DNA of 64,000 nt, taken from Halorubrum ruber (GTDB lineage Archaea > Halobacteriota > Halobacteria > Halobacteriales > Haloferacaceae). Location: NCBI RefSeq assembly GCF_018228765.1, contig NZ_CP073695.1, positions 186,001-250,000 of the forward strand. The letters run 5' to 3'. This document shows positions 1 through 64,000 of the stretch, one piece after another. Under the pieces are notes generated by a model. That model was not told the origin of the DNA. It did no database searches and was given only the letters and a program-made list of their open reading frames with translations. The position numbers and the translations under genes are program-made. The first letter of the stretch is position 1. Each line of letters opens with the position of its first letter.

Positions 1-1
1 G

Positions 2-751
2 TCGTTCGACGACGACGATACGAACCCCAAGCGCACCGGCGCCCCCCTGACGCGCTCCCGCCACGACCGCGGGCTCTCGACTGAGATCGGCCGCTCGACG
101 AAGGTGAAGGGGCGCAAGCGCCGCCGGCTCGCCCGGATGCGGACCCAGCACAACCGCGCGCAGATCTCGACGAAGCGCGACCGGAACAAGGTGTACGCCT
201 ACACCGAGATCCGGCGGCTCACCGGGGTCATGGGGTTACCCGACAGCGTCCGCGACGCCGCCTGCGCGCTGTTCGACTCGGCGCAAGAGGAGAGCCTGCT
301 CCGCGGGCGCTCGCTCGAAGGGTTCGCCGCGGCCTGCGTCTACGTCGCCTGCCGCACCGCCGACGTGGCCCGTACCGTCGGCGAGGTGTGCGCCGAGGCG
401 AAGGCGACGGAGGCCGAGCACCGGGCCGCCTTCGACGCCATGAACCGCGAGCTCGGCCTGCCGATCGCCCCGAGCGGTCCCGCGGAGTACCTCCCGCGGT
501 TCGCCAGCGACCTCGGCTGCGACCCGGCCGTCGAGCGCCGCGCAGGCGAACTGGCCGAGCGCGCCGTCGAGGAGGGGATCGCGAACGGCCGCAACCCCGT
601 CGGCGTCGCCGCCGCCTGCCTCTACACCGCGGCCCGCGAGCTCGACGAAGAGTGTACCCAGCAGGAGGCCGCCGACGTCGCCGACGTGACGCCCGTGACG
701 GTCCGACGGACGTACGTGGACCTAACCGAGGAGTCAGTGACCCACGACTGA
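2..751 (+). CDS. tfb: Transcription initiation factor IIB (TFB), 5' end outside the window, 3' end altered by an IS
   Basis: TFB recruits RNA polymerase to the TBP-TATA complex. The open frame enters at base 2, so the zinc ribbon and the true start lie upstream. The visible part begins in the conserved B-reader/linker region (GAPLTRSRHDRGLSTEIG) and continues through two cyclin-like repeats, each with the A-A-C-x-Y-x-A/T-A signature (AAACVYVACR and VAAACLYTAAR), followed by the C-terminal HTH (VADVTPVTVRRTY). Haloarchaea carry several TFB paralogues, so this may be a specialised one. The last codons (VTHD and stop) lie inside the inverted repeat that forms the end of the adjacent TnpB element. 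The native C-terminus has therefore been replaced by a few element-derived residues, but the core fold looks complete. Confidence 0.93.
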   Translation, partial: SFDDDDTNPKRTGAPLTRSRHDRGLSTEIGRSTKVKGRKRRRLARMRTQHNRAQISTKRDRNKVYAYTEIRRLTGVMGLPDSVRDAACALFDSAQEESLLRGRSLEGFAAACVYVACRTADVARTVGEVCAEAKATEAEHRAAFDAMNRELGLPIAPSGPAEYLPRFASDLGCDPAVERRAGELAERAVEEGIANGRNPVGVAAACLYTAARELDEECTQQEAADVADVTPVTVRRTYVDLTEESVTHD

Positions 752-770
752 AGTCGTGGGCTTGTCAGTG
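733..770 (-). repeat. Right-end hairpin of the TnpB element
   Basis: A 9-bp perfect inverted repeat (CCCACGACT at 741-749 and AGTCGTGGG at 752-760, 2-nt loop) is bracketed by the direct repeat GTCAGTG at 733-739 and 764-770. IS200/IS605 elements end in subterminal hairpins recognised by TnpA, and the same stretch normally forms the 3' scaffold/guide boundary of the TnpB guide RNA. The tnpB stop and the tfb stop both fall within or beside it. Confidence 0.7.
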
Positions 771-2038
771 GACTCCCCTTCTGTCGTCGAATCGACGCTG
801 GCGGTGAATCCGCCCTTCAGGTTCAGCGTCCCTGACTTTAGCGCACACTGACAGCGTGCGCCTCCATCCGAAGACGTCTGCCCCGAATGGAGTCGTTTCA
901 ACAGTTTCCGAGCGATGTTCTTGCTCGCGTTGTAATCCGCGTTCAGTTCGTACTCGCACTTCTGACACGCGAACTGGTGTTTCGACCCCCGATTTCTCTC
1001 GTGTGTGAAGCCGCACTTCGAACACCGCTGAGACGTATATGCGGGACTCACCTGCTCGACTTCAATCTCGAGCATCTCTGCTTTGTACTCGACGTACTCG
1101 TACAAGCGTCGGAACGCCCACGCGTGGAATCGCTTCGCACCAGTCATCCGATCCCGGATATCGGTCAAGTTCTCGAACGCGACGTGCGTACATCCGTGAT
1201 CGCGAGCTTCGTCGAGAATCTGGTTCGAAGCACGATGGAGTTCGTTCTGTATCCAGCGGTGTTCGCGGTCGTCCATCGACTGGATCGACAGGTGTGCCGA
1301 CCGCGTGCCCGTCTGTTGCATCGACCCGCGGGTCTTCTCGAACTCGCGGCGTCGATGGTTCATCTCGTCGGCGTTCCCGATGAACGCGCCCGTCGAAGTC
1401 ACGGCGAGCGAGCCGTCCACGTTCAAATCGACGCCAAGGACTGTTCTGTGCTCGGCGTCAGAAGCAGCAGCCGTGGACTGCTCGTGTTCCTCGCGTTCAG
1501 TACGGCGCATCCGCGCGTGGAGGTAGAATGAGTCGGTCGAGCGGTCGTACTGGAGCGTGGACATCCGAAACTCGTAGTCCTCGTTCAGCAAGTACTCGCC
1601 GATCGGTGTTCCCATGGGATCGTCAGGGATCACGTACTCACACTCGACGCGCCCGTTCACTGTTGAAAGAGAGACGTGGTCGCGGTGGAACGTCGCGGAG
1701 CGCTTGTCGTAGACCACGCTCCACGCGTCGAACTGTGGTTGGCTGGTGTTTTCGCCCTTTTTGAGTCGGGCGACACCGCTTTTTGTGGCTTCGATAGCGC
1801 GTCGAATCCCTTTCTGGACGAGGTTCGCAGTCAACTCCGTTTCGTCGCGAAGTTGGTCGTAGAGCGCGTTCTCGGCTTGTTGTTTCGAGGTGACGCAATG
1901 TCCATCTCGATGTCTCCACGCCCACGCTGCGGTCGTGTTCGCACAGTGGAGGAACTGCTCTTTGGTCTGATGGAGGTCGTCGCACCGCTCGTTGGGCACG
2001 TCGAGTTTGACTTTGACGGTGCGAATCACATCCCCCAT
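734..2038 (-). CDS. tnpB: TnpB-family RNA-guided nuclease, IS200/IS605 (IS1341-type) element
   Basis: 434 aa. TnpB proteins are RuvC nucleases guided by an RNA made from the right end of their own element. All RuvC and zinc-finger landmarks are present: VLGVDLNVDG (first Asp, about residue 204), VAFENL (Glu), a CSKC...CQKC zinc ribbon and NADYNASKNI (last Asp). It is therefore probably catalytically intact. No tnpA (Y1 transposase) is beside it, so any movement needs TnpA from elsewhere. The 3' end of the gene runs through the element's end hairpin at 741-760 and overlaps tfb antisense by 18 bp. The ATG is followed by the basic N-terminus usual for the family (VIRTVKVKL). The exact left boundary of the element is not visible. 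Confidence 0.93.
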   Translation of the reverse strand: MGDVIRTVKVKLDVPNERCDDLHQTKEQFLHCANTTAAWAWRHRDGHCVTSKQQAENALYDQLRDETELTANLVQKGIRRAIEATKSGVARLKKGENTSQPQFDAWSVVYDKRSATFHRDHVSLSTVNGRVECEYVIPDDPMGTPIGEYLLNEDYEFRMSTLQYDRSTDSFYLHARMRRTEREEHEQSTAAASDAEHRTVLGVDLNVDGSLAVTSTGAFIGNADEMNHRRREFEKTRGSMQQTGTRSAHLSIQSMDDREHRWIQNELHRASNQILDEARDHGCTHVAFENLTDIRDRMTGAKRFHAWAFRRLYEYVEYKAEMLEIEVEQVSPAYTSQRCSKCGFTHERNRGSKHQFACQKCEYELNADYNASKNIARKLLKRLHSGQTSSDGGARCQCALKSGTLNLKGGFTASVDSTTEGESTDKPTTSVVGH

Positions 2039-2555
2039 CTACATTTCACATGTTGATCTATTTATTCATAAATTCTGCGGCTGGTAGTGGGGGGTCAGGT
2101 TGCTATCGCTCAAGGTATGTTGCGGGGAGTGTCGGATTCCTCCCACGTCATCAGAACTCTATGAGTTCTGATTGGCTAACGAGACGCTTTGCGTCTCGTG
2201 AACGGCTGAAGCCGTGGGCTTCCTGCTCGTTCCTCTGTGAACGAAAGAGCGGAGGAACGGCGACGGCGGGGCCGTCGCTTCGTGACGGTCCGCCGGGCGG
2301 GCGCGGCGGCGTCAGCGGGGGCCGGTCGCCGCGAGAGGGAGCGGCGGCGACCGGCGACCGATAGCGGACAGGCGGGGTGGAGGGCGGGGAGGGCGCCCCG
2401 ACCGTCCGGCGGGCGTCACGCATCTAAATCGAAGCGCGGGGGATAATTCTACGTTAGCCGTCGATAGTACGGACAGACCGAACAGCGCGTTCGAATCGGA
2501 TGAGTCGCGTCGTACGTGTCGACCGGTCGACGCTCGTGGGACGAGCGAAGCCCCG
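2039..2555. other. Intergenic region with three consecutive hairpins and a solo IS-end module
   Basis: No credible gene. It starts with the AT-rich upstream region of tnpB. Three inverted repeats then follow in series: TCAGAACTC/GAGTTCTGA near 2151-2171, CGAGACGC/GCGTCTCG near 2180-2198, and ACGGCT/AGCCGT near 2201-2215. The last runs into GGGCTTCCTGCT at 2216-2227, a 12-mer found again at 19156-19167 in the right end of the second TnpB element. This looks like a solo right end of that element type. The rest (about 2230-2450) is GC-rich simple sequence with nothing I can name. Confidence 0.5.
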
Positions 2556-3401
2556 CTACTCCTCTATCTTGTGCTTGAACGCGAAGAAGACGCGACGACC
2601 GGTCTCCGTGAGCCGGACCGTGTCGGAGCGGCCGACGTCCTCTAATTCGACGTAGCCGCGGTCGCGCAGCGGCGAGAGCACGTGCGTCTCTAAGGCGCGG
2701 TACTTCGCCGTCCGGCTCTCGCCCGCCTCGCGCAGGAACGCGAGGTCGCGCTCGCGCGCCCACTCGATGAGGTTCCACTTGTCGGTGGTGACGTTCTCCT
2801 CGGCGCGCTCGTGGAGGCGACCGAGGACGGCGACCTGATCGGTCGTGGGCGCGTCCATCGGGTAGATCGGGAGGTCGACGGTGCGGGCGACGCCCTCGGT
2901 GAGCGGCTCCTCGCGCCGGTCGTGGCGGTGGCGCTCGGGCTCGACGCTGTAGGGGCGCGCGCCGACGATCATACACGCCAGCGCGACGCCGACGGCGGCG
3001 ATCCGCGGCCCGGTCGAGACGTTCCCGAAGAGGCGGTCGCCGTCCGCCGCGCTCGCCTGATGGCGGGCGGCGACCGTCGTCGTCACGCCGAGCACGTCGT
3101 ACACGTCCGCGAGCGCGACGGGGATCGGTCGGACCGCGGCGAACTCGGCGGCGGCCGTCCACGCGTCGCGCTGGTAGTCCGTGAGCCCGTCGGGGTCGAC
3201 GCGGGTGTCCGCGGGGTCGGCGGCGCTGGCGGCCTCGAAGTCCACGTCGCCGCGGGCCCCCTCGCGGTCGGGGGCGTCGACGAGGAGGTAGGCGACGTCG
3301 GCGCCGTGGCGGCGGAGGGGTTCGACGATCCGGTCGCGCTCGTAGCCGAGCGGGACGACGTGGACGCGGCGTTCGGCGACGCTGGGGACCGAGGTGTCCA
3401 T
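2556..3401 (-). CDS. HFX_2341-like transcriptional regulator (DUF6293-type)
   Basis: 281 aa. An N-terminal Rossmann-like segment beginning RRVHVVPLGYERDR resembles the archaeal HFX_2341/DUF6293 family. It is followed by a C-terminal winged-helix region (WNLIEWARERD, then a segment on dividing and re-joining a wing ending VRLTETGRRVFFAFKHK). Such proteins are thought to combine a CARF-like ligand-sensing fold with an HTH, but the ligand is unknown. I chose the ATG at 3401 because a GGAGGGT Shine-Dalgarno abuts it. A longer frame back to 3485 exists but would overlap the divergent promoter. It is transcribed away from the GTPBP1-like gene, and the two share a 128-bp intergenic region. The family assignment is from memory of the N-terminal pattern. 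Confidence 0.7.
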   Translation of the reverse strand: MDTSVPSVAERRVHVVPLGYERDRIVEPLRRHGADVAYLLVDAPDREGARGDVDFEAASAADPADTRVDPDGLTDYQRDAWTAAAEFAAVRPIPVALADVYDVLGVTTTVAARHQASAADGDRLFGNVSTGPRIAAVGVALACMIVGARPYSVEPERHRHDRREEPLTEGVARTVDLPIYPMDAPTTDQVAVLGRLHERAEENVTTDKWNLIEWARERDLAFLREAGESRTAKYRALETHVLSPLRDRGYVELEDVGRSDTVRLTETGRRVFFAFKHKIEE

Positions 3402-3529
3402 ACCCTCCTTGTCCGCGGGGATCGGATAAATAGCCCGCCGGAGCGCTCCCGGAGAGGGACGGCCGATCACGAGTCGTGGGGTCACGTACCACGAAAACCG
3501 TTAAGCCGAGTCCTCGCCTACGAGGGGAC

Positions 3530-5185
3530 ATGAGCGCTGACCGGTCCGCCCTCAGGCGGGCCATCGAGCGCGGCGAACGGGACGGCGGTGCCATCGAGTT
3601 CAAGGAGCGGCTGACCCGGGAGGTCCACCTCGCCGACGGGCGCATGGAGTCGCTCGTGGCCCAGCTCCGCCACCGCGTCCTCTCCGGGGACGGCGAGGCG
3701 ACCTACGTCCTCGGCGTCACCGACGACGGCGGGCTTGCCGGAATCTCCCCCGAGGCCTTCTCGGAGACGATGGACGTGCTGTCGCTGCTCGCGGACGAGG
3801 CGGACGCCCACATCGCCGACGTCGAGACGTGGAGCGCCGGCTCCGGCGGCGACGGCGACGAGGCTGGGCTGGTCGGGCTCGCCACGCTCCGCGACGGCGG
3901 CGTGTTCGAGGCCGACGAAGACCACCTCGTGGTCGGCACCGCGGGCCACGTCGACCACGGGAAGTCGACGCTCGTCGGCACGCTCGTCACCGGCAGGGCC
4001 GACGACGGGCAGGGCGGCACGCGCGGCTTCCTCGACGTCCAGCCCCACGAGGTCGAGCGCGGCCTCTCCGCGGACCTCTCGTACGCGGTGTACGGGTTCG
4101 CCGACGGCGCCGACGAGCCGGTCCGGATGGATAACCCCCACCGCAAGGCCGACCGCGCGGGCGTCGTCGAGGCGGCGGACCGGCTCGTCTCCTTCGTCGA
4201 CACCGTCGGCCACGAGCCGTGGCTCCGGACGACGATCCGCGGGCTCGTGGGCCAGAAGCTCGACTACGGGCTGCTCGTCGTCGCCGCCGACGACGGCCCG
4301 ACGAAGACCACCCGCGAACACCTCGGGATCCTCCTCGCGACCGAGCTGCCGACGATCGTCGCGATCACGAAGGCGGACGCCGTGAGCGACGAGCGGCTCG
4401 CCGAGGTCGAGCGCGAGACGGAGTCGATGCTGCGCGACGCGGGACAGACCCCCCTCCTCGTCGACCGCCACGGGGTCGACACCGCGGTCGCTGAGGTCGG
4501 CGACGGCGTCGTCCCCCTGCTGCGGACCAGCGCGGTGACGAAGGACGGGGTCGAGACGCTCGATCAGCTGTTCGAGCGCCTTCCCAAGCGCGCGACGCCC
4601 GACCGCGAGACCTTCCGGATGTACGTCGACCGCAGCTACAAGGTGACGGGCGTGGGCGCGGTGGCATCCGGCACGGTGAACTCGGGGACCGTCGAGACGG
4701 GCGACGAGCTCCTGCTCGGTCCCATGCCCGACGGGTCCTTCCGCGAGGTGGAGGCGCGGTCGATCGAGATGCACTACCATCGGGTCGACAAGGCGACCGC
4801 GGGGCGGATCGTCGGCATCGCGCTGAAGGGCGTCGACGAGGCGGAGATCGAACGCGGGATGGCCTTAGTGCCCCGCGGGAGCGACCCCGAGCCGGTCCGC
4901 GAGTTCGACGCCGAGGTGATGGTCCTGAACCACCCGACCCGGATCCAGGAGGGGTACGAGCCGGTGGTCCACCTCGAAACCGTCTCCGAGGCGGCCGCGT
5001 TCTACCCCGAGGAGGGACGGTTGCTCCCGGGCGACACGGGGGAGGCCCGCGTCCGCTTCAAGTTCCGGCCGTACCTGATCGAGGAGGGGCAGCGGTTCGT
5101 CTTCCGCGAGGGGTCGAGCAAGGGAGTCGGAACCGTGACGGGCACCGGAGACGCGGCCGAGGACCCGCCGCCGCGCGGTCGCTGA
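3530..5185 (+). CDS. GTPBP1-family translational GTPase (EF-Tu-like)
   Basis: 551 aa. G-domain motifs are clear: G1 AGHVDHGKST (about residue 141), G3 DTVGHE, G4 ITKAD. They are followed by EF-Tu domain II/III-like beta-barrels (VTGVGAVASGTVNSGTV, then FRPYLIEEGQRFVFREG). The N-terminal 130 residues precede the G domain, as in GTPBP1/GTPBP2 and archaeal relatives. These proteins bind GTP and are linked to ribosome rescue and mRNA surveillance in eukaryotes. The archaeal role is not settled. The ATG at 3530 gives MSADRS and lies about 27 nt after an AT-rich AAAACCGTTAAG box, consistent with a leaderless transcript. It stands alone. Confidence 0.88.
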   Translation: MSADRSALRRAIERGERDGGAIEFKERLTREVHLADGRMESLVAQLRHRVLSGDGEATYVLGVTDDGGLAGISPEAFSETMDVLSLLADEADAHIADVETWSAGSGGDGDEAGLVGLATLRDGGVFEADEDHLVVGTAGHVDHGKSTLVGTLVTGRADDGQGGTRGFLDVQPHEVERGLSADLSYAVYGFADGADEPVRMDNPHRKADRAGVVEAADRLVSFVDTVGHEPWLRTTIRGLVGQKLDYGLLVVAADDGPTKTTREHLGILLATELPTIVAITKADAVSDERLAEVERETESMLRDAGQTPLLVDRHGVDTAVAEVGDGVVPLLRTSAVTKDGVETLDQLFERLPKRATPDRETFRMYVDRSYKVTGVGAVASGTVNSGTVETGDELLLGPMPDGSFREVEARSIEMHYHRVDKATAGRIVGIALKGVDEAEIERGMALVPRGSDPEPVREFDAEVMVLNHPTRIQEGYEPVVHLETVSEAAAFYPEEGRLLPGDTGEARVRFKFRPYLIEEGQRFVFREGSSKGVGTVTGTGDAAEDPPPRGR

Positions 5186-5212
5186 CTCGCGACTCGCCGG
5201 TGACTCGCGGCC

Positions 5213-5248
5213 CGGCGATAATTCGCGACTCGGCGATAATTCGCGACT
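5213..5248 (+). repeat. Two exact tandem copies of an 18-bp unit
   Basis: CGGCGATAATTCGCGACT occurs at 5213-5230 and again at 5231-5248, just past the GTPase stop. Related CTCGCGACTCG words lie before it. It is followed by the hairpin GGCCGG-CGTT-CCGGCC (5252-5267) and then, about 25 nt on, a T-rich stretch. The whole may act as a terminator. The repeat itself looks like slippage. Confidence 0.6.
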
Positions 5249-5436
5249 CGCGGCCGGCGTTCCGGCCGCTCGGCGCGCGAGAGCATCAGATATTTTATTT
5301 TATGCTTTCGACTGCGGATCGATCGGTGGATTTCGGATCGCGGCAGTCGTTTCTTCCTCATTCGGACGACGTTTGGGGGTGAGGGTGCGCAAAAAAGGAC
5401 AACGAAGCGACCAGAGGTGACCGTACGGACACGGTG

Positions 5437-5476
5437 ACCCAAAATACTTATTAGAGTGAAACAAGAGGTCGGCTGT
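5437..5476 (+). promoter_or_regulatory. Promoter of the dpp operon
   Basis: CCAAAATACTTATTAG around 5439-5454 is a good haloarchaeal TATA/BRE match about 28-35 nt before the ATG at 5477. AGAGGT at 5464-5469 could serve as a Shine-Dalgarno. It is the only strong promoter-like sequence before the five-gene transporter operon. Confidence 0.55.
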
Positions 5477-7114
5477 ATGCGTCGACAACACACACAACGC
5501 ATTTCGCGACGGAAGCTCCTCGCCAGCGGGGCGGCCGGTACCTCCTTCATGCTCGCCGGGTGTACCGGCGGGGGAGACGGCGGTGACGGTTCCGACGGCT
5601 CCGACGGCGGCGACGGCTCCGACGGCGGCGACGGCTCCGACGGCGGGAGCGCCCCGACGCTGTACTTCTCGCAGGTGAAGGGCCCGCTCGACCTCGATCC
5701 GGTCGTCCTGAACGACGTGCCGTCCGCACAGATCGCCGGGCGGATATTCGACGGGATCTACGAGTACGACGACGCCCTCGGGATCGAACCGAAGATCGCG
5801 GCCGATCAGCCCACCATCGAGCGCGACGGCACGCGCTACATCGTCCCGATCCGCGAGGACGCCGAGTTCCAGAACGGCGACCCCGTCACCGCGGAGGACG
5901 TCATCCACACGATGCGGGCCCCCGTCGAAGAGGAGACGGGGAACGCCGCCGAGGTCGACATGGTCGACACGGCGGAGGCGATCGACGAACACACCGCGCA
6001 GTTCGACCTGTCGTACCCCTACGGCGCGTTCCCGATCGCGATGATCCGGAGCGTCGTCAACGCCGAGGTCCGGCAGGAGGACACGGAGGCGTACAACCAG
6101 GACCCGGTCACCTCGGGCCCGTTCCAGCTCATCGAGTGGGAGCCGGAGGACTACGCCACCGTCGAGCGGTGGGACGACTACTGGGACAGCGACAATCTCC
6201 CGGAGATCGGCGGGATCGAGTTCGAGCCGATCGAGGAGCAGACCACCCGCGTGACCGAGCTCGAAACGGGGAACGTCGACATCATCGAGACGATCCCGCC
6301 GCAGCTGTACGAGACGGTCGAGTCGAACCAGAACGCCAGCGTCACCGAGGTCCCGGGGATCGGGTACTTCTACCTGGCGTTCAACTGCGGCTCCGGTCCG
6401 ACGAGCGACCCGCTCGTCCGAGAGGCGGTCGACTACTGCGTCTCGCTGGACCAGGCGGTCGAGAACTTCGTCGAACCGGCCGGCGTGCGGCAGTACACTC
6501 CGTACCCGGCCTCGATCTCCGAGGAGTGGGACTTCCCCGTCGACGAGTGGTCCGACATCCAGCACAGCCAAGACCTCGAAGAGGCGCAGGCGTTGTTCGA
6601 CGAGGCCGGCGTGCCGATGGACTACAACTGGCGGATCATCGTCCCGCCGGACGACAAGCGCGAACAGATCGGCATCTCCATCGGTGACGGCCTCCAGAAC
6701 GCCGGGTTCGAGAACGTGGAGGTCCAGCGGCTCGACTGGGGGACGTTCCTCGACGCGTACCTCACCGGCGAGGAGGACGACTACAACATGTACACGCTCG
6801 GCTGGTCGGGCGCTCCGGACCCGGACACGTTCGCGTACAACCTGCTCAGCCAGGAGACGGAGGGCGTCACCAACGGGACGTTCCACGAGTACGACGAGGC
6901 CTCCGAGATGCTGACGCAGGCCCGCGAGTCCGCCGACCGCGAGGAGCGCCGCCAGCTGTACATCGACGCGACGACGACGCTGCTCGAAGGGCGCGTCCAC
7001 CTGCCCGCGTACAACCTGAACAACTCCTACGGCGTCCGCAACGTCGTGGAGGGCTTCAGCGCGCACCCGATCTCGTCTGAGATCCAGATGGACGACGTCA
7101 CGGTCAGCCGGTAA
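5477..7114 (+). CDS. dppA: ABC transporter substrate-binding lipoprotein, family 5 (dipeptide/oligopeptide)
   Basis: 545 aa. A Tat signal (RRKLLASGAAG) leads to a lipobox ending LAGC at about residue 27, so the protein is exported folded and lipid-anchored outside the membrane. A flexible GGDGSDGG-rich linker follows the Cys, as usual for haloarchaeal lipoproteins. The rest is a full family-5 binding protein (early motif RIFDGIYEYDDALGIEPKIA, later PYGAFPIAMIR and DYNMYTLGWSGAPDPD). It would deliver peptides or nickel/oligosaccharides to the DppBC channel. The peptide specificity is inferred from family and operon only. The ATG at 5477 is preferred to the GTG at 5456 because it begins directly with the RR signal. 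Confidence 0.92.
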   Translation: MRRQHTQRISRRKLLASGAAGTSFMLAGCTGGGDGGDGSDGSDGGDGSDGGDGSDGGSAPTLYFSQVKGPLDLDPVVLNDVPSAQIAGRIFDGIYEYDDALGIEPKIAADQPTIERDGTRYIVPIREDAEFQNGDPVTAEDVIHTMRAPVEEETGNAAEVDMVDTAEAIDEHTAQFDLSYPYGAFPIAMIRSVVNAEVRQEDTEAYNQDPVTSGPFQLIEWEPEDYATVERWDDYWDSDNLPEIGGIEFEPIEEQTTRVTELETGNVDIIETIPPQLYETVESNQNASVTEVPGIGYFYLAFNCGSGPTSDPLVREAVDYCVSLDQAVENFVEPAGVRQYTPYPASISEEWDFPVDEWSDIQHSQDLEEAQALFDEAGVPMDYNWRIIVPPDDKREQIGISIGDGLQNAGFENVEVQRLDWGTFLDAYLTGEEDDYNMYTLGWSGAPDPDTFAYNLLSQETEGVTNGTFHEYDEASEMLTQARESADREERRQLYIDATTTLLEGRVHLPAYNLNNSYGVRNVVEGFSAHPISSEIQMDDVTVSR

Positions 7115-7321
7115 CCCGGCCAACAGGCGGGACGCGGTCCCCGCGTCTCGTCCGTGACGACGAACGCAGGGAGTTTTCGGCGCGGCGATGGACGCGGACT
7201 CTCCCGGACGGTCGCGCCGCGTTCGACCGTCCGTCCACGGCCGCCAGACCGACGCGTCGGCGGGAGCGAAACGGATAAGCGACAGCAAAAACCGAATCGA
7301 AGCAACGAGGAATCCACGACA

Positions 7322-8317
7322 GTGAGTCTACTTCGGTACACACTCCGGCGGTTCGCACAGGCGATACCCGTACTGATAGGTATCGTGACGATAACGTTCT
7401 TCCTGGCAAACCAGATCCCGGGCGACCCGGTCGAGATCATGCTCGGGCCGACGCCGGCCCAGGAGCAGGTGGAGGCGATCCGCGCCCAGTACGGCCTCGA
7501 CCGCCCGATCTACGAGCGGTACCTCACCTACCTCGCCGGCGTCGCGACCGGCGATCTCGGACTGAGCATCTACTACGACCGGCCGGTGATGGAGATGATC
7601 CTGCTCCGCCTGCCGGTGACGCTGCTGCTCATGCTGTCGGCGTTCGCGTTTGCGATCGTCACCGCGATCCCGCTGGGCGTCATCTCGGCGAAGCGGCGGA
7701 ACGAGCCGGCCGACCACGTCTCTCGGATCGTCTCGCTCATCGGCGTCTCGACGCCGTCGTTCTGGATCGGGCTGGTGTTGATCATCGTCTTCGCGTTCCA
7801 CCTCGGGTGGTTCCCCGCGCGGGGGCTCATCCTCCCGTGGGAGAACCCGGCTGACGTCCGGGGGGCGGCGACGCGGTTCGAGGTGATACGCCAGTCGATC
7901 CATCACCTGTTCCTGCCGATGATCGGCCTCGGGACGCTTCAGATGGCTCAGATCACCCGGATCGAGCGCTCGTCGATGGTCGATTCCCTCCAAGGCGAGT
8001 ACGTGAAGCTCGCCCGGGCGTACGGCGTGCCAGAGTCAACCATCGTCCGCAAACACGCGTTCCAGGTCGCGCAGCTCCCGGTCATCACCATCATCGGACT
8101 CGGGCTGTCGACCGCGCTCGGCGGCGCCGTCCTCACGGAGACCGTCTTCGAGATTCAGGGGATGGGCCGGCTGATCATTACGGCGATCAACAACCAAGAC
8201 TACCAGCTGATCATGGGAACGACGCTCGTGTTCGGGTTCGTCTACGTGATCGGCGTGATCGTCACGGACATCACGTACAGCTACCTCGACCCGCGGGTCA
8301 CCTACGGTGACGAATAA
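7322..8317 (+). CDS. dppB: ABC transporter permease, DppB type
   Basis: 331 aa. A GTG start gives SLLRYTLRRFAQAIPVLIGI, the standard DppB N-terminal helix, and TITFFLANQIPGDP follows. About six membrane segments are visible. The EAA coupling loop is present (EYVKLARAYGVPESTIVRKHAF). It forms the translocation channel with DppC. Upstream frame in the 207-bp gap after dppA reads as charged low-complexity sequence and is not included. The stop overlaps the dppC start by one base (TAATG), implying translational coupling. Confidence 0.92.
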   Translation: MSLLRYTLRRFAQAIPVLIGIVTITFFLANQIPGDPVEIMLGPTPAQEQVEAIRAQYGLDRPIYERYLTYLAGVATGDLGLSIYYDRPVMEMILLRLPVTLLLMLSAFAFAIVTAIPLGVISAKRRNEPADHVSRIVSLIGVSTPSFWIGLVLIIVFAFHLGWFPARGLILPWENPADVRGAATRFEVIRQSIHHLFLPMIGLGTLQMAQITRIERSSMVDSLQGEYVKLARAYGVPESTIVRKHAFQVAQLPVITIIGLGLSTALGGAVLTETVFEIQGMGRLIITAINNQDYQLIMGTTLVFGFVYVIGVIVTDITYSYLDPRVTYGDE

Positions 8318-9306
8318 TGTCGGTAAACAGCGCAACTTCGGACGACGACACACCGGACAGCGGCGACGAGAGCGGCAGCGGGCCCGACGAAATCGAGGCC
8401 CGCGTCGGCCTGCGGTACACGCTGAAGCAGGTCAGACAGGACACGACGGCGCGGATCGGGACCTACATCGTCGGCTTCATCACCTTCGTCGCGGTGTTCG
8501 CCGCGGTCGACTACTACGTCCTCGATTACGCGATCGCGGAGGCGGTGCTGTACAACCCCGAGACCGATCCGGAGCGGGTCAGGCGCCTCCTCCCGCCGGT
8601 CGGCATGGAGAACCAGTTCGGGACGGGGACGATCGAGCATCCGCTCGGCACCGACCACCGGGGTCGCGACCTGCTCTCCCGGACCATCTACGGGACGCGG
8701 ATCGCAATGACGGTCGGGTTCCTCGCGACCGCCATCGGCCTCGGCGGCGGCACCGTCATCGGCGCGGTCTCCGGCTACTACGGCGGCTGGATCGACGACG
8801 TGCTCCAGCGGGTCACCGAGACCATCTACGCGATCCCGTTCCTCGTCCTGGTCATCGCGTTCATGACCGCGTTCGGACGCGACCTCACGTTCGCGATGAT
8901 CGGCGTCGGGATCACGGCGATTCCCGTGTTCAACCGCCTCATCCGGTCGCGGGTGGTCTCCATCCGCGAGGAGGACTACATCGAGGCCGCGCGGGCGGCC
9001 GGGGTGAAAGACCGAAACATCATCTTCCGGCACATCATCCCGAACAGCTTCGCGCCGGTGCTGGTCCAGGCGACGCTCCAGGTCGGCGTGAGCATCCTCA
9101 TCGTCGCCGGCCTCTCGTTCCTCGGCTTCGGCGCGCAGCCGCCGACGCCGTCGTGGGGGCAGATGTTGTCCGCCTCGCGCGGGTACATGCTCCCCGCGCC
9201 GACGTTCAGCATCTTCCCCGGTATCGCTATTCTGATCACCGTCATCGGCTTCAACATCCTCGGCGACGGTCTACAGGACGCCCTCGATCCGCGGATCAAC
9301 AACTGA
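8317..9306 (+). CDS. dppC: ABC transporter permease, DppC type
   Basis: 329 aa. It has an acidic Ser/Asp-rich cytoplasmic N-terminus of about 30 residues, then a first membrane helix (about residues 50-75), a long extracytoplasmic loop and the HPLGTDHRGRDLLSR motif typical of DppC/OppC. The EAA loop reads EAARAAGVKDRNIIFRHIIPN. The protein ends GDGLQDALDPRINN, the canonical DppC C-terminus. It pairs with DppB in the membrane and couples to both ATPases. Confidence 0.93.
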   Translation: MSVNSATSDDDTPDSGDESGSGPDEIEARVGLRYTLKQVRQDTTARIGTYIVGFITFVAVFAAVDYYVLDYAIAEAVLYNPETDPERVRRLLPPVGMENQFGTGTIEHPLGTDHRGRDLLSRTIYGTRIAMTVGFLATAIGLGGGTVIGAVSGYYGGWIDDVLQRVTETIYAIPFLVLVIAFMTAFGRDLTFAMIGVGITAIPVFNRLIRSRVVSIREEDYIEAARAAGVKDRNIIFRHIIPNSFAPVLVQATLQVGVSILIVAGLSFLGFGAQPPTPSWGQMLSASRGYMLPAPTFSIFPGIAILITVIGFNILGDGLQDALDPRINN

Positions 9307-9307
9307 T

Positions 9308-10429
9308 ATGAGCGAACCACTACTCAGCGTACGCGATCTCAAGACACAGTTCTTCACCGAGGACGGCACGGTCCGCGCCGTCGACGGCATCTCCTTCGAC
9401 GTCAACGAGGGGGAGATCGTCGGGCTCGTCGGCGAGTCGGGCGCCGGAAAGTCCGTCGCGACCTCCAGTATCCTCCGACTCGTCGACAGTCCCGGCGAGA
9501 TCGTCGGCGGCGAGATTGAGTTCAAAGGCAAGACGATCTTCGGGCTCGAAGAGGGCGACGACGGCGAGCTGCGCCCCCGCGACGAGATGCTCACCGAAGA
9601 GGAGATGCGGAAGCGGATCCGCGGCCGCGAGATCGCGATCATCTTCCAGGACCCGATGGAGTCGCTGAACCCCGTGTTCACCGTCGGGGGACAGCTCCGG
9701 GAGTTCATCGAGATCAACCGCGACTTAGGGGCCAAGGAGGCGAAAGAAGAGGCGATCGACATGCTCAGAGAGGTGGGGATCCCGGCGCCGGAGTCCCGGT
9801 ACGACGAGTACCCGCACCAGTTCTCCGGCGGGATGCGACAGCGCGTGCTGATCGCGATGGCGCTCGCCTGCCAGCCCGACCTGATCATCGCCGACGAGCC
9901 GACGACCGCGCTCGACGTCACCGTCGAGGGCGAGATCCTCGAGATGGTGACCGATCTCCAGGACAAGTACGACACCTCGTTCATCTGGGTCACCCACGAC
10001 ATGAGCGTCGTCGCGGAGATCTGCGACCGCGTCAACGTGATGTACCTCGGCGAGATCATCGAACAGGCCGAGGTGGACGACCTGTTCTACGACACGAAAC
10101 ACCCGTACACGTCGGCGCTGCTCGACTCGATGCCCCGTCCCGACGAGACCGTCGGCGAGCTCAACCCGATCAAGGGGGTGATGCCGGAGGCGATCGACCC
10201 GCCCGCCGGCTGTCGGTTCCACTCGCGGTGTCCCGAGGCGCGCGAGGTGTGCCGCGAGGTCCACCCCGAGCCGCGGGACCTGAGCGAGGACGGCGAGGCG
10301 CCGCACACGGCCGCGTGCGTGAAACACGACGCGTTCGACGTGGGGTACGACGGGAGCCCACCCATCGAGACGGAGGCCACCGGCGGGTTCTCCGCCGGCT
10401 TCACCGAGACCGGGGGTGAGGCGGAATGA
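9308..10429 (+). CDS. dppD: ABC transporter ATP-binding protein, DppD type
   Basis: 373 aa. Walker A GESGAGKS is at about residues 42-49. The signature SGGMRQRV lies near 174, Walker B LIIADEP near 196 and the switch THD near 230. The C-terminal oligopeptide-transporter domain (GCRFHSRCP...CREV...AAC) has the usual Cys spacing. It hydrolyses ATP together with DppF to power import. It starts 1 nt after dppC and overlaps dppF by 4 nt. Confidence 0.93.
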
Positions 10430-11790
10430 CGGAAGTCGGCCCGCCGGAGTCGGACCCCGAGGCGCTGTTGCAGGTCCGGGACCTCTGCAAGTACTTCGAC
10501 AACGAGAGCGGGCTGTTCGCCGGCGTCCAGTTCGACGACGAGTTCCCGTACGTCTCCCGGTCGACCTCCGACGTCCGCGCCGTCGACGGCGTGAGCTTCG
10601 ACATCAAGGAGGGGGAGACGCTCGGGCTCGTCGGCGAGTCCGGCTGCGGGAAGTCGACGCTCGCGCGCACCGTCCTCCGGCTGCTCGAACCGACCAGCGG
10701 GAGCGTCTACTTCCAGGGCGAGGACCTCGCCGAGCTGTCCGGCGAGCCGCTGCGGCGGATGCGGAAAGACATGCAGATGATCTTCCAGGACCCGCAGTCG
10801 TCGCTCGACCCGCGGATGAAGGTCGGGCCCATCGTCGAGGAGCCGATGAAGGCCCACGACATGCTCGACGAGGAGGGGCGGGAGGCCCGCGCGAAGGAGC
10901 TGTTGGAGAAGGTCGGGCTCGACCCGCAACACTACAACCGGTACCCGCACGCGTTCTCCGGCGGGCAGCGCCAGCGCGTGAACCTCGCGCGGGCGCTGTC
11001 GGTGAACCCCGACTTCATCGTCTGCGACGAGCCGGTGTCGGCGCTCGACGTGTCGATCCAAGCGCAGGTGCTCAACACGATGGAGGAGCTCCAAGAGGAG
11101 TTCGACCTCACGTACCTGTTCATCGCGCACGACCTGAGCGTCATCCGCCACATCTCCGACCGCGTGGCGGTGATGTACCTCGGGAACATCGTCGAGCTGG
11201 CCGACAAAGAGGAGCTGTTCGAGAACCCGAAACACCCGTACACCCGGGCGCTGCTCGACGCGATTCCCGTCCCGGACCCGCGGAACGGCGGGCGGAAGGC
11301 GCTCCTGTCCGGCGACGTCCCCTCGCCGATCGACCCGCCCTCCGGCTGCCGGTTCCGGACGCGGTGCCCGGAGGTGATCCAGCCGGACGAGTACGACATG
11401 ACGGAGGACGCCTGGCGGAACGTCGTGGAGTTCCAGCGCGCGGTCGAGCGCCGGGCGTTCGAGGAGACCGACCCCGACACCCTCCGGTCGCGGTACTTCG
11501 GAAACGCGGTGCCGAGCGGCGACGCCGGCACCCTGCTCGACGAGGCGCTCGGGCACATCGAGCGCGATGAATGGGACGACGCCGAACAGATCCTCAGCGA
11601 GCGGTTCGCGGACCAGAGCGTCTGCGCGACGACGACGCCCGCCTACGAGGTGCCGTCCGACCTCACCGACGGCCGTCACTACTCGGCGTGTCACCTGCGT
11701 CGCGACGAGGCGCTCGCGAGCGCCGTCGACGAGCCCGCGGTCGACGACGCGGCCCGCTCCGGCGCGGGAGCGACCGAAGCGGACGACTGA
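10426..11790 (+). CDS. dppF: ABC transporter ATP-binding protein, DppF type, with an inserted C-terminal segment
   Basis: 454 aa, longer than the usual roughly 330. Walker A is GESGCGKS (about residues 70-77), the signature SGGQRQRV is near 179 and Walker B is FIVCDEP. Two expansions are visible. One is an extra loop ([19 protein letters not shown]) between the first strand and Walker A. The other is a stretch of about 90 residues dividing the C-terminal Cys motif: [10 protein letters not shown] is separated from VCATTTPAY...YSACHL by a helical acidic segment. Known DppF/OppF C-terminal domains keep those cysteines close together. ATG overlaps the dppD stop by four bases. It is the last gene of the operon, and a T-rich stretch follows. 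Confidence 0.92.
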
Positions 11791-11795
11791 CCGCC

Positions 11796-11808
11796 CTCCT
11801 TTTTCGCC
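11796..11808 (+). terminator. T-rich terminator of the dpp operon
   Basis: CTCCTTTTTCG directly follows the dppF stop. Archaeal terminators need only a U-run, and the next gene is convergent. Confidence 0.4.
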
Positions 11809-11852
11809 GCTCGGGTCGGCAGAGAAGCTGACAGCCGACCGGCGACCGCCGG

Positions 11853-12350
11853 CTATCGGATCCGGATCTGCGTGGCGTCCTCGTGGCGCTCGTCGGCGTC
11901 GGGGACCGGGACGAACACGGAGACCGTGTGGTCGCCGCGCTCGGCCCGGACGGACCGATCGAGGCCGTCGTCGTCGGAGCGGCGGAACCGCCCGTTCCAC
12001 GTGACCGTCGCGCGCTTCGTCTCGCCGGCCCGGAGCGACAGCGAGGACTCCTCGGCGGAGACGTAGCGCCGCTCGTCGGTGGCCTCTAAGACGCCGTCGA
12101 CAGCCCACCCCCACAGGCGGCGGGTCGTCGTGGGGACCTCGACCGGGACCGGCAGGCGGTTTCGGATCGCGACGGTGATCGCGACCGGCTCGTCGGGGGC
12201 GTACTCGGCGGCGTCGGTGCTGACGGTCACCTCGATCGCTCGCCGCGCCACCGAACGGGGCACGACGCGGCCGAGGGCCTCGGAGAGGTAGTTCTTCGTC
12301 TCGTCGAAGCCGGTTCGGTCCGTCCGACCGTCGTGTCGTCTGTCGACCAT
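11853..12350 (-). CDS. Hypothetical protein with an immunoglobulin-like fold
   Basis: 165 aa and no signal peptide. After about 35 residues it has a beta-rich segment (IEVTVSTDAAEYAPDEPVAIT then VRNR-like, VEVPTTTRRLWGW and LRAGETKRATVTWNGRF). This resembles the bacterial intracellular proteinase-inhibitor (BsuPI-like) or similar Ig-like domains, and PDEPVAITVAIRN is typical of such strands. Function unknown. It is convergent with dppF and 69 bp downstream of mptD on the same strand, so the two may be cotranscribed. Confidence 0.75.
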   Translation of the reverse strand: MVDRRHDGRTDRTGFDETKNYLSEALGRVVPRSVARRAIEVTVSTDAAEYAPDEPVAITVAIRNRLPVPVEVPTTTRRLWGWAVDGVLEATDERRYVSAEESSLSLRAGETKRATVTWNGRFRRSDDDGLDRSVRAERGDHTVSVFVPVPDADERHEDATQIRIR

Positions 12351-12419
12351 GTGGGTCTCTGAAAGCGGGAGATCGGGAGCGTCGACCGCCGTTCGGCTCG
12401 CCGTAGGCAGTTCGCGGTA

Positions 12420-12836
12420 CTAAGCGTTCGGGTCGGCGCCGGGCGACGAGTCCGCGTCGAGCGAGGTGTCGGCGTCGCCGGAGCCCGACCGGCCGCCGTC
12501 GACCACCTCAACGAGCTTCATCAGGGGATAGCCGTCCTCCATCTCCATCCGCGTGCGGACGGTGACGCCCTCGTAGGCGATCCGCATCCGGACGTCCATC
12601 AGCGAGCCGGTGAGCTCGGTGTAGCCGTTCTCGTGGTCGATTGCGTCCGCGACGCGGTCGTCGTGGACCGTCACGTCGACCGCCTCGCAGTGCGGCTGGT
12701 TCTCGATCGCCTCCGCCATCGCGGCCTCTAGGCTCCGCGCGCTCGACGGGCTGACGGGCGTGCCGGCGAACTGGTGGTACAGCGAGCCGAACTTGATCCC
12801 CGCCTCGAAACACGCCTGCTGGGCGTCGGTTGCCAT
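12420..12836 (-). CDS. mptD: Archaeal dihydroneopterin aldolase (MptD family)
   Basis: 138 aa. The N-terminal motif ACFEAGIKFGSLYHQFAGTPVSP is the hallmark of the archaeal MptD family. MptD converts 7,8-dihydroneopterin to 6-hydroxymethyl-7,8-dihydropterin and glycolaldehyde in tetrahydrofolate or methanopterin synthesis. In haloarchaea that means folate. The conserved core runs to about residue 115 and the last 20 residues are an acidic haloarchaeal tail. The ATG at 12836 gives MATDAQQACFEAG, with no room for an earlier motif. Confidence 0.85.
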   Translation of the reverse strand: MATDAQQACFEAGIKFGSLYHQFAGTPVSPSSARSLEAAMAEAIENQPHCEAVDVTVHDDRVADAIDHENGYTELTGSLMDVRMRIAYEGVTVRTRMEMEDGYPLMKLVEVVDGGRSGSGDADTSLDADSSPGADPNA

Positions 12837-12915
12837 GCCGGAACGCGGCCGCGGGCGGGCAAGAAGGTTCGGACGGCGAGCGGAGGTGCGCGCCGAGGTG
12901 CGGGACGGACCGCGG

Positions 12916-14133
12916 TCAGCGGCCGACGATCAGCGGAAGCAGCCCGCCGTCGTCGTCGCCAGAGTCGTCGTCGCTCGTGTTGTCGTCCCCGGAGCCGCCG
13001 TCGCTCGTGTTGTCGTCCCCGGAGCCGCCGTCGCTCGTGTTGTCGCCGCCACCGTCACTGGTGTTTTCGCCGTCGTCGGTCGTGTTTTCACCGTCGCTCG
13101 TTCCGTCGTCGGAGCCGTCGGAGTCGGTCGAGTTCCCGGCGTCGCTCCCCTCGCCTCGGTCGAGCCCCTCGTCGAAGATGTCCGTCTCGATCGTCTCCTC
13201 GTATGTCAGCGCGTCCAGCGGGACGGTGAGCTCCTCGCCGGAGGGGAGCTCGACCACCGCGTAGAACTCGATCCGGAGGTCGCTCACCTGGTGGCCGTTG
13301 TCCGACTCGTTCAGGTGGGTCACCCACCACTCGTCGAGGCGCTCGTTGCGGAGCGCGGCGGACAGCTCGACCGTCTCGGAGCCGTACGAGGGGATGACGT
13401 ACTCCGAGTCGGTCGAGCCGGAGCCCATCTCGACGTCGTTCATCGTCACGTCGTAGCCGATCTCGGAGACCACGTACGGTTCGAGGTTGGGATTGTACAC
13501 GTCGAACTCCATCTCGATCGGCGTCTCTGCCTCGCTCACCGTTCCCCACCGCCCGCGCGTCTCGTTGACGTAGAGGACCGGGTCGTCGACGAGCGGCGCG
13601 TCGGCGTTCACGGGTCGCGTCTCCTCGGAAGCGAACGCGCCGATGAGGTCCGTCTCGACCTGCCGGGTGCGGGTGAGGTTCGTGCCCCGACCGAGGAGGT
13701 CGGAGGTGATCCGCGCGTCGATCGCGACCGTCGTCCGCTCGTCGTTCCGGACGTGGCTGGTCCACCACGGCGGGATCGCGTCGTTGTCCAAGTCGGTCTC
13801 GAACGCGATCGAGGAGTTCCCGGAGGCGACGCTGACCCCCTCGCGGCCGCCGCTCGCCATCTCGACGTCGTTCATCGAGACGGTGTAATCGATCGAGACG
13901 CCGTCGAGGCCGACCCCGATCGGGTTCGGGTTCGAGACGACTAAGTCGGTCTCGACGACCGTCGTCTCGTTGGTCACGTCGCCGAAGGAGTTGTTCACGG
14001 CGGCGACGCTCGGGACGCCGAGGACGCCGAGGGCGAACGCCCCGCCGACCGCGGCGGCGACGACCGCCAGCGCGACGACGGCGATCCGGAGCTTCCCCGC
14101 GGTGAGTGCCGAAACGATGCGGTCGAGAGCCAT
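12916..14133 (-). CDS. LEA type 2 (WHy-domain) membrane-anchored protein
   Basis: 405 aa. One N-terminal membrane helix (about residues 15-40, LRIAVVALAVVAAAVGGAFALG) is followed by two WHy/LEA_2 domains. The first carries ETDLVVSNPNPIGVGLDGVS and the second MEFDVYNPNLEPYVVSE. Both contain the N-P-N signature plus VSMNDVEM/VTMNDVEM. WHy domains are associated with desiccation and stress tolerance. Here they would sit outside the cell. The tail after residue 340 is Asp/Gly/Ser/Thr-rich with tandem NTSDGGSGDD units encoded by 30-bp DNA repeats. The ATG at 14133 starts MALDRIV just before the helix. Confidence 0.85.
   Translation of the reverse strand: MALDRIVSALTAGKLRIAVVALAVVAAAVGGAFALGVLGVPSVAAVNNSFGDVTNETTVVETDLVVSNPNPIGVGLDGVSIDYTVSMNDVEMASGGREGVSVASGNSSIAFETDLDNDAIPPWWTSHVRNDERTTVAIDARITSDLLGRGTNLTRTRQVETDLIGAFASEETRPVNADAPLVDDPVLYVNETRGRWGTVSEAETPIEMEFDVYNPNLEPYVVSEIGYDVTMNDVEMGSGSTDSEYVIPSYGSETVELSAALRNERLDEWWVTHLNESDNGHQVSDLRIEFYAVVELPSGEELTVPLDALTYEETIETDIFDEGLDRGEGSDAGNSTDSDGSDDGTSDGENTTDDGENTSDGGGDNTSDGGSGDDNTSDGGSGDDNTSDDDSGDDDGGLLPLIVGR
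12969..13055. repeat. 30-bp minisatellite inside the LEA2 gene
   Basis: The unit with GTTGTCGTCCCC then GGAGCCGCCGTCGCTCGT occurs twice exactly and is flanked by partial copies. It encodes the NTSDGGSGDD repeats of the acidic tail. Copy number could change by slippage without breaking the frame (30 is divisible by 3). Confidence 0.7.
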
Positions 14134-14311
14134 GTCCGTTCGTTTCGAGCGGCAGATAAAACCGTATCGTTCGCGAAAAACGGGCTCGGCGAGCGGATCG
14201 GTCGTCAGCCGGGGTCGACGGACGCGGTCGACGCGCGCGGTCGTCGGGCGCAGTCGACGCGCGGGGACGAGGAACCGAAGGCGTTTGGTGCGGCGGGCGG
14301 AACGGGCGGAC

Positions 14312-15631
14312 ATGAACCAGCTCCGCGTGAGCAGCGGACGAGTGCTCCGGCCCGACGGCCGGGTCGAGCGGGCGGACGTCGCGGTCGACCGCGACGAGGG
14401 AACGATCCGGGCCGTGGGGTCGCCGGACGAGGTCGACGACACGCTCGACGGGGCGGCCGCCGAGGCGCTCGACGCGTCGGGGTCGCTCGTGATCCCGGGG
14501 CTCGTCAACGCGCACACGCACGTCGCGATGACGCTGCTCCGCGGGTACGCCGACGACAAGCCGCTCGACCCGTGGCTCCGCGAGGACATCTGGCCGGCGG
14601 AGGCCGAACTGACGCCCGACGACGTCGAGGCGGGGGCCGAGCTCGGCGCCGTAGAGATGATCCGGTCGGGGACGACCGCGTTCGCGGACATGTACTTCGC
14701 GATGGACCGGGTCGCCGACGCCGTCGACCGCGCCGGGCTGCGCGCGCGGCTCGGCCACGGCGTCGTCACGGTCGGGAAGGACGACGCGGACGCCCGCGCG
14801 GACGTCGAGGAGAGCCTCGCGGTCGCCCGCGAGCTCGACGGCGCCGCGGACGGCCGGATCCGGACCGCGTTCATGCCGCACTCGCTGACGACGGTCGGCG
14901 AGGAGTTCCTGCGCGAGGGCGTCGCCGAGGCGCGCGAGGCGGGCGTCCCGGTCCACCTCCACGCCAACGAGACGACCGACGAGGTGGAGCCGATCGTCGA
15001 GGAGCGCGGGGAGCGACCGATCGCGTACGCCGACGACCTCGACGCGCTCGGCCCGGACGACTTCTTCGCGCACGGCGTCCACGTCGACGACTCCGAAATC
15101 GACCGGCTCGCCGCGGCGGGGACTGCGGTCGTCCACTGCCCGGCCTCGAACATGAAGCTCGCCAGCGGGATGGCCCCGGTCCAGCGCCTGCGAGAGGGGG
15201 GCGTGACGGTCGCGCTCGGCACCGACGGGGCGGCCTCGAACAACGACCTCGACCTCTTCGACGAGATGCGCGACGCCGCAATGTTAGGGAAGCTGGCCGC
15301 GGACGACGCGAGCGCGGTGCCCGCCGAGGCCGTCGTGGAGATGGCGACGCAGGGCGGCGCGGACGCTCTGAACCTCCCCGGCGGCCGGATCGAGGAAGGC
15401 GCGGCCGCCGACCTCGCGGTCGTCGACCTCGACGCGCCGCACCTGACGCCGGTCCACGACCCCGTCTCGCACCTCGCGTACGCGGCGCGCGGGAGCGACG
15501 TTCGCCACACGGTCTGCGACGGCCAGGTCCTCATGCGCGACCGCGAGGTCCTGACGCTCAACGCCGAAGCGGTCCAGAAGCGCGCCGCGGCCGCCGCGAG
15601 CGACCTCGTCGACCGCGTCGAATCGGCGTAG
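14312..15631 (+). CDS. dadD: Amidohydrolase: 5'-deoxyadenosine / S-adenosylhomocysteine / methylthioadenosine deaminase
   Basis: 439 aa. This is an amidohydrolase-fold deaminase. Metal ligands are visible: HTH at about residues 70-72 (NAHTHVAM), HLHANE near 216, the FAHGVH histidine near 255, and Asp in GTDGAASNND near 305. The family deaminates adenosine moieties of AdoMet by-products (SAH, MTA, 5'-deoxyadenosine) to inosine derivatives. Substrate preference cannot be read from sequence. Adenosylhomocysteinase lies 2 kb downstream on the same strand, which supports a role in AdoMet by-product recycling. I chose the ATG at 14312 because MNQLRVSSGRVL is the family's first beta-strand. Confidence 0.85.
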   Translation: MNQLRVSSGRVLRPDGRVERADVAVDRDEGTIRAVGSPDEVDDTLDGAAAEALDASGSLVIPGLVNAHTHVAMTLLRGYADDKPLDPWLREDIWPAEAELTPDDVEAGAELGAVEMIRSGTTAFADMYFAMDRVADAVDRAGLRARLGHGVVTVGKDDADARADVEESLAVARELDGAADGRIRTAFMPHSLTTVGEEFLREGVAEAREAGVPVHLHANETTDEVEPIVEERGERPIAYADDLDALGPDDFFAHGVHVDDSEIDRLAAAGTAVVHCPASNMKLASGMAPVQRLREGGVTVALGTDGAASNNDLDLFDEMRDAAMLGKLAADDASAVPAEAVVEMATQGGADALNLPGGRIEEGAAADLAVVDLDAPHLTPVHDPVSHLAYAARGSDVRHTVCDGQVLMRDREVLTLNAEAVQKRAAAAASDLVDRVESA

Positions 15632-15713
15632 CGAGCAGTGCGACCGCGACCGAACGCGACACGCAAAGCCGACCCACGTCGGCAGTATTTAAATGTCGAA
15701 CCGGGGTTCGCGT

Positions 15714-15726
15714 CCTATTTATAAAT
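15714..15726 (+). promoter_or_regulatory. TATA box before non-coding element copy A
   Basis: TATTTATAAAT lies just before the conserved start of the element. The other two copies have TTTATAAGTAA (25370-25380) and CTATTTATAAAT (45849-45860) at the equivalent place, so the promoter-like box is part of the conserved unit. Confidence 0.6.
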
Positions 15727-15732
15727 GAACGT

Positions 15733-15985
15733 GCGGTGGCGCGTGCCTGCGAGCGGCCGCCTCCAGCGGCCGCGAGCAGCACGCGCGAGGGACGCGGTGA
15801 GCGCTCGAAGAGCGCGAACCGCGAGGTTGGGGAGGTGTGAGGCGCTGTGCTGTGCGGGGCGGGACTCAAAGGGGCAGCCGCGAGGGCGGCGCAGGTGACG
15901 CAAGGACCGCAAGGAGGGAGCGGTAGCGACCGACTGAGGACCGCAGCGAGCGTGCGCCGCCCTCGCGGCTGGGGCTTTGGAGGTG
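15733..15985 (+). ncRNA. Candidate structured RNA, copy A (three copies in window)
   Basis: I do not recognise this as a named RNA family. It opens with GCGGTGGCGCGTGC. An outer stem GCGCGTGC/GCACGCGC encloses the hairpin GCGGCCGC/GCGGCCGC. A second hairpin (CGCGGT...ACCGCG) follows, then a conserved unpaired core (GGGGAGGTGTGAGG, later GGGACTCAAAGGGG). The long hairpin has a perfect 19-bp stem (15875-15893 with 15953-15971), and the conserved GGCTGGGGCTTTGGAGGTG closes the element. Stems differ in sequence from copies B and C but remain paired, while the single-stranded segments are nearly identical. No frame looks like a conserved protein. A second copy of the terminal GGCTTTGGAGGT motif, with its own TTTATAA box, follows to about 16070. 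Confidence 0.65.
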
Positions 15986-16303
15986 TTCGCTGTCGATCCG
16001 CTATCAACCGTTTATAAGCGAACAGCTGAGGCTTTGGAGGTCATCGCCGCGAGATGGTCGCCTGCTTATAAACGAGGGAACACAACTCGGTCGAGCGCGG
16101 CAGTCCCGGAGACGTATCGCGCGCGAGCGGCGACAGACCCGAAGTTGGGAACGAACCCGGCACCGGTCACCGTCGAAACCACCGGCGAGCCCCGATCTAC
16201 CAAAACAAACGCATCAGCGCCGTTAACCCGGATACAAACCGAATTAAACCGCGTTAAGCGAGTTCGCTTTTTATGTGTGAACAGGGGCTGGACCCGAGTG
16301 GAC
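15986..16303 (+). other. Tail repeats of element A and promoter region of the exported protein
   Basis: GGCTTTGGAGGT recurs about 55 nt after the end of the element (near 16031), again followed by CTTATAAACGA. The following 230 bp hold no gene I can support. AT-rich words (ACCAAAACAAACG, GCTTTTTATGTG near 16266) lie 25-40 nt before the ATG at 16304 and are the likely promoter of that gene. Confidence 0.4.
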
Positions 16304-17698
16304 ATGAGCGAACGCACGACAGCCATCCTACTGATCGCGGTCGTCGCGCTCGGCGCGATGACCGGCGTCGCGGCCGCCGACGGACAGTTCGACGTGGCCG
16401 TCGACACGGACGCGGACGGGACGTCGACGGTCACGGTGATCGAGAACGACACCGCCGTCGAGAACGCCACGGTCGTCGTGAGCGTCGTCGACGCGGAGAA
16501 CGAGTCGTACGCGGGAGCGGGCGAGTACGAGACGGACGCGAACGGCACCGTCGACCTCGAAGCGCCCGAGGAGGACGTGACGGTCGAGGTCACGGCCGCC
16601 GCGGGTAACGACACCGCCGCGACGACGGTCGAGCTCGAAGCCCCTGACGGCCTCGAACTCGACGTGGCGGACACCGACGGCGAGCCGGTCGTCACCGTGA
16701 CGGACAACGACACCGCGGTCGAGAACGCGACGGTGAACGTCACCGTTGCCGACCCCGCGAACGAGTCGTACGCCGGCACGGGCGACTACGAGACCGACGA
16801 GAACGGCACCGTCGGACTCCCCGCCGCCGAGGAGGACGTCACGGTTGACGTGACCGCGACGTACGAGAACGAGAGCGTCTCCGAGACGGTCGAGATCGAG
16901 GCGCCCGACGGCCTCGAACTCGACGTGGAGAACACCGACGGCGAGCCGATCGTCACGGTGACGAACGACGACGAGGCGGCCGAGAACGCCTCGGTCACCG
17001 TCGAACTCGCCGACGATGCGGGCGAGAACGCCTCCTACGCCGGCACGGGCGACTACGAGACCGACGAGAACGGCACCGTCGATCTCCCCGCCGCCGAGGA
17101 GGACGTCACGGTCGAGATCACCGCTGAGTACGAGAACGAGAGCGTCTCGACGACCGCCGACCTCACCGTCGGCGACGAGGGCGACGAGGCCGACGAGCAG
17201 GCGTTCGGCCAGCTCGTTCAGGAGTTCATCGACGGGCTCGAGAACCGCGACGGCGGCATCGGCAGCGCGGTCTCGGACTTCGTGACGGAGAACAACCCCG
17301 GTAACGCCCCGGACCACGCGGGCGGCCCCGGCGGCCCGGACGAGGCCGACGATGACGACGATGAAAACGAGAGCGACGCGCCGGGCAACGCGCCCGACCA
17401 CGCGGGCGGCCCCGACGGCGAGGACGACGGCGAGCGCGGCCCGCCGGCCCACGCCGGTCCGGGCGGTGACGACGCGGATGACGACGATGCGGACGACGAG
17501 GAGGACGACGCCGACGAGGACGAGACGGAGAACGATGCGGACGATGAGGACGAGACGGAGGACGACGAGGCCGAAGAAGACGAAGCCGAAGCGGAAGACG
17601 GCGACGATGACGATGACGACGAAGACGAGACGGAAGATGACGACGACGACGGCGAGAGCGGCCCGCCGGACCACGCCGGCGGCCCCGGCGGTAACTGA
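16304..17698 (+). CDS. Exported repeat protein with acidic tail
   Basis: 464 aa. A Sec-type signal peptide (AILLIAVVALGAMTGVAAADG) ends near residue 26. Three tandem repeats of roughly 90 residues follow, sharing ENATV.V...ESYAG.G.YETD.NGTV.L and EDVTVEVTA. They look like cell-surface beta-sandwich (peptidase-regulatory or CARDB-like) domains and carry many N-x-S/T sequons. After about residue 290 comes a low-complexity region with repeated PDHAGGPGG units and long Asp/Glu runs. There is no C-terminal membrane helix or PGF anchor, so the protein is either released or held by other means. Function unknown. The ATG at 16304 begins the signal peptide directly. Confidence 0.8.
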   Translation: MSERTTAILLIAVVALGAMTGVAAADGQFDVAVDTDADGTSTVTVIENDTAVENATVVVSVVDAENESYAGAGEYETDANGTVDLEAPEEDVTVEVTAAAGNDTAATTVELEAPDGLELDVADTDGEPVVTVTDNDTAVENATVNVTVADPANESYAGTGDYETDENGTVGLPAAEEDVTVDVTATYENESVSETVEIEAPDGLELDVENTDGEPIVTVTNDDEAAENASVTVELADDAGENASYAGTGDYETDENGTVDLPAAEEDVTVEITAEYENESVSTTADLTVGDEGDEADEQAFGQLVQEFIDGLENRDGGIGSAVSDFVTENNPGNAPDHAGGPGGPDEADDDDDENESDAPGNAPDHAGGPDGEDDGERGPPAHAGPGGDDADDDDADDEEDDADEDETENDADDEDETEDDEAEEDEAEAEDGDDDDDDEDETEDDDDDGESGPPDHAGGPGGN

Positions 17699-17821
17699 CG
17701 GCTCGAATCGATCGCCGAACTGACGGCTCGAACCGGCCGTCCCTCGAACGACGCGGATTTCTTTTCGCGGTCTCGGTCCGGTGTCGGCAGGGTTTAGTGC
17801 GCCGTGAGCGAAGCGAGAGGT

Positions 17822-19111
17822 ATGAGCGAAACCGCGTATCCGCCGGTGTCACAGCACCTCTCGGACGTCGAAGCCGCCCGGGAGGAGGGGCGCCGGAAGA
17901 TGGACTGGGCGCTCCAGCACATGCCGATCCTCAACGCGCTCCGCGACGAGTTCGTCGACGAGCAGCCGCTCGACGGCGAGACGATCGCGATGGCGATGCA
18001 CGTGGAGGCGAAGACCGCGAACCTCGTCGAGCTGCTCGCCGAGGGGGGCGCCGAGGTGGCGATCACCGGCTGTAACCCCCTCTCGACGCACGACGACGTG
18101 TCGGCGGCGCTCGACGCCCACGAGTCGATCACCTCCTACGCGGTCCGCGGCGTCGACGACGAGGAGTACTACGACGCGATGCACGCCTGCATCGCCCACG
18201 GGCCCACCATCACCGTCGACGACGGGATGGACATGGTGAAGCTCGTCCACGAGGAGTACCCCGACCTCATCGACTCCATCGTCGGCGGCGCCGAGGAGAC
18301 GACCACCGGCGTCGACCGCCTGCGCGCGATGGACGCCGACGGCGAGCTTCACTACCCCGTCTTCGCGGTCAACGACACGCCGATGAAGCAGCTGTTCGAC
18401 AACGTCCACGGCACGGGCGAGTCGTCGCTCGCGACGATCGCGATGACGACGAACCTCTCGTGGGCCGGGAAAAACGTCGTCGTCGGCGGCTACGGCCAGT
18501 GCGGGAAAGGCGTCGCGAAGAAGGCCTCCGGCCAGAACGCGAACGTCATCGTCTGCGAGGTCGACCCCCGGAAGGCCTTAGAGGCCCACATGGAGGGGTA
18601 CGAGGTGCTCCCGATGACGGAGGCCGCGAAGAAGGGCGACGTGTTCATCACGACGACGGGCAACCGCGACGTGATCACCCGCGAGCACTTCGAGGAGATG
18701 GACGACGGCGTCCTCCTCGCGAACGCCGGCCACTTCGACGTGGAAGTCAACCTCGACGACCTCGACGACCTCGCGGTCGACCGCTACGAGGTCCGCGACG
18801 GCGTCGAGGGGTTCGAGATGGAAGACGGCCGCGTCCTGAACGTCATCGCCGAGGGGCGGCTCGTCAACCTCGCGGCGCCCATCGCCCTCGGCCACCCGGT
18901 CGAGGTGATGGACCAGAGCTTCGGCGTCCAGGCGGTCGTCGTCCGCGAGCTCGCGGCGAACGGCGACGCGTACGACGCCGGCGTCCACGACGTGCCCGAC
19001 GAGCTCGACCGCGAGGTCGCGGACATCAAGCTCGCCGCCGAGGGCGTCGAATACGACGAGCTCAGCGACGAGCAGCGCGAGTACATGGGGAGCTGGGAGC
19101 ACGGGACGTGA
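17822..19111 (+). CDS. ahcY: Adenosylhomocysteinase
   Basis: 429 aa. It reversibly splits S-adenosylhomocysteine into adenosine and homocysteine using bound NAD, relieving product inhibition of methyltransferases. The NAD site GYGQCGKGVAKKA is at about residues 223-235 and is followed by an acidic residue after the second strand (CEVDPRKALEAHMEGYEV). Catalytic-domain motifs are also visible: CNPLSTHDDV, AVNDTPMKQLFDN and NAGHFDVEV. It lacks the C-terminal K-P-D-H-Y-R-Y tail of bacterial and eukaryotic enzymes, as archaeal members do. The second TnpB element starts within a few bases of the stop codon and seems not to disturb the gene. Confidence 0.95.
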   Translation: MSETAYPPVSQHLSDVEAAREEGRRKMDWALQHMPILNALRDEFVDEQPLDGETIAMAMHVEAKTANLVELLAEGGAEVAITGCNPLSTHDDVSAALDAHESITSYAVRGVDDEEYYDAMHACIAHGPTITVDDGMDMVKLVHEEYPDLIDSIVGGAEETTTGVDRLRAMDADGELHYPVFAVNDTPMKQLFDNVHGTGESSLATIAMTTNLSWAGKNVVVGGYGQCGKGVAKKASGQNANVIVCEVDPRKALEAHMEGYEVLPMTEAAKKGDVFITTTGNRDVITREHFEEMDDGVLLANAGHFDVEVNLDDLDDLAVDRYEVRDGVEGFEMEDGRVLNVIAEGRLVNLAAPIALGHPVEVMDQSFGVQAVVVRELAANGDAYDAGVHDVPDELDREVADIKLAAEGVEYDELSDEQREYMGSWEHGT

Positions 19112-19167
19112 ACTACCCCTGCCTACTCGCCGCCTTCGGCGGCTCCTTGAGACAGGGGCTTCCTGCT
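19112..19167 (-). repeat. Right end of the second TnpB element
   Basis: CCCCTG (19116-19121) pairs with CAGGGG (19153-19158) around a GCCGCC-TTC-GGCGGC hairpin (19129-19143), with CCTACT and GCTCCTTGAG between them. The tnpB stop is inside this structure. On the minus strand it is the 3' end of the tnpB transcript, where the guide-RNA scaffold of TnpB systems lies. A second module of the same design is at about 20615-20675. Confidence 0.65.
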
Positions 19168-20375
19168 TCCACGACACGCTTTGCAGGAACCGGGGTAGTT
19201 CCCGCAGGGAGCGCAGTCTCCACAGGCGTTTCTTCGGAGTGACCCACTCCTAGTTCGGTGAGTCCGCGAGAGAGAATGTTCCACGCTGCGTTTGCGTCTC
19301 TGTCTGCCTCGAAGCCACAGGCAGGACAGGAATGTTCTCGAACCCACAGCGGTTTGTCGGTTTCGACGCCACACTGAGCGCACTCTTTGGTGGTGCCATC
19401 TGGATCGACTTCCACGAAGTGCGTGCCTTCCCGTTCACACTTCGTTTCGAGCATGTCGGTGAAGGTAGTCCACGCAGCTGACGCCGTGTTGCGGCTGTTT
19501 CGCGGCGATTCGAGCATCCCTTTGACCTCAAGGTCTTCGACGGCAACCAGTTCGTACTCCCGAGCGTAGTAGTTCGAGAGTTTGTGTAGGAAATCATTCC
19601 GCTTGCGCTTGATGGCGAGATGGCACTCAGCGACACGCCGACGTTGGTTCTCCCAATTGTTCGACCCACGCTCTTTCCGGGAGAGTTTCCGTTGCTCCCA
19701 TTCGAGCCTGTCACGTTCTTCAGAGAGGTCGAGTGATTCGACCGCTGTGCCGTCTGTATCGTGGGCATACTTCAGAATACCCACGTCAATCCCGACCATC
19801 TCGTCAGTGTCAATATCCTCCAGCGGTGGCTTGGCTGGCGGTTCTGTGTCCATCTCGATGCCGAAGATGGCGAACCACTCGCCAGTTTTCTCCTTTTTGA
19901 GCGTGACTTCCTTGACCGTAGCGTCGTCAGGCAGCGGTCGGTGGAACTCGATGGGGATGGCTGCGAGTTTCGACAGTGACAACACAGTCTGCCCACTCTT
20001 CTTGTCGAGTTCGAAGCCAGACTGGTTGTACGTAAAACTGCGAAACTCCCGAGGTGACTTCCACCGAAGTTCACCGACTTTGTAGCCCTGCTCTTTGAGG
20101 TTTCCGAGAGCTTTGACGTTCTTGGCGACCCGCATGACGGTGGGCTGGAGTACCTTCGAGTAGACATCAGTGAGTGCATCCCACCAGTCTTTGAGATCGG
20201 GAAGCTCGTCACGGATTTTGCGGACACGCTGTTTGACGGTACCCTCGTCTTCGGGGATTTGGTTGAAGCGGTACAGGGCGTGGTTATAGAGTTGTCTACA
20301 GGTATCGCGGTGGTAGTCCAGCGTCTCGCGCTGGTCTTCTGTCGGCTTGAGGCGATACCTGTAGTTGTAGTTCAT
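19113..20375 (-). CDS. tnpB: TnpB-family RNA-guided nuclease (IS200/IS605, IS1341-type), second element
   Basis: 420 aa, only distantly like the TnpB at 734-2038. RuvC motifs are complete: VGIDVGILKYA (Asp), VAVEDL (Glu) and DRDANAAWNI (Asp), with a CAQC...CPAC zinc ribbon. The N-terminus MNYNYRYRLKPTEDQ is the usual start. No tnpA is nearby. A DUF2080-type small gene precedes it by 3 bp on the same strand, as in many haloarchaeal elements of this kind. It probably works as a guide-RNA-directed nuclease that helps keep the element. The C-terminus after the last RuvC motif is long and Pro-rich and is encoded by the right-end structure. Confidence 0.93.
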   Translation of the reverse strand: MNYNYRYRLKPTEDQRETLDYHRDTCRQLYNHALYRFNQIPEDEGTVKQRVRKIRDELPDLKDWWDALTDVYSKVLQPTVMRVAKNVKALGNLKEQGYKVGELRWKSPREFRSFTYNQSGFELDKKSGQTVLSLSKLAAIPIEFHRPLPDDATVKEVTLKKEKTGEWFAIFGIEMDTEPPAKPPLEDIDTDEMVGIDVGILKYAHDTDGTAVESLDLSEERDRLEWEQRKLSRKERGSNNWENQRRRVAECHLAIKRKRNDFLHKLSNYYAREYELVAVEDLEVKGMLESPRNSRNTASAAWTTFTDMLETKCEREGTHFVEVDPDGTTKECAQCGVETDKPLWVREHSCPACGFEADRDANAAWNILSRGLTELGVGHSEETPVETALPAGTTPVPAKRVVEAGSPCLKEPPKAASRQG

Positions 20376-20378
20376 CGG

Positions 20379-20519
20379 TTACTCGTCAGGCTCAGAGGTT
20401 CTGACGATTTTTACGTCTGCGCCACGCCACCGTTTTGGGACGAGGACGTGTGCGCCGTTGCCAGTGGCTTTCACCTCGCCGTCGATGACTTCGTGGCCTT
20501 CGATTTCGTGTCTATCCAT
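20379..20519 (-). CDS. DUF2080-family transposon-associated small protein
   Basis: 46 aa: MDRHEIEGHEVID, then GEVKATGNGAHVLVPKRW and a short acidic end. This matches the small protein regularly found just upstream of tnpB in haloarchaeal IS1341-type elements. The VKATGNGAHVLVPKRW core resembles an AbrB/SpoVT-like DNA-binding strand-turn (my inference). Its stop is 3 nt before the tnpB ATG, so the two are translationally linked. Its role is unknown. It may control tnpB or guide-RNA expression. Confidence 0.8.
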   Translation of the reverse strand: MDRHEIEGHEVIDGEVKATGNGAHVLVPKRWRGADVKIVRTSEPDE

Positions 20520-20739
20520 CACCTGTGTTTAAACTTTGTTTCAACATAACTGTGTCGGTGCGTTGGCCTGTGGGTTGGGAATAGAAGAGTGTATTGACGA
20601 TGATGACGGCGGTGTATCCCCTCCCTACTGCGCTACTCGGCCTTCGGCCTGCGTTGCTCCTTGAGGAAGGGAGCTTACCGCCTACATTCAGCTAATTCGA
20701 GCGCCGGCATCCGAGAAAGGATTTTGTGAGTCTGTATAC
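20520..20739. other. Left flank of the second TnpB element, including a solo right-end-like module
   Basis: The AT-rich TGTTTAAACTTTGTTTCAACATAAC just upstream of DUF2080 contains the likely promoter (minus strand) and left end. At 20615-20680, CTCCCT (20621-20626) pairs with AGGGAG (20668-20673) around GGCC-TTC-GGCC (20639-20649), with CTACT and GCTCCTTGAGG in the same places as in the true right end at 19112-19167. The second copy has no tnpB attached. No coding sequence is seen. Confidence 0.5.
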
Positions 20740-20982
20740 AACCGCATACCATTCGTCTTTAGTTAAGCTTGATAGTAATACAATTCCGAAAAGTATGCTT
20801 GTCAGTATTAGATGTAGGAGAAGCCACAGATGAGACACCAGTACCGGCGAGATCGAGCGATAAGCAACCATCACAAACGGCGTTTTCTTGCCGTATCTGG
20901 TGTGGCTGGGCCGTATTTGAGCAAAAACCACAGCTATCGAGTATTACTGAAGATATTAACTAAAGACGAATGAACCGCATAC
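20740..20982. mobile_element. 223-bp MITE with 17-bp inverted ends and 10-bp target duplication
   Basis: The element spans 20750-20972. CATTCGTCTTTAGTTAA (20750-20766) is an exact inverted copy of 20956-20972. The flanks AACCGCATAC at 20740-20749 and 20973-20982 are identical 10-bp direct repeats, so this is a bona fide insertion. It is too small to encode a transposase. The ends beginning CAT and the 10-bp duplication fit what I recall of the ISH8 subgroup of the IS4 family, which would move it in trans. The interior is AT-rich compared with its surroundings. A 79-aa minus-strand frame with a hydrophobic stretch crosses the left end and is not a credible gene. The element lies 12 bp upstream of the antitoxin start codon and separates that gene from its old promoter. 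Confidence 0.9.
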
Positions 20983-20984
20983 TC

Positions 20985-21194
20985 ATGGCGAAGAGCATCC
21001 GCCTCTCCGAGGAGGCCTACGATCGGCTCGCCGCCCACAAGCGGGAGGACGAGACGTTCTCCGACGTCGTTCTCCGGCTCGCCGGCGAGCGATCACTGCT
21101 CGAACTCGCCGGCATTCTGAGCGACGACGAGGCCGACGCGCTCCGTGAAGCCGTCGAAGAGCGGCGCGATCGGCGCGCGGCCGAGATAGATTAA
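20985..21194 (+). CDS. VapB-type antitoxin (UPF0330-like)
   Basis: 69 aa: MAKSIRLSEEAYDRLAAHKREDETFSD, then SDVVLRLAGERSLLELAGIL and a charged helix. This is the archaeal VapB antitoxin pattern (ribbon-helix-helix-like strand plus helices). Normally a PIN-domain VapC toxin follows. None is present here, and the next gene encodes a small membrane protein. It is either a solitary antitoxin or a regulator. The MITE insertion 2 bp upstream of the ATG (after the target duplicate) removed the original leader, so expression may now start inside the MITE. Confidence 0.75.
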   Translation: MAKSIRLSEEAYDRLAAHKREDETFSDVVLRLAGERSLLELAGILSDDEADALREAVEERRDRRAAEID

Positions 21195-21250
21195 ACCGAC
21201 CACACCGCCGCCTTCGACCCGTTTTTGTGCCGCGCGACCGTACCGATCCC

Positions 21251-21400
21251 ATGAACCTGACCGCGGTGTTACACGCCGGGTTCGGCGTATCGGTTCTGGC
21301 CGGGATCCTCGTGTCGGACACGACGCTCCGAATTGCCGCCTTCGCGCTCGGCGTCGTCCTCTTCGTCGCCGGCATCGTCGTCTCGCGACGCGGCGACTGA
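21251..21400 (+). CDS. Small two-helix membrane protein
   Basis: 49 aa: MNLTAVLHAGFGVSVLAGILV, then TLRIAAFALGVVLFVAGIVVSRRGD. Two hydrophobic helices are joined by a short loop, and it has a positively charged C-terminus. Function unknown. It lies between the antitoxin and nucS with no overlap. The GC-rich third positions and compact fit support a real gene. Confidence 0.55.
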   Translation: MNLTAVLHAGFGVSVLAGILVSDTTLRIAAFALGVVLFVAGIVVSRRGD

Positions 21401-21454
21401 GCGCAACCGAGACGGCGCGCGCCCTTTTTCACTCGCAACCGCCTACGAACCTCA

Positions 21455-22219
21455 GTGACAGTCACGAGCGTCCACGACCCGAGCCACCGTGAGGCCCTCT
21501 GGGAGCTTGAGGACGCCTTCGAGCGCGGCGACCTCGTCAGCGCCTTCGGCACCTGTACAGTCTCGTACGAGGGCCGCGCCGCCTCGGACCTCGGCCCCGG
21601 CGACCGGCTGCTCGTGTTGAAGCCCGACGGCGCCGCCCTCGTCCACACCGACGAGGGGCGCAAACCGGTCAACTGGCAGCCCCCGGGGTCGGAACACCAC
21701 GCCGCGGTGCGCGAGGGGCGACTCCGCGTGCGCTCGACCCGAAGCAACCCCGACGAGAGCCTGACGGTCCGCTTCTCGGACGTCCACCAGCTCTCCGCGA
21801 TGTCCGTGACGGGCGGCCGCGACCTCACCCTCCACGGCAGCGAGGAGGACCTCCGGACCCGAATCTTAGAGCGCCCCGAACTCGTCGAGCCGGGGTTCGA
21901 ACCCCGCGAGACCGAACGCCCCTCCAGCGCCGGCCCGATGGACGTTTTCGGCGTCGACGCCGACGGCACGCCGATCGTCGTCGAGCTGAAGCGTCGCCGT
22001 GTCGGGCCGGACGCCGTGGGGCAACTGGCGCGCTACGTCCGGGCGCTCCGCGAGGAACTCGGGGTCGATGACACCGCGGGAGGCGACGATGCCGACGGCG
22101 ACGACGCCCCCGCAGTCCGCGGCGTCCTCGTCGCGCCGTCGGTCACCGACCGGGCCGCGGAGCGGCTCGCGGATCGCGGGTTCGACCACGTCGCGCTCGA
22201 TCCGACGCCGGAGGAGTGA
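21455..22219 (+). CDS. nucS: Endonuclease NucS (EndoMS), mismatch-specific
   Basis: 254 aa. NucS/EndoMS cuts both strands near mismatches and can act on branched DNA. In archaea lacking MutSL it is the candidate mismatch repair nuclease. It has an N-terminal DNA-binding beta domain ([22 protein letters not shown]). The C-terminal RecB-like nuclease contains GPMDVFGVD (Asp) and [10 protein letters not shown] (E-x-K), plus QLARYV. The PIP-like C-terminus expected for PCNA binding is not obvious. An acidic insert ([10 protein letters not shown]) lies between the last core strands. A GTG start at 21455 gives the family N-terminus. Confidence 0.9.
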
Positions 22220-22349
22220 GCCGGGCGGCGTGTCAACGCGGACCGCGATTCGAGGCGGAACGCCGCCGCTGCCCGCCGAGGAGCCGACGACGCCGCCTCG
22301 CTATCGAAGGGTTTATCGCCGCAGCGGGGGCTACATCGGACAAGTAGCC

Positions 22350-22880
22350 ATGTCTGACAAACCCGCCTCTATGTATCGGACGATCGACAAGCCGTCGTAC
22401 ACCCGCCGCGAGTACATCACGGGCATCCCCGGCTCGAAGATCGCTCAGCACAACATGGGCGACCTCTCCGCGGAGCCGGACGACTACCCCGTCCAGATCA
22501 GCCTCCGCGTCGAGGAAGAGCTCCAGGTCCGACACGGCTCCTTAGAGAGCGCGCGCCTCTCGGCGAACCGCCACCTGATCAAGGAGCTCGGCGAGGGCAA
22601 CTACAAGATGACCCTCCGCAAGTTCCCGCATCAGGTCATCCGAGAGAACAAGCAGGCGACCGGCGCCGGCGCGGACCGCGTCTCCGACGGGATGCGCCAG
22701 GCGTTCGGCAAGCCGGTCGGCACCGCCGCGCGGCTCGACAAGAACGACGTCGTCTTCACCGCGTACTGCGACGTCGAGCAGGCGTCCGTCGTGAAGGAAG
22801 CGTTCCGCCGCGCGTACAACAAGCTCTCGCCGCCATGCCGGATCACGGTCGACCGCGGCGAGAAGATGCTCGTCTCGTAA
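22350..22880 (+). CDS. rpl10e: 50S ribosomal protein L10e (uL16)
   Basis: 176 aa. It is a core large-subunit protein near the peptidyl-transferase centre and the A-site t[27 protein letters not shown] and the [17 protein letters not shown] loop are diagnostic of archaeal L10e. The GTTTATCGCC box near 22310 lies about 35 nt upstream of the ATG at 22350. It is the usual monocistronic arrangement in this phylum, though nucS is just upstream on the same strand. Confidence 0.96.
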
Positions 22881-23019
22881 CGGCACCGACTCCCCCCGTC
22901 CGTGAGGCGGGTTCTTCTCCGCGCGTTCGCGTGACGTAGCCGCGGCGCCGCGCGTCTCCGAACCGGTTCCGATCCCCGAGCCGAACACCTGAAATACCTC
23001 GCTCGCGTACCGCACGCCA

Positions 23020-25074
23020 GTGTCACAGCAGTTGGCCGAGGTCGAGACGCTGTTCCTCCACGAGGCGCGGAGCGACTACACCGTCGTCGCGAACCGCGAC
23101 GGCAAGCGCGTGCTCCGCGGGCGGCTCGAACTCAAGGAGACCTCCGCGGGCCCGCGCCCGGGGAAGTTCCGCGTGATCCGCGACGGCGAGGACCACCCCC
23201 GCCAGCCGGACGAGTTCGTCGACCTCGCGCGCGCGGCCGGCCGGATCCGCATCTCCGAGCAGACCTCCCCCGAGAACCGAGCGCGGCTGAAGGAGATGCT
23301 CGACGGCTACCAGCTGGAGGCGACGGCGGTCCGGACCTGCCGTCGCTGCGCGAGCGACGGGCGATACGGCCCGATCACGAGCGAGGACGCGATCGAACAC
23401 AACGACGAGCTGATCTGCCGGGACTGCGCCCGCCGGGAGCTAGAGCGGGAGCTGTCGTACAAAGGCGAGTTCACGGGCGCGGCCGAGGAGCGCTTGGAGG
23501 AGCTGCTGTACGAGTCGGGCGACTTAGACCGGATCGTGAGCCTTCTCCAAGGCGGGCTCGACCCCGATCTCACGAAGTACGACGAGGTGTCCGCGAACGT
23601 CGACGACGTCTCGCCCGTCCGGACCGAGGACCTCGACCTCCACCCGGACCTCTCTTCGCACCTCCAGGGACGGTTCGAGGAGCTGCTCCCGGTCCAGAGC
23701 CTCTCCGTGCGGAACGGCCTGCTCGACGGCGACGACCAACTGGTCGTGAGCGCGACCGCGACGGGGAAGACGCTCGTCGGCGAGCTGACCGGGATCGACC
23801 GCGCGTTGAAGGGCGACGGGAAGCTCCTGTTTCTGGTCCCCCTCGTCGCGCTCGCCAACCAGAAGCACGAGGACTTCGAGGACCGCTACGGCGACCTGCT
23901 GGACGTCTCCATCCGCGTCGGCTCCTCGCGGGTGAACGACGACGGGAACCGCTTCGACCCGGGCGCCGACGTGATCGTCGGCACCTACGAGGGGATCGAC
24001 CACGCGCTCCGGACCGGCAAGGACCTCGGCGACGTGGGGACGGTCGTCATCGACGAGGTCCACACCCTGAAGGAGGGCGAGCGCGGCCACCGCCTCGACG
24101 GGCTCATCTCGCGGCTGAAATACTACAGCGAGAACCGGATGGAGACGCACTCGGGCTACGACGGCACCCAGTTCGTCTACCTCTCGGCGACCGTCGGCAA
24201 CCCCGAGTGGCTCGCGGAGAAGCTGCGCGCGACGCTCATCGAGTACGAGGAGCGCCCCGTCCCCATCGAGCGGCACGTCACGTTCGCGGACAGCCGGGAG
24301 AAGGCGCAGATCGCCGACAAGCTCGTCAAGCGGGAGTTCGACACGAAGTCGTCGAAGGGGTACCGCGGGCAGACGATCATCTTCACCAACTCGCGGCGGC
24401 GCTGCCACGAGATCAGCCGCAAGCTGCGGTACGACTCCGCGCCGTACCACGCCGGGCTCGACTACGGGCGCCGGAAGAAGGTCGAGCGCATGTTCGGCAA
24501 TCAGGACCTCTCGGCGGTCGTCACCACCGCGGCGCTGGCCGCCGGCGTCGACTTCCCCGCCTCGCAGGTGATCTTCGACTCGCTGGCGATGGGGATCGAG
24601 TGGCTCTCGGTCCAGGAGTTCTCGCAGATGCTCGGGCGCGCGGGCCGACCGGACTACCACGACCGCGGCCGCGTCTACCTCCTCGTCGAGCCCGACGGCG
24701 TCTACCACGGCTCGATGGACCGCACGGAGGACGAGGTGGCGTTCACCCTCCTGAAAGGCGAGATGGAGGACGTGGCGACCCACTACGACGAGACCGCGGC
24801 CGCCGAGGAGACGCTCGCGAACGTCGTCGTGGCCGGCAAGAAGGCCAAGCGCCTCAACGACCGCATGATCGGCGAGGTCCCCACGAAGCACGCGCTCGGG
24901 AAGCTGTTAGAGTGGAACTTCATCGACGGCTTCGAGCCGACGCCGCTCGGCCGGGGCGTCACCAGACACTTCCTCGCGCCCGACGAGGCGTTCTTCATCC
25001 TCGACTCGGTCCGGAAGGGGACCGACCCGTACGACATCGTCGCCGACCTCGAACTGCGCGACGACGAGGAGTGA
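23020..25074 (+). CDS. Ski2-like DEAD/DEAH helicase with an N-terminal zinc ribbon (DUF5814-type)
   Basis: 684 aa. The N-terminal 200 residues hold a beta-rich region and a four-Cys zinc ribbon (CRRC near 107, CRDC near 133). The helicase core follows with Walker A ATATGKT (about 245-251), DEVH (about 345), SAT (about 388) and motif VI QMLGRAGRPDY (about 538). A short winged-helix/ratchet region follows. Ski2/Hel308-type enzymes unwind RNA or branched DNA. The zinc-ribbon N-terminus is particular to haloarchaeal and related members, and their substrate is not known. A GTG start at 23020 gives SQQLAEVETLFLHE. Confidence 0.85.
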   Translation: MSQQLAEVETLFLHEARSDYTVVANRDGKRVLRGRLELKETSAGPRPGKFRVIRDGEDHPRQPDEFVDLARAAGRIRISEQTSPENRARLKEMLDGYQLEATAVRTCRRCASDGRYGPITSEDAIEHNDELICRDCARRELERELSYKGEFTGAAEERLEELLYESGDLDRIVSLLQGGLDPDLTKYDEVSANVDDVSPVRTEDLDLHPDLSSHLQGRFEELLPVQSLSVRNGLLDGDDQLVVSATATGKTLVGELTGIDRALKGDGKLLFLVPLVALANQKHEDFEDRYGDLLDVSIRVGSSRVNDDGNRFDPGADVIVGTYEGIDHALRTGKDLGDVGTVVIDEVHTLKEGERGHRLDGLISRLKYYSENRMETHSGYDGTQFVYLSATVGNPEWLAEKLRATLIEYEERPVPIERHVTFADSREKAQIADKLVKREFDTKSSKGYRGQTIIFTNSRRRCHEISRKLRYDSAPYHAGLDYGRRKKVERMFGNQDLSAVVTTAALAAGVDFPASQVIFDSLAMGIEWLSVQEFSQMLGRAGRPDYHDRGRVYLLVEPDGVYHGSMDRTEDEVAFTLLKGEMEDVATHYDETAAAEETLANVVVAGKKAKRLNDRMIGEVPTKHALGKLLEWNFIDGFEPTPLGRGVTRHFLAPDEAFFILDSVRKGTDPYDIVADLELRDDEE

Positions 25075-25136
25075 GGCGAGCGCGGCGCGGAGCGCAACGA
25101 AACCCTTTAGCGGCTCTTCGGGGTACGTAGGAGTAC

Positions 25137-25207
25137 GGGACCGTGGGTTAGTGGTATACTCCGAGCCTTGGGTGCTCGTGACCCCGGTTCGAATCCGGGC
25201 GGTCCCA
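25137..25207 (+). tRNA. tRNA-Pro (anticodon UGG)
   Basis: The acceptor stem GGGACCG pairs with CGGTCCC. The anticodon arm is CGAGC-CTTGGGT-GCTCG, giving anticodon TGG (reads CCA/CCG proline codons). The T-arm is CCCCGGTTCGAATCCGGG. 71 nt, no intron, CCA not encoded. It is followed by a duplicate of its 3' 26 nt. Confidence 0.95.
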
Positions 25208-25369
25208 CTTTTGCGGCGCGAGCAAGTCCGCGAGCGCCGCAGCCGTGGAGCGGATTCGAACCCTACCGGGCGCGCGCAGTGAGCGTAGCGAACGAGCACG
25301 TCCGGGTCCGGTTCGAATCCGGGCGGTCCCACTCTGCTCCTGCGAATAGCCTATGAGCAGCGGTGACGG
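25208..25369 (+). repeat. tRNA-Pro trailer: inverted and direct copies of the T-arm and 3' end
   Basis: An exact 26-nt copy of the tRNA-Pro 3' end (CCGGTTCGAATCCGGG... CCCACT) is at 25308-25333, 124 bp after the original at 25184-25209. Before it, near 25249-25268, CGGATTCGAACC is an inverted copy of the T-loop region (12-bp perfect complement). Between the two arms is the haloarchaeal GAGCGNAGCGAACGAGC-type sequence. The result is a T-arm palindrome that ends in a tRNA 3' terminus. Non-coding. Confidence 0.75.
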
Positions 25370-25384
25370 TTTATAAGTAAAGAG

Positions 25385-25648
25385 GCGGTGGCGCGTGCCT
25401 CCGAGTGGCCGCCGGAGGCGGCCGCGAGGAGCACGCGCGAGGGAGTCAGTCGCCGGAGCGAAGCGGAGGCGACTGACGAGGCTGGGGAGGTGTGAGGCGC
25501 GGTCGCGGTGCGGGGTGGGACTCAAAGGGGCAGCCGGGAGGCGGGCGCAGGCGACGTAAGCACCGCAACGAGGGAGCGAACGAAGTGAGCGACCGAGTGA
25601 GGCGCACAGCGAGCGTGCGCCCGCCTCCCGGCTGGGGCTTTGGCGGTG
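25385..25648 (+). ncRNA. Candidate structured RNA, copy B
   Basis: This is the same element as at 15733-15985. The outer stem is GCGCGTGC/GCACGCGC and the inner hairpin GGCCGCC/GGCGGCC. The second hairpin is GTCAGTCGCC/GGCGACTGAC. The core has GGGGAGGTGTGAGG and GGGACTCAAAGGGG. The 19-bp perfect stem is 25531-25549 with 25616-25634. It ends GGCTGGGGCTTTGGCGGTG. The TATA-like TTTATAAGTAA is at 25370-25380. A partial repeat of the terminal motif (GGGACTTTGGGATC) after another ATTTATAAGC box ends near 25705. It lies directly behind the tRNA-Pro trailer. Confidence 0.65.
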
Positions 25649-25740
25649 TCCACCGCCGATCCACCAGCGACTATTTATAAGCAAGCTGCTGGGACTTTGG
25701 GATCGGTCAACATACCGGCGGTCACCACCTAAAAAAGATC

Positions 25741-26946
25741 TCAGGCCAAGTCAGTCAGCGACTGCTGTTCGTACACGTCGGGGTCAGCGGGTGGCGCGTC
25801 GCGGACCTCGGGGTAGTACTCCCGGATCTGATTCGCCAATTCTTCGCCCAACCGGACCGGAACCGCGTTGCCGATCTGTTTCATCACATCGGTCTTCGTC
25901 CCCTCGAAGACGAACTCGTCCGGGAACGTCTGGAGCCGCGCCATCTCGCGGGGGGTGAGGTAGCGGTCCTCGGTCGGGTGGATGAAGACGTTCGTGCTCA
26001 CCGTCAGCGAGGGCTCGTCGGGGTCGAGCCGGCGGAGGTACGTCCCGTACCGCTTGACGATCTCCGGCTCGTGGGGACAGGTGTCGGTGTCCTCGCAGTC
26101 GCACTGGTACTTCTTCGTCTTCAGGCGGTCGGGGAGATCGCGGTAGTAGCCGCCCGGCGGGACGTGGCGGATGCGTTCAAGCGTCTTCTCGCCGGTGTCC
26201 GCGTACGTCATGTTCGGGAGGTCGTCGGTCGCGTCCGCGAGCGCCTCGCCGGCGGTGCGCCAGTTCCCCTCGGGCGTCGTCGGCTCCGGGAACCGGATCG
26301 GCACGTCGCGGTCGGTCCCCATGAAGAAGATCCGGCGGCGCTTCTGGGGGACGCCGTACTGCTCGGCCTCAAGCACGCGGTACTCGCACTTGTAGCCGTG
26401 CGCCGCGAACTCGTCGACGATGAGGTCCTTCACGTACCGGTCGTCGCTGGTCTGCCGGTTGATAAGGTCGCGGACGTTCTCCATCAACACCAGCTGCGGT
26501 TCGAGGACGGAGACGACCCGGAGGAACTCCTCGAAGAGGGTGTTCCGGCGGTCCTTCTCCATCTCGTCGAGCTCGATCTGCTCGTTGTTGAGCCGGCTGA
26601 ACCCCTGACAGGGCGGCCCGCCGATCACCACGTCGATCCCGTCGGGGTCGTAGCCAGCGCCTGCGACCGCCTCGCGGATCGCCGGAGCGTCGAGCTCGCG
26701 GACGTCCTCCTCGACGAACTCGGTGTCGGGGAAGTTGCGTCGGTACGTCTGCGCGGCCGGCTCCCACTGGTCGCTGCCGAGGGCGACGTCGAAGCCGGCG
26801 CGCTCGAAGCCTAAATCGAGGCCGCCGCAGCCGGAGAAGAAGCCGGCGACGACCGGCGCGTCGGCGTCGTCGCTCGCGGCGCGCGCGCCGTCCGCGTCGC
26901 TCGCGCCGTCCGACCCGGCGTCGCCGTCAGCGCCCACCGACACCAC
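25741..26946 (-). CDS. DNA (cytosine-5-)-methyltransferase, apparently solitary
   Basis: About 401 aa. m5C methyltransferase motifs occur in order: I FSGCGGLDLGF, IV GGPPCQGFS (catalytic Cys), VI ENVRD, VIII EQYGVPQKRRRIFF and X QIGNAVP. The target-recognition region (about 210-310) contains a CDCEDTDTCPHE Cys cluster, perhaps a small zinc site. No restriction endonuclease or other R-M subunit is adjacent. The frame stays open to a GTG at 27018, but the TATA-like TTTTTATA sits inside that extension, so I prefer GTG codons at 26946, 26943 or 26937 after GAGGTG. The Ala/Asp-rich first 30 residues are low complexity. Confidence 0.85.
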   Translation of the reverse strand: MVSVGADGDAGSDGASDADGARAASDDADAPVVAGFFSGCGGLDLGFERAGFDVALGSDQWEPAAQTYRRNFPDTEFVEEDVRELDAPAIREAVAGAGYDPDGIDVVIGGPPCQGFSRLNNEQIELDEMEKDRRNTLFEEFLRVVSVLEPQLVLMENVRDLINRQTSDDRYVKDLIVDEFAAHGYKCEYRVLEAEQYGVPQKRRRIFFMGTDRDVPIRFPEPTTPEGNWRTAGEALADATDDLPNMTYADTGEKTLERIRHVPPGGYYRDLPDRLKTKKYQCDCEDTDTCPHEPEIVKRYGTYLRRLDPDEPSLTVSTNVFIHPTEDRYLTPREMARLQTFPDEFVFEGTKTDVMKQIGNAVPVRLGEELANQIREYYPEVRDAPPADPDVYEQQSLTDLA

Positions 26947-27060
26947 CTCGCCCGACCGCGGGCGCGCGTGCTCGGTCCATTCGTGACCGGATTCGCCACG
27001 GGCGTATAAAAACGTCACACCTCGGGCAGCAGAGGGGGAAGCCGCTCGACGCCGCCCGGA

Positions 27061-27672
27061 TCAGGCGCGGCGCTCGCTGATCTCCTCGGCGATGCGCTCG
27101 TCGGGGCGGCGGAGCTCGCCGGACTCGACCTCGTAGACGTAGCCGGAGACGGTCGTGTCGTCCGGGATGAACTCCGATTCACGGAGGTACTCGACCTGCG
27201 CCGCGCAGGCCGCGTCGATGTCGTCGGTCATTTTCACCCAGTCGAGCAGGTCGGCGTCGCCGATGTTCAGCTCGGGGAGCGAGGGGTCGAGGTCGGCGTT
27301 GTCGAGGTCACCGGTCTGCGCTTCGAGCCCCTCGCGGACCGCCTCGTCGGGCGCGCTCATCATGCCGCAGTCGGTGTGGTTGATCACGACGATCTCGTCG
27401 GTGTCGAAGAAGTTCGTCGTGAGCGCGGCCGACCGGATCACGTCGTCGGTCACATTGCCGCCCGCGTTGCGGAACACCTGCGCGTCGCCGAGGTCGATGC
27501 CGAGCGCCTCCTCAATCGGGATTCGCTCGTCCATACAGGCGACGACGAGGAGGTTCTCGTCGGTCGGGATCCCCTTGCGGCGGCGGCGCGCCCAGTCGTC
27601 GCGCGCGTCGACCGCGGCGTCGAGCGTCTCGTGGTGCGTGTCGTGGGCGTCGTGGTCGTCGTGAGATGCCAT
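27061..27672 (-). CDS. Beta-class carbonic anhydrase
   Basis: 203 aa. It interconverts CO2 and bicarbonate. The zinc ligands are visible: C-x-D-x-R (CMDER, Cys near 46) and HTDCGM (His near 99, Cys near 102), together with the RNAGG motif. The N-terminus SHDDHDAHDTHHETLD is unusually rich in His and Asp and could bind extra metal (inference). The ATG at 27672 follows an in-frame TTG. It is downstream of the tRNA-Phe locus on the opposite strand and 43 bp upstream of the methyltransferase frame. Confidence 0.88.
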   Translation of the reverse strand: MASHDDHDAHDTHHETLDAAVDARDDWARRRRKGIPTDENLLVVACMDERIPIEEALGIDLGDAQVFRNAGGNVTDDVIRSAALTTNFFDTDEIVVINHTDCGMMSAPDEAVREGLEAQTGDLDNADLDPSLPELNIGDADLLDWVKMTDDIDAACAAQVEYLRESEFIPDDTTVSGYVYEVESGELRRPDERIAEEISERRA

Positions 27673-27871
27673 CAAGAGACCGGAAGGGCCCGAGAAAGGG
27701 GGCGGTTGCGGAAACCACGATCCGCGCCGTCGACCCGGATCGACGGCGATATCGTCCGATACCGAGGAACCGAACTGGTGTGTGGGCCCGCAGATCCGAA
27801 CGACGCGAGCGGGAGCCGCCCGCAGCCTTTCGAAATCCTTTTGTCTCGAATCGGCGTTGGTCCGAGTGCGA

Positions 27872-27945
27872 GCCGCCTTAGCTCAGACTGGGAGAGCACT
27901 CGACTGAAGATCGAGCTGTCCCCCGTTCAAATCGGGGAGGCGGCA
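27872..27945 (+). tRNA. tRNA-Phe (anticodon GAA)
   Basis: The acceptor stem GCCGCCT pairs with AGGCGGC. The anticodon arm is CTCGA-CTGAAGA-TCGAG (anticodon GAA) and the T-arm CCCCGTTCAAATCGGGG. 74 nt including the discriminator A, no intron. Its last 20 nt recur three more times in the following 420 bp. Confidence 0.95.
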
Positions 27946-28443
27946 TTTTCCTGCGAACCTACGAGGGAGCGCAGCGACCGAGTCGTGAGCAGCGAAAATG
28001 CTCCCGACCCGATTTGAGCAGACGAGTCGCGAGCCCGAGCGGAGCGAGGGCGAGCGTCTCGGCGAGTTCAAATCGGGGAGGCGGCATGGCTTTTCAGCGC
28101 GATCTACATTCGTTAGCCTTGACTGAAGATCGAGCTGTCCCCCGTCCCCGCGAGCGGAGCGAGCGGGGAACAGTGAGACGACCGGAGGGAGTCTCACGCG
28201 TTTCAAATCGGGGAGGCGGCATTTTCCTGCGAACCTACGAGGGAGCGCAGCGACCGAGTCGTGAGCAGCGAAAATGCTCCCGACCCGATTTGAGCAGACG
28301 AGTCGCGAGCCCGAGCGGAGCGAGGGCGAGCGTCTCGGCGAGTTCAAATCGGGGAGGCGGCATAGCTTTTCAGCGCGATCCGCATTCGTTAGCCTTGACT
28401 GAAGATCGAGCTGTCCCCCGTCCCCGCGAGCGGAGCGAGCGGG
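27944..28443 (+). repeat. 276-bp tandem repeat built from tRNA-Phe fragments
   Basis: The unit starting CATTTTCCTGCG at 27944 begins again at 28220. The second copy runs to about 28443 and differs by only a few bases. The tRNA-Phe 3' 20-mer (TTCAAATCGGGGAGGCGGCA) is at 27926-27945 (in the tRNA), 28067-28086, 28202-28221 and 28343-28362. An anticodon-arm/variable-loop fragment (GACTGAAGATCGAGCTGTCC, continuing CCCGT) recurs at 28121-28145 and 28397-28421. At 28121-28221 it is joined to the 3' end through a 56-nt insertion, so that copy is a broken tRNA. An inverted T-arm (CCCGATTTGA) precedes each 28067/28343 copy, around GAGCGGAGCGAG. Long frames across this stretch on both strands are repeat artefacts. 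Confidence 0.85.
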
Positions 28444-28476
28444 TGAAGAAACGACGCCGTGCGGCCCCCACCGGAC

Positions 28477-28983
28477 CTACTCGCTCGGGGGCGCAGCGAG
28501 ATCGAGGCCGACGGGATGTCCCCGGTCCCACTCGACCGCGAGGACGACGTCTCGGAGCGAGTCGAGGCGTCGCTCGACGACGTCCAGCGGATGTGAGTCG
28601 ATGAACTGCGCCGGCTCGTGCGCGGCGGGCGTCGCGCCGTCGTTGACTTGTAGATGAACCGGACCGAGGTCATCGTGCGTGTCGTCCTGATGCCAACCCA
28701 CCAGCAGCCTTCGGTCTGGCTCGATCCAGTTGAACCAGTAGTACTCGTGCGGCTCACCAGTCTGTAGTTGAAACCCGATCTCGATCCGCGCAGCCGTCAC
28801 CGGGTACTCGTCGTCCAGGAACTGCCGCGGGTTCACGTCGGCGACGACACGGTACGGGCCCGCTTCGCGCGGCTCGGCACGTCTCCGTCTGACGGTGTCG
28901 AACTCGCCGCCGAGCCGGTTCCCGATGCGGTCGTGGAGCCGCTTGCTCTGAAGGTTCGTCCGGTCAGCGAGGAAAACGACCAT
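28477..28983 (-). CDS. Possible TumE-like toxin (second gene of a two-gene unit)
   Basis: 168 aa. I do not recognise it with certainty. The central segment (EYYWFNWIEPDRRLLVGWH then QDDTHDDLGPVHLQ) recalls the TumE/DUF6516 toxin pattern of a W/Y-rich strand, a short Asp/His motif and a following His. The start codon shares one base with the stop of the HTH gene (TAATG), the order antitoxin then toxin. It lies against the tRNA-Phe repeat array, which is a typical place for mobile TA pairs. It could equally be a small accessory protein of the regulator. Confidence 0.5.
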   Translation of the reverse strand: MVVFLADRTNLQSKRLHDRIGNRLGGEFDTVRRRRAEPREAGPYRVVADVNPRQFLDDEYPVTAARIEIGFQLQTGEPHEYYWFNWIEPDRRLLVGWHQDDTHDDLGPVHLQVNDGATPAAHEPAQFIDSHPLDVVERRLDSLRDVVLAVEWDRGHPVGLDLAAPPSE

Positions 28984-29522
28984 TAGGCGAACGTCGAGGG
29001 AGAGTCAGTCCGCGGCGAGGAGAGTTCGAGGACGTCATCGTACAGCCGGAGGGCGTGCTTCACGAGCCCGAGTTCCGTGTTGATCGCCTCCCACGTGGCG
29101 ATCACGTTGCGACGCTCGCGGAGTTCCGCGGCCGAGAACTCCTCGTCAGCGAGGCGGTCCCGGAGCTCGTCGAGCGAACCGGCGTCGTACTCCGCCGCCA
29201 GCTCTTCCTGGTCCTCCTTCAGCCCCGTGAGTCGACGCTCCAGTTCCTCACGCGAGTGGGCGTCAATCAGGTCCGTCACCTCGTCGAAGAGCATCCGCAC
29301 GGGATTCAGGTCGTAGGCTTTCGTCCCGTCGACGGTCGTCTCAGTAACCCAGTCGTCGCTCTCCAGTCGACGAAGTTCATCGTCGGCCGTCGCGCGCGAG
29401 ACGTCCGCCCGGTCTGCGATTTCCTGTACCGGCGTCGGCCCGTCCAGCAGCTCCGCGACGTGCCGGACGCGCTCACGCCCGCTCATGGTCTCTCTCCACG
29501 GTTCGGACTCCGAGTCGGCCAT
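28983..29522 (-). CDS. Winged-HTH regulator (DUF7342-type), possible antitoxin
   Basis: 179 aa. The N-terminal winged HTH (VRHVAELLDGPTPVQEI, ADRADVSRATADDELRRLE) is followed by a long coiled coil (about residues 85-135) and a helical tail. It resembles TrmB/ArsR-like haloarchaeal DUF7342 proteins. The ATG at 29522 is about 28 nt after ACAAAATTATTTGAG on the minus strand, a strong TATA box. Translation is coupled to the downstream gene by a one-base overlap. An autoregulating antitoxin/repressor role is inferred from this arrangement. Confidence 0.7.
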   Translation of the reverse strand: MADSESEPWRETMSGRERVRHVAELLDGPTPVQEIADRADVSRATADDELRRLESDDWVTETTVDGTKAYDLNPVRMLFDEVTDLIDAHSREELERRLTGLKEDQEELAAEYDAGSLDELRDRLADEEFSAAELRERRNVIATWEAINTELGLVKHALRLYDDVLELSSPRTDSPSTFA

Positions 29523-29539
29523 TCGACCGGACGTTGTAC

Positions 29540-29565
29540 CGCTCGGCTCAAATAATTTTGTATGG
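29540..29565 (-). promoter_or_regulatory. Promoter of the HTH / TumE-like unit
   Basis: ACAAAATTATTTGAGC on the minus strand, about 25-35 nt upstream of the HTH start. It is the only AT-rich box in the gap. Confidence 0.55.
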
Positions 29566-29617
29566 TTCAGATATTCAGACGGGACCGGTTCCGCGAACGC
29601 AGACACCGGAGCGGGCG

Positions 29618-29908
29618 CTAATTCGGCCCTAACGGCGCCGCACACTCGCGACAGTAAACGAATTCGGCCGCGTTTTCGGCGCCGCACTGCGGACACGTCG
29701 AGGGCGTCGCTCCGTCGGTCTCCGGGTCCGCCGGGTCGCGGTCGTAGACGGGATCCTCGGTGTACCGCTCGATCTCGCCCTCGCGCCGCTTGCGGCTCCG
29801 CTCGCGGCCCTCGCGGAAGATCGCGATGAGGGCCCGAGCCCCGACTCCCAGCGCGACGAGCAGCAGCGCGCCGGTCGCGACGAGGTAGGCCGTACCGACA
29901 TCGAGCAT
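29618..29908 (-). CDS. Small membrane protein with a C-terminal zinc ribbon
   Basis: 96 aa. It has one membrane helix (LVATGALLLVALGVGARALIAIF, residues 8-30), then a basic then acidic linker and a C-terminal CPQC...CREC zinc ribbon. A helix plus zinc ribbon is a common haloarchaeal layout of unknown role. I chose the ATG at 29908 (MLDVGTAYL) because the upstream extension adds a non-conserved basic stretch. Confidence 0.65.
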   Translation of the reverse strand: MLDVGTAYLVATGALLLVALGVGARALIAIFREGRERSRKRREGEIERYTEDPVYDRDPADPETDGATPSTCPQCGAENAAEFVYCRECAAPLGPN

Positions 29909-30017
29909 GAGGGCTACTACGCGCCGGAGACGTAGATACTGTGGGGTGCCAACACGGAACACGAGCAGACAGGGGCTCCCAGCGGACGAGCCTCGACCCC
30001 GGGCGACCGACCGCGGC

Positions 30018-30185
30018 TCACTCGTCGCCGACGAAGACGGTCGCGAGCCGGTCGCCGCAGTGCGGGCAGTTCAGTGTCTGCCACGTGTCGGGGTCGAGGT
30101 CGCCGAACGGCTCGGAGCGGCGGGCGTCCGCGACGGCGACGCTCGCGCCGCACGTCTCGCAGTCGTAGGTGTCGGCGTCGGTCAT
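30018..30185 (-). CDS. Small two-CxxC zinc-finger protein
   Basis: 55 aa: MTDADTYDCETCGASVAVADA, then LDPDTWQTLNCPHCGDRLATVFVGDE. Two CxxC pairs 29 residues apart make a single zinc ribbon. The ATG overlaps the stop of the upstream membrane-protein gene by four bases (ATGA), so they form an operon. Function unknown. Confidence 0.65.
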   Translation of the reverse strand: MTDADTYDCETCGASVAVADARRSEPFGDLDPDTWQTLNCPHCGDRLATVFVGDE

Positions 30186-30751
30186 TCTCCGAGCGAGTAC
30201 AGCGCGGTCGCCGCGAGGATGCCCGCGGTCTGCCCGGCGCCGACGAGCGCGATTCCCGCGACGGTGCCGCTCTGAGTACCCGCGAGCGCGGCGACGGCCG
30301 CGCCCGCGACTGAACACGCGGCCGCGACGTGATGAACGATCGAGCGCGGGACCGTCGGGTCGCGCAGGCCCGTGTAGACGAACGCGGGCGCGGGCAGCAG
30401 CATCCAGCCGTAGAAGGCGACGGCGAGGAGCGCGTCGGCCGGGACCGCGCTCGCGAGCGCGGTCCCGTCGCGCGCGAGGAATCCGGCGACGCCCGCGAGC
30501 GTCACCGGCGTGCCCGCGAGGATGACCAGCTTCCACGCGCGGAGGACGCCCGTCGCCATGTCGCGCCACGAGGCGGCGACGAAGGCGACGAGCAGGACGC
30601 TCATGACGACGTGGGCGACGAACAGCGCGTGCGAAGAGACGACGCCGAGGACCGCCCCGGCGGCGACGCCCCACGCTGCCGGGACCAACAGCGCGGGACT
30701 GTTCTCGCGGAGCGTTAAGCCGGGGCCGCCCGCTCGGTGCGCGTGAGACAC
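30182..30751 (-). CDS. Multi-pass membrane protein, hypothetical
   Basis: 189 aa with about six hydrophobic helices (for example LLVPAAWGVAAGAVLGVVS, LFVAHVVMSVLLVAFVAA, LVILAGTPVTLAGVAGFLA). There is no recognisable catalytic motif. The start is GTG at 30751, about 27 nt from a TTTATACTT box on the minus strand. A longer frame to 30928 would run through that promoter. It is cotranscribed with the small zinc-finger gene. Confidence 0.6.
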   Translation of the reverse strand: MSHAHRAGGPGLTLRENSPALLVPAAWGVAAGAVLGVVSSHALFVAHVVMSVLLVAFVAASWRDMATGVLRAWKLVILAGTPVTLAGVAGFLARDGTALASAVPADALLAVAFYGWMLLPAPAFVYTGLRDPTVPRSIVHHVAAACSVAGAAVAALAGTQSGTVAGIALVGAGQTAGILAATALYSLGE

Positions 30752-30963
30752 ACGCGTCGCTTTCGCGGCCGGAAGTATAAACGTCGGCGTCGGACGGGAC
30801 GAGAGAGAACCCGACGGAGCGAACAAGATGTCGTCTCGAATCCACCGCACAGTCAGTTGTCGTCCATGAAACTGGAGCTTTTCGAAGACAAACGTTCGTC
30901 GAGCGTCGTGGTAACTGTACACTCGCAATTCTTATCCCCGGTCGGGGACTCTCTATGAACGCA

Positions 30964-31158
30964 ATGGCGACCGGAAAGGTTGATTTCTTCAACGACACTG
31001 GCGGCTACGGATTTATTGAGACTGACGACGCGGACGACGACGTGTTCTTCCACATGGAAGACGTCGGCGGCCCGGACCTCGAAGAGGGCCAGGAGCTCGA
31101 GTTCGACATCGAGTCCTCCGAGAAGGGCCCCCGCGCGACCAACGTCGTTCGGCAGTAA
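30964..31158 (+). CDS. cspA: Cold-shock protein
   Basis: 64 aa. A single cold-shock (OB-fold) domain with RNP1 GYGFIE and RNP2 DVFFHM, and a very acidic surface. It binds single-stranded nucleic acid and is often an RNA chaperone. The usual haloarchaeal start MATGKVDFF is the ATG at 30964. An ATG three codons earlier (30955) is also possible. An ATTCTTATCC box about 25-30 nt upstream suggests a leaderless or nearly leaderless mRNA. Confidence 0.93.
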   Translation: MATGKVDFFNDTGGYGFIETDDADDDVFFHMEDVGGPDLEEGQELEFDIESSEKGPRATNVVRQ

Positions 31159-31342
31159 GCCGATCCGAGAAGGTGGGTCGGTCCGGCTGACGCCGAACGC
31201 GACTCTGACACACGGTACCAAACGTTTTCGTCCGCGTCGCGGGCTCACGTCCGCCGCGGCCGTATTTTATTCCTGACGAGCGCGTCGCTCGTCGCGTGCG
31301 CCGCGGTCCGTAAAAGGATCGACGAGAGCGTCGCGGCCGCGC
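31159..31342. other. Intergenic region with a symmetric hairpin
   Basis: GACGAGCG-CGT-CGCTCGTC near 31276-31294 is a perfect 8-bp hairpin between convergent cspA and the ferredoxin gene, preceded on the plus strand by TATTTTATT. It may terminate both. Confidence 0.35.
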
Positions 31343-31657
31343 TCAGATGTGTTGGCCGAAGAGCCCGCGGCCCTTCGTCACCTCGACGTCTCCCTCGACT
31401 TTCGTCTGACACGCGAGGCGGACGTCGTGGCTCGGGTGGTGGGGCGGGAACCAGAGGCGGGCGCGCTCCTTCTTGCTCGGCTCACTGACCTCGCCGTCGA
31501 CCTGGACCGCACAGGAGCCGCACGATCCGGCGCCGCGGCAGTTGAGCTGCTCCATCTTGCCGTTGTAGACGGAGAGACCGGCCTCCTTGAGCACGTCGCG
31601 CAGGTTGGCGCCCTTCTCGCACTCGATTTCCTCGCCCTTGTAGGATACGGTAGGCAT
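31343..31657 (-). CDS. [2Fe-2S] ferredoxin
   Basis: 104 aa. It is a plant-type fold starting MPTVSYKGEEIE. The cluster ligands are Cys40, Cys46, Cys49 (C-x5-C-x2-C in NCRGAGSCGSC) and Cys83 (LACQT). It lacks the large acidic haloarchaeal insert seen in the main ferredoxin, so it is probably a secondary electron carrier. The ATG at 31657 matches the first strand. A longer frame has no conserved residues. Confidence 0.9.
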   Translation of the reverse strand: MPTVSYKGEEIECEKGANLRDVLKEAGLSVYNGKMEQLNCRGAGSCGSCAVQVDGEVSEPSKKERARLWFPPHHPSHDVRLACQTKVEGDVEVTKGRGLFGQHI

Positions 31658-31816
31658 GTGAGTACACGGTACGCGAGCGATCCACAAAGAGTCTGTGTCC
31701 GCGGCGCGCGGCGCGAAACCGAGCACGGCGACCGCGTCGTCCCGCGATACCGGTCGTGTGCCGAGCGTCGGACGCCGACGGGGCGTTTTTTACCCTCGGC
31801 ACCGCAGGGTGGCACA

Positions 31817-32947
31817 ATGGGACTCAGGTGTCTGCTCGGACACGACTTCGGCGAACCCGAACTCCAGCGAGAGCGCGAGGAGGAGGGCGACGAGGTCGTC
31901 ACGACCGTCAAGGAGGTGAAGACCTGCGCTCGCTGCGGCGAGACGCAGATCGTCAGCGAAAACACCGAGGTGACGACGATGGAGCAGCTCGCGGACGAGG
32001 TCGCCGCGAACGCGGCCGGCGGGAGCGACGCGGGCGCGGCCGCAACGCCGGAAGGCGGCAGCGGGCCGGCCCCCACCGAAGGCTCGACGCCGGGGACGGC
32101 GTCGGGGGCCGACGGCGCGGACGACGCCGCGACCGGCACGGGAGGGCTGACGCTCGACGAGGAGCCCGAAGCCGGGAGCGACGACGCGGTGATCCTCGAT
32201 GACGACGCCGACGACGCGGGCGACGAGGCCCCCGAAACGGCCGCGGGAGCGTCCCCGGAAGGGAGCGACGCACCGGCGAGCGCGTCGGAGCGCTCCGACG
32301 CCGCGGGGGCGCCTGACGCTTCGGGCGGTCCGGACCCGGCGGACGAGGACGCGGAGCTGTTGGACGCGGGCGAGGAGTCGGCGTCGGCCTCGTCCGCCTC
32401 CGCCGCGTCGTCCTCAACGGACGCCGCATCGGAATCTGAGTCGAGCGACGAGACAGACGCGGAGAGCGACGACGGCGTGATACTCGACGAGGGCGGAGAG
32501 GACGCCGACGACAGGGAGCGCGGCGCGTGGCCCGAGGTCGACGAGGACGAAGCCGACGGCGATGGGTCGGCCGCCTGGCCCGACCACGGCGGCGAGGACG
32601 AGGGGTTCAGCGCGGAGGTCGGCGAGGGCGGCGACGCTGGCGTCGAGTTCGGCGGCGGGCTCACCCCGGAGGCCGCGGACCGGCAGGAGGAGGAAGACGG
32701 GGGAGAGACGGAGTACGTCGAGGCCCCCGACGACACGGAGAGCGTCGCGTTCGACGCCGGCGACGAGGGCGAGACGGGCATCACCCGCGGCGAGAGCCCC
32801 GAGCTGGAGACGATAGGCGACGACGGGCCGACGGAGTACTACTGTCCCGAGTGCGGGATGGTCCGGGCCGCGGACGGGAGCTCGATGCGCGCGGGCGACA
32901 TCTGTCCGGAGTGCAAGCGCGGGTACGTCGACGAGCGGCCGCAGTAG
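31817..32947 (+). CDS. Zinc-ribbon protein with a long acidic linker (DUF7093-type)
   Basis: 376 aa. The N-terminal MGLRCLLGHDFGEPE and CARCGET (about residues 1-45) form one zinc ribbon. The C-terminal YYCPECGM...DICPECKRGY (last 40 residues) forms a second. Between them are about 280 residues of Asp/Glu/Ser/Ala-rich, presumably disordered sequence with VILDDD/VILDEG motifs. Function unknown. Similar two-ended zinc proteins are common in haloarchaea. The ATG at 31817 is just after a hydrophobic-free leader. Confidence 0.75.
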   Translation: MGLRCLLGHDFGEPELQREREEEGDEVVTTVKEVKTCARCGETQIVSENTEVTTMEQLADEVAANAAGGSDAGAAATPEGGSGPAPTEGSTPGTASGADGADDAATGTGGLTLDEEPEAGSDDAVILDDDADDAGDEAPETAAGASPEGSDAPASASERSDAAGAPDASGGPDPADEDAELLDAGEESASASSASAASSSTDAASESESSDETDAESDDGVILDEGGEDADDRERGAWPEVDEDEADGDGSAAWPDHGGEDEGFSAEVGEGGDAGVEFGGGLTPEAADRQEEEDGGETEYVEAPDDTESVAFDAGDEGETGITRGESPELETIGDDGPTEYYCPECGMVRAADGSSMRAGDICPECKRGYVDERPQ

Positions 32948-33036
32948 TCGACGTTAAAAAGCGCCGCGTCGGCGGTCGAAGCCGCCGAGCGGCCGTGACG
33001 AAACTGGTTTACGCCGGCCTGTCGAACGGTCGCGGC

Positions 33037-33420
33037 ATGAAAGAGTACAAGATGCGCCGCGGCGAGCATCTGGACGACCGCATGCCGGACCTGAAGGGTT
33101 CCATCGAGGAGTACTTCGGCGAGGTCACGGGCACCGAGGAGTGGCAGGGCCACGAACTGTACGTCGTCGCGGACCCCGAGAACCCGGTGTTCGACCGGAT
33201 CGTCGCGGGCGCCGCCGAGTACGGGAGCAAGAAGGACAAGCTGGCGGTCCACTTCGAGGAGCGCCCCGCCGAGGACGTCATCGCCGAAGGCAACGCCGAC
33301 GCCGCCGCTGACGCCGTCGACGCGAAAAACGAGTTCCTCTTAGAAGCGACCGGCCGCGACGCGAAGTCCCGACGCGACTCGTTGAAGCGCGAAGTCGAGG
33401 ACGACGCGCCCGACTACTGA
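33037..33420 (+). CDS. DUF5611-family protein
   Basis: 127 aa: MKEYKMRRGEHLDDRMPDLKG, then EYFGEVTGTEEWQGHELYVV. It is a compact alpha/beta protein found across haloarchaea and some methanogens, with no known function. The ATG at 33037 begins the conserved segment. A GTG further upstream (32998) adds residues not typical for the family. Confidence 0.75.
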   Translation: MKEYKMRRGEHLDDRMPDLKGSIEEYFGEVTGTEEWQGHELYVVADPENPVFDRIVAGAAEYGSKKDKLAVHFEERPAEDVIAEGNADAAADAVDAKNEFLLEATGRDAKSRRDSLKREVEDDAPDY

Positions 33421-33533
33421 TCGGATCCGCCACCGTTTTGCCGTCGTGAGCCGCTCTCGGAGCCGATAGTCTCTCGGTCGACCGAACGCCGAGGAGCGAC
33501 TGCTCGCGCCCGCGAGAGTGTCAGGATCGATCG

Positions 33534-33592
33534 GTAAAATATTTATTCAGATTTGAGTTAATACTCCGTCAGAGTTAAATTGGTCGGAGGCG
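33534..33592 (+). promoter_or_regulatory. Promoter and SD of the universal stress gene
   Basis: AAAATATTTATT near 33537-33548 is a strong TATA box, with a second AT-rich box (GAGTTAATACTCC) behind it. GGAGG at 33586-33590 lies 12 nt before the ATG, so this gene has a real leader, unlike many neighbours. Confidence 0.5.
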
Positions 33593-33602
33593 AAAGGCGT
33601 GT

Positions 33603-34061
33603 ATGAGCATCGAAACAGTTGTGTTAGCGGTCGGCAGCGAAGACGAAAAACGGACCGAGCGGCTCGCGGAGGAGATCATCGCGCTCGCTGGGCCGTCGGA
33701 CGCCGAGGTCGTGTTGACCCACGTGTTCGGCGAGGAGGAGTTTGACGAGACCCGCGCGAAGTTAGGCTTCGACCCGGACAGCGAGAACGCGACGCCCGAC
33801 GAGGTCGCGGAGCGACACCGGACCACCCGAGACCTCTCGAAGGCGCTGTCGGCGGCCGGCGTGCGGCACTCCGTCCGCGGCGCGGTCGGCGACCTCGCGG
33901 ACGAGGTCGTCGAGACCGCCGAGGGACTTCAGGCCGACCGCGTCGTCGTCGGCGGCCGGCGGCGCTCGCCGACCGGGAAGGCTGTCTTCGGCAGCGCGGC
34001 GCAGGAGGTCATGCTCTCGTCGCCGTGTCCGGTAACGTTCGTCCGCGAGACCGCCTCGTAA
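33603..34061 (+). CDS. Universal stress protein (UspA family)
   Basis: 152 aa. A Rossmann-like Usp fold with the ATP-binding G-x2-G-x9-G-(S/T) motif near the C-terminus (GGRRRSPTGKAVFGSA). N-terminal strand TVVLAVGSED. It probably binds ATP. The target is unknown. Monocistronic. Confidence 0.9.
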   Translation: MSIETVVLAVGSEDEKRTERLAEEIIALAGPSDAEVVLTHVFGEEEFDETRAKLGFDPDSENATPDEVAERHRTTRDLSKALSAAGVRHSVRGAVGDLADEVVETAEGLQADRVVVGGRRRSPTGKAVFGSAAQEVMLSSPCPVTFVRETAS

Positions 34062-34151
34062 CGCGGTTTCGCGGAAACGGCTCGGTTCTTTTCCCTCGCT
34101 CGACCGCCCGAAGCGTCCCGCTTAAGTGAGACGGGTCCGCGCTTACACCCG

Positions 34152-35129
34152 ATGTACTACGTGGGCGTCGATCTCGGGGCGACGAACGTCCGGGCGGTCG
34201 TCGGCGACGAGACCGCGGCGGTCCTCGGCTCCGCGTCGCGAGGCACCCCGCGGGGACCGAACGGCATCGCCGTCACGGAGGCCGTCCTGGAAGTGGTTCG
34301 TGGGGCCTGTACCGACGCGGGAATCGCGCCGAGCGAGGCGGTCGCGGCCGGGATCGGCTCGATCGGCCCGCTCGACCTCGCGGAGGGAGTGGTCCAGGGG
34401 CCAGCGAACCTCCCGGACACCGTCGAGCGCATCCCGCTCGTCGGGCCGGTCGGGCGACTGCTCGACACCGACGAGGTGTACCTCCACAACGACACGATCG
34501 CGGGCGTCATCGGCGAGCGGTTCCACTCCGAACGCAACCCCGACGACATGGTGTACCTCACCATCTCCTCGGGGATCGGCGCGGGCGTCGCCGTCGACGG
34601 CAACGTGCTCTCGGGGTGGGACGGCAACGCCGGCGAGGTCGGCCACATGACCGTCGACCCGCACGGGTTCATGACCTGCGGCTGCGGGCTCGACGGCCAC
34701 TGGGAGGGGTACTGCTCCGGCAACAACATCCCGAAGTACGCCCGCGAGCTGTACGAGGAGGACCCGATCGAGACGAGCCTCCCGATCGAGGACCCCGACT
34801 TCTCCGCGGTCGACGTGTTCGAGGCCGCGGGCGAGGACACTTTCGCCGACCACGTGATCGATCAGGTCGCCCACTGGAACGCCATGGGGATCGCTAACGT
34901 CATTCACGCGTACGCGCCGCTCGTCGTGAGCGTCGGCGGCGCGGTCGCGCTCAACAACCCCGACCGGATACTCGATCCCATCCGCGAGAAGCTCCCGGAG
35001 ATGGTGTTCATCAACGTCCCGGAGGTGCGGCTCACCGACCTCGGCGACGACGTCGTGGTGAAAGGCGCCCTCGCGAGCGCGCTGACTGGCGGCACCGGCG
35101 ACCGCTCGCGGGTCGAAAAGGCGCCCTGA
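34152..35129 (+). CDS. ROK-family glucokinase
   Basis: 325 aa. N-terminal phosphate loop GVDLGATNVRAVVGD, catalytic HNDTIAGVIGE (Asp near 112) and the ROK zinc motif CGCGLDGHWEGYCSG (about residues 178-192). It phosphorylates glucose (or a related hexose) with ATP in the cytoplasm, feeding the semi-phosphorylative or glycogen pathways. The exported GH97 glycosidase encoded about 3 kb downstream could supply the sugar. Specificity is inferred from closest archaeal relatives. The start is ATG at 34152, about 25 nt after a TTAAGTGAG box. Confidence 0.87.
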   Translation: MYYVGVDLGATNVRAVVGDETAAVLGSASRGTPRGPNGIAVTEAVLEVVRGACTDAGIAPSEAVAAGIGSIGPLDLAEGVVQGPANLPDTVERIPLVGPVGRLLDTDEVYLHNDTIAGVIGERFHSERNPDDMVYLTISSGIGAGVAVDGNVLSGWDGNAGEVGHMTVDPHGFMTCGCGLDGHWEGYCSGNNIPKYARELYEEDPIETSLPIEDPDFSAVDVFEAAGEDTFADHVIDQVAHWNAMGIANVIHAYAPLVVSVGGAVALNNPDRILDPIREKLPEMVFINVPEVRLTDLGDDVVVKGALASALTGGTGDRSRVEKAP

Positions 35130-35162
35130 CGGCGGAAGGCGGAAACGAGGCCGGTTTCGCCC

Positions 35163-36173
35163 TTACTGTTCGAACTCGTCGAGCTCCGGTTCGACGTCCT
35201 CGCCCACCTCGTCGCGCGTGTCGAGGTACGCGTCGCGGTACCGCCAGATCTTCCGGAGGAGGACGTACCCGAACGCGCCCTGGAAGACCACGACGAAGCC
35301 GAACAGCGCGACGACCTGCGGGAGGCCGAGCAGCTGCGAGGCGACGCCCGTCACCGGGCCGACGAGCGTGTTGTACAGCGCGTGGATCGCCGCCGCGAGG
35401 ACGAGCCCCTTGACGATGATGGGGCCGCGGTTCCCGGGGTTGAACTTCGCGAGCCCGAGGTAGTAGCCCGCGAACGCCGAGTAGACGACGTGGCCGGGGC
35501 CCGCGAGCGCCCGGAGCGCGGCGATGCCGTCGCCGGCGCCGAGCGCCGCGATCCCGACCGTCAGCTCCGCCATGTCGACGTTCTGGGCGATGTACACGAA
35601 GTTCTCGATGACGACGAATCCGAGCCCCGCGATGGCGCCGTAGACGGCGCCGTCGATGACGGCGTCGAACCGGGCGTCGGTGTACGCGTACAGCCGCACC
35701 GCGAGCAGCTTCACCGACTCCTCTATCGGGCCGACGACGACGAAGAAGAACACGACGAGCCCGAGGAAGCCGAACGGCCGGAAGTACGGCTGGAGCACGC
35801 TGTTCAGGACCGCCGCGAACGTCGCGGTGAGGATCGAAAGCAGGAACGTCGCCACGAGGAGCGACAGCGGCTCGGCGGTCGTGACGTCCGAGACGTACAC
35901 GTAGGCGGCGAGGCCGAGCGCGGGGACGGCGGAGAGCCCGAGGAGGATCGCGATGGCCGGGTCGAAGACGAGCCCCAGCCCGAACGAGCCGACGATCGCG
36001 AGGAGTCCGACGAAGGCGACGAAGACGACCAGCGCCTTCGCCGAGCGAGTAATGAACCAGTGTAACGCGACCGACAGCCCGTCGAGGGAGGTCCGTTCCT
36101 CCCAGGTCGCGACGTCGTAGAGGTCGCGGTCGTCGTCGGCCCGGGACGCGATCGGGTCCTCGTCGGATGGCAT
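35163..36173 (-). CDS. PrsW-family intramembrane metalloprotease
   Basis: 336 aa with about eight membrane helices. The PrsW signature E-E-x3-K (EESVKLLAVR), the VIENFVY glutamate and two intramembrane histidines (GHVVYSAF, IHALYN) are present. They form the predicted metal site. PrsW cleaves membrane-bound anti-sigma factors in bacteria. The archaeal substrate is unknown. The start is ATG at 36173 (MPSDEDP) rather than the long upstream extension. It is convergent with the ROK gene. Confidence 0.88.
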   Translation of the reverse strand: MPSDEDPIASRADDDRDLYDVATWEERTSLDGLSVALHWFITRSAKALVVFVAFVGLLAIVGSFGLGLVFDPAIAILLGLSAVPALGLAAYVYVSDVTTAEPLSLLVATFLLSILTATFAAVLNSVLQPYFRPFGFLGLVVFFFVVVGPIEESVKLLAVRLYAYTDARFDAVIDGAVYGAIAGLGFVVIENFVYIAQNVDMAELTVGIAALGAGDGIAALRALAGPGHVVYSAFAGYYLGLAKFNPGNRGPIIVKGLVLAAAIHALYNTLVGPVTGVASQLLGLPQVVALFGFVVVFQGAFGYVLLRKIWRYRDAYLDTRDEVGEDVEPELDEFEQ

Positions 36174-36293
36174 GGCTCCCGTTTGCCACCCGGGTGACTT
36201 AATTACTGGGCGGCACCCGAGCGGCGTCCGGCGATGAGCGGGCGGAAGCGGCGCAGCCGACAGCGTTGAAACGGCGGCGCCCGAAGGCGGGGT

Positions 36294-36686
36294 ATGCACT
36301 TCGATCCACGGGTCCAGCGCGCCCTCCGAGAGGCCGGGCTGGACGCGGACGCCGTCGCCGACGCCTCGGACCGCGTCGCCGAGCTCGTCGCCCGCGACGC
36401 CGACCGGCTCCGAGCGTTCTTCGACGCGGACGCACCCTACTACTCCGACATGGAGATGGCGCACAGCGCGTCGGAGACGCAGGAACACGCGACCGCCGAC
36501 GTCGACCTGTTCACCCACGGGAGCGACCTCCGCGGCTACCTCTCGCTCGACGGGTGGGGCGTCCCGGTCGAGGGCGGACGGATCCTCCGCGAGGACGACG
36601 GCGGCGACCCGGTCGTCGTCGAGCTCTCGCTCGGCGACACGGTGAACGACCGGGTCCGGTTCGCACACGAGCGCGAGGACCTCTGA
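36294..36686 (+). CDS. Conserved haloarchaeal protein (DUF7532-type)
   Basis: 130 aa, soluble, mostly helical at the start (DPRVQRALREAGLDADAVADA). Later conserved-looking segments are YYSDMEMAHSASETQEHA and GYLSLDGWGVPVEGGR. Function unknown. It ends 2 bp before the RNase FAU-1 gene, so the two are probably coexpressed. Confidence 0.7.
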   Translation: MHFDPRVQRALREAGLDADAVADASDRVAELVARDADRLRAFFDADAPYYSDMEMAHSASETQEHATADVDLFTHGSDLRGYLSLDGWGVPVEGGRILREDDGGDPVVVELSLGDTVNDRVRFAHEREDL

Positions 36687-36688
36687 GG

Positions 36689-38143
36689 ATGGCCCGAGCC
36701 CGCGTTCGCGGCATCTACGCGACGGCGCTCACCGCGCGCCTGCTCGACGACGGCCACGAGGTCGTCGACGCCTCGCCGCCGATCCGGCGGCGCTTCGACG
36801 CCGCGTTCGGAACCGACCCGCCGGAGGTCCGGATCGAGACGAGCGGCGACCGGCAGGGCGTCGGCGCGCACGGCGACCCCGACGCGCTCGACGCGCTCCG
36901 CGGACTCCTGACCGACGCGGGCCGCGACGCGCTCGCGTGGCCCGACCCGACACCGCCCGGCGCGGTCCTCGACGGGGAGGTGACGGAGACGCTCGGCGGC
37001 GGCGCCGTCGTCGATCTCCGCGTCGGCGACGATACCGCCGAGGGGTACCTCCCGTACGGGAGCGTCGACGCCCGGGTGGAGACGGGGGACCCGGTCCGGG
37101 TTCAGGTGCGCGAGTCGGCGGCGCCGTGGACGGACCGGCGTCCGGAACTCGCGGGGCATCTCCGCGTCGGCGGCGACCTCGTCGCGCTTGAGCCGGGCTC
37201 CGGGACGCGGGTCGATGTCCGGGACGACGAGGCCGCCCGCGAGCTGTCGGGGATGCTCGACCTGCTCGACCTCGACCCGCCGGACGGGTGGCGCGCGGTG
37301 TGGCAGCCGCCGGCCGTGGACGCCGACACGGAGGCGCTGACCGCGGGGCTAGACGCCGCGGTCGACGCCGCCGAGGAGCTGCGCGCGGCGATCGCTCCGA
37401 AGGGCGGGACGGAATCGGAGCTCGGCGTCCTCGACGACCCGAGCCGGCTCCGCGACGCGCCGGTCGCCGCGCCGAACGCCGGCGTCTGGGTCTGGTTCGG
37501 CCGCGAGAGCCGGTTCGGGCTCGATGACGCGCGCCGGACCGCGACCGCGACGATACCGGGTCACCACCGCGTGAAGGCGGGCTCGGCGGACGCCTCGGCC
37601 GGCGTCGACCTCGCGGAGGCGCTCTGCGAGCCCGCCCCCGACGCCGAGTTCCCGTTCGCGGTCGTGACCGACGCGTTCGGCCCGAGCGAGGGCGACGCGC
37701 TCCGGATCGACCACGGGAAGCCGGACGGGCGGCTGATCACCCTCGGCGAGGGGACCGTGACGGGAATCGACTCCGACGGGACCGTGGCCGTCGAGCGCGA
37801 GATGACCGGCGGCGGGACCTACGACGGGCTGGGCGTCGACCGCGTGGCGGGCGACATCGCCGAGACGAGCCTGAAGGAGGGCCGGTGGTGGTACCCGACG
37901 ACGTACCGCGGCCGCGACGGGACCGTCCGCGGGACGTACGTCAACGTCTGTACGCCCGTGGAGGTGTTCCCCGACGCCGCCCGGTACGTCGACCTCCACG
38001 TCGACGTGGTGAAGCGGCCGGACGGAGGGGTCGAACGCGTCGACGACGACGAGCTCGACGCGGCGGTCGCGGCCGGAACGGTCCCCGAACCGCTGGCGGA
38101 GAAGGCGCGGAGCGTCGCGTCGGCGCTGAAAAACGCGCTGTGA
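36689..38143 (+). CDS. Probable ribonuclease FAU-1 (RNase E/G-like, DUF402)
   Basis: 484 aa. It begins MARARVRGIYATALTARLLDDGHEVVDAS, typical of archaeal FAU-1/AU-1 proteins. An S1-like segment (GAVLDGEVTETLGGGAVVDLR, EGYLPYGSV) is followed by a central region with HHRVKAGS and FPFAVVTDAFGPSEGD. A C-terminal DUF402 domain (WWYPTTYRG...GTYVNVCTPVEV...YVDLHVDVV) ends the protein. FAU-1 binds AU-rich RNA and acts in RNA turnover or 5S rRNA processing in other archaea. The start codon overlaps the SD-like GAGGATG just after the upstream stop. Confidence 0.82.
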   Translation: MARARVRGIYATALTARLLDDGHEVVDASPPIRRRFDAAFGTDPPEVRIETSGDRQGVGAHGDPDALDALRGLLTDAGRDALAWPDPTPPGAVLDGEVTETLGGGAVVDLRVGDDTAEGYLPYGSVDARVETGDPVRVQVRESAAPWTDRRPELAGHLRVGGDLVALEPGSGTRVDVRDDEAARELSGMLDLLDLDPPDGWRAVWQPPAVDADTEALTAGLDAAVDAAEELRAAIAPKGGTESELGVLDDPSRLRDAPVAAPNAGVWVWFGRESRFGLDDARRTATATIPGHHRVKAGSADASAGVDLAEALCEPAPDAEFPFAVVTDAFGPSEGDALRIDHGKPDGRLITLGEGTVTGIDSDGTVAVEREMTGGGTYDGLGVDRVAGDIAETSLKEGRWWYPTTYRGRDGTVRGTYVNVCTPVEVFPDAARYVDLHVDVVKRPDGGVERVDDDELDAAVAAGTVPEPLAEKARSVASALKNAL

Positions 38144-38214
38144 GGCGCCCAACGCCGCGGACAGTCCTCCCGGAGTAACTTATCGACTCGGTCATTTCGT
38201 AATTCAATCACTTC

Positions 38215-38245
38215 TCTAGGTTACAATAACATTATTATTCGTCGT
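38215..38245 (+). promoter_or_regulatory. Promoter of the GH97 gene
   Basis: GTTACAATAACATTATTATTCG at about 38219-38240, a strong AT-rich TATA region 25-40 nt before the start codon. Confidence 0.5.
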
Positions 38246-38263
38246 ATACACGGTGCGGACGGA

Positions 38264-41200
38264 ATGAGTGAAAAACGATCACAGCAATCGTTCGACGGAT
38301 CGACGCGGCGGGGGTTCCTCGGGAGCGTGGGGGCGCTGGTGGCGGCGGCCGCCTACTCGCGGGACGTGTCGGCCGACGACGCCGCACCAGTGGCGAACGG
38401 CGAGGACGACCCGGTCCAGCGGATCGAGTCGCCGGACGGATCGATCGCGGTCACCCTCGACGTCTCGGACGGCGTCCCGACCTACGAGGTCGCCCGGAAC
38501 GGGACGACGTACGTCGGCTCGTCGGAGCTCGGGTTCGACTTCCGGAACCAGCCGGCGTTCGGCGCGAGCGCCGGGAGCGAGGACGGCCCGGTGGCCGTCA
38601 CCGGGACCGAGCGCGAGTCGGCGACCGAGGCGTGGGAACCGGTGTGGGGCGCCTACGACGAGGTCTCGGCCGAGTACAACGCCCTCAGCGTCGGGCTCGC
38701 GGACGCCGACTCGGAGGGCGGCGACGGCCCCGGCAGCGACGCGGTGGACGGTCGGACCGCGACCCTCCAGATCCGCGTGTTCGACGACGGGGTCGGGCTC
38801 CGGACGGTGCTGGGCGAGGGGTTCGCGAGCAACTCGGAGAAGGCGGTGATCGACTCGGAGAACACCGGCGTCGACTTCGCGGACGACTACGACGCCTGGT
38901 GGATCGCGAACGCGGTGACGAACCCGCGGTTCGAACAGGAGTACGCCGAGACGCCCCTGTCGGAGATTCCCGGCGGGAGCGATCCGCGGCGGCCGAACGA
39001 CACGCCGATGCGCGACGGGGCGCACACGCCGCTCACCGTCGACGCGGGCGACGCGTACCTCAGCGTCCACGAGGCGAACCTCGACGACTACGCGGCCGCG
39101 ACGCTCGCGCCCCGCAGCGACGACGGCGGGACGACGTTCGCAACGGAACTCACGCCGCTGCCCGACGGGTCGCGGGCCTCGCTCGACCTCCCGGCGGCGA
39201 CGCCGTGGCGGACGATTCAGGTCGTCGACCGGCCGGGCGAGCTGATCGAGTCGCAGCTGGTCCCGCTGCTCTCCGACCCGCTCGACGAGGCGGCGCTCCC
39301 GACCGCCGGCGGCGCGCCCGACACTGACTGGATCGAGCCCCGGAAGTACGTCGGCATCTGGTGGACGATGATCGCGGGGTCGGCGAACTGGGAGTACCGG
39401 GCCGACGAGTCGTTCGACAGTCCGACGGACGCGGCCGGCTACGTCCACGGCGCCCGGACCGAGCGGATGAAGCGGTATATGCGGTTCGCGAGCGAGAACG
39501 GCATCGACAGCGTGCTCGTCGAGGGGTGGAACGAGGGGTGGGACACGTATCCCGGGGACGGCTCCGGGCTGGAGTTCGGCGTCGATGACTCCTACCCCGA
39601 CTTCGACGTGCGGGAAGTGACCGACTTCGGCGCCTCGCTGCCGGAGCCCGTCGAGATGACGGCCCACAACGAGACCGCCGGCAACATCCCGAACTACGAG
39701 GACGCGGTCCTCGACGGCGACGCCTTCGCGGGCTACGACGACGTCGGCATCAACTCGATCAAGAACGGCTACGTCGCCGACAGAGGGCTCGGCATCGAGG
39801 GCGACGGCACCGTGGCGACCCACAATCACCACAACCAGCTCGCGGTGAACCACCACCGGCGCGTGATCCGCGAGGCGGCCGCGAACCGCCAGCAGCTGGA
39901 GATCCACGAGGGGATCAAGCCGACCGGCGAGATCCGAACTTACCCGAACGTAGCGAACCGGGAGGTCGTGAAGGCGCAGGAGTACGACGGGTTCGGGCAG
40001 CTCGGATCGAACGTCGGCCGCGACCACCACGTCACGCTGCCGTTCACCCGGAACCTCGCCGGCCCGGTGAGCTACCAGCCAGGGATCTTCGACATCACGT
40101 TCAACGACGAGCGCGGCGACCAGATCCAGACGACCCGCGCCAAGCAGCTCGCGATGTACCCGACGTACCTCAGCGGCCTCCAGATGGCGGCCGACCGGAT
40201 CGAGGGGTACATCGACGAGACGTTCGCGGTCGGCGAGGCGCTCCAGGCCGCTGCCGGCGAGCTCGACGGGCTCGTCACTGACGACTCCTACCGGGACGCG
40301 TTCGGCACCAACTTCGTCGCCGTCGACCCCAACCGCGCGCCCAGCGGCTCGTCGGTGTCGTTCACGGTTGAGGACGTGCCGAGCGCCGGGACGTACGACC
40401 TCCACCTGCGCTACGCGAGCGACGCGGAGGAGAACACGGGCCGCGTGATCGACGCCGGCACCCCGCGGGCGACGCTCCGCGTCAACGACGAGCGCCGAAC
40501 CATCGAGCCTGACTTCACCGACTACTGGGACGACTGGCAGGTGTTCACGACCGAGGTCGAGTTCGACGCGGGCGACAACGAGGTCGCGATCGAGCTCGAC
40601 TACGCGCAGGGCGACGACGGATTCAGCGGCGACGTCGGCGGCTTCAATCTCAACACCGTCGCCGTCACCGAGTCGGGCGAGCCGTCGCCGGTCCCGGCCG
40701 AGTACGAGGGGTACACGCCGGAAAAGGAGAACTTCGACGCCGAGCCGGAGTTCGGCTTCATCGAGTCGGTCCCGGCCGCCGGCTGGGACGAGACGCGCGT
40801 CGTCGGCGCCGCGATCGGCGACTACCTCGCGATCGCCCGCCGGCACGGCGACGAGTGGTACGTCGGCGTCATGACCGACGACGACGGCCGCGCGGTCGAC
40901 GTGCCGCTCGACTTCCTCGCGCCCGGTAATTCGGGCGGGAAGGGGAACGGCAACGGAAACGGCAGAGGCAACTCCGGAAACGGCCGAAACGGCCCGAAGT
41001 ACGTCGCGGAGATCTACTCGGACGCGGTCGGGGCCGGCGTCGACCTCGACCCGACCGGCGTCCGCATCGACGAGGCGGTGGTCGACCCGTCGACCACGCT
41101 GCTCGCGTCGCTCGCGCCGAGCGGCGGGACGGCAGTGAAACTGCGTCCGGCGCGGGGCCGCGAGATCAACCGTCTCCCCGAGTACGAGCGCCCGGAGCAG

Positions 41201-42145
41201 ACGATCTCGGTGTCGATTGCCGACGAGGCCGACCTCGGCGAGTCGTTCATCACCGCGACCGGCTCGAACGACGCCGCCTTCGTCGGCGCGACGACGGTCG
41301 AGGTCGTCTTGGACGGCGAGGTCGTCTCGCGCGACACCGTCCGACTCCCGCCGAACGCGACGGACGAGACGGTGGAACTCGGCTTCAGCACTGCGCGGAT
41401 CGGTACCTTCGACGTCGTCGTCCGCGAGGCCGACGGCGGGACCGAACTCGGCTCCGAAACCGTCACGGTCGCGCCCGGTGACCTCGTGGGGCAGCTGAGC
41501 GATCCCGCGGGCGACGACGACGGACCCGGCGAGTACGTCTATCCCACGGACGGCGCGTTTCAGGACGGCGCGTTCGACCTGCGCTCGTTCCGCGTGTTGG
41601 AGACCGACGAGGAGTACCGGTTCGCCTTCGGCGTCGAGAACCTGTACAGAGGGTTCGGCGGGACGTTCTCGCCCCAGTACTTCGTCGTCTACCTGCGCGA
41701 TCCCGACGGCGACGGCGGGCGGACGACCGAGCTCGGTGACCTGAGCGTCACCGCCGAGTTCGACGACCCGTGGCAGTACCGGGTTAGCTCCGACGGCTTC
41801 GGCGGCGGGACCGTCGTCGACGACGAGGGCACCGGGCTCGGCTCGGTGACCCGGTTCGCCGACCTCGAATCGAACGTCGCCGTCGTCTCGATTCCGAAGA
41901 CGGCGCTCGGCGGGACAGACATCGCCGACTGGGAGGTCCTCCCGGTCGTTGGCTCGGCGAACTTCGGCGCGTTCCGCGACGTACAGGTCGAGGCCGGCGG
42001 GTTCGTCTTCGGTGGTGCCAAAGAGGGCGCGGCCGGCAACGCGCCTCGGGTGATCGACATGATCACGCCGGAGGGAACCTCGCAGGCCGAGGCGCTCGCC
42101 TACGACGCCGACACGCTCGCAACGCTGCCGTTCACGTCGCTGTAG
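38264..42145 (+). CDS. Exported GH97 glycosidase with inserted CBM and a C-terminal glucodextranase-type domain
   Basis: 1293 aa, about twice the usual GH97 length. A Tat signal (TRRGFLGSVGALVAAAAYS) sends it outside the cell. The GH97 N-terminal beta-domain spans about 55-345, followed by the catalytic barrel. The motifs VEGWNEGW (about 418-425), AHNETAG (about 466) and IHEGIKPTGE (about 547) carry the Glu residues expected for an inverting SusB-type alpha-glucoside hydrolase. A CBM6/35-like module (about 676-805) and a Gly/Asn-rich linker (about 888-910) interrupt the C-terminal beta-domain. Residues from about 1075 onward (VYPTDGAFQDGAFDLRSF) match the Glucodextran_C/DOMON-like type. Likely substrate is starch or related glucan. 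The AT-rich AACATTATTATTCG box is about 25 nt before the ATG. Confidence 0.87.
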   Translation: MSEKRSQQSFDGSTRRGFLGSVGALVAAAAYSRDVSADDAAPVANGEDDPVQRIESPDGSIAVTLDVSDGVPTYEVARNGTTYVGSSELGFDFRNQPAFGASAGSEDGPVAVTGTERESATEAWEPVWGAYDEVSAEYNALSVGLADADSEGGDGPGSDAVDGRTATLQIRVFDDGVGLRTVLGEGFASNSEKAVIDSENTGVDFADDYDAWWIANAVTNPRFEQEYAETPLSEIPGGSDPRRPNDTPMRDGAHTPLTVDAGDAYLSVHEANLDDYAAATLAPRSDDGGTTFATELTPLPDGSRASLDLPAATPWRTIQVVDRPGELIESQLVPLLSDPLDEAALPTAGGAPDTDWIEPRKYVGIWWTMIAGSANWEYRADESFDSPTDAAGYVHGARTERMKRYMRFASENGIDSVLVEGWNEGWDTYPGDGSGLEFGVDDSYPDFDVREVTDFGASLPEPVEMTAHNETAGNIPNYEDAVLDGDAFAGYDDVGINSIKNGYVADRGLGIEGDGTVATHNHHNQLAVNHHRRVIREAAANRQQLEIHEGIKPTGEIRTYPNVANREVVKAQEYDGFGQLGSNVGRDHHVTLPFTRNLAGPVSYQPGIFDITFNDERGDQIQTTRAKQLAMYPTYLSGLQMAADRIEGYIDETFAVGEALQAAAGELDGLVTDDSYRDAFGTNFVAVDPNRAPSGSSVSFTVEDVPSAGTYDLHLRYASDAEENTGRVIDAGTPRATLRVNDERRTIEPDFTDYWDDWQVFTTEVEFDAGDNEVAIELDYAQGDDGFSGDVGGFNLNTVAVTESGEPSPVPAEYEGYTPEKENFDAEPEFGFIESVPAAGWDETRVVGAAIGDYLAIARRHGDEWYVGVMTDDDGRAVDVPLDFLAPGNSGGKGNGNGNGRGNSGNGRNGPKYVAEIYSDAVGAGVDLDPTGVRIDEAVVDPSTTLLASLAPSGGTAVKLRPARGREINRLPEYERPEQTISVSIADEADLGESFITATGSNDAAFVGATTVEVVLDGEVVSRDTVRLPPNATDETVELGFSTARIGTFDVVVREADGGTELGSETVTVAPGDLVGQLSDPAGDDDGPGEYVYPTDGAFQDGAFDLRSFRVLETDEEYRFAFGVENLYRGFGGTFSPQYFVVYLRDPDGDGGRTTELGDLSVTAEFDDPWQYRVSSDGFGGGTVVDDEGTGLGSVTRFADLESNVAVVSIPKTALGGTDIADWEVLPVVGSANFGAFRDVQVEAGGFVFGGAKEGAAGNAPRVIDMITPEGTSQAEALAYDADTLATLPFTSL

Positions 42146-42419
42146 GCGGTCAGGGCGGGGTGAGCCGAGAGAGCCGGAAGCGTCGCTCTCACCGGAACGC
42201 GCTCGTCCGCTTTTTCCGCGGATCGGGAGGTTTGGCACGAATAGATAAAACTGGTTCAAAAAGAGAGTATGCCAGCTGTTTGTGCGCTTAATTCACGTAT
42301 TCTTAATCGGAGCCAAACATATCTCACCATTTTTCCGGTGATATTGGCACAAACGTTATTACAGCACAGTGATGATTCGATGGCGTGCTAGTTAATATCA
42401 CACACTTGCGATCGGACGA
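42146..42419. other. AT-rich intergenic region after the GH97 gene
   Basis: From about 42238 to 42405 the GC content drops sharply (AATAGATAAAACTGG, TATTCTTAATCGG, AACGTTATTACAG). A 40-codon frame from about 42270 has no feature that supports a gene. TTAATATCAC near 42391 is a plausible TATA box for the next gene. The composition hints at foreign or remnant DNA, but no ends or repeats are seen. Confidence 0.4.
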
Positions 42420-43601
42420 GTGGGAGGGAGACGACGGTCCGGCCGGCGAGCCGTGAGCGACGCGGCCGAGGCGGACGGGTCGGGGCGCGGATCGACGGGC
42501 GGGACCGGCCCGACGCGACGCAGCGTCGAGGTCGAGTACTGGGTGATCGACGACGACGGGCGGCTCACCGATCCCCGCGGGCTCGTCGACGCGTCTCCCG
42601 GGGTCGAGCGCGAGTTCGTCAGCCCGCTCCTCGAGATCAAGACGACGCCGTGCGAGTCGACGGCGGAGCTCCGCGAGGAGCTGTTCGACCGCGTCGGCCG
42701 GGTCCTGCGACGGGCCGACGAGCTCGACAAGGGGCTCGTCCCGCTGGCGACGCCGATCCACGACGGCGAGATCGCCGACCGAGAGAGCGAGCGGACGCGG
42801 ATCCAAGACCGCGTGGTCGGAGACCGCTTCGAGTACGTCCGACACTGCGCCGGCACGCACGTTCACATCGAACAGCGGCCGGGGCATGCGGTCGACCAGC
42901 TGAACACCCTCACCGCGCTCGACCCGGCGTTGGCGCTCGTCAGCTCCTCGCCGTACTTCGAACGGGAGCCGCTCGCCGCCAGCGCCCGATCGGTGCTGTA
43001 CAGGCGGCTCGCGTACGAGCACCTCCCGAAGCAGGGGAAACTGTGGCCGTATCTCGAAGATACCGAGGAGTGGGCGAGGCGGCTCGAACGGCGGTACGAG
43101 GCCTTCGTCACCGAAGCGATCGCGTCCGGCTGCGACCGGGAGACGGTCGAGGGCTGTTTCATCCCGGAGGGCGCGGTGTGGGTCCCCGTCAAGCTCCGGG
43201 CGGCGTTCTCGACGGTCGAGTGGCGGTCGCCGGACACCGCGCTCCCGAGCCAGGTCGTTCGGCTGGCGGACGACCTCGTCGAGGCCGTCGACCGCGGCGT
43301 GAGAACGGAGGTACGGATCGAGGGCGACACGGGGCGTGTGACGGACGACGCGGTCGTGCTTCCGTCGTTCGACGCGGTCGAAGAGCACGTCGAGGCCGCC
43401 GTCCGCGACGGGCTCGACTCGGAGGCGGTGCGGTCGTACCTCGGTCGGATGGGGTTCGACGTGGACGCGTACGACCCGCTCTCGGCGGAGCTACGAGGGG
43501 CCGGGGCGCTCTCGGCGGCGGAAGCGAGGGAGACGCGGATCGACTACGCGGACCGGTTAAAACGCGACATCGGTCGTCGACAAGCGGTGAGCGGGGACTG
43601 A
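42420..43601 (+). CDS. Glutamate-cysteine ligase family (GCS2) protein
   Basis: 393 aa from the GTG at 42420, or 382 from the GTG at 42453. The GCS2 fold is recognised from SVEVEYWVIDDDGRLTDP, EFVSPLLEIKTTPCES, RHCAGTHVHIEQRPG and VEWRSPDTALPSQV. Such enzymes join glutamate to cysteine by a gamma-peptide bond. Haloarchaea use gamma-glutamylcysteine as their main thiol. The conserved part begins at about residue 36, so either start is possible. The upstream TTAATATC box fits a leaderless start at 42420. Confidence 0.8.
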   Translation: MGGRRRSGRRAVSDAAEADGSGRGSTGGTGPTRRSVEVEYWVIDDDGRLTDPRGLVDASPGVEREFVSPLLEIKTTPCESTAELREELFDRVGRVLRRADELDKGLVPLATPIHDGEIADRESERTRIQDRVVGDRFEYVRHCAGTHVHIEQRPGHAVDQLNTLTALDPALALVSSSPYFEREPLAASARSVLYRRLAYEHLPKQGKLWPYLEDTEEWARRLERRYEAFVTEAIASGCDRETVEGCFIPEGAVWVPVKLRAAFSTVEWRSPDTALPSQVVRLADDLVEAVDRGVRTEVRIEGDTGRVTDDAVVLPSFDAVEEHVEAAVRDGLDSEAVRSYLGRMGFDVDAYDPLSAELRGAGALSAAEARETRIDYADRLKRDIGRRQAVSGD

Positions 43602-43661
43602 GGCGAGAGACTCGCGCCCGCGCCGCCGAGCGTCACGCGGAGAGACCCGGATAAGTCGCGC

Positions 43662-43997
43662 TCAGAAGTGGTTCGCGGACTCGGTCTCGTGTTTGAGTTC
43701 GCCGCCGCGGCCGCCCTCGACGGTGGAGGCGCCGTTGTCGCCGGAGGAGGCGGTCCGCACGGTGACGTTGTCGACCTCCTCGAAGTCCATGATGAGGTCG
43801 CGGCGGATGTTGTCGGCGGTGATGTTCGAGATGCCGCAGCCGGAGCAGGTGCCGCCGAGCTCGACGACGACCTCGCCGGTCTCGGGGTCCGCCTCGCGCA
43901 CGACGCTCGTGCCGCCGTGCATCTGGATGATCGGCATCTGCCCGACCATCCACTGCTCTACCCGGTCCGCGAGGCTTTCGTCGCTCTCGTCGCTCAT
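43662..43997 (-). CDS. NifU C-terminal-domain Fe-S scaffold protein
   Basis: 111 aa. A NifU/Nfu domain with the C-x2-C pair ([11 protein letters not shown], Cys51 and Cys54) that holds a transient [4Fe-4S] cluster for delivery to apoproteins. [14 protein letters not shown] and the [11 protein letters not shown] stretch fit. The final 25 residues are a haloarchaeal extension. Separate from other suf genes. Confidence 0.87.
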
Positions 43998-44161
43998 TAC
44001 CTCCAGTACAGCGCCGACGGTATGGAAAGTTGCGGTTTAGGAGCTTTCGAGCGCGGCGAAAGGAACTGTGTCATCGTCGATGAGACGGAACGGCGCCAAG
44101 TGGGGCCGCGATCTGTCGGCGGGAGCGTCCGCCGTCGATTCCGGTCGCCGGCGTCGAGCGA

Positions 44162-44500
44162 CTACCGGTCCGGGTCGTCGCCCGAGTCCGCCGACTCGCC
44201 GGACTGGCTCGGGAGCCGGGTGGGGTCGGCCGCGTCGTCGCCGTTCATCGAGTCGTCGCGTTCGAGCAGGTACAGCAGGGGGCCGAGCGCGGTCAACACG
44301 AGGACGCCGGGCAGGGGCGCGTCGGGGACGAGGACCAGCGTGACGAGGCTCGCGCCGCCGGTGCAGACGACCAGCGCGGCCCAGGCCGCCGGCGAACCGA
44401 GGTCGACGCCGACGCGGACCGCGTCGCGGTAGACGGCCGCGGCGATCAGCGCGACGGCGACGCCCCCGCCGCCGGCGACGAGCGCCGTGGTGACGGACAT
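44162..44500 (-). CDS. Small membrane protein, hypothetical
   Basis: 112 aa. About three hydrophobic helices (VTTALVAGGGGVAVALIAAAV, PAAWAALVVCTGGASLVTLVLV, GVLVLTALGPLLYLL) and an acidic, disordered cytoplasmic tail. No recognised domain. Its neighbour on the same strand is the membrane ferredoxin gene 90 bp upstream. Confidence 0.6.
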   Translation of the reverse strand: MSVTTALVAGGGGVAVALIAAAVYRDAVRVGVDLGSPAAWAALVVCTGGASLVTLVLVPDAPLPGVLVLTALGPLLYLLERDDSMNGDDAADPTRLPSQSGESADSGDDPDR

Positions 44501-44590
44501 ACGATGGGTTGGGACGAGACGCGAAAAAGGGTGTCGCGAGCGAACGCGGTGAGAGAAGACGGGAGCGAGGGCGCGGACGCGCGACCGGCG

Positions 44591-45205
44591 CTACGGCGCC
44601 TCGCCCGTCTCGATGCTGAAGGAGTCGCGGGGGTAGGCGACGCAGGTGAGCGTGTAGCCGTCGTCGATCTCGGCCTCCTCGAGCATCTGCTGGTTGTCGT
44701 GCTCGACGAAGTCCTCCGAGGGGCCGTCCGTGATTTGGCCGGCACAGGAGACACACTGGCCCTGCCGACAGGCGTACGGGAGGTCCCACCCCTCGTCTTC
44801 GCCCTGTTCGAGGATGGGCTGGTCGTTGGAGAGCTCGACCGTCTCGCCCTGCTTGACGAACTCGACCTCGAAGTACTCCACCTCGTCTTCGGGGATGTCA
44901 CCGGGGCCAGAGCTTCCGGTGCCGCCCTCCTCGAGCTCGCCCTCCTCGCCCTCGGCGCCGCCGGCCGGGATGGCGCCGCCGCCGCCACCGCCGCCGACCG
45001 CGCGGTTGCCCGGCTCCGGGAACTCCGTCTCGGGGACCGCGGACGCGCGGTGTTCGAGGACTTCGTCCGAGATGTCGGTCGTGGGTTCCCACCCCGTCCC
45101 TCGCACCGAGGTGACGAGGACCATGAGCAGCGTCGCGATCGCCGCGAGCACGATCGCGGGCGGGTTCACGATCGCCGCGAACACGATCGCCAGTGGGTTG
45201 AGCAT
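44591..45205 (-). CDS. Membrane-anchored [2Fe-2S] ferredoxin
   Basis: 204 aa. Two N-terminal hydrophobic helices (about residues 2-32), then a Gly/Glu-rich linker (about 60-90) and a plant-type ferredoxin domain. The cluster ligands are C-x4-C-x2-C (YACRQGQCVSCAG) and TLTCVAY. The membrane anchor suggests it passes electrons to or from a respiratory or other membrane enzyme. The ATG at 45205 begins the first helix (MLNPLAIVFAAI). Confidence 0.87.
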   Translation of the reverse strand: MLNPLAIVFAAIVNPPAIVLAAIATLLMVLVTSVRGTGWEPTTDISDEVLEHRASAVPETEFPEPGNRAVGGGGGGGAIPAGGAEGEEGELEEGGTGSSGPGDIPEDEVEYFEVEFVKQGETVELSNDQPILEQGEDEGWDLPYACRQGQCVSCAGQITDGPSEDFVEHDNQQMLEEAEIDDGYTLTCVAYPRDSFSIETGEAP

Positions 45206-45350
45206 ACGAGGGGATATGGAGAGGTGGATTAAGACCGTTTTGATCGGTCCAACCGGACGAGACCGGCGTGAGGCCGAAACCACGGCGCGATCGCCCGCGC
45301 CCACGCCGCGGAGCGGTCCATTTATCGGCCGAGCGGTCGACGGGACGCGC

Positions 45351-45833
45351 ATGGAAGTGAAATCCCGGCACCACCTCCGGAGCGACGAGATCACGGCGAT
45401 CCAAGAGGCGGTCGCCGACCACCTCGGGGTCGACATCGACGGGGACACCTTCGAGTTCGTCGAGTTCGTCGACGCCGGCTACGAGCTCGTCTTAGTCGAC
45501 GGCGACCCCGCCGTCTTCTACGTCGACGACGACGAGCCGTTCCTCACGGTTCGGGGCGCGAACGACTACGAGCCGGAGACGGGGGTCGTCACGGTCGACG
45601 CCGGCGCGATCTCCTTCGTCTCCGACGGCGCCGACGTGATGCGCCCGGGGATCGTCGAGGCCGACGAAGCGATCCGCGAGGGCGACCTCGTCGTCGTCGC
45701 CGAGGAGACCCACGGGAAGGTGCTGGCGGTGGGCCGGGCGATGGTCGACGGCGACGAGATGGTCGGCGACAGCGGGAAGGTGGTCGAGTCGATCCACCAC
45801 GTCGGCGACGACCTCTACGAGTTCTCGGTCTGA
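45351..45833 (+). CDS. PUA-domain RNA-binding protein (MCT-1/Tma20-like)
   Basis: 160 aa. An N-terminal DUF1947-like region (EVKSRHHLRSDEITAIQEAV, PAVFYVDDDEPFLTV) is followed by a C-terminal PUA domain (GAISFVSDGADVMRPGIVEADEAIREGDLVVVAEETHGKVLAVGRA). Archaeal relatives are the counterparts of eukaryotic MCT-1/Tma20, which work with the translation machinery. TTTATCGGCC near 45320 is the TATA box, about 30 nt before the ATG. Confidence 0.85.
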   Translation: MEVKSRHHLRSDEITAIQEAVADHLGVDIDGDTFEFVEFVDAGYELVLVDGDPAVFYVDDDEPFLTVRGANDYEPETGVVTVDAGAISFVSDGADVMRPGIVEADEAIREGDLVVVAEETHGKVLAVGRAMVDGDEMVGDSGKVVESIHHVGDDLYEFSV

Positions 45834-45866
45834 GCGCAGGCGGCGGCGCTATTTATAAATAGAACC

Positions 45867-46117
45867 GCGGTGGCGCGTGCCTGCGAGGCCGCTTCGCGGC
45901 CGAGCAGCACCGCGCGAGGGAGTTAGTCGCCTGAGCGGAGCGAAGGCGACTGACGAGGCTGGGGAGGCGTGAGGTGCCGTGCGGTGCGGGGTGGGACTCG
46001 AAGGGGCAGCCGGGAAGCGGCCGTAGGCGACGAAAGCACCACAGCGAGTGAGCGAAGCGAACGAGCGAGGAGCGCAGCGAGCGTACGGCCGCTTCCCGGC
46101 TGGGGCTTCGGAGCGGT
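45867..46117 (+). ncRNA. Candidate structured RNA, copy C
   Basis: Third copy of the element. The outer stem is GCGCGTGC/GCACCGCGC with one bulge. The inner hairpin is GGCCGC-TTC-GCGGCC and the second hairpin GTTAGTCGCCT/AGGCGACTGAC (one G-U pair). The core has GGGGAGGCGTGAGG and GGGACTCGAAGGGG. The 19-bp perfect stem is 46007-46025 with 46084-46102. It ends GGCTGGGGCTTCGGAG. The TATA-like CTATTTATAAAT is at 45849-45860, directly behind the PUA gene. Compared with A and B, the stem bases change in pairs while the core words stay fixed. Confidence 0.65.
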
Positions 46118-46220
46118 TTTCGGACCTCGTGGTCGGGGCTTCGAGGCGGTTCTTGGGAACGGTATCGGTCACGTATCGCCGAGCGGCCGGGGCTTCGGGG
46201 TGTTCGCCGCTGATCCGAAC
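46098..46220 (+). repeat. Serial GGGGCTTCG(G)AGG repeats after copy C
   Basis: The terminal motif of the element occurs three times in a row: CTGGGGCTTCGGAGCGG (46100), GTCGGGGCTTCGAGGCGG (46132) and GCCGGGGCTTCGGGGTGTTCGCCGCTGATCCG (46188). Copy A has two and copy B one to two such units. The unit seems to expand independently of the main fold. Confidence 0.55.
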
Positions 46221-46324
46221 GCACTCAATTATACATAATCGACAGCACACCCACCGATGACGACCCGAGCGAACGCGTGATCCCTCCGCGCCTTTTAATC
46301 GCCTCGCCCGCGACCCCAGAGGTA

Positions 46325-47176
46325 ATGACCGGGATCCGGGTGCTCAGCTACAACGTCCGCTACGCCAACCGCGGCGACCACCACGACGCCTGGCACGACC
46401 GCCGCGACGCCGTCGCGCGACTCGTCCGGTTCCACCGCCCCGACGTCGCCGCGTTCCAGGAGCCGCTCCCCGAGCAGCGCGAGGACCTCCGCGAGCGGCT
46501 CCCGGCGTACGAGTTCGTCGGGCGCGGCCGCGAGGCCGGCGGCGAGGGCGAGGGGTGCCCGATCGCGGTCCGGAGCGAGCGCTGGGAGATCGTCGACAGC
46601 GACACGTTCTGGCTCTCGGAGACCCCGGGAGAGCCCTCGACCGGCTGGGACGCCTCGCACCCGCGGATCGCGACGTGGGCCCGAGTGCGCGCCCGCGACG
46701 GCGACGCGAGACTCCTCGTCGTCAACACGCACTTCGACCACGTCAGCGCGCACGCGCGACGCAAGTCCGCCCGCCTGCTCCGCGAGCGGGTGCCGGAGAT
46801 AGCGGCGGCGAACGGGATCAGCGGCGACTCCGACGAGACGCTCCCGGTCGTCCTCGTCGGCGACCTCAACTGCACGCCGGGGTCGGAGCCGCACCGGGTC
46901 CTCGCCGGCGACGACCCGAAACGAGACGAGAAAGACTCCGCGACGCCGGCCGACGACGCCCGCTCGCTCCGCGACGCCGCTGCCGCCGCCGACCTCCGGC
47001 ACGGCCCGGAGACGAGCCTCACCGACTTCGCTCGCCTCATCGACGGCCGCCGGATCGACCACGCGCTCGTCTCGCCCGATATGGCGGTCGACGCGTTTGC
47101 GACACTCGCGGACCGGGACGACCGCGGCCGGTACCCGTCCGACCATCTGCCGATCCTCGCGCGGCTGTCGATGTAG
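46325..47176 (+). CDS. Endonuclease/exonuclease/phosphatase (EEP) family hydrolase
   Basis: 283 aa. EEP-fold motifs occur in order: LSYNVRYAN, AFQEPLPEQ (catalytic Glu), VVNTHFDHVS, VLVGDLNCTP (Asp-x-Asn), RIDHALVS and SDHLPI (Asp-His). No signal peptide. Members range from DNA-repair nucleases to phosphodiesterases and inositol phosphatases, and this subgroup (WHDRRDAV, ATWARVR) is most like uncharacterised metallophosphatases. An acidic insert (GDDPKRDEKDSATPADDA) sits before the penultimate motif. Confidence 0.85.
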   Translation: MTGIRVLSYNVRYANRGDHHDAWHDRRDAVARLVRFHRPDVAAFQEPLPEQREDLRERLPAYEFVGRGREAGGEGEGCPIAVRSERWEIVDSDTFWLSETPGEPSTGWDASHPRIATWARVRARDGDARLLVVNTHFDHVSAHARRKSARLLRERVPEIAAANGISGDSDETLPVVLVGDLNCTPGSEPHRVLAGDDPKRDEKDSATPADDARSLRDAAAAADLRHGPETSLTDFARLIDGRRIDHALVSPDMAVDAFATLADRDDRGRYPSDHLPILARLSM

Positions 47177-47186
47177 GGAAAGGTCG

Positions 47187-47933
47187 TTACTCCGTGTCGG
47201 CGTCCGTCCCCTCGTCGCCCTCGGCGGCCTCGCCGCTGTCGTCCCCGCCGTCCTCCTCCTCGGCGTACTTCTCCAAGATCGTCTCGTAGCCGCGTTTCGC
47301 GGTCTCGTACGTCTCGCGGAGGTCGGCCACCGGCGTCTCGCTCGCGTCGACCCGGAGGTCGTTGTAGTACGGGTCGTCCGCGTCCTCCTCCGTGTTACGC
47401 ACGAGCAGCGCCGCGGACTGGACTTCGAGGTCTTCCCGTTTGTCGCCGCCCGCTGCGTGCCCGGCCGCGAGGGCGTCGATCAGTCGCTCGGCGAGCGGCG
47501 CGTCGCCGTGGGCGTCGGACTCGTAGGCGGCCGCGGTGTCCTCGATCACGTCCTCGCCGGTCAGGAGATTGCCCGCGACGGTGTAGTTCTGTCCCTCGCG
47601 GTGGCCATACCAGTCGTTACACTCGTCGCCGGAGAACGCGAACGTCCCGTCGGCGTCGACGCCGTGGAGCTGGCGCTGGGCGCTCCCCTCGTCGGCGTTC
47701 AACAGGGCCTCCAAGGCGTCGTCGACCGCGAGCCCGTCGCCGAGGTACTCGATCCCCTTCCGACCCAACTCGACGTTGACGAGCGACTGGGTCGCCACCG
47801 CGCCGTCGGACGACGCGAAGGGACACAGCGTGCCGACGCCGGGCAGCCGGGTGGTCACCCCCACGCCGAACCGGACCTGGTCGCCGCCGTCTTCGTCGGT
47901 GTACCGCTCGCGAACGCAGATGCTGAACGTCAC
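47187..47933 (-). CDS. DUF1028-family (Ntn-hydrolase-like) protein
   Basis: 248 aa. The pattern TFSICVRERYTD, FGVGVTTRLPGVGTLCPFA, VNVELGRKGIEYL and NYTVAGNLLTGEDV is that of DUF1028 proteins, which have an Ntn-hydrolase-like fold. They are often beside peptidase or aminoacid-metabolism genes in bacteria. No such neighbour here. The C-terminal 30 residues are acidic low-complexity sequence. The GTG start at 47933 places the first conserved strand at residue 1. Confidence 0.8.
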   Translation of the reverse strand: MTFSICVRERYTDEDGGDQVRFGVGVTTRLPGVGTLCPFASSDGAVATQSLVNVELGRKGIEYLGDGLAVDDALEALLNADEGSAQRQLHGVDADGTFAFSGDECNDWYGHREGQNYTVAGNLLTGEDVIEDTAAAYESDAHGDAPLAERLIDALAAGHAAGGDKREDLEVQSAALLVRNTEEDADDPYYNDLRVDASETPVADLRETYETAKRGYETILEKYAEEEDGGDDSGEAAEGDEGTDADTE

Positions 47934-48366
47934 ACGTCCACTGGGTCGGCGTCCCGCAAAAGGGTGGGTTCCGGGGGCGAGCTTTCCGGTTCTCGGGCGG
48001 GGGAGCGGCGGAGTGAAACGGCCGGCGCGCGCGAGCGATTCGCGGGGACCCACGCCCGCCGTGGATCTCACGAACCCCGGATAAAACCGGCCGACGGACC
48101 GTCACCGATCGGGGCGAATCCGGGGACTGCGACGGTACCGAACGGATCGAGTGGGATGTGAACAGGCGACATACTTATCCGTGGCAATCCCTCTCACATA
48201 TATAGCCTCGGATACGGGCGAGGCGTTCACCGGCACCGACGCGCACCCCGACGACGCGCCGCTCGGGGGTCGACGAGCTGCCGACACGCGCACGGAGAGC
48301 GACAGCTCCGTGCGGCGCGACCCGCGCCGGCGACGCCGACCCCGCCGTCCGAGCGAACGTGATACG
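47934..48366. promoter_or_regulatory. Intergenic region and structured leader of the prkA operon
   Basis: Two TATA-like boxes, ACATACTTATCC (about 48169-48180) and CATATATAGCC (about 48198-48208), lie 160-200 nt before the prkA ATG, so the mRNA has a long leader. In it, CGCACGGAG (48289-48297) and CTCCGTGCG (48306-48314) form a perfect 9-bp hairpin. The open frame across this leader lacks conserved residues and is not treated as coding. The first 130 bp after the DUF1028 gene hold nothing recognisable. Confidence 0.5.
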
Positions 48367-50439
48367 ATGGCAGACCAACACACGCTCGAACGGCTCAGCG
48401 AGGAGTACCGGACGGCGGTCCCCGACGACCTCAGAGCCGCGCGCTCGTTCGACTGGTACCTCGACGCGCTGTACGACGACCCCGAAATCGCGCGGAACGC
48501 GCACCAGCGCGTCGCGGACATGTTCGACCACTACGGGACGCGCTACGACGAGGAACGCGGCGTCGTCGAGTACGCGCTCGCCGCCGAGGACCCGCTCCAC
48601 GACGGCGAGAACGTCTTCTACGGCCGCGAGGTACACGAGGCGATCCACGAGTTCGTCAACAAGGTGAAGTCCGGGGCCCGCGGGCTCGGCCCCGAAAAAC
48701 GGATCAAGCTCCTCTTGGGGCCGGTCGGCTCCGGCAAGTCCCACTTCGACTGGCTCGTCCGACGGTACTTCGAGGCGTACACCCGCGAGGACGCCGGCCG
48801 CATGTACACCTTCCGATGGGTCGACCTCTGTTCGGTGATCGACGATCAGGACCCCGACGACGACGCGGTCCGCTCGCCGATGAGCCAGGACCCGCTCGTC
48901 CTCCTCCCGAAGCCGCAGCGACAGGCGGTGGTCGACGACCTCAACGAACGGCTCGATGCCCCCTACACCCTCCGGAACGACCAGCACCCCGATCCGGCCT
49001 CGGAGTTCTACCTGAACGAGCTGCTCGCGCACTACGACGACGACTTGGAGCGCGTCCTCGACGAGCACGTCGAGGTCGTCCGGCTGGTCGCCGACGAGAA
49101 CCGCCGGGAGTGTATCGAGACGTTCGAGCCGAAAGACAAGAAGAACCAGGACGAAACGGAACTCACCGGCGACGTCAACTACGCGAAGCTCGCCGTCTAC
49201 GGCGAGTCCGACCCGCGCGCGTTCGACTACGCCGGCGCGTTCTGCAACGCGAACCGGGGGCTGTTCTCCGGCGAGGAGCTGTTGAAGCTCCAGCGGGAGT
49301 TCCTCTACGACTTCCTCCACGCCTCCCAGGAGTCGACGATCAAGCCGAAGAACAACCCGCGTATCGACATCGACCAGGTGATCGTCGGCCGGACGAACAT
49401 GCCGGAGTACCGCGAGAAGACCGGCGACGAGAAGATGGAGGCGTTCAACGACCGCACCAAGCGGATCGACTACCCGTACGTGTTAGAGTACGAGAGCGAG
49501 GCGAAGATCTACGAGAAGATGCTCGCCAACGCCGACGTGCCCAACGTCCACGTCGAGCCCCACGCCTTGGAGATGGCCGGGCTCTTCGGCGTGCTCACCC
49601 GCTTGGAGGAGCCGACCGACGAGACGGTGACGCTCGTGGAGAAGGCGAAGGCGTACAACGGGGAGTTAGAAGACGAGGAGATCGACCGGCGGAAGCTCCG
49701 CGAGGACGCCGCCGAGTCCGCCGACGTCGGCGAGGGGATGGACGGCATCTCCGCGCGGTTCGTCGGCGACGAGATCGCGGAGGCGATCATGGACGCCACC
49801 CACCGCGAGCGGGGGTACCTCTCGCCGCTGTCCGTCTTCGACCACTTCGAGGCGAACCTCGGTGGCCACGGCTCGATCGCGGCCGAGGACCTCGACCGCT
49901 ACGAGCGCCTGCTCGACCGCGTCCGCGAGGAGTACCGCGAGCGCGCCATCGAGGACGTGCGCCACGCGTTAGCGTACGACGTCGACGAGCTCCGCCGCCA
50001 GGGCGAGAAGTACATGGACCACGTGATGGCGTACATCGACGACGACACCGTCGACGACGAGCTGACCGGGCGGGAGACGGAGCCGGACGAGACGTTCTTA
50101 CGCGCCGTCGAAGAGCAGCTCGACGTCCCCTCCGACCGGAAGGACGACTTCCGACAGGAGGTGTCGAACTGGGTCTCCCGGCGCGCCCGCGAGGGGCGCG
50201 GCTTCGACCCGCGGGAGAACGACCGGCTCCGCCGCGCCCTCGAACGGAAGCTGTGGGAGGACAAGAAGCACAACATCAACTTCTCGGCGCTGGTGTCCGC
50301 GACCGACCTCGACGACGAGGACCGGAGCGCGTGGGTTTCGGCATTGGTCGACCGCGGCTACTCCGAGGACGGCGCCGCCGAGGTGTTGGAGTACGCGGGC
50401 GCGGCGGTCGCGCGTTCGGAGATCGAGGACGGTGGCTGA
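48367..50439 (+). CDS. prkA: PrkA-type serine protein kinase / AAA+ protein
   Basis: 690 aa. An N-terminal AAA+ PrkA domain has Walker A GPVGSGKS (about residues 119-126), SPMSQDPL, VDLCSVIDD and GRTNMPEY. A helical C-terminal kinase-like part (VRHALAYDVDELRRQGEKYMDHVMAYID) follows. YeaG/PrkA works in stress and stationary-phase signalling in bacteria. It is first in a tight operon with a second PrkA-like gene, a YeaH/YhbH gene and spoVR, the same partners as in Escherichia and Bacillus. The ATG at 48367 (MADQHTLERLSEEYR) is the conserved start. Confidence 0.92.
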   Translation: MADQHTLERLSEEYRTAVPDDLRAARSFDWYLDALYDDPEIARNAHQRVADMFDHYGTRYDEERGVVEYALAAEDPLHDGENVFYGREVHEAIHEFVNKVKSGARGLGPEKRIKLLLGPVGSGKSHFDWLVRRYFEAYTREDAGRMYTFRWVDLCSVIDDQDPDDDAVRSPMSQDPLVLLPKPQRQAVVDDLNERLDAPYTLRNDQHPDPASEFYLNELLAHYDDDLERVLDEHVEVVRLVADENRRECIETFEPKDKKNQDETELTGDVNYAKLAVYGESDPRAFDYAGAFCNANRGLFSGEELLKLQREFLYDFLHASQESTIKPKNNPRIDIDQVIVGRTNMPEYREKTGDEKMEAFNDRTKRIDYPYVLEYESEAKIYEKMLANADVPNVHVEPHALEMAGLFGVLTRLEEPTDETVTLVEKAKAYNGELEDEEIDRRKLREDAAESADVGEGMDGISARFVGDEIAEAIMDATHRERGYLSPLSVFDHFEANLGGHGSIAAEDLDRYERLLDRVREEYRERAIEDVRHALAYDVDELRRQGEKYMDHVMAYIDDDTVDDELTGRETEPDETFLRAVEEQLDVPSDRKDDFRQEVSNWVSRRAREGRGFDPRENDRLRRALERKLWEDKKHNINFSALVSATDLDDEDRSAWVSALVDRGYSEDGAAEVLEYAGAAVARSEIEDGG

Positions 50440-50440
50440 G

Positions 50441-52873
50441 ATGAGCGACCGCACCCGATCGGACGGCGAGGGGTTCCTCGACGCGGCCGACGAGGCGCTC
50501 CGGGGGGCGTACGACCCGCCGATGAGCCTCGCCTCGTACGTCGACCGCGTGTTGGAGAACCCGACCGCGGCCGCCTCCGGCGCGGGGTACGTCCTCGCGG
50601 CCGTCGAGTCGTTCGGAACCCGCGAGGTCCACGAGCGCGGCGAGACGCTCGACCGGTACCGCTTCTTCGACGACCCGGCGAACGACGGCGAACACGCCGT
50701 CCTCGGCAACACCCGCGCGCTCAACGGGTTCGTCGACGACCTCCGCGCAGCCGCGACCGGGCGGGGCGGCGACGAGACGATAGTCTGGGTCGACGGGCCG
50801 ACCGCGACGGGGAAATCGGAGTTCAAGCGGTGCCTAATCAACGGGCTCCGCGCGTTCTCGAAGACGGACGCCGGCCGGCGGTACACCGTCGAGTGGAACG
50901 TCACGGGTGCCGGGGCCGGCGTCGGCGGGGGCGGCGGCGCGGGCGCGGCGTCGCTCTCGTACGGCGACGGCGGCGACGCCGGGGAGTGGTACCGCAGTCC
51001 GGTCCAGTCGCATCCGCTGTCGGTGTTCCCCGCGGGGGTCAGGGAGTCGATCGCCGACGCGGTCGGCGGCGACGCCTACCCGATCGCCGCCGACGTGGAG
51101 CTGGATCCGTTCAGCCGCGAGGCGTACGACCACCTGGAGTCGGCCTGCCGCGAGCGCGGGCGCCGCGACCTCTTCTCGGCGATCACCGACCGGGACCACC
51201 TCCGGGTGACCAGCTACGTGGTCGACGTCGGCCAGGGAGTGGGGGTCCTCCACGCCGAGGACGACGGGACGCCGAAAGAGCGGCTCGTCGGCTCGTGGAT
51301 GGGCGGCATGCTGCGCGAGCTCGACTCGCGCGGCCGGAAGAACCCGCAGGCGTTCAGCTACGACGGCGTGCTCTCGCAGGGGAACGGCGTCGCTACGGTC
51401 GTCGAGGACGCGAGCCAGCACGCGGACCTGCTCCGGCGGCTGCTCAACGTCCCCGACGAGCGGCGGGTGAAGTTAGACAAGGGGATCGGGATGGACCTTG
51501 ACACCCAGCTGATCGTCATTTCGAATCCAGACCTCGACGCGGAGTTAGACCGGCACGCCGAGCGCGGCGACGCCGACCCGCTGAAGGCGCTGAAGCGCCG
51601 GCTCTCGAAACACGAGTTCCGCTACCTCACGAACCGCCGGCTGGAGGCGCGGCTCCTCCGCAGAGAGATCGCCGGCGCGACGGCGGTGGAGGGGGCGGGC
51701 GACGCGGACGACGCGACGGTCGGAGCGGGCGCCATCGCGGGGGGCGACAGCGGCGACGACGCGGCGGGCGCGCGCGCCGACCCCGGCGCGGCGCCGCTGT
51801 CGATCGAGGTCCGGGAGTCGGACGGCGCGGCCGTCGAGCGCGAGATCGCGCCCCACGCGGTCGGGGCCGCCGCGCTGTACGCGGTCGTCACGCGGCTCGA
51901 CGCCGACGACTCGCCGGGCGACCTCGACCTGATCGAGACGGCGGAGCTGTACGAGACGGGCGAGGTCCGGCGCGGCGACGACGCGGTCACCGTCGACGAC
52001 GTCACCCTCGCCGCGGGGGACGGCCGTAACGGGATCCCCGTCACCTACGCCCGCGACGCGGTCGCCGACCTGCTCGCGACGACGGCCGACCGCAGCCATC
52101 CCGACCTCCCCGTCGAGCACGTCGTCACCCCGACGGACGTGCTCGACGCGATGGCGGACGGGCTCGCCGACGCGCCGGTCTTCTCGCGGGCCGAGGCCGC
52201 GGAGTTCGAGGGGCGCCGCGGACCGGTCGCCGAGCGGGTCCGCGAGCGCCAGCGCGAGGACGTGATCGACGCGATACTCGCCGAGGAGACCGTCTCGACG
52301 GAGACCGTCGCGGAGTACGTCGAACACGTGTACGCGTGGGACGAGGACGACCCGACCGACCGCGAGCGCGCCGACGAGGCGCCGGACCCGCTCGCGATGA
52401 AGGTGTTCGAGACGGAGACGCTCGGGCGGTTCGACGAGAGCGACTACCGCGGGACCGACCCGACCCGCGACGTCGAGCGCTTCCGGCGCGAGCGGGTGAT
52501 CCGCGGACTCACGCGGTACGCGTGGCGCAACCGCGGCGAGGAGTTCAGCGTCGACGACGTCGACCTCGCAGAGGTGCCGGAGCTGAAGGCGGTGATCGAC
52601 GCGAACGACCTGGAAGACGTGAAGCGGCGGTTCCCCGACCTCGACCCCGCCGCGTGGGCCGACCCGCCGACCGACACAGAGACGGAGCGCGTGAAGGCCG
52701 AGACGGTCGAGCGGCTCCGCGAGCGCGGCTACAGCCGCGCGTCGGCGGAGCTGACGAGTCGGGCGGTGATGGTGGACGTGCGCGAGGAGTGGCCCGACGT
52801 CGACGCCGGCCGCGCCGGCGACGAGGGGCCGGACGACGCCGACCGGAACGGGGGTGGTGACCCGTGGGACTGA
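50441..52873 (+). CDS. Second PrkA-type protein kinase / AAA+ paralogue
   Basis: 810 aa. Same architecture as the gene before it, but diverged. Walker A is GPTATGKS (about residues 119-126), SPVQSHPL corresponds to SPMSQDPL, and [14 protein letters not shown] replaces the GRTNMPEY stretch. It has a Gly/Ala-rich insertion after Walker A (about 152-178) and an acidic insert (about 405-450). The two kinases may form a hetero-complex or have distinct targets. The ATG at 50441 lies 1 nt after the first kinase's stop. The stop region overlaps the next gene by 10 bp. Confidence 0.9.
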
Positions 52874-54249
52874 CGGAGGACCGCGAGCGGTTCCGCGAGG
52901 TGGGCGAGAGCCGTCGGGAGGACCTCGCGGAGTTCATCAGCCACGGCGACCTCGGCGGCTCCGACGCCGACCGGGTCAAGATTCCGGTGAAGGTGGTCGA
53001 CCTCCCCGCCTTCGAGTACGACCAGCGGTCGGCCGGCGGCGTGGGGCAGGGCGGCGACGGCCAGCCCCAGCCCGGCCAGCCGGTCGAGCCAGAGCCGGGC
53101 GATGGCGACGAGGAGGGCGACCCGGGCGAGGAGGGCGGCGACCACGAGTACTACGAGATGGACCCCGAGGAGTTCGCCCGCGAGCTCGACGAGGCGCTCG
53201 GGCTCGACCTCGAACCGAAGGGGAAGCGGGTGGTCGAGGAGGTGGAGGGCGACTTCACCGACACCGCTCGCTCCGGGCCGCGCGGCACCCTCGACGTCGA
53301 CGAGTTCTTCAAGCGCGGACTGAAGCGGCACCTCGCGACCGACTTCGACGGGGAGTACGTCCGCGAGGGGCTGTTCGTCGACGGCGCCGACGTCGACGAC
53401 GTCTTCGCGTGGGCGCGCGACCAAGGGATTCCGGTCTCCCGCGCGTGGATCGCCGACGCCGCGGCGACCCTCGAAGACGAGCGGGCCGAGCCGGTCGCGG
53501 CGCTCGACCGCTGGGAGAGCTTCGACGCGCTCGACGCCGAAGTCGACCGGGAGCCAGTCACCCACCGGATCCGCCGGGAGGGGCTCGACAGCGTCCCCTT
53601 CCGTCGCGAGGACGAGCGGTTCCGCCACCCGGAGGTGATAGAGAAGCGCGAGCGTAACGTCGTCGTGATCAACGTGCGCGACGCCTCCGGCTCGATGCGG
53701 GAGACGAAGCGCGAGCTGGTCGAGCGGGTGTTCACCCCGATGGACTGGTACCTCACCGGGAAGTACGACGCCGCCGAGTTCCGGTACGTCGTCCACGACG
53801 CGGAGGCGTGGGAGGTCGACCGCGAGGAGTTCTTCGGGATCCAGTCCGGGGGCGGCACCCGGATCTCCAGCGCGTACGAGTTAGTCGAGGAGATCGTCGA
53901 GGAGTATCCGTACGACGAGTGGAACCGGTACGTGTTCGCCGCGGGCGACTCCGAGAACGCCGGCAGCGACACGACGGAGAAGGTGATCCCGCTGATGGAG
54001 TCGATCGACGCCAACCTACACGCGTACGTGGAGACCCAGCCCGGCGACGGCGCCGCGAACGCCCGCCACGCCGACGAGGTCGAGGCGGCGTTCGGCGACG
54101 CCGACGACGTAGCGGTCGCGCGCGTCTCCGAGCCGGACGACGTGACGGACGCGATCTACGAGATCCTCAGCACCGAGGCCGAAGCCGACGGATCCGGGAC
54201 CGCCGACGGCCGCGCGACCGGGCGGACCGACGGGGGTGAGCGGCGATGA
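52864..54249 (+). CDS. yeaH: YeaH/YhbH (UPF0229, DUF444) family protein
   Basis: 461 aa. The N-terminal half is helical and acidic with a Gln/Pro/Gly-rich linker (about 60-100). The C-terminal half is a von Willebrand A-like domain with the MIDAS sequence DASGSM (about residues 273-278) and [16 protein letters not shown]0229 proteins are partners of PrkA in bacteria. A GTG start overlaps the upstream kinase gene by 10 bp, and its end overlaps spoVR by 4 bp (ATGA), so all four genes are translationally coupled. Confidence 0.9.
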
Positions 54250-56330
54250 GGAACGACCGGATCGAGGCGAAACGCGAGGCCGAGTCGCTGGACGAGCCGG
54301 CCCGCGAGGCGCGCGACCTCGCCGAGCGGCTCGGGTTAGAGCCGTACCCGGTGCGCTACTGGGTGGTCGACCACGACCAGATGAACGAGCTGATCGCCTA
54401 CGGCGGCTTCCAGCGCCGGTACCCGCACTGGCGGTGGGGGATGAACTACGAGCAACAAAAAAAGAAGGACCGCCACGGGTTAGGGAAGGCGTTCGAGATC
54501 GTCAACAACGACGACCCGGCGCACGCGTTCCTCCAGGAGTCGAACTCGACGGCCGACCAGAAGGCCGTCATCACCCATGTGGAGGCGCACGCCGACTTCT
54601 TCGCGAACAACGAGTGGTTCGGGCTGTACGCCGACCGCGGCGAGGACGGCCCGAACGCGGCGGCCCGGTTAGAGCGCAACGCCGACCGGATCGCGGCGAT
54701 CGCGGAGCGGACGGACGTCGACCGCGACGAGGTGGAGCGCCTGATCGACGCCGTGACCGCGTTGGAGGACACGATCGACCAGCACAGCCCGGTCGACGCC
54801 GCCCGGTCGGTCGAGGAGCCGGGCGTCGCGGCGGACGTGAGCGACGGGGACGACGACCCGCTGGCGGCGATCGAAGCGCGGATCGACGACCTCGACCTCT
54901 CCGAGGAGGTGCGCCGCGACGTGTTCGACGACGAGTGGCTCGAAGCGCGGGGCGAGGGGATCGAACCCGAGGAGCCGCGCCCGGACGTGCTCGCGTTCCT
55001 GCGCGACCATGGAAAGCGGTACGACCCGGAGAGCGGCAAGGCGGTCGACCGCGAGCCCTGGGAGACGACCGTCATCGACGCGATCCGCGAGGAGGCGTAC
55101 TACTTCGCCGGGCAGAAGCAGACGAAGGTGATGAACGAGGGGTGGGCGACGTACTGGGAGTCGGTGATGATGGGCGGCGAGGGGTTCGCCGGGCCCGACG
55201 AGTTCCTCACGTACGCCGACCACATGTCCCGGGTGCTCGGCTCGCCCGGGCTCAACCCGTACAAGCTCGGCTTCGAGCTGTGGACGCACGTGGAGCTGCG
55301 GGCCGCCCGCCGAGAGGTAACCGACAAGCTGCTCCGCGTCGAGGGGGTGACCGCCGAGAACTTCCACTCGCGGGTCGACCTCGACGAGGTCGCGGCCCTG
55401 CTCGAACCGCACCCGGCGATCGCGGGCGCCGGTCCGGCGACGCTCGACGAGCTCGCCGATCTGGCCGCCGCCGGCGACTCTCGCGTGGACGCCGAAGCGG
55501 TCGACCGGGCGCTCTCCGCTCGGGACGGCTCCGGCAGCGGTCCCGGTGAGGGCGAGACGGGCGGCGACGGCGACGAGATGGACGTCGAGCGCTACCCGTG
55601 GAAGCTGCTCACCCGCGAGGGACTCGCGGAGCGACACTACGTCCTCTCGCGTCCGGAACACAGGGGCGCGCTCCGGAACGTCTCCCGGGAGGCGCTCGAA
55701 GAGCAGGCCCGGTACCTGTTCGACGTGGACCGGTACGAGACGGTCGCGGAGGCCGTCGCGGACGTCGACCGCACGGCCGGCTGGGAGCGCATGTTCGAGG
55801 TGCGCGAGAGCCACAACGACGTGACGTTCGTCGACGCGTTCCTCACGGACGAGTTCGTCCGCGAGGGGAACTACTTCACCTACGAGTACAGCCGCGCCGC
55901 CGAGGAGCACCGCGTCGCCAGCGTCGACGCCGACGACGTGCGGAAGAAGCTGCTCCTCCGATTCACGAACTTCGGGAAGCCAACGATCGTCGTGTTGGAC
56001 GGGAACTTCCGGAACCGGGGGGAGCTCCTCTTGGGCCACCGGTACAACGGCGTCGCGCTCGACGAGGAGCGCGCGAAGGCGACCCTGAAGCGCGTATTCG
56101 AGCTGTGGGGCCGCCCGGTGAATCTCGCGACGATCCGCGTCGAGTACGACGACGGCGAGGTCCGGCGCGCCAAGCGGCGCGGCGAGGAGCCGGAGGGCAC
56201 CGAGGTCGGCGTGCGGCTCCAGTACGACGGCGGCGAGGTGACGGAACACGACCTCGACGCCGAGACCGAATCCCGGATCGCGGCCGACGACGTCGACTAC
56301 GACACGAAGCCCGACGACTGGCTGGCGTGA
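54246..56330 (+). CDS. spoVR: SpoVR family protein
   Basis: 694 aa. SpoVR/YcgB motifs: [59 protein letters not shown] and the C-terminal [26 protein letters not shown]. It is needed for spore cortex formation in Bacillus, and in other organisms belongs to the PrkA/YeaH stress module. A roughly 90-residue acidic insertion (around 150-250) lengthens it relative to the bacterial protein. Its molecular activity is not known. Confidence 0.93.
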
Positions 56331-56409
56331 GGCGGCCGCGGGCGGCCCCGATATTCGCCGCTCCGGCCTTCGGACCGACACTTATGGCCGGCGGGCGACA
56401 AGGACGGAC

Positions 56410-57123
56410 ATGGACGCTCCGGAGACGGAGGCCGCCGAGCGCGGCGCCGACGGATCGCGCCCGCTCCCGGAGGGGACGCCGCTCGCGTTCGCGGACCGGG
56501 ACCCGACCGCGATCGACGACGCGACCGAGCTGTACCTGCTGGACCGGCACTCGGCCGCGGACGGCACCGTCAGGGTCCAGGTGGTAGACTGGGAGCGCGA
56601 CGGTGACCTGGTCCGCGTCGCCTACGCGCTCCCGACCGGCGAGCGCCTGCGCGACCGCTACCGCTGGCCGACCGCGGGCCGGTACGACGAGAGCGACTTC
56701 CTCGCGTTAGTCCGCGGGCTCGGCTACCCGCCGGGCGCCGCCGACCTGATCGCCGGGGAGTTCGCCCGCGCGCGCAGCGAGAACGGCCGCTGGCGGATCG
56801 TGACCGGGCGGCGGTCGGCCGGGGAGCGGGACTCCGACGCTGCGAGCGGCGCGAGCGGCGGGGAGCGGGCCGAACCCGCGACCGTGGCGGGCGAACGCGC
56901 CGGCGCGTCCGACGCGCCGTCCGCACTCGGGGAGCGCGTGCGGCGCCTCGACCCGATGGTGACGGGGAGCGCCGCGGTGGTCCTCCTCGTCCTCGCGGTC
57001 GTGATCCCGGCGACGCTGGCGACGCTGACGGGGGGACTCACGGCCGCGTCGGCCGCACTCGGCGGAGTCCTCGGGGCCGCCGCGCTGGCGACGCTGCGAC
57101 TGTCGATCGCCGCGGTGTCGTGA
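56410..57123 (+). CDS. Hypothetical protein with C-terminal membrane helices
   Basis: 237 aa. A soluble N-terminal domain (TELYLLDRHSAADGTVRVQVV then RYRWPTAGRYDESDFLALVRGLGY) is followed by a low-complexity linker and two C-terminal membrane helices (about 185-235). No family recognised. It starts 80 bp after spoVR, with CACTTATGG as the nearest AT-rich box, so it may have its own promoter. Confidence 0.65.
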   Translation: MDAPETEAAERGADGSRPLPEGTPLAFADRDPTAIDDATELYLLDRHSAADGTVRVQVVDWERDGDLVRVAYALPTGERLRDRYRWPTAGRYDESDFLALVRGLGYPPGAADLIAGEFARARSENGRWRIVTGRRSAGERDSDAASGASGGERAEPATVAGERAGASDAPSALGERVRRLDPMVTGSAAVVLLVLAVVIPATLATLTGGLTAASAALGGVLGAAALATLRLSIAAVS

Positions 57124-57148
57124 CAGGCATTCGAGAAACGGAGCGCGG

Positions 57149-57844
57149 CTACGGGAGCGACGCGATCAGCTCCGACACCGCCGCGACCTCGTCGTCGTTG
57201 ATCCCGTGGCCCATCCCCTCGTAGATCCGCTCGTCGACGTCGGCGCCGAGCGCCTCCAGCACCTCGGTCGTCTCGTGGACCCGCTCCTCGGGGATGTGCG
57301 GGTCGACGTCGCTGCAGCCGAGGAACGCGGGAGTGCCGGCGAGCGGGCCGTCCCCGTCCGCCGCGTCGCCGTCCGAGAGGTAGTCGTCGACGGCGACCGT
57401 CTCGCCGATCAGCCCGCCGCTGAAGACGGCGAGCCCGCCGTAGCGGGTCGGATTGCGGGCGACGAACTCGCTCGCGAGGCAGGCGCCCTGCGAGAAGCCG
57501 CCGACGAGGACGCGCTCACGGGCGATCCCGGCGTCGACCGCGCGGTCGACCGCGGCGCCGACCGCCCGGAGGCCGGAACTCCGACCCGGCTCGTTGTCTT
57601 CGACCGGGGCGAGGAAGGAGTTCGGATACCAGGTGTTGCCGGCCGCGGCAGGCGCCAACAGCGCGACGTCGCGGTCGCCGGCCAACTGTTCACCCAGGTC
57701 GACGACGCTCCGAGCGGTCGCGCCGCGGCCGTGAATGAGTACGAGCGCCGCGTCGGCGTCGGCGAGCGGCGTCCCGGCCGTGACCAGCGGCTCGTCGCCG
57801 TGGGGGTCGTCGCCGGCGTTCGGGTCCGGAGCGCTGCCGGTCAT
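57149..57844 (-). CDS. Phospholipase/carboxylesterase-family alpha/beta hydrolase
   Basis: 231 aa. Catalytic triad: Ser in GFSQGA (about 118), Asp in GCSDVDPHIP (about 180) and His in GMGHGIN (about 213). The oxyanion region is LIHGRGATA. It belongs to the YpfH/MhqD-like carboxylesterases. The start codon follows the VOC gene stop by 1 nt, so they form an operon. Together they resemble the MhqO (dioxygenase)/MhqD (hydrolase) pair of quinone and aromatic detoxification. The substrate is not shown by sequence. Confidence 0.87.
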   Translation of the reverse strand: MTGSAPDPNAGDDPHGDEPLVTAGTPLADADAALVLIHGRGATARSVVDLGEQLAGDRDVALLAPAAAGNTWYPNSFLAPVEDNEPGRSSGLRAVGAAVDRAVDAGIARERVLVGGFSQGACLASEFVARNPTRYGGLAVFSGGLIGETVAVDDYLSDGDAADGDGPLAGTPAFLGCSDVDPHIPEERVHETTEVLEALGADVDERIYEGMGHGINDDEVAAVSELIASLP

Positions 57845-57845
57845 C

Positions 57846-58460
57846 TCAGACCCCCACGCCGGCGTCGGCGTCGGGCAGGTCGTGTTTGTTCACCGGGAGT
57901 CCGAGCTCCTCGAGGGCCCCCTCCATGTGGCGGTCCTGCGCGAAGTCGGCGCCGTCCTCCTCGCGGAGGCGCTGCGCGGTCGCGAGCACCTCGCCCTTCC
58001 GGTCGTCGGGGATCTCGTACTTGTCGGCCGACAGCTCGATGACGAGCCCGTTGTTGTCCTGGGTGTAAATCGAGTGGAAGATGCCGCGGTCGAACACGTT
58101 GTACCCCTTGCCCGCCTCCTCAAGCGCCGCCATGATATCCTCGTACTCGTCGGGCTCGACGCTGAAACACAGGTGGTGGACGGCGCCCGTGTTGACGCGC
58201 TGACCGCGCGCGGACGCCCGCTCGTCGCTCACGAACACCGTGAGAATCCGGCCGTCGCCGGTGTCGAAGAAGAGGTGCGTCTGCGAGGGGTCGTCGAGGT
58301 TCGGCTGGCGCAACACGAGCGGCATCCCGAGCAGGTCGCGGTAGAAGGCGAGCGTGTCCTCCTCGTTGCTCCCCCAGACCGTGATGTGATCGGTGCCGCT
58401 GGTGTGGAACGGTGCGTCCGGGAGCTCCGACGTGACCGGAGCCGGCTTCTCGTCGCTCAT
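57846..58460 (-). CDS. VOC-family (ring-cleaving dioxygenase-like) protein
   Basis: 204 aa. Vicinal-oxygen-chelate fold. The first module begins GTDHITVWGSNEEDTLAFYRDLLGMPLV, the second GAVHHLCFSVEPDEYEDIM and ends NGLVIELS. Metal ligand candidates are His in TDHITV, His in VHHLCF and Glu in VIELS. It could be a ring-cleaving dioxygenase or related lyase. The linked esterase supports a degradative role. The ATG at 58460 begins the acidic N-terminus. A TTTATACGCC box lies about 25 nt upstream on the minus strand. Confidence 0.87.
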   Translation of the reverse strand: MSDEKPAPVTSELPDAPFHTSGTDHITVWGSNEEDTLAFYRDLLGMPLVLRQPNLDDPSQTHLFFDTGDGRILTVFVSDERASARGQRVNTGAVHHLCFSVEPDEYEDIMAALEEAGKGYNVFDRGIFHSIYTQDNNGLVIELSADKYEIPDDRKGEVLATAQRLREEDGADFAQDRHMEGALEELGLPVNKHDLPDADAGVGV

Positions 58461-58584
58461 ACCGATCGAAAGGCGACCGAGGCGTATAAAAGCGAGAGGG
58501 ACGGGACGGTGACCGGCTGACACCGGTGTTATCCGGCCGACTTCCTCCGAGGAGGTAGCCATCGGACTCCCCTCGGGACCGCCG

Positions 58585-58791
58585 TCACCGCTGCCAGACG
58601 GGCGGGGCGACGCCGAGCGCCCGAACGACGACGGGATACGCGACGGCGATAGCCAAGACGATCAGCAGCGACGCCGCGAGCCCGAGCCCGCCGAGGACGC
58701 GCTCGACGACCGCCAGCGCGGCGAACATAGCGACGAACATCACCGCCCAGTGGGGTGCGAGCTGTCGCACCTTCTCCATTGCCGAACTCAT
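58585..58791 (-). CDS. Small membrane protein
   Basis: 68 aa with two hydrophobic helices (WAVMFVAMFAALAVVERVL and LAASLLIVLAIAVAYPVVV). No family recognised. Its start is 76 bp from the next gene on the same strand. Met5 at 58779 is an alternative start. Confidence 0.55.
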   Translation of the reverse strand: MSSAMEKVRQLAPHWAVMFVAMFAALAVVERVLGGLGLAASLLIVLAIAVAYPVVVRALGVAPPVWQR

Positions 58792-58867
58792 GGTCTCGGT
58801 AGCGGTCCCGACAGGTAGTGACTGTCGGTTGAACGGAGCGGACCCGAATGAAAACGCCGGTCGGCGG

Positions 58868-59707
58868 TCAGTACCGCGACGGGATGAACGCCATCCCGGC
58901 GAGCATGATCGACGACAGGACCGAGAGGACGAGGACGCGCGAGAGACCGCTGTTGTACTGGTTGAACCGTTCTATCTCGGTGACCTGCGCCTCGTATGCC
59001 TCGATGTCGGTCGACATCCGAAGCGTCGACGCGTCGGGGAAGTGCGCGACGTACTCCGTGTCGCCGATCGTCACCGTCGACTGCTGGGCGAGCTCGACCG
59101 TCTCCGTCTCGGTGGTCTCCCACACGAGGACGGCCCCGTCGGCCGTCACGTCGTCGATTGTGACCGTCTGCCCGTCGTACTCGAGCGTCTCGCCCGTCGC
59201 GTACGACCGCTCTTCGGGCGCGGGGAAGTACTCGTCGACGGGCACCAGCGTCCGATCGCCGTTCTCGTCGGTCACCGCGACATACTCGCCGTCCTCGAGG
59301 GTGACCGTCTCGTTTTCCGCATCGTCGTCGGCCTCGAGGATCGCCTGCCGGTCGAGCACCTCGACGAGCGTGAACTCGCTGGCGTTCTCCCCGGCGATCT
59401 CGACGCGCCACTCGCGGTCGTCGACCGAGACGGTCGACTCGTTCGCCCACGTTTCGGATGTCTCCGCCGTGAACTCGCGTTCGAGCGTGCCCGAGATGAC
59501 CATCTGGCCATCGTCGTTCTCGCTTTCAGAGATGCCGGCCACGACGTACGTCTCGTCGCCGACTTCGATCGAGTCGTTTTGCGAGGCGTCAATTTCCGGA
59601 TTTTCGAGCGCTATCTCCGGACTCTCGGCCGTCGCGGTCAGCGCACCCGCCACGCCCGCAACGGCGAGGAACAGCGCGACAAACACGGCCACAGCGCGTC
59701 GTTGCAT
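58868..59707 (-). CDS. Exported membrane-anchored protein, hypothetical
   Basis: 279 aa. An N-terminal signal peptide (VAVFVALFLAVAGVAGALTATAES) and a C-terminal membrane helix (RVLVLSVLSSIMLAGMAFI) bracket a beta-rich extracellular domain. Three related segments have the form EVGDETYVVAG, SVDDREWRVEIAG and TIGDTEYVAHF. It is anchored with the tail inside and the domain outside. Function unknown. It is close to the rRNA operon but has its own TAACGGTT-type upstream sequence. Confidence 0.7.
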   Translation of the reverse strand: MQRRAVAVFVALFLAVAGVAGALTATAESPEIALENPEIDASQNDSIEVGDETYVVAGISESENDDGQMVISGTLEREFTAETSETWANESTVSVDDREWRVEIAGENASEFTLVEVLDRQAILEADDDAENETVTLEDGEYVAVTDENGDRTLVPVDEYFPAPEERSYATGETLEYDGQTVTIDDVTADGAVLVWETTETETVELAQQSTVTIGDTEYVAHFPDASTLRMSTDIEAYEAQVTEIERFNQYNSGLSRVLVLSVLSSIMLAGMAFIPSRY

Positions 59708-59796
59708 AGTTCACGCATGGGTCACCCGGTGTTTAACGGTTACTAAGCGGGTCAGTTCGTGGGACCGATCGGCCGGTTCGTCTCGAAAAAGTCGAA

Positions 59797-59872
59797 AGCC
59801 AAGGGCCGGATTTGAACCGGCGTTGGGCGGCTCTGCAGGCCGCTGCGTCTGACCAGACTCTGCCACCTTGGC
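59797..59872 (-). tRNA. tRNA-Cys (anticodon GCA)
   Basis: Minus-strand acceptor GCCAAGG pairs with CCTTGGC. The anticodon arm is GCGGC-CTGCAGA-GCCGC (anticodon GCA) and the T-arm CGCCGGTTCAAATCCGGC. 76 nt, no intron. It is the usual last gene of haloarchaeal rRNA loci. A CTAAACTTAAACG box about 35 nt upstream, behind the rRNA terminator, suggests its own promoter. Confidence 0.94.
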
Positions 59873-59939
59873 GCCAAGCGAAGGTACCGCTGTCGAGCGT
59901 TTAAGTTTAGCGGTCGGATGCGAGCGCGGTGGCTCGCTG

Positions 59940-59980
59940 GATATGAAAAAAGCCCACGGACACAACGTCCGTGGGCTTGG
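59940..59980 (-). terminator. Intrinsic-type terminator after the 5S gene
   Basis: On the minus strand AAGCCCACGGAC and GTCCGTGGGCTT form a perfect 12-bp stem (59950-59961 with 59967-59978), followed at once by TTTTTTCATAT. It lies between the 5S 3' end and tRNA-Cys. Confidence 0.8.
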
Positions 59981-60003
59981 TGGGATGGGTCCCGTATGAG
60001 TGG

Positions 60004-60125
60004 GCAGGCGGCGACTCGTGGTTCCCAGAGGATCGCTCACTCCAGTACTTCACGATACGCTGGTGGGCTTAACTTCCGTGTTCGGAATGGGTACGGGTGT
60101 TTCCCCACCGCTCTGGCCGCCTTTA
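60004..60125 (-). rRNA. rrf: 5S rRNA
   Basis: The minus strand reads AAAGGCGGCCAGAGCGGTGG, then CACCCGTACCCATTCCGAAC and ACACGGAAGTTAAGCCCACC, the classical archaeal 5S sequence. The closing helix pairs GGCGGC with GCCGCC. The exact ends are uncertain by a few bases. Confidence 0.93.
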
Positions 60126-60201
60126 TGCCGACTCTCGGAGTTGAACCGAGACCCGCTGTAGCCTCTACAGCGAGACGCCTGTGTCGGTCTGGTTCGATAC
60201 C

Positions 60202-60260
60202 AACCGTGTATACGTGCGATCCAGATACCGCCTGAACTCATGCGAGTCGTGGCGCGTCAG
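60202..60260 (-). other. 3' strand of the 23S pre-rRNA processing stem
   Basis: 60202-60225 is an exact reverse complement of 63293-63316 (24 bp), and 60232-60240 pairs with 63278-63286 (9 bp). The two helices are separated by unpaired bases (60226-60231 and 63287-63292) where the bulge-helix-bulge cleavage site would form. The pairing continues with mismatches to about 60252. This is the expected archaeal precursor stem that brackets 23S rRNA. Confidence 0.75.
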
Positions 60261-60272
60261 CGCCAATGAATG

Positions 60273-63180
<2,908 letters not shown>

Positions 63181-63262
63181 GTGTGTCAGCCAACTCTCCA
63201 GAAGAGAGTGCTGACGGTGTCAAGTGACATAGTGTCACCCGACTGTATATGGTTCACTGACG

Positions 63263-63316
63263 TTCCACGAACTCGGATGAGTTCAGTGGACGTCTGGATC
63301 GCACGTATACACGGTT
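63263..63316 (-). other. 5' strand of the 23S pre-rRNA processing stem
   Basis: Partner of 60202-60260, with a 24-bp perfect and then a 9-bp helix. It lies in the 16S-23S spacer just upstream (minus strand) of the 23S 5' end. Confidence 0.75.
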
Positions 63317-63455
63317 GTCATTGAATCGCCCCGGGTGTGACGGGGCGTTCGTCGAACCCTTCCCATCCGCGGTTTCCCGGGATGGTGCATCGGTCGTCGT
63401 GTTCGATCCGAGTCGCGTCTCCCATATAAGGGGACGGATTCGGACCGAACGGACA
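63317..63455 (-). promoter_or_regulatory. 16S-23S spacer after tRNA-Ala, with a possible internal promoter
   Basis: The minus strand has CCCCTTATATGGGAGACGCGACTCGGATCG around 63400-63433, which looks like a TATA box in the spacer. Internal spacer promoters have been described in Halobacterium rRNA operons. The rest holds no gene. Confidence 0.35.
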
Positions 63456-63527
63456 TGGACTCACTGGGATTCGAACCCAGGGCATCCTCCTTGCAAGGGA
63501 GGCACTCTACCGCTGAGCTATGAGCCC
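63456..63527 (-). tRNA. tRNA-Ala (anticodon UGC) in the rRNA spacer
   Basis: Minus-strand acceptor GGGCTCA pairs with TGAGTCC (one G-U). The anticodon arm is CCTCC-CTTGCAA-GGAGG (anticodon TGC) and the T-arm CTGGGTTCGAATCCCAG. 72 nt. tRNA-Ala between 16S and 23S is the standard euryarchaeal arrangement. Confidence 0.95.
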
Positions 63528-63702
63528 ACCTTCCCGCGAGGGGAAGGTCTGGTGTGTGTCGCGTTTGTGTTGCGAGCCGTGGTCGTTCTAAGGTGTCCAA
63601 GCCGGTGGATGGGCGGACGGTACACAGTCCAATGCGAATGAGTAGTGACCGTCGTGGTGACGGTCTAAGGTGAGCTCGCCCAGAGGGCGAGTCTCGGGTC
63701 GG

Positions 63703-64000
<298 letters not shown>

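Follow-up and report, generated by a model that had tools for sequence, protein, structure and literature searches.

The window analyzed here, 64,000 nucleotides of the Halorubrum ruber chromosome within a 3.02-Mb single contig on which Rfam finds 45 tRNAs, carries on its forward strand a tRNA-Phe(GAA) gene at 27872-27945 (detected by ARAGORN and by Rfam, RF00005, 61.3 bits), followed directly on the same strand by a tandem array. The original prediction that the final 20 nt of the gene, TTCAAATCGGGGAGGCGGCA, occur four times proved exact: beyond the copy that ends the gene itself (core 0, 27926-27945), perfect copies lie at 28067-28086 (core 1), 28202-28221 (core 2) and 28343-28362 (core 3), and the predicted spacing of 141, 135 and 141 bp was reproduced.

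The array alternates two unit types, U1 of 141 bp and U2 of 135 bp. U1 runs from a core through a hairpin (H1), an inverted copy of the T-loop (iT) and a second hairpin (H2) to the next core. In the first cassette, H1 (27946-27998), evident from the sequence as an inverted repeat with T-run and A-run ends, abuts the discriminator base of the tRNA; it is followed by iT (28008-28019, CCCGATTTGAGC) and by H2 (28020-28066), which has the loop GAGCGGAGCGAGG and the flanks AGTCGC...CGTCTC and was delimited from the sequence and by genome-wide comparison. U2 (28087-28201) comprises a 31-nt lead, a fragment of the anticodon arm and variable region (28118-28145) and, between this fragment and core 2, a 56-nt stretch (28146-28201) in which two hairpins interrupt the T arm; this bears out the earlier reading of one copy as a tRNA interrupted by a 56-nt insertion. 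The cassette then recurs at 28222-28342 (H1 28222-28274, iT 28284-28295, H2 28296-28342; a 99% repeat family), and after core 3 a second, truncated U2 without a final core (28363-28443) repeats the anticodon-arm fragment at 28394-28421 (28 nt, 96%), as had been noted. What the first reading missed is that inverted T-loop copies, at 28011-28017 and 28287-28293, form long palindromes with the next core (28011-28074 and 28287-28350).

The U1-U2 pair is itself duplicated with a 276-bp period and 98-99% identity, the second copy ending at 28443 (TRF: period 276, 1.9 copies, 98% matches, 27926-28443). The near-identity of the 276-bp units had been taken as the mark of a recent duplication, which holds for this pair; the unit types, however, are old, as an anticodon-fragment unit like U2 is also present in a genome of another family (G055, family f6). 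An H1-like start after tRNA-Phe occurs in other families too. Several families have members whose tRNA-Phe lacks a cassette and relatives in which it has one. Elsewhere in the window, a 261-bp tandem repeat of 2.8 copies (16430-17154) has no tRNA gene near it.

Comparison with relatives, for which 34 genomes of the same genus were searched, revealed a different set of Phe cassettes in the sister species (genome G027; 90% identity over the matched part of the array) and two to five cores in those congeners whose fetched locus includes the gene. An assembly artefact was rejected: more than 20 further genomes from the genus contain arrays, and the sister comparison was made between two single-contig genomes. 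In agreement with the original prediction, no integrase was detected nearby, the tyrosine-recombinase family PF00589 giving 0 matches in the window's stretch of chromosome; no integrase gene lies between or beside the att-like copies of the Phe array, where the gaps are about 120 nt.

Cassettes behind other tRNA genes

The Phe array is one case of a genome-wide and order-wide pattern. A second example, overlooked at first, lies in the window itself: on the forward strand, tRNA-Pro(TGG) (25137-25208; ARAGORN) is followed by a T-type, U1-like cassette (25209-25331) with H1, iT, an H2 of type A that differs from the Phe H2 (palindrome 25253-25319) and an exact core copy (25313-25331). Across the chromosome, 16 of the 45 tRNAs are followed by at least one copy of their own 3'-terminal 19 nt, with at most two mismatches and within 520 bp downstream, as against 1 match in 578 tests with the 3' ends of other tRNAs, that single match being probably a real tRNA-Met gene downstream of tRNA-Asn. 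With copies of the last 13 nt also counted, the figures rise to 20/45 here and 22/42 in the sister species (controls, 6/3191). Most of these tRNAs share the same build, the typical order being tRNA 3' end, H1, iT, H2 and tRNA 3' end again. Palindromes of the form GATTYGA-N32..62-TCRAATC occur 12 times in the chromosome, each time directly 3' of a tRNA gene, and the reversed-pattern control gave none. One of these, at 2674555, had seemed to stand without a tRNA but adjoins a tRNA-Gln gene that contains an intron and that Rfam had not detected; this tRNA-Gln(TTG), with its cassette, lies at about G000:C1:2674641-2674791 (L226). Seven matches to the 34-nt type-A H2 exist in the genome, each of them no more than 250 bp beyond the 3' end of a tRNA (two Ala, two Gly, Val, Asp and Pro).

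Beyond this species, 238 of the order's 293 genomes and 77 of its 87 genera contain a stricter palindrome (GGATTTGA-N32..62-TCAAATCC), with a reversed-pattern control of zero. Among genomes sampled across the phylum, it was present in 44 of the 53 that belong to the order as opposed to 14 of the 242 that do not. Because the matches examined, in two of these 14 genomes, do not resemble tRNA ends, we take the outside matches to be probably near chance. Of 30 palindrome loci that were fetched, 27 lie directly 3' of a tRNA gene. A search of 84,980 species genomes for the type-A H2 yielded matches in Halobacteria alone, 22 of them in 21 stretches and, among the named genomes, mostly in Halorubrum; all 22 run into an apparent tRNA 3' end (16 with an ARAGORN tRNA at most 700 bp upstream), and the tRNAs concerned are those for Ala, Gly, Val, Asp, Pro, His, Ser and Leu. 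When phage and plasmid sequences were searched for similarity to the Phe array, only tRNA matches came back, and no type-A H2 was found in viral contigs. The iT-core palindrome had five matches in viral contigs, with different flanks and no complete tRNA gene; these five IMG/VR contigs (L221-L225) carry palindromes from sequence resembling a tRNA 3' half, with flanks unlike the haloarchaeal cassettes.

Turnover between sister species and integrase islands

Whole cassettes are missing, repeated or reordered in the sister species, with breakpoints at the core boundaries. At tRNA-Ala(GGC), H. ruber has core, 113 nt, core and CTCCTGCGCTCAC, whereas the sister has core and CTCCTGCGCTCAC, an exact empty site; exact tRNA-end repeats together with a clean empty site, as expected of an integrated element, are demonstrated here for tRNA-Ala(GGC) rather than for the Phe array itself. 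At tRNA-Arg(GCG) the cassettes stand in the order X-Y in one species and Y-X in the other, and tRNA-Ser(TGA) displays a similar swap. In the sister, core copies follow tRNA-Lys(TTT) with an exact 111-bp period over four steps, and tRNA-Val(GAC) and tRNA-Glu(CTC) with two equal steps each, of 123 and 106 bp. In a further genome (G185:C11:920259-920428; L094), a cassette lies inverted about 20 kb from a similar series of cores (941095-942149), perhaps by an inversion through these repeats. No island could be tied to an apparent displaced unit in the same genome, G185.

Exact loss, tandem repetition and changes of order could alternatively come from replication slippage between 20-bp repeats. In its full form, an account of this kind, which we consider somewhat unlikely, posits a tRNA-seeded satellite without a dedicated recombinase: a 3' end would have been duplicated around a hairpin, and the units would then have been multiplied, deleted and permuted by slippage or unequal exchange promoted by the palindromes, with palindrome correction keeping iT matched to the core. 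The equal-period copies at Lys, Val and Glu speak for it, and order swaps would be possible by duplication followed by deletion, an intermediate whose form the Phe array (U1-U2-U1-U2') has. Every core, moreover, is local (no foreign tRNA core, which would signal movement between tRNAs, was found in 87 trailers), and mismatches are slightly rarer in inner cores than in the last core (0.43 against 0.81). The satellite would, however, leave unexplained how cassettes with the same H2, such as type A at eight kinds of tRNA, arose at new tRNAs, why iT exists at all, why the core boundaries match the places within tRNAs where integrases have their att sites, and why the arrays are confined to one order.

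Integrase islands use the same tRNAs. Five were examined: four at type-A units without a tRNA in reach (L135, L140, L143 and L144) and one at tRNA-Lys(CTT) of H. ruber itself, all inspected by eye. A complete integrase-like ORF, identified by reading its sequence, lies in L140, and L143 and L144 have the apparent end of one; in L135 no integrase was recognized on reading. The 5.2-kb island of H. ruber (G000:C1:1909546-1914835; L155) lies between tRNA-Lys(CTT) and its array, contains a PF00589 match and has displaced an exact core. The order is the tRNA (in H. ruber; none in the other fetched stretches), the island, a full core or a 9-13-nt partial core, and then H1-iT-H2-core; in L135 the displaced core is longer, starting from the anticodon arm. 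Because the islands sit between tRNA and array and have displaced whole arrays, the arrays appear to predate them. A tyrosine-recombinase gene also lies 1.6 kb beyond the tRNA-Tyr array of H. ruber (G000:C1:1432765-1435162; L153), for which no distal Tyr core was found within about 38 kb.

On the integrase side of the displaced core, iT-H2 is found in none of the five islands. The cassettes are therefore not simply the attP arms of these islands, and the earlier suggestion that the locus is a stack of att sites, read as a plain stack of island att sites, is not supported, the islands examined having no iT hairpin on that side and the array lying beyond the island. A related possibility, that the arrays are scars of ordinary islands that integrated one upon another and lost their cargo, strikes us as extremely unlikely. 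Islands do use these tRNAs, and the fragment from anticodon to T arm in U2 resembles the long att of L135; the H1-iT-H2 build, however, is common to unrelated tRNAs and genera, is too regular for random deletions and is absent from the integrase side of the islands.

The T-loop palindrome, as DNA or as RNA

Cores extend from the T-loop as far as the discriminator base; there is also a second class, ending in acceptor copies of 13 nt, and an anticodon-arm class is represented in U2. Among 68 distinct iT/core pairs, mismatches number 2-7 of 68 over the first eight positions of the core and 24-40 of 68 beyond. Variants of the T-loop tend to recur in iT (A57 with T in 27/38, G57 with C in 7/11), and TT at T-loop positions 59-60 is matched by iT in 4/4. 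Over its whole 16 nt, iT fits the local tRNA modestly better than other tRNAs (mean 10.65 vs 9.63), the local one being the better match in 85/114. Since mismatches are few at the T-loop, its variants are tracked by iT and the overall fit is modest, the palindrome is centered on the T-loop and fits the local tRNA there. Single-base insertions in core copies are concentrated in the central part of the T-loop (13/22), as in TTCACAATCC, seen at the Phe genes of three other families and also at Gly, Thr and Lys; this is where the junction of a strand exchange would be expected.

The same features could belong to a transposition-like process, in which an H1-iT-H2 element of about 75-115 bp inserts with a 13-21-bp target duplication and iT serves as a guide that pairs with the T-loop. 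Target duplication would account both for the local cores and for the H2 types common to several tRNAs, the close match of iT at T-loop positions, its decay beyond them and its tracking of variants would suit a guide, and casposons are known to target tRNA 3' ends. We nevertheless regard this as improbable, duplications of 20 bp being unusual for transposases and the order swaps requiring additional recombination.

The original prediction also considered a tRNA-derived RNA gene. On the sense strand the units fold more stably than on the antisense strand beyond shuffled sequences (z -3.8 vs -2.7; 86/114 units), a difference that goes against the cassette model set out below and would suit an RNA. 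The acceptor and T stems of real tRNAs of the same genome, however, favor G.T over A.C mismatches (19 vs 0), and the array stems are without such a preference (G.T 52 vs A.C 50 overall; 17 vs 22 in the helix of iT with the T-loop part of the core), in counts that are not independent, the units being mutually related and many of them coming from Phe. The stem finder used for the arrays gave only 10 vs 5 when applied to tRNAs, which limits the power of this test. The sense strand also has an excess of T.T over A.A (66 vs 13) and of A.G over C.T (77 vs 23) mismatches, which we take to reflect in part the fixed H2 motif AGTCG...CGTCT.

Because the stems lack a preference for G.T over A.C, these data favor conservation at the level of DNA, with a strand-specific feature, over an RNA gene. 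That the array is a tRNA-derived or tRNA-trailer RNA gene with conserved RNA hairpins, like rttR of E. coli, seems to us very unlikely, even though rttR sits in comparable repeats and the greater stability and the conserved T.T and A.G mismatches are both on the sense strand: in addition to the missing wobble asymmetry, an Rfam search of the locus returned only tRNA matches (up to E 5), the T-runs right after the tRNA suggest early termination, and the number and order of the units differ between sister species. Of the three readings first offered for the locus, a small tRNA-targeting element comes nearest, insofar as the architecture recurs behind many tRNAs and cassettes turn over at core boundaries.

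Possible mechanism and relation to known systems

Our preferred reading, held tentatively and as possible rather than probable, is that the arrays are non-coding DNA cassettes at tRNA 3' ends, acquired by site-specific recombination and multiplied by exchange or slippage. From the observed architecture, locality, turnover and order we infer an enzyme, a circle and a crossover within the T-loop. The tRNA gene would gain a cassette through a strand exchange within its T-loop, catalyzed in trans by tRNA-targeting tyrosine recombinases, which are common in haloarchaea. The incoming cassette would bring a new 3' end, leaving the tRNA intact, and the old end, displaced, would become the next core. 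Exchange or slippage between the cores, which are direct repeats, would then alter copy number, possibly with help from the hairpins, and the 276-bp duplication in the window may be one such event; the array would be explicable without any host function. Recombination in trans is favored because the core boundaries fall at the known sites of integrase action within tRNA genes and because the insertions cluster in the middle of the T-loop. The cores are always local, yet H2 types are shared, so that movement between tRNAs is not directly explained by the cassette model.

The boundaries are those of tRNA att sites used by SNJ2-like and other archaeal integrases, which lie at the T-loop, the acceptor end or the anticodon arm and include the discriminator base, and the 13-bp acceptor cores have the size of the att reported for SNJ2 integration (PMC8371274). 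The arrays differ from tRNA att elements in having no genes between cores, a spacing near 100-150 bp and an internal inverted T-loop. With attC arrays of integrons they share a fold of inverse core, hairpin and core, tandem cassettes by a primary site and changes of order; the haloarchaeal cassettes, however, have no ORFs, and the array core GTTCRAAT has C at the fourth position, whereas the integron core consensus is GTTRRRY / RYYYAAC. It is unlikely, in our judgment, though conceivable, that they form a clade-wide system of gene-free, integron-like cassettes, with the tRNA as the primary site and iT-H2-core recombined in the T-loop by a putative recombinase, so that in most haloarchaea shuffling arrays would stand behind many tRNAs.

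In form, the closest known relatives are the 178-bp repeats of E. coli tyrT/tyrV (rttR, tpr), and the tyrT repeats were described long ago. There too, a tRNA is directly followed by tandem repeats that each include a copy of that tRNA's 3' end, the arrangement of rtT and tRNA-linked repeats that the Phe array shares; in MG1655 we confirmed 3'-end copies at 178-bp steps after tyrV. The E. coli repeats differ in several respects. At the one tRNA locus examined, the core copy starts inside the T-loop (TAATCC...) and has three mismatches in 22, and no inverted T-arm copy was found in the MG1655 tyrV repeats. Moreover, they encode RttR and Tpr, whereas the haloarchaeal arrays occur at many tRNAs, contain iT hairpins and change in order. 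REP and BIME palindromes are likewise short, GC-rich extragenic hairpins in multiple copies (PMC2817692), but the cassettes are confined to tRNA 3' flanks (12/12), start with GATTYGA rather than a GTAG lead and have target-specific arms, which is not the pattern of REP/RAYT elements. A different palindrome has been reported downstream of tRNAs in Methanopyrus kandleri (PMC5217627). No prior description of the present arrays was found in the literature searched, and they seem to represent a kind of tRNA-anchored repeat, clade-wide in extent, that has not been described before.

Mobile DNA in prokaryotes docks mainly at the 3' ends of tRNA genes. Across an archaeal order these ends also anchor small, non-coding palindrome arrays that vary between related species. 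Should the idea of a recombinase prove true, the arrays would provide a new cassette system and a simple way of assaying tRNA-directed recombination by counting; should slippage prove true, they would serve as a clean natural model for how palindromes drive repeat change at essential genes. Under either reading, the arrays can mislead the annotation of tRNAs and att sites and show up as spurious ORFs.
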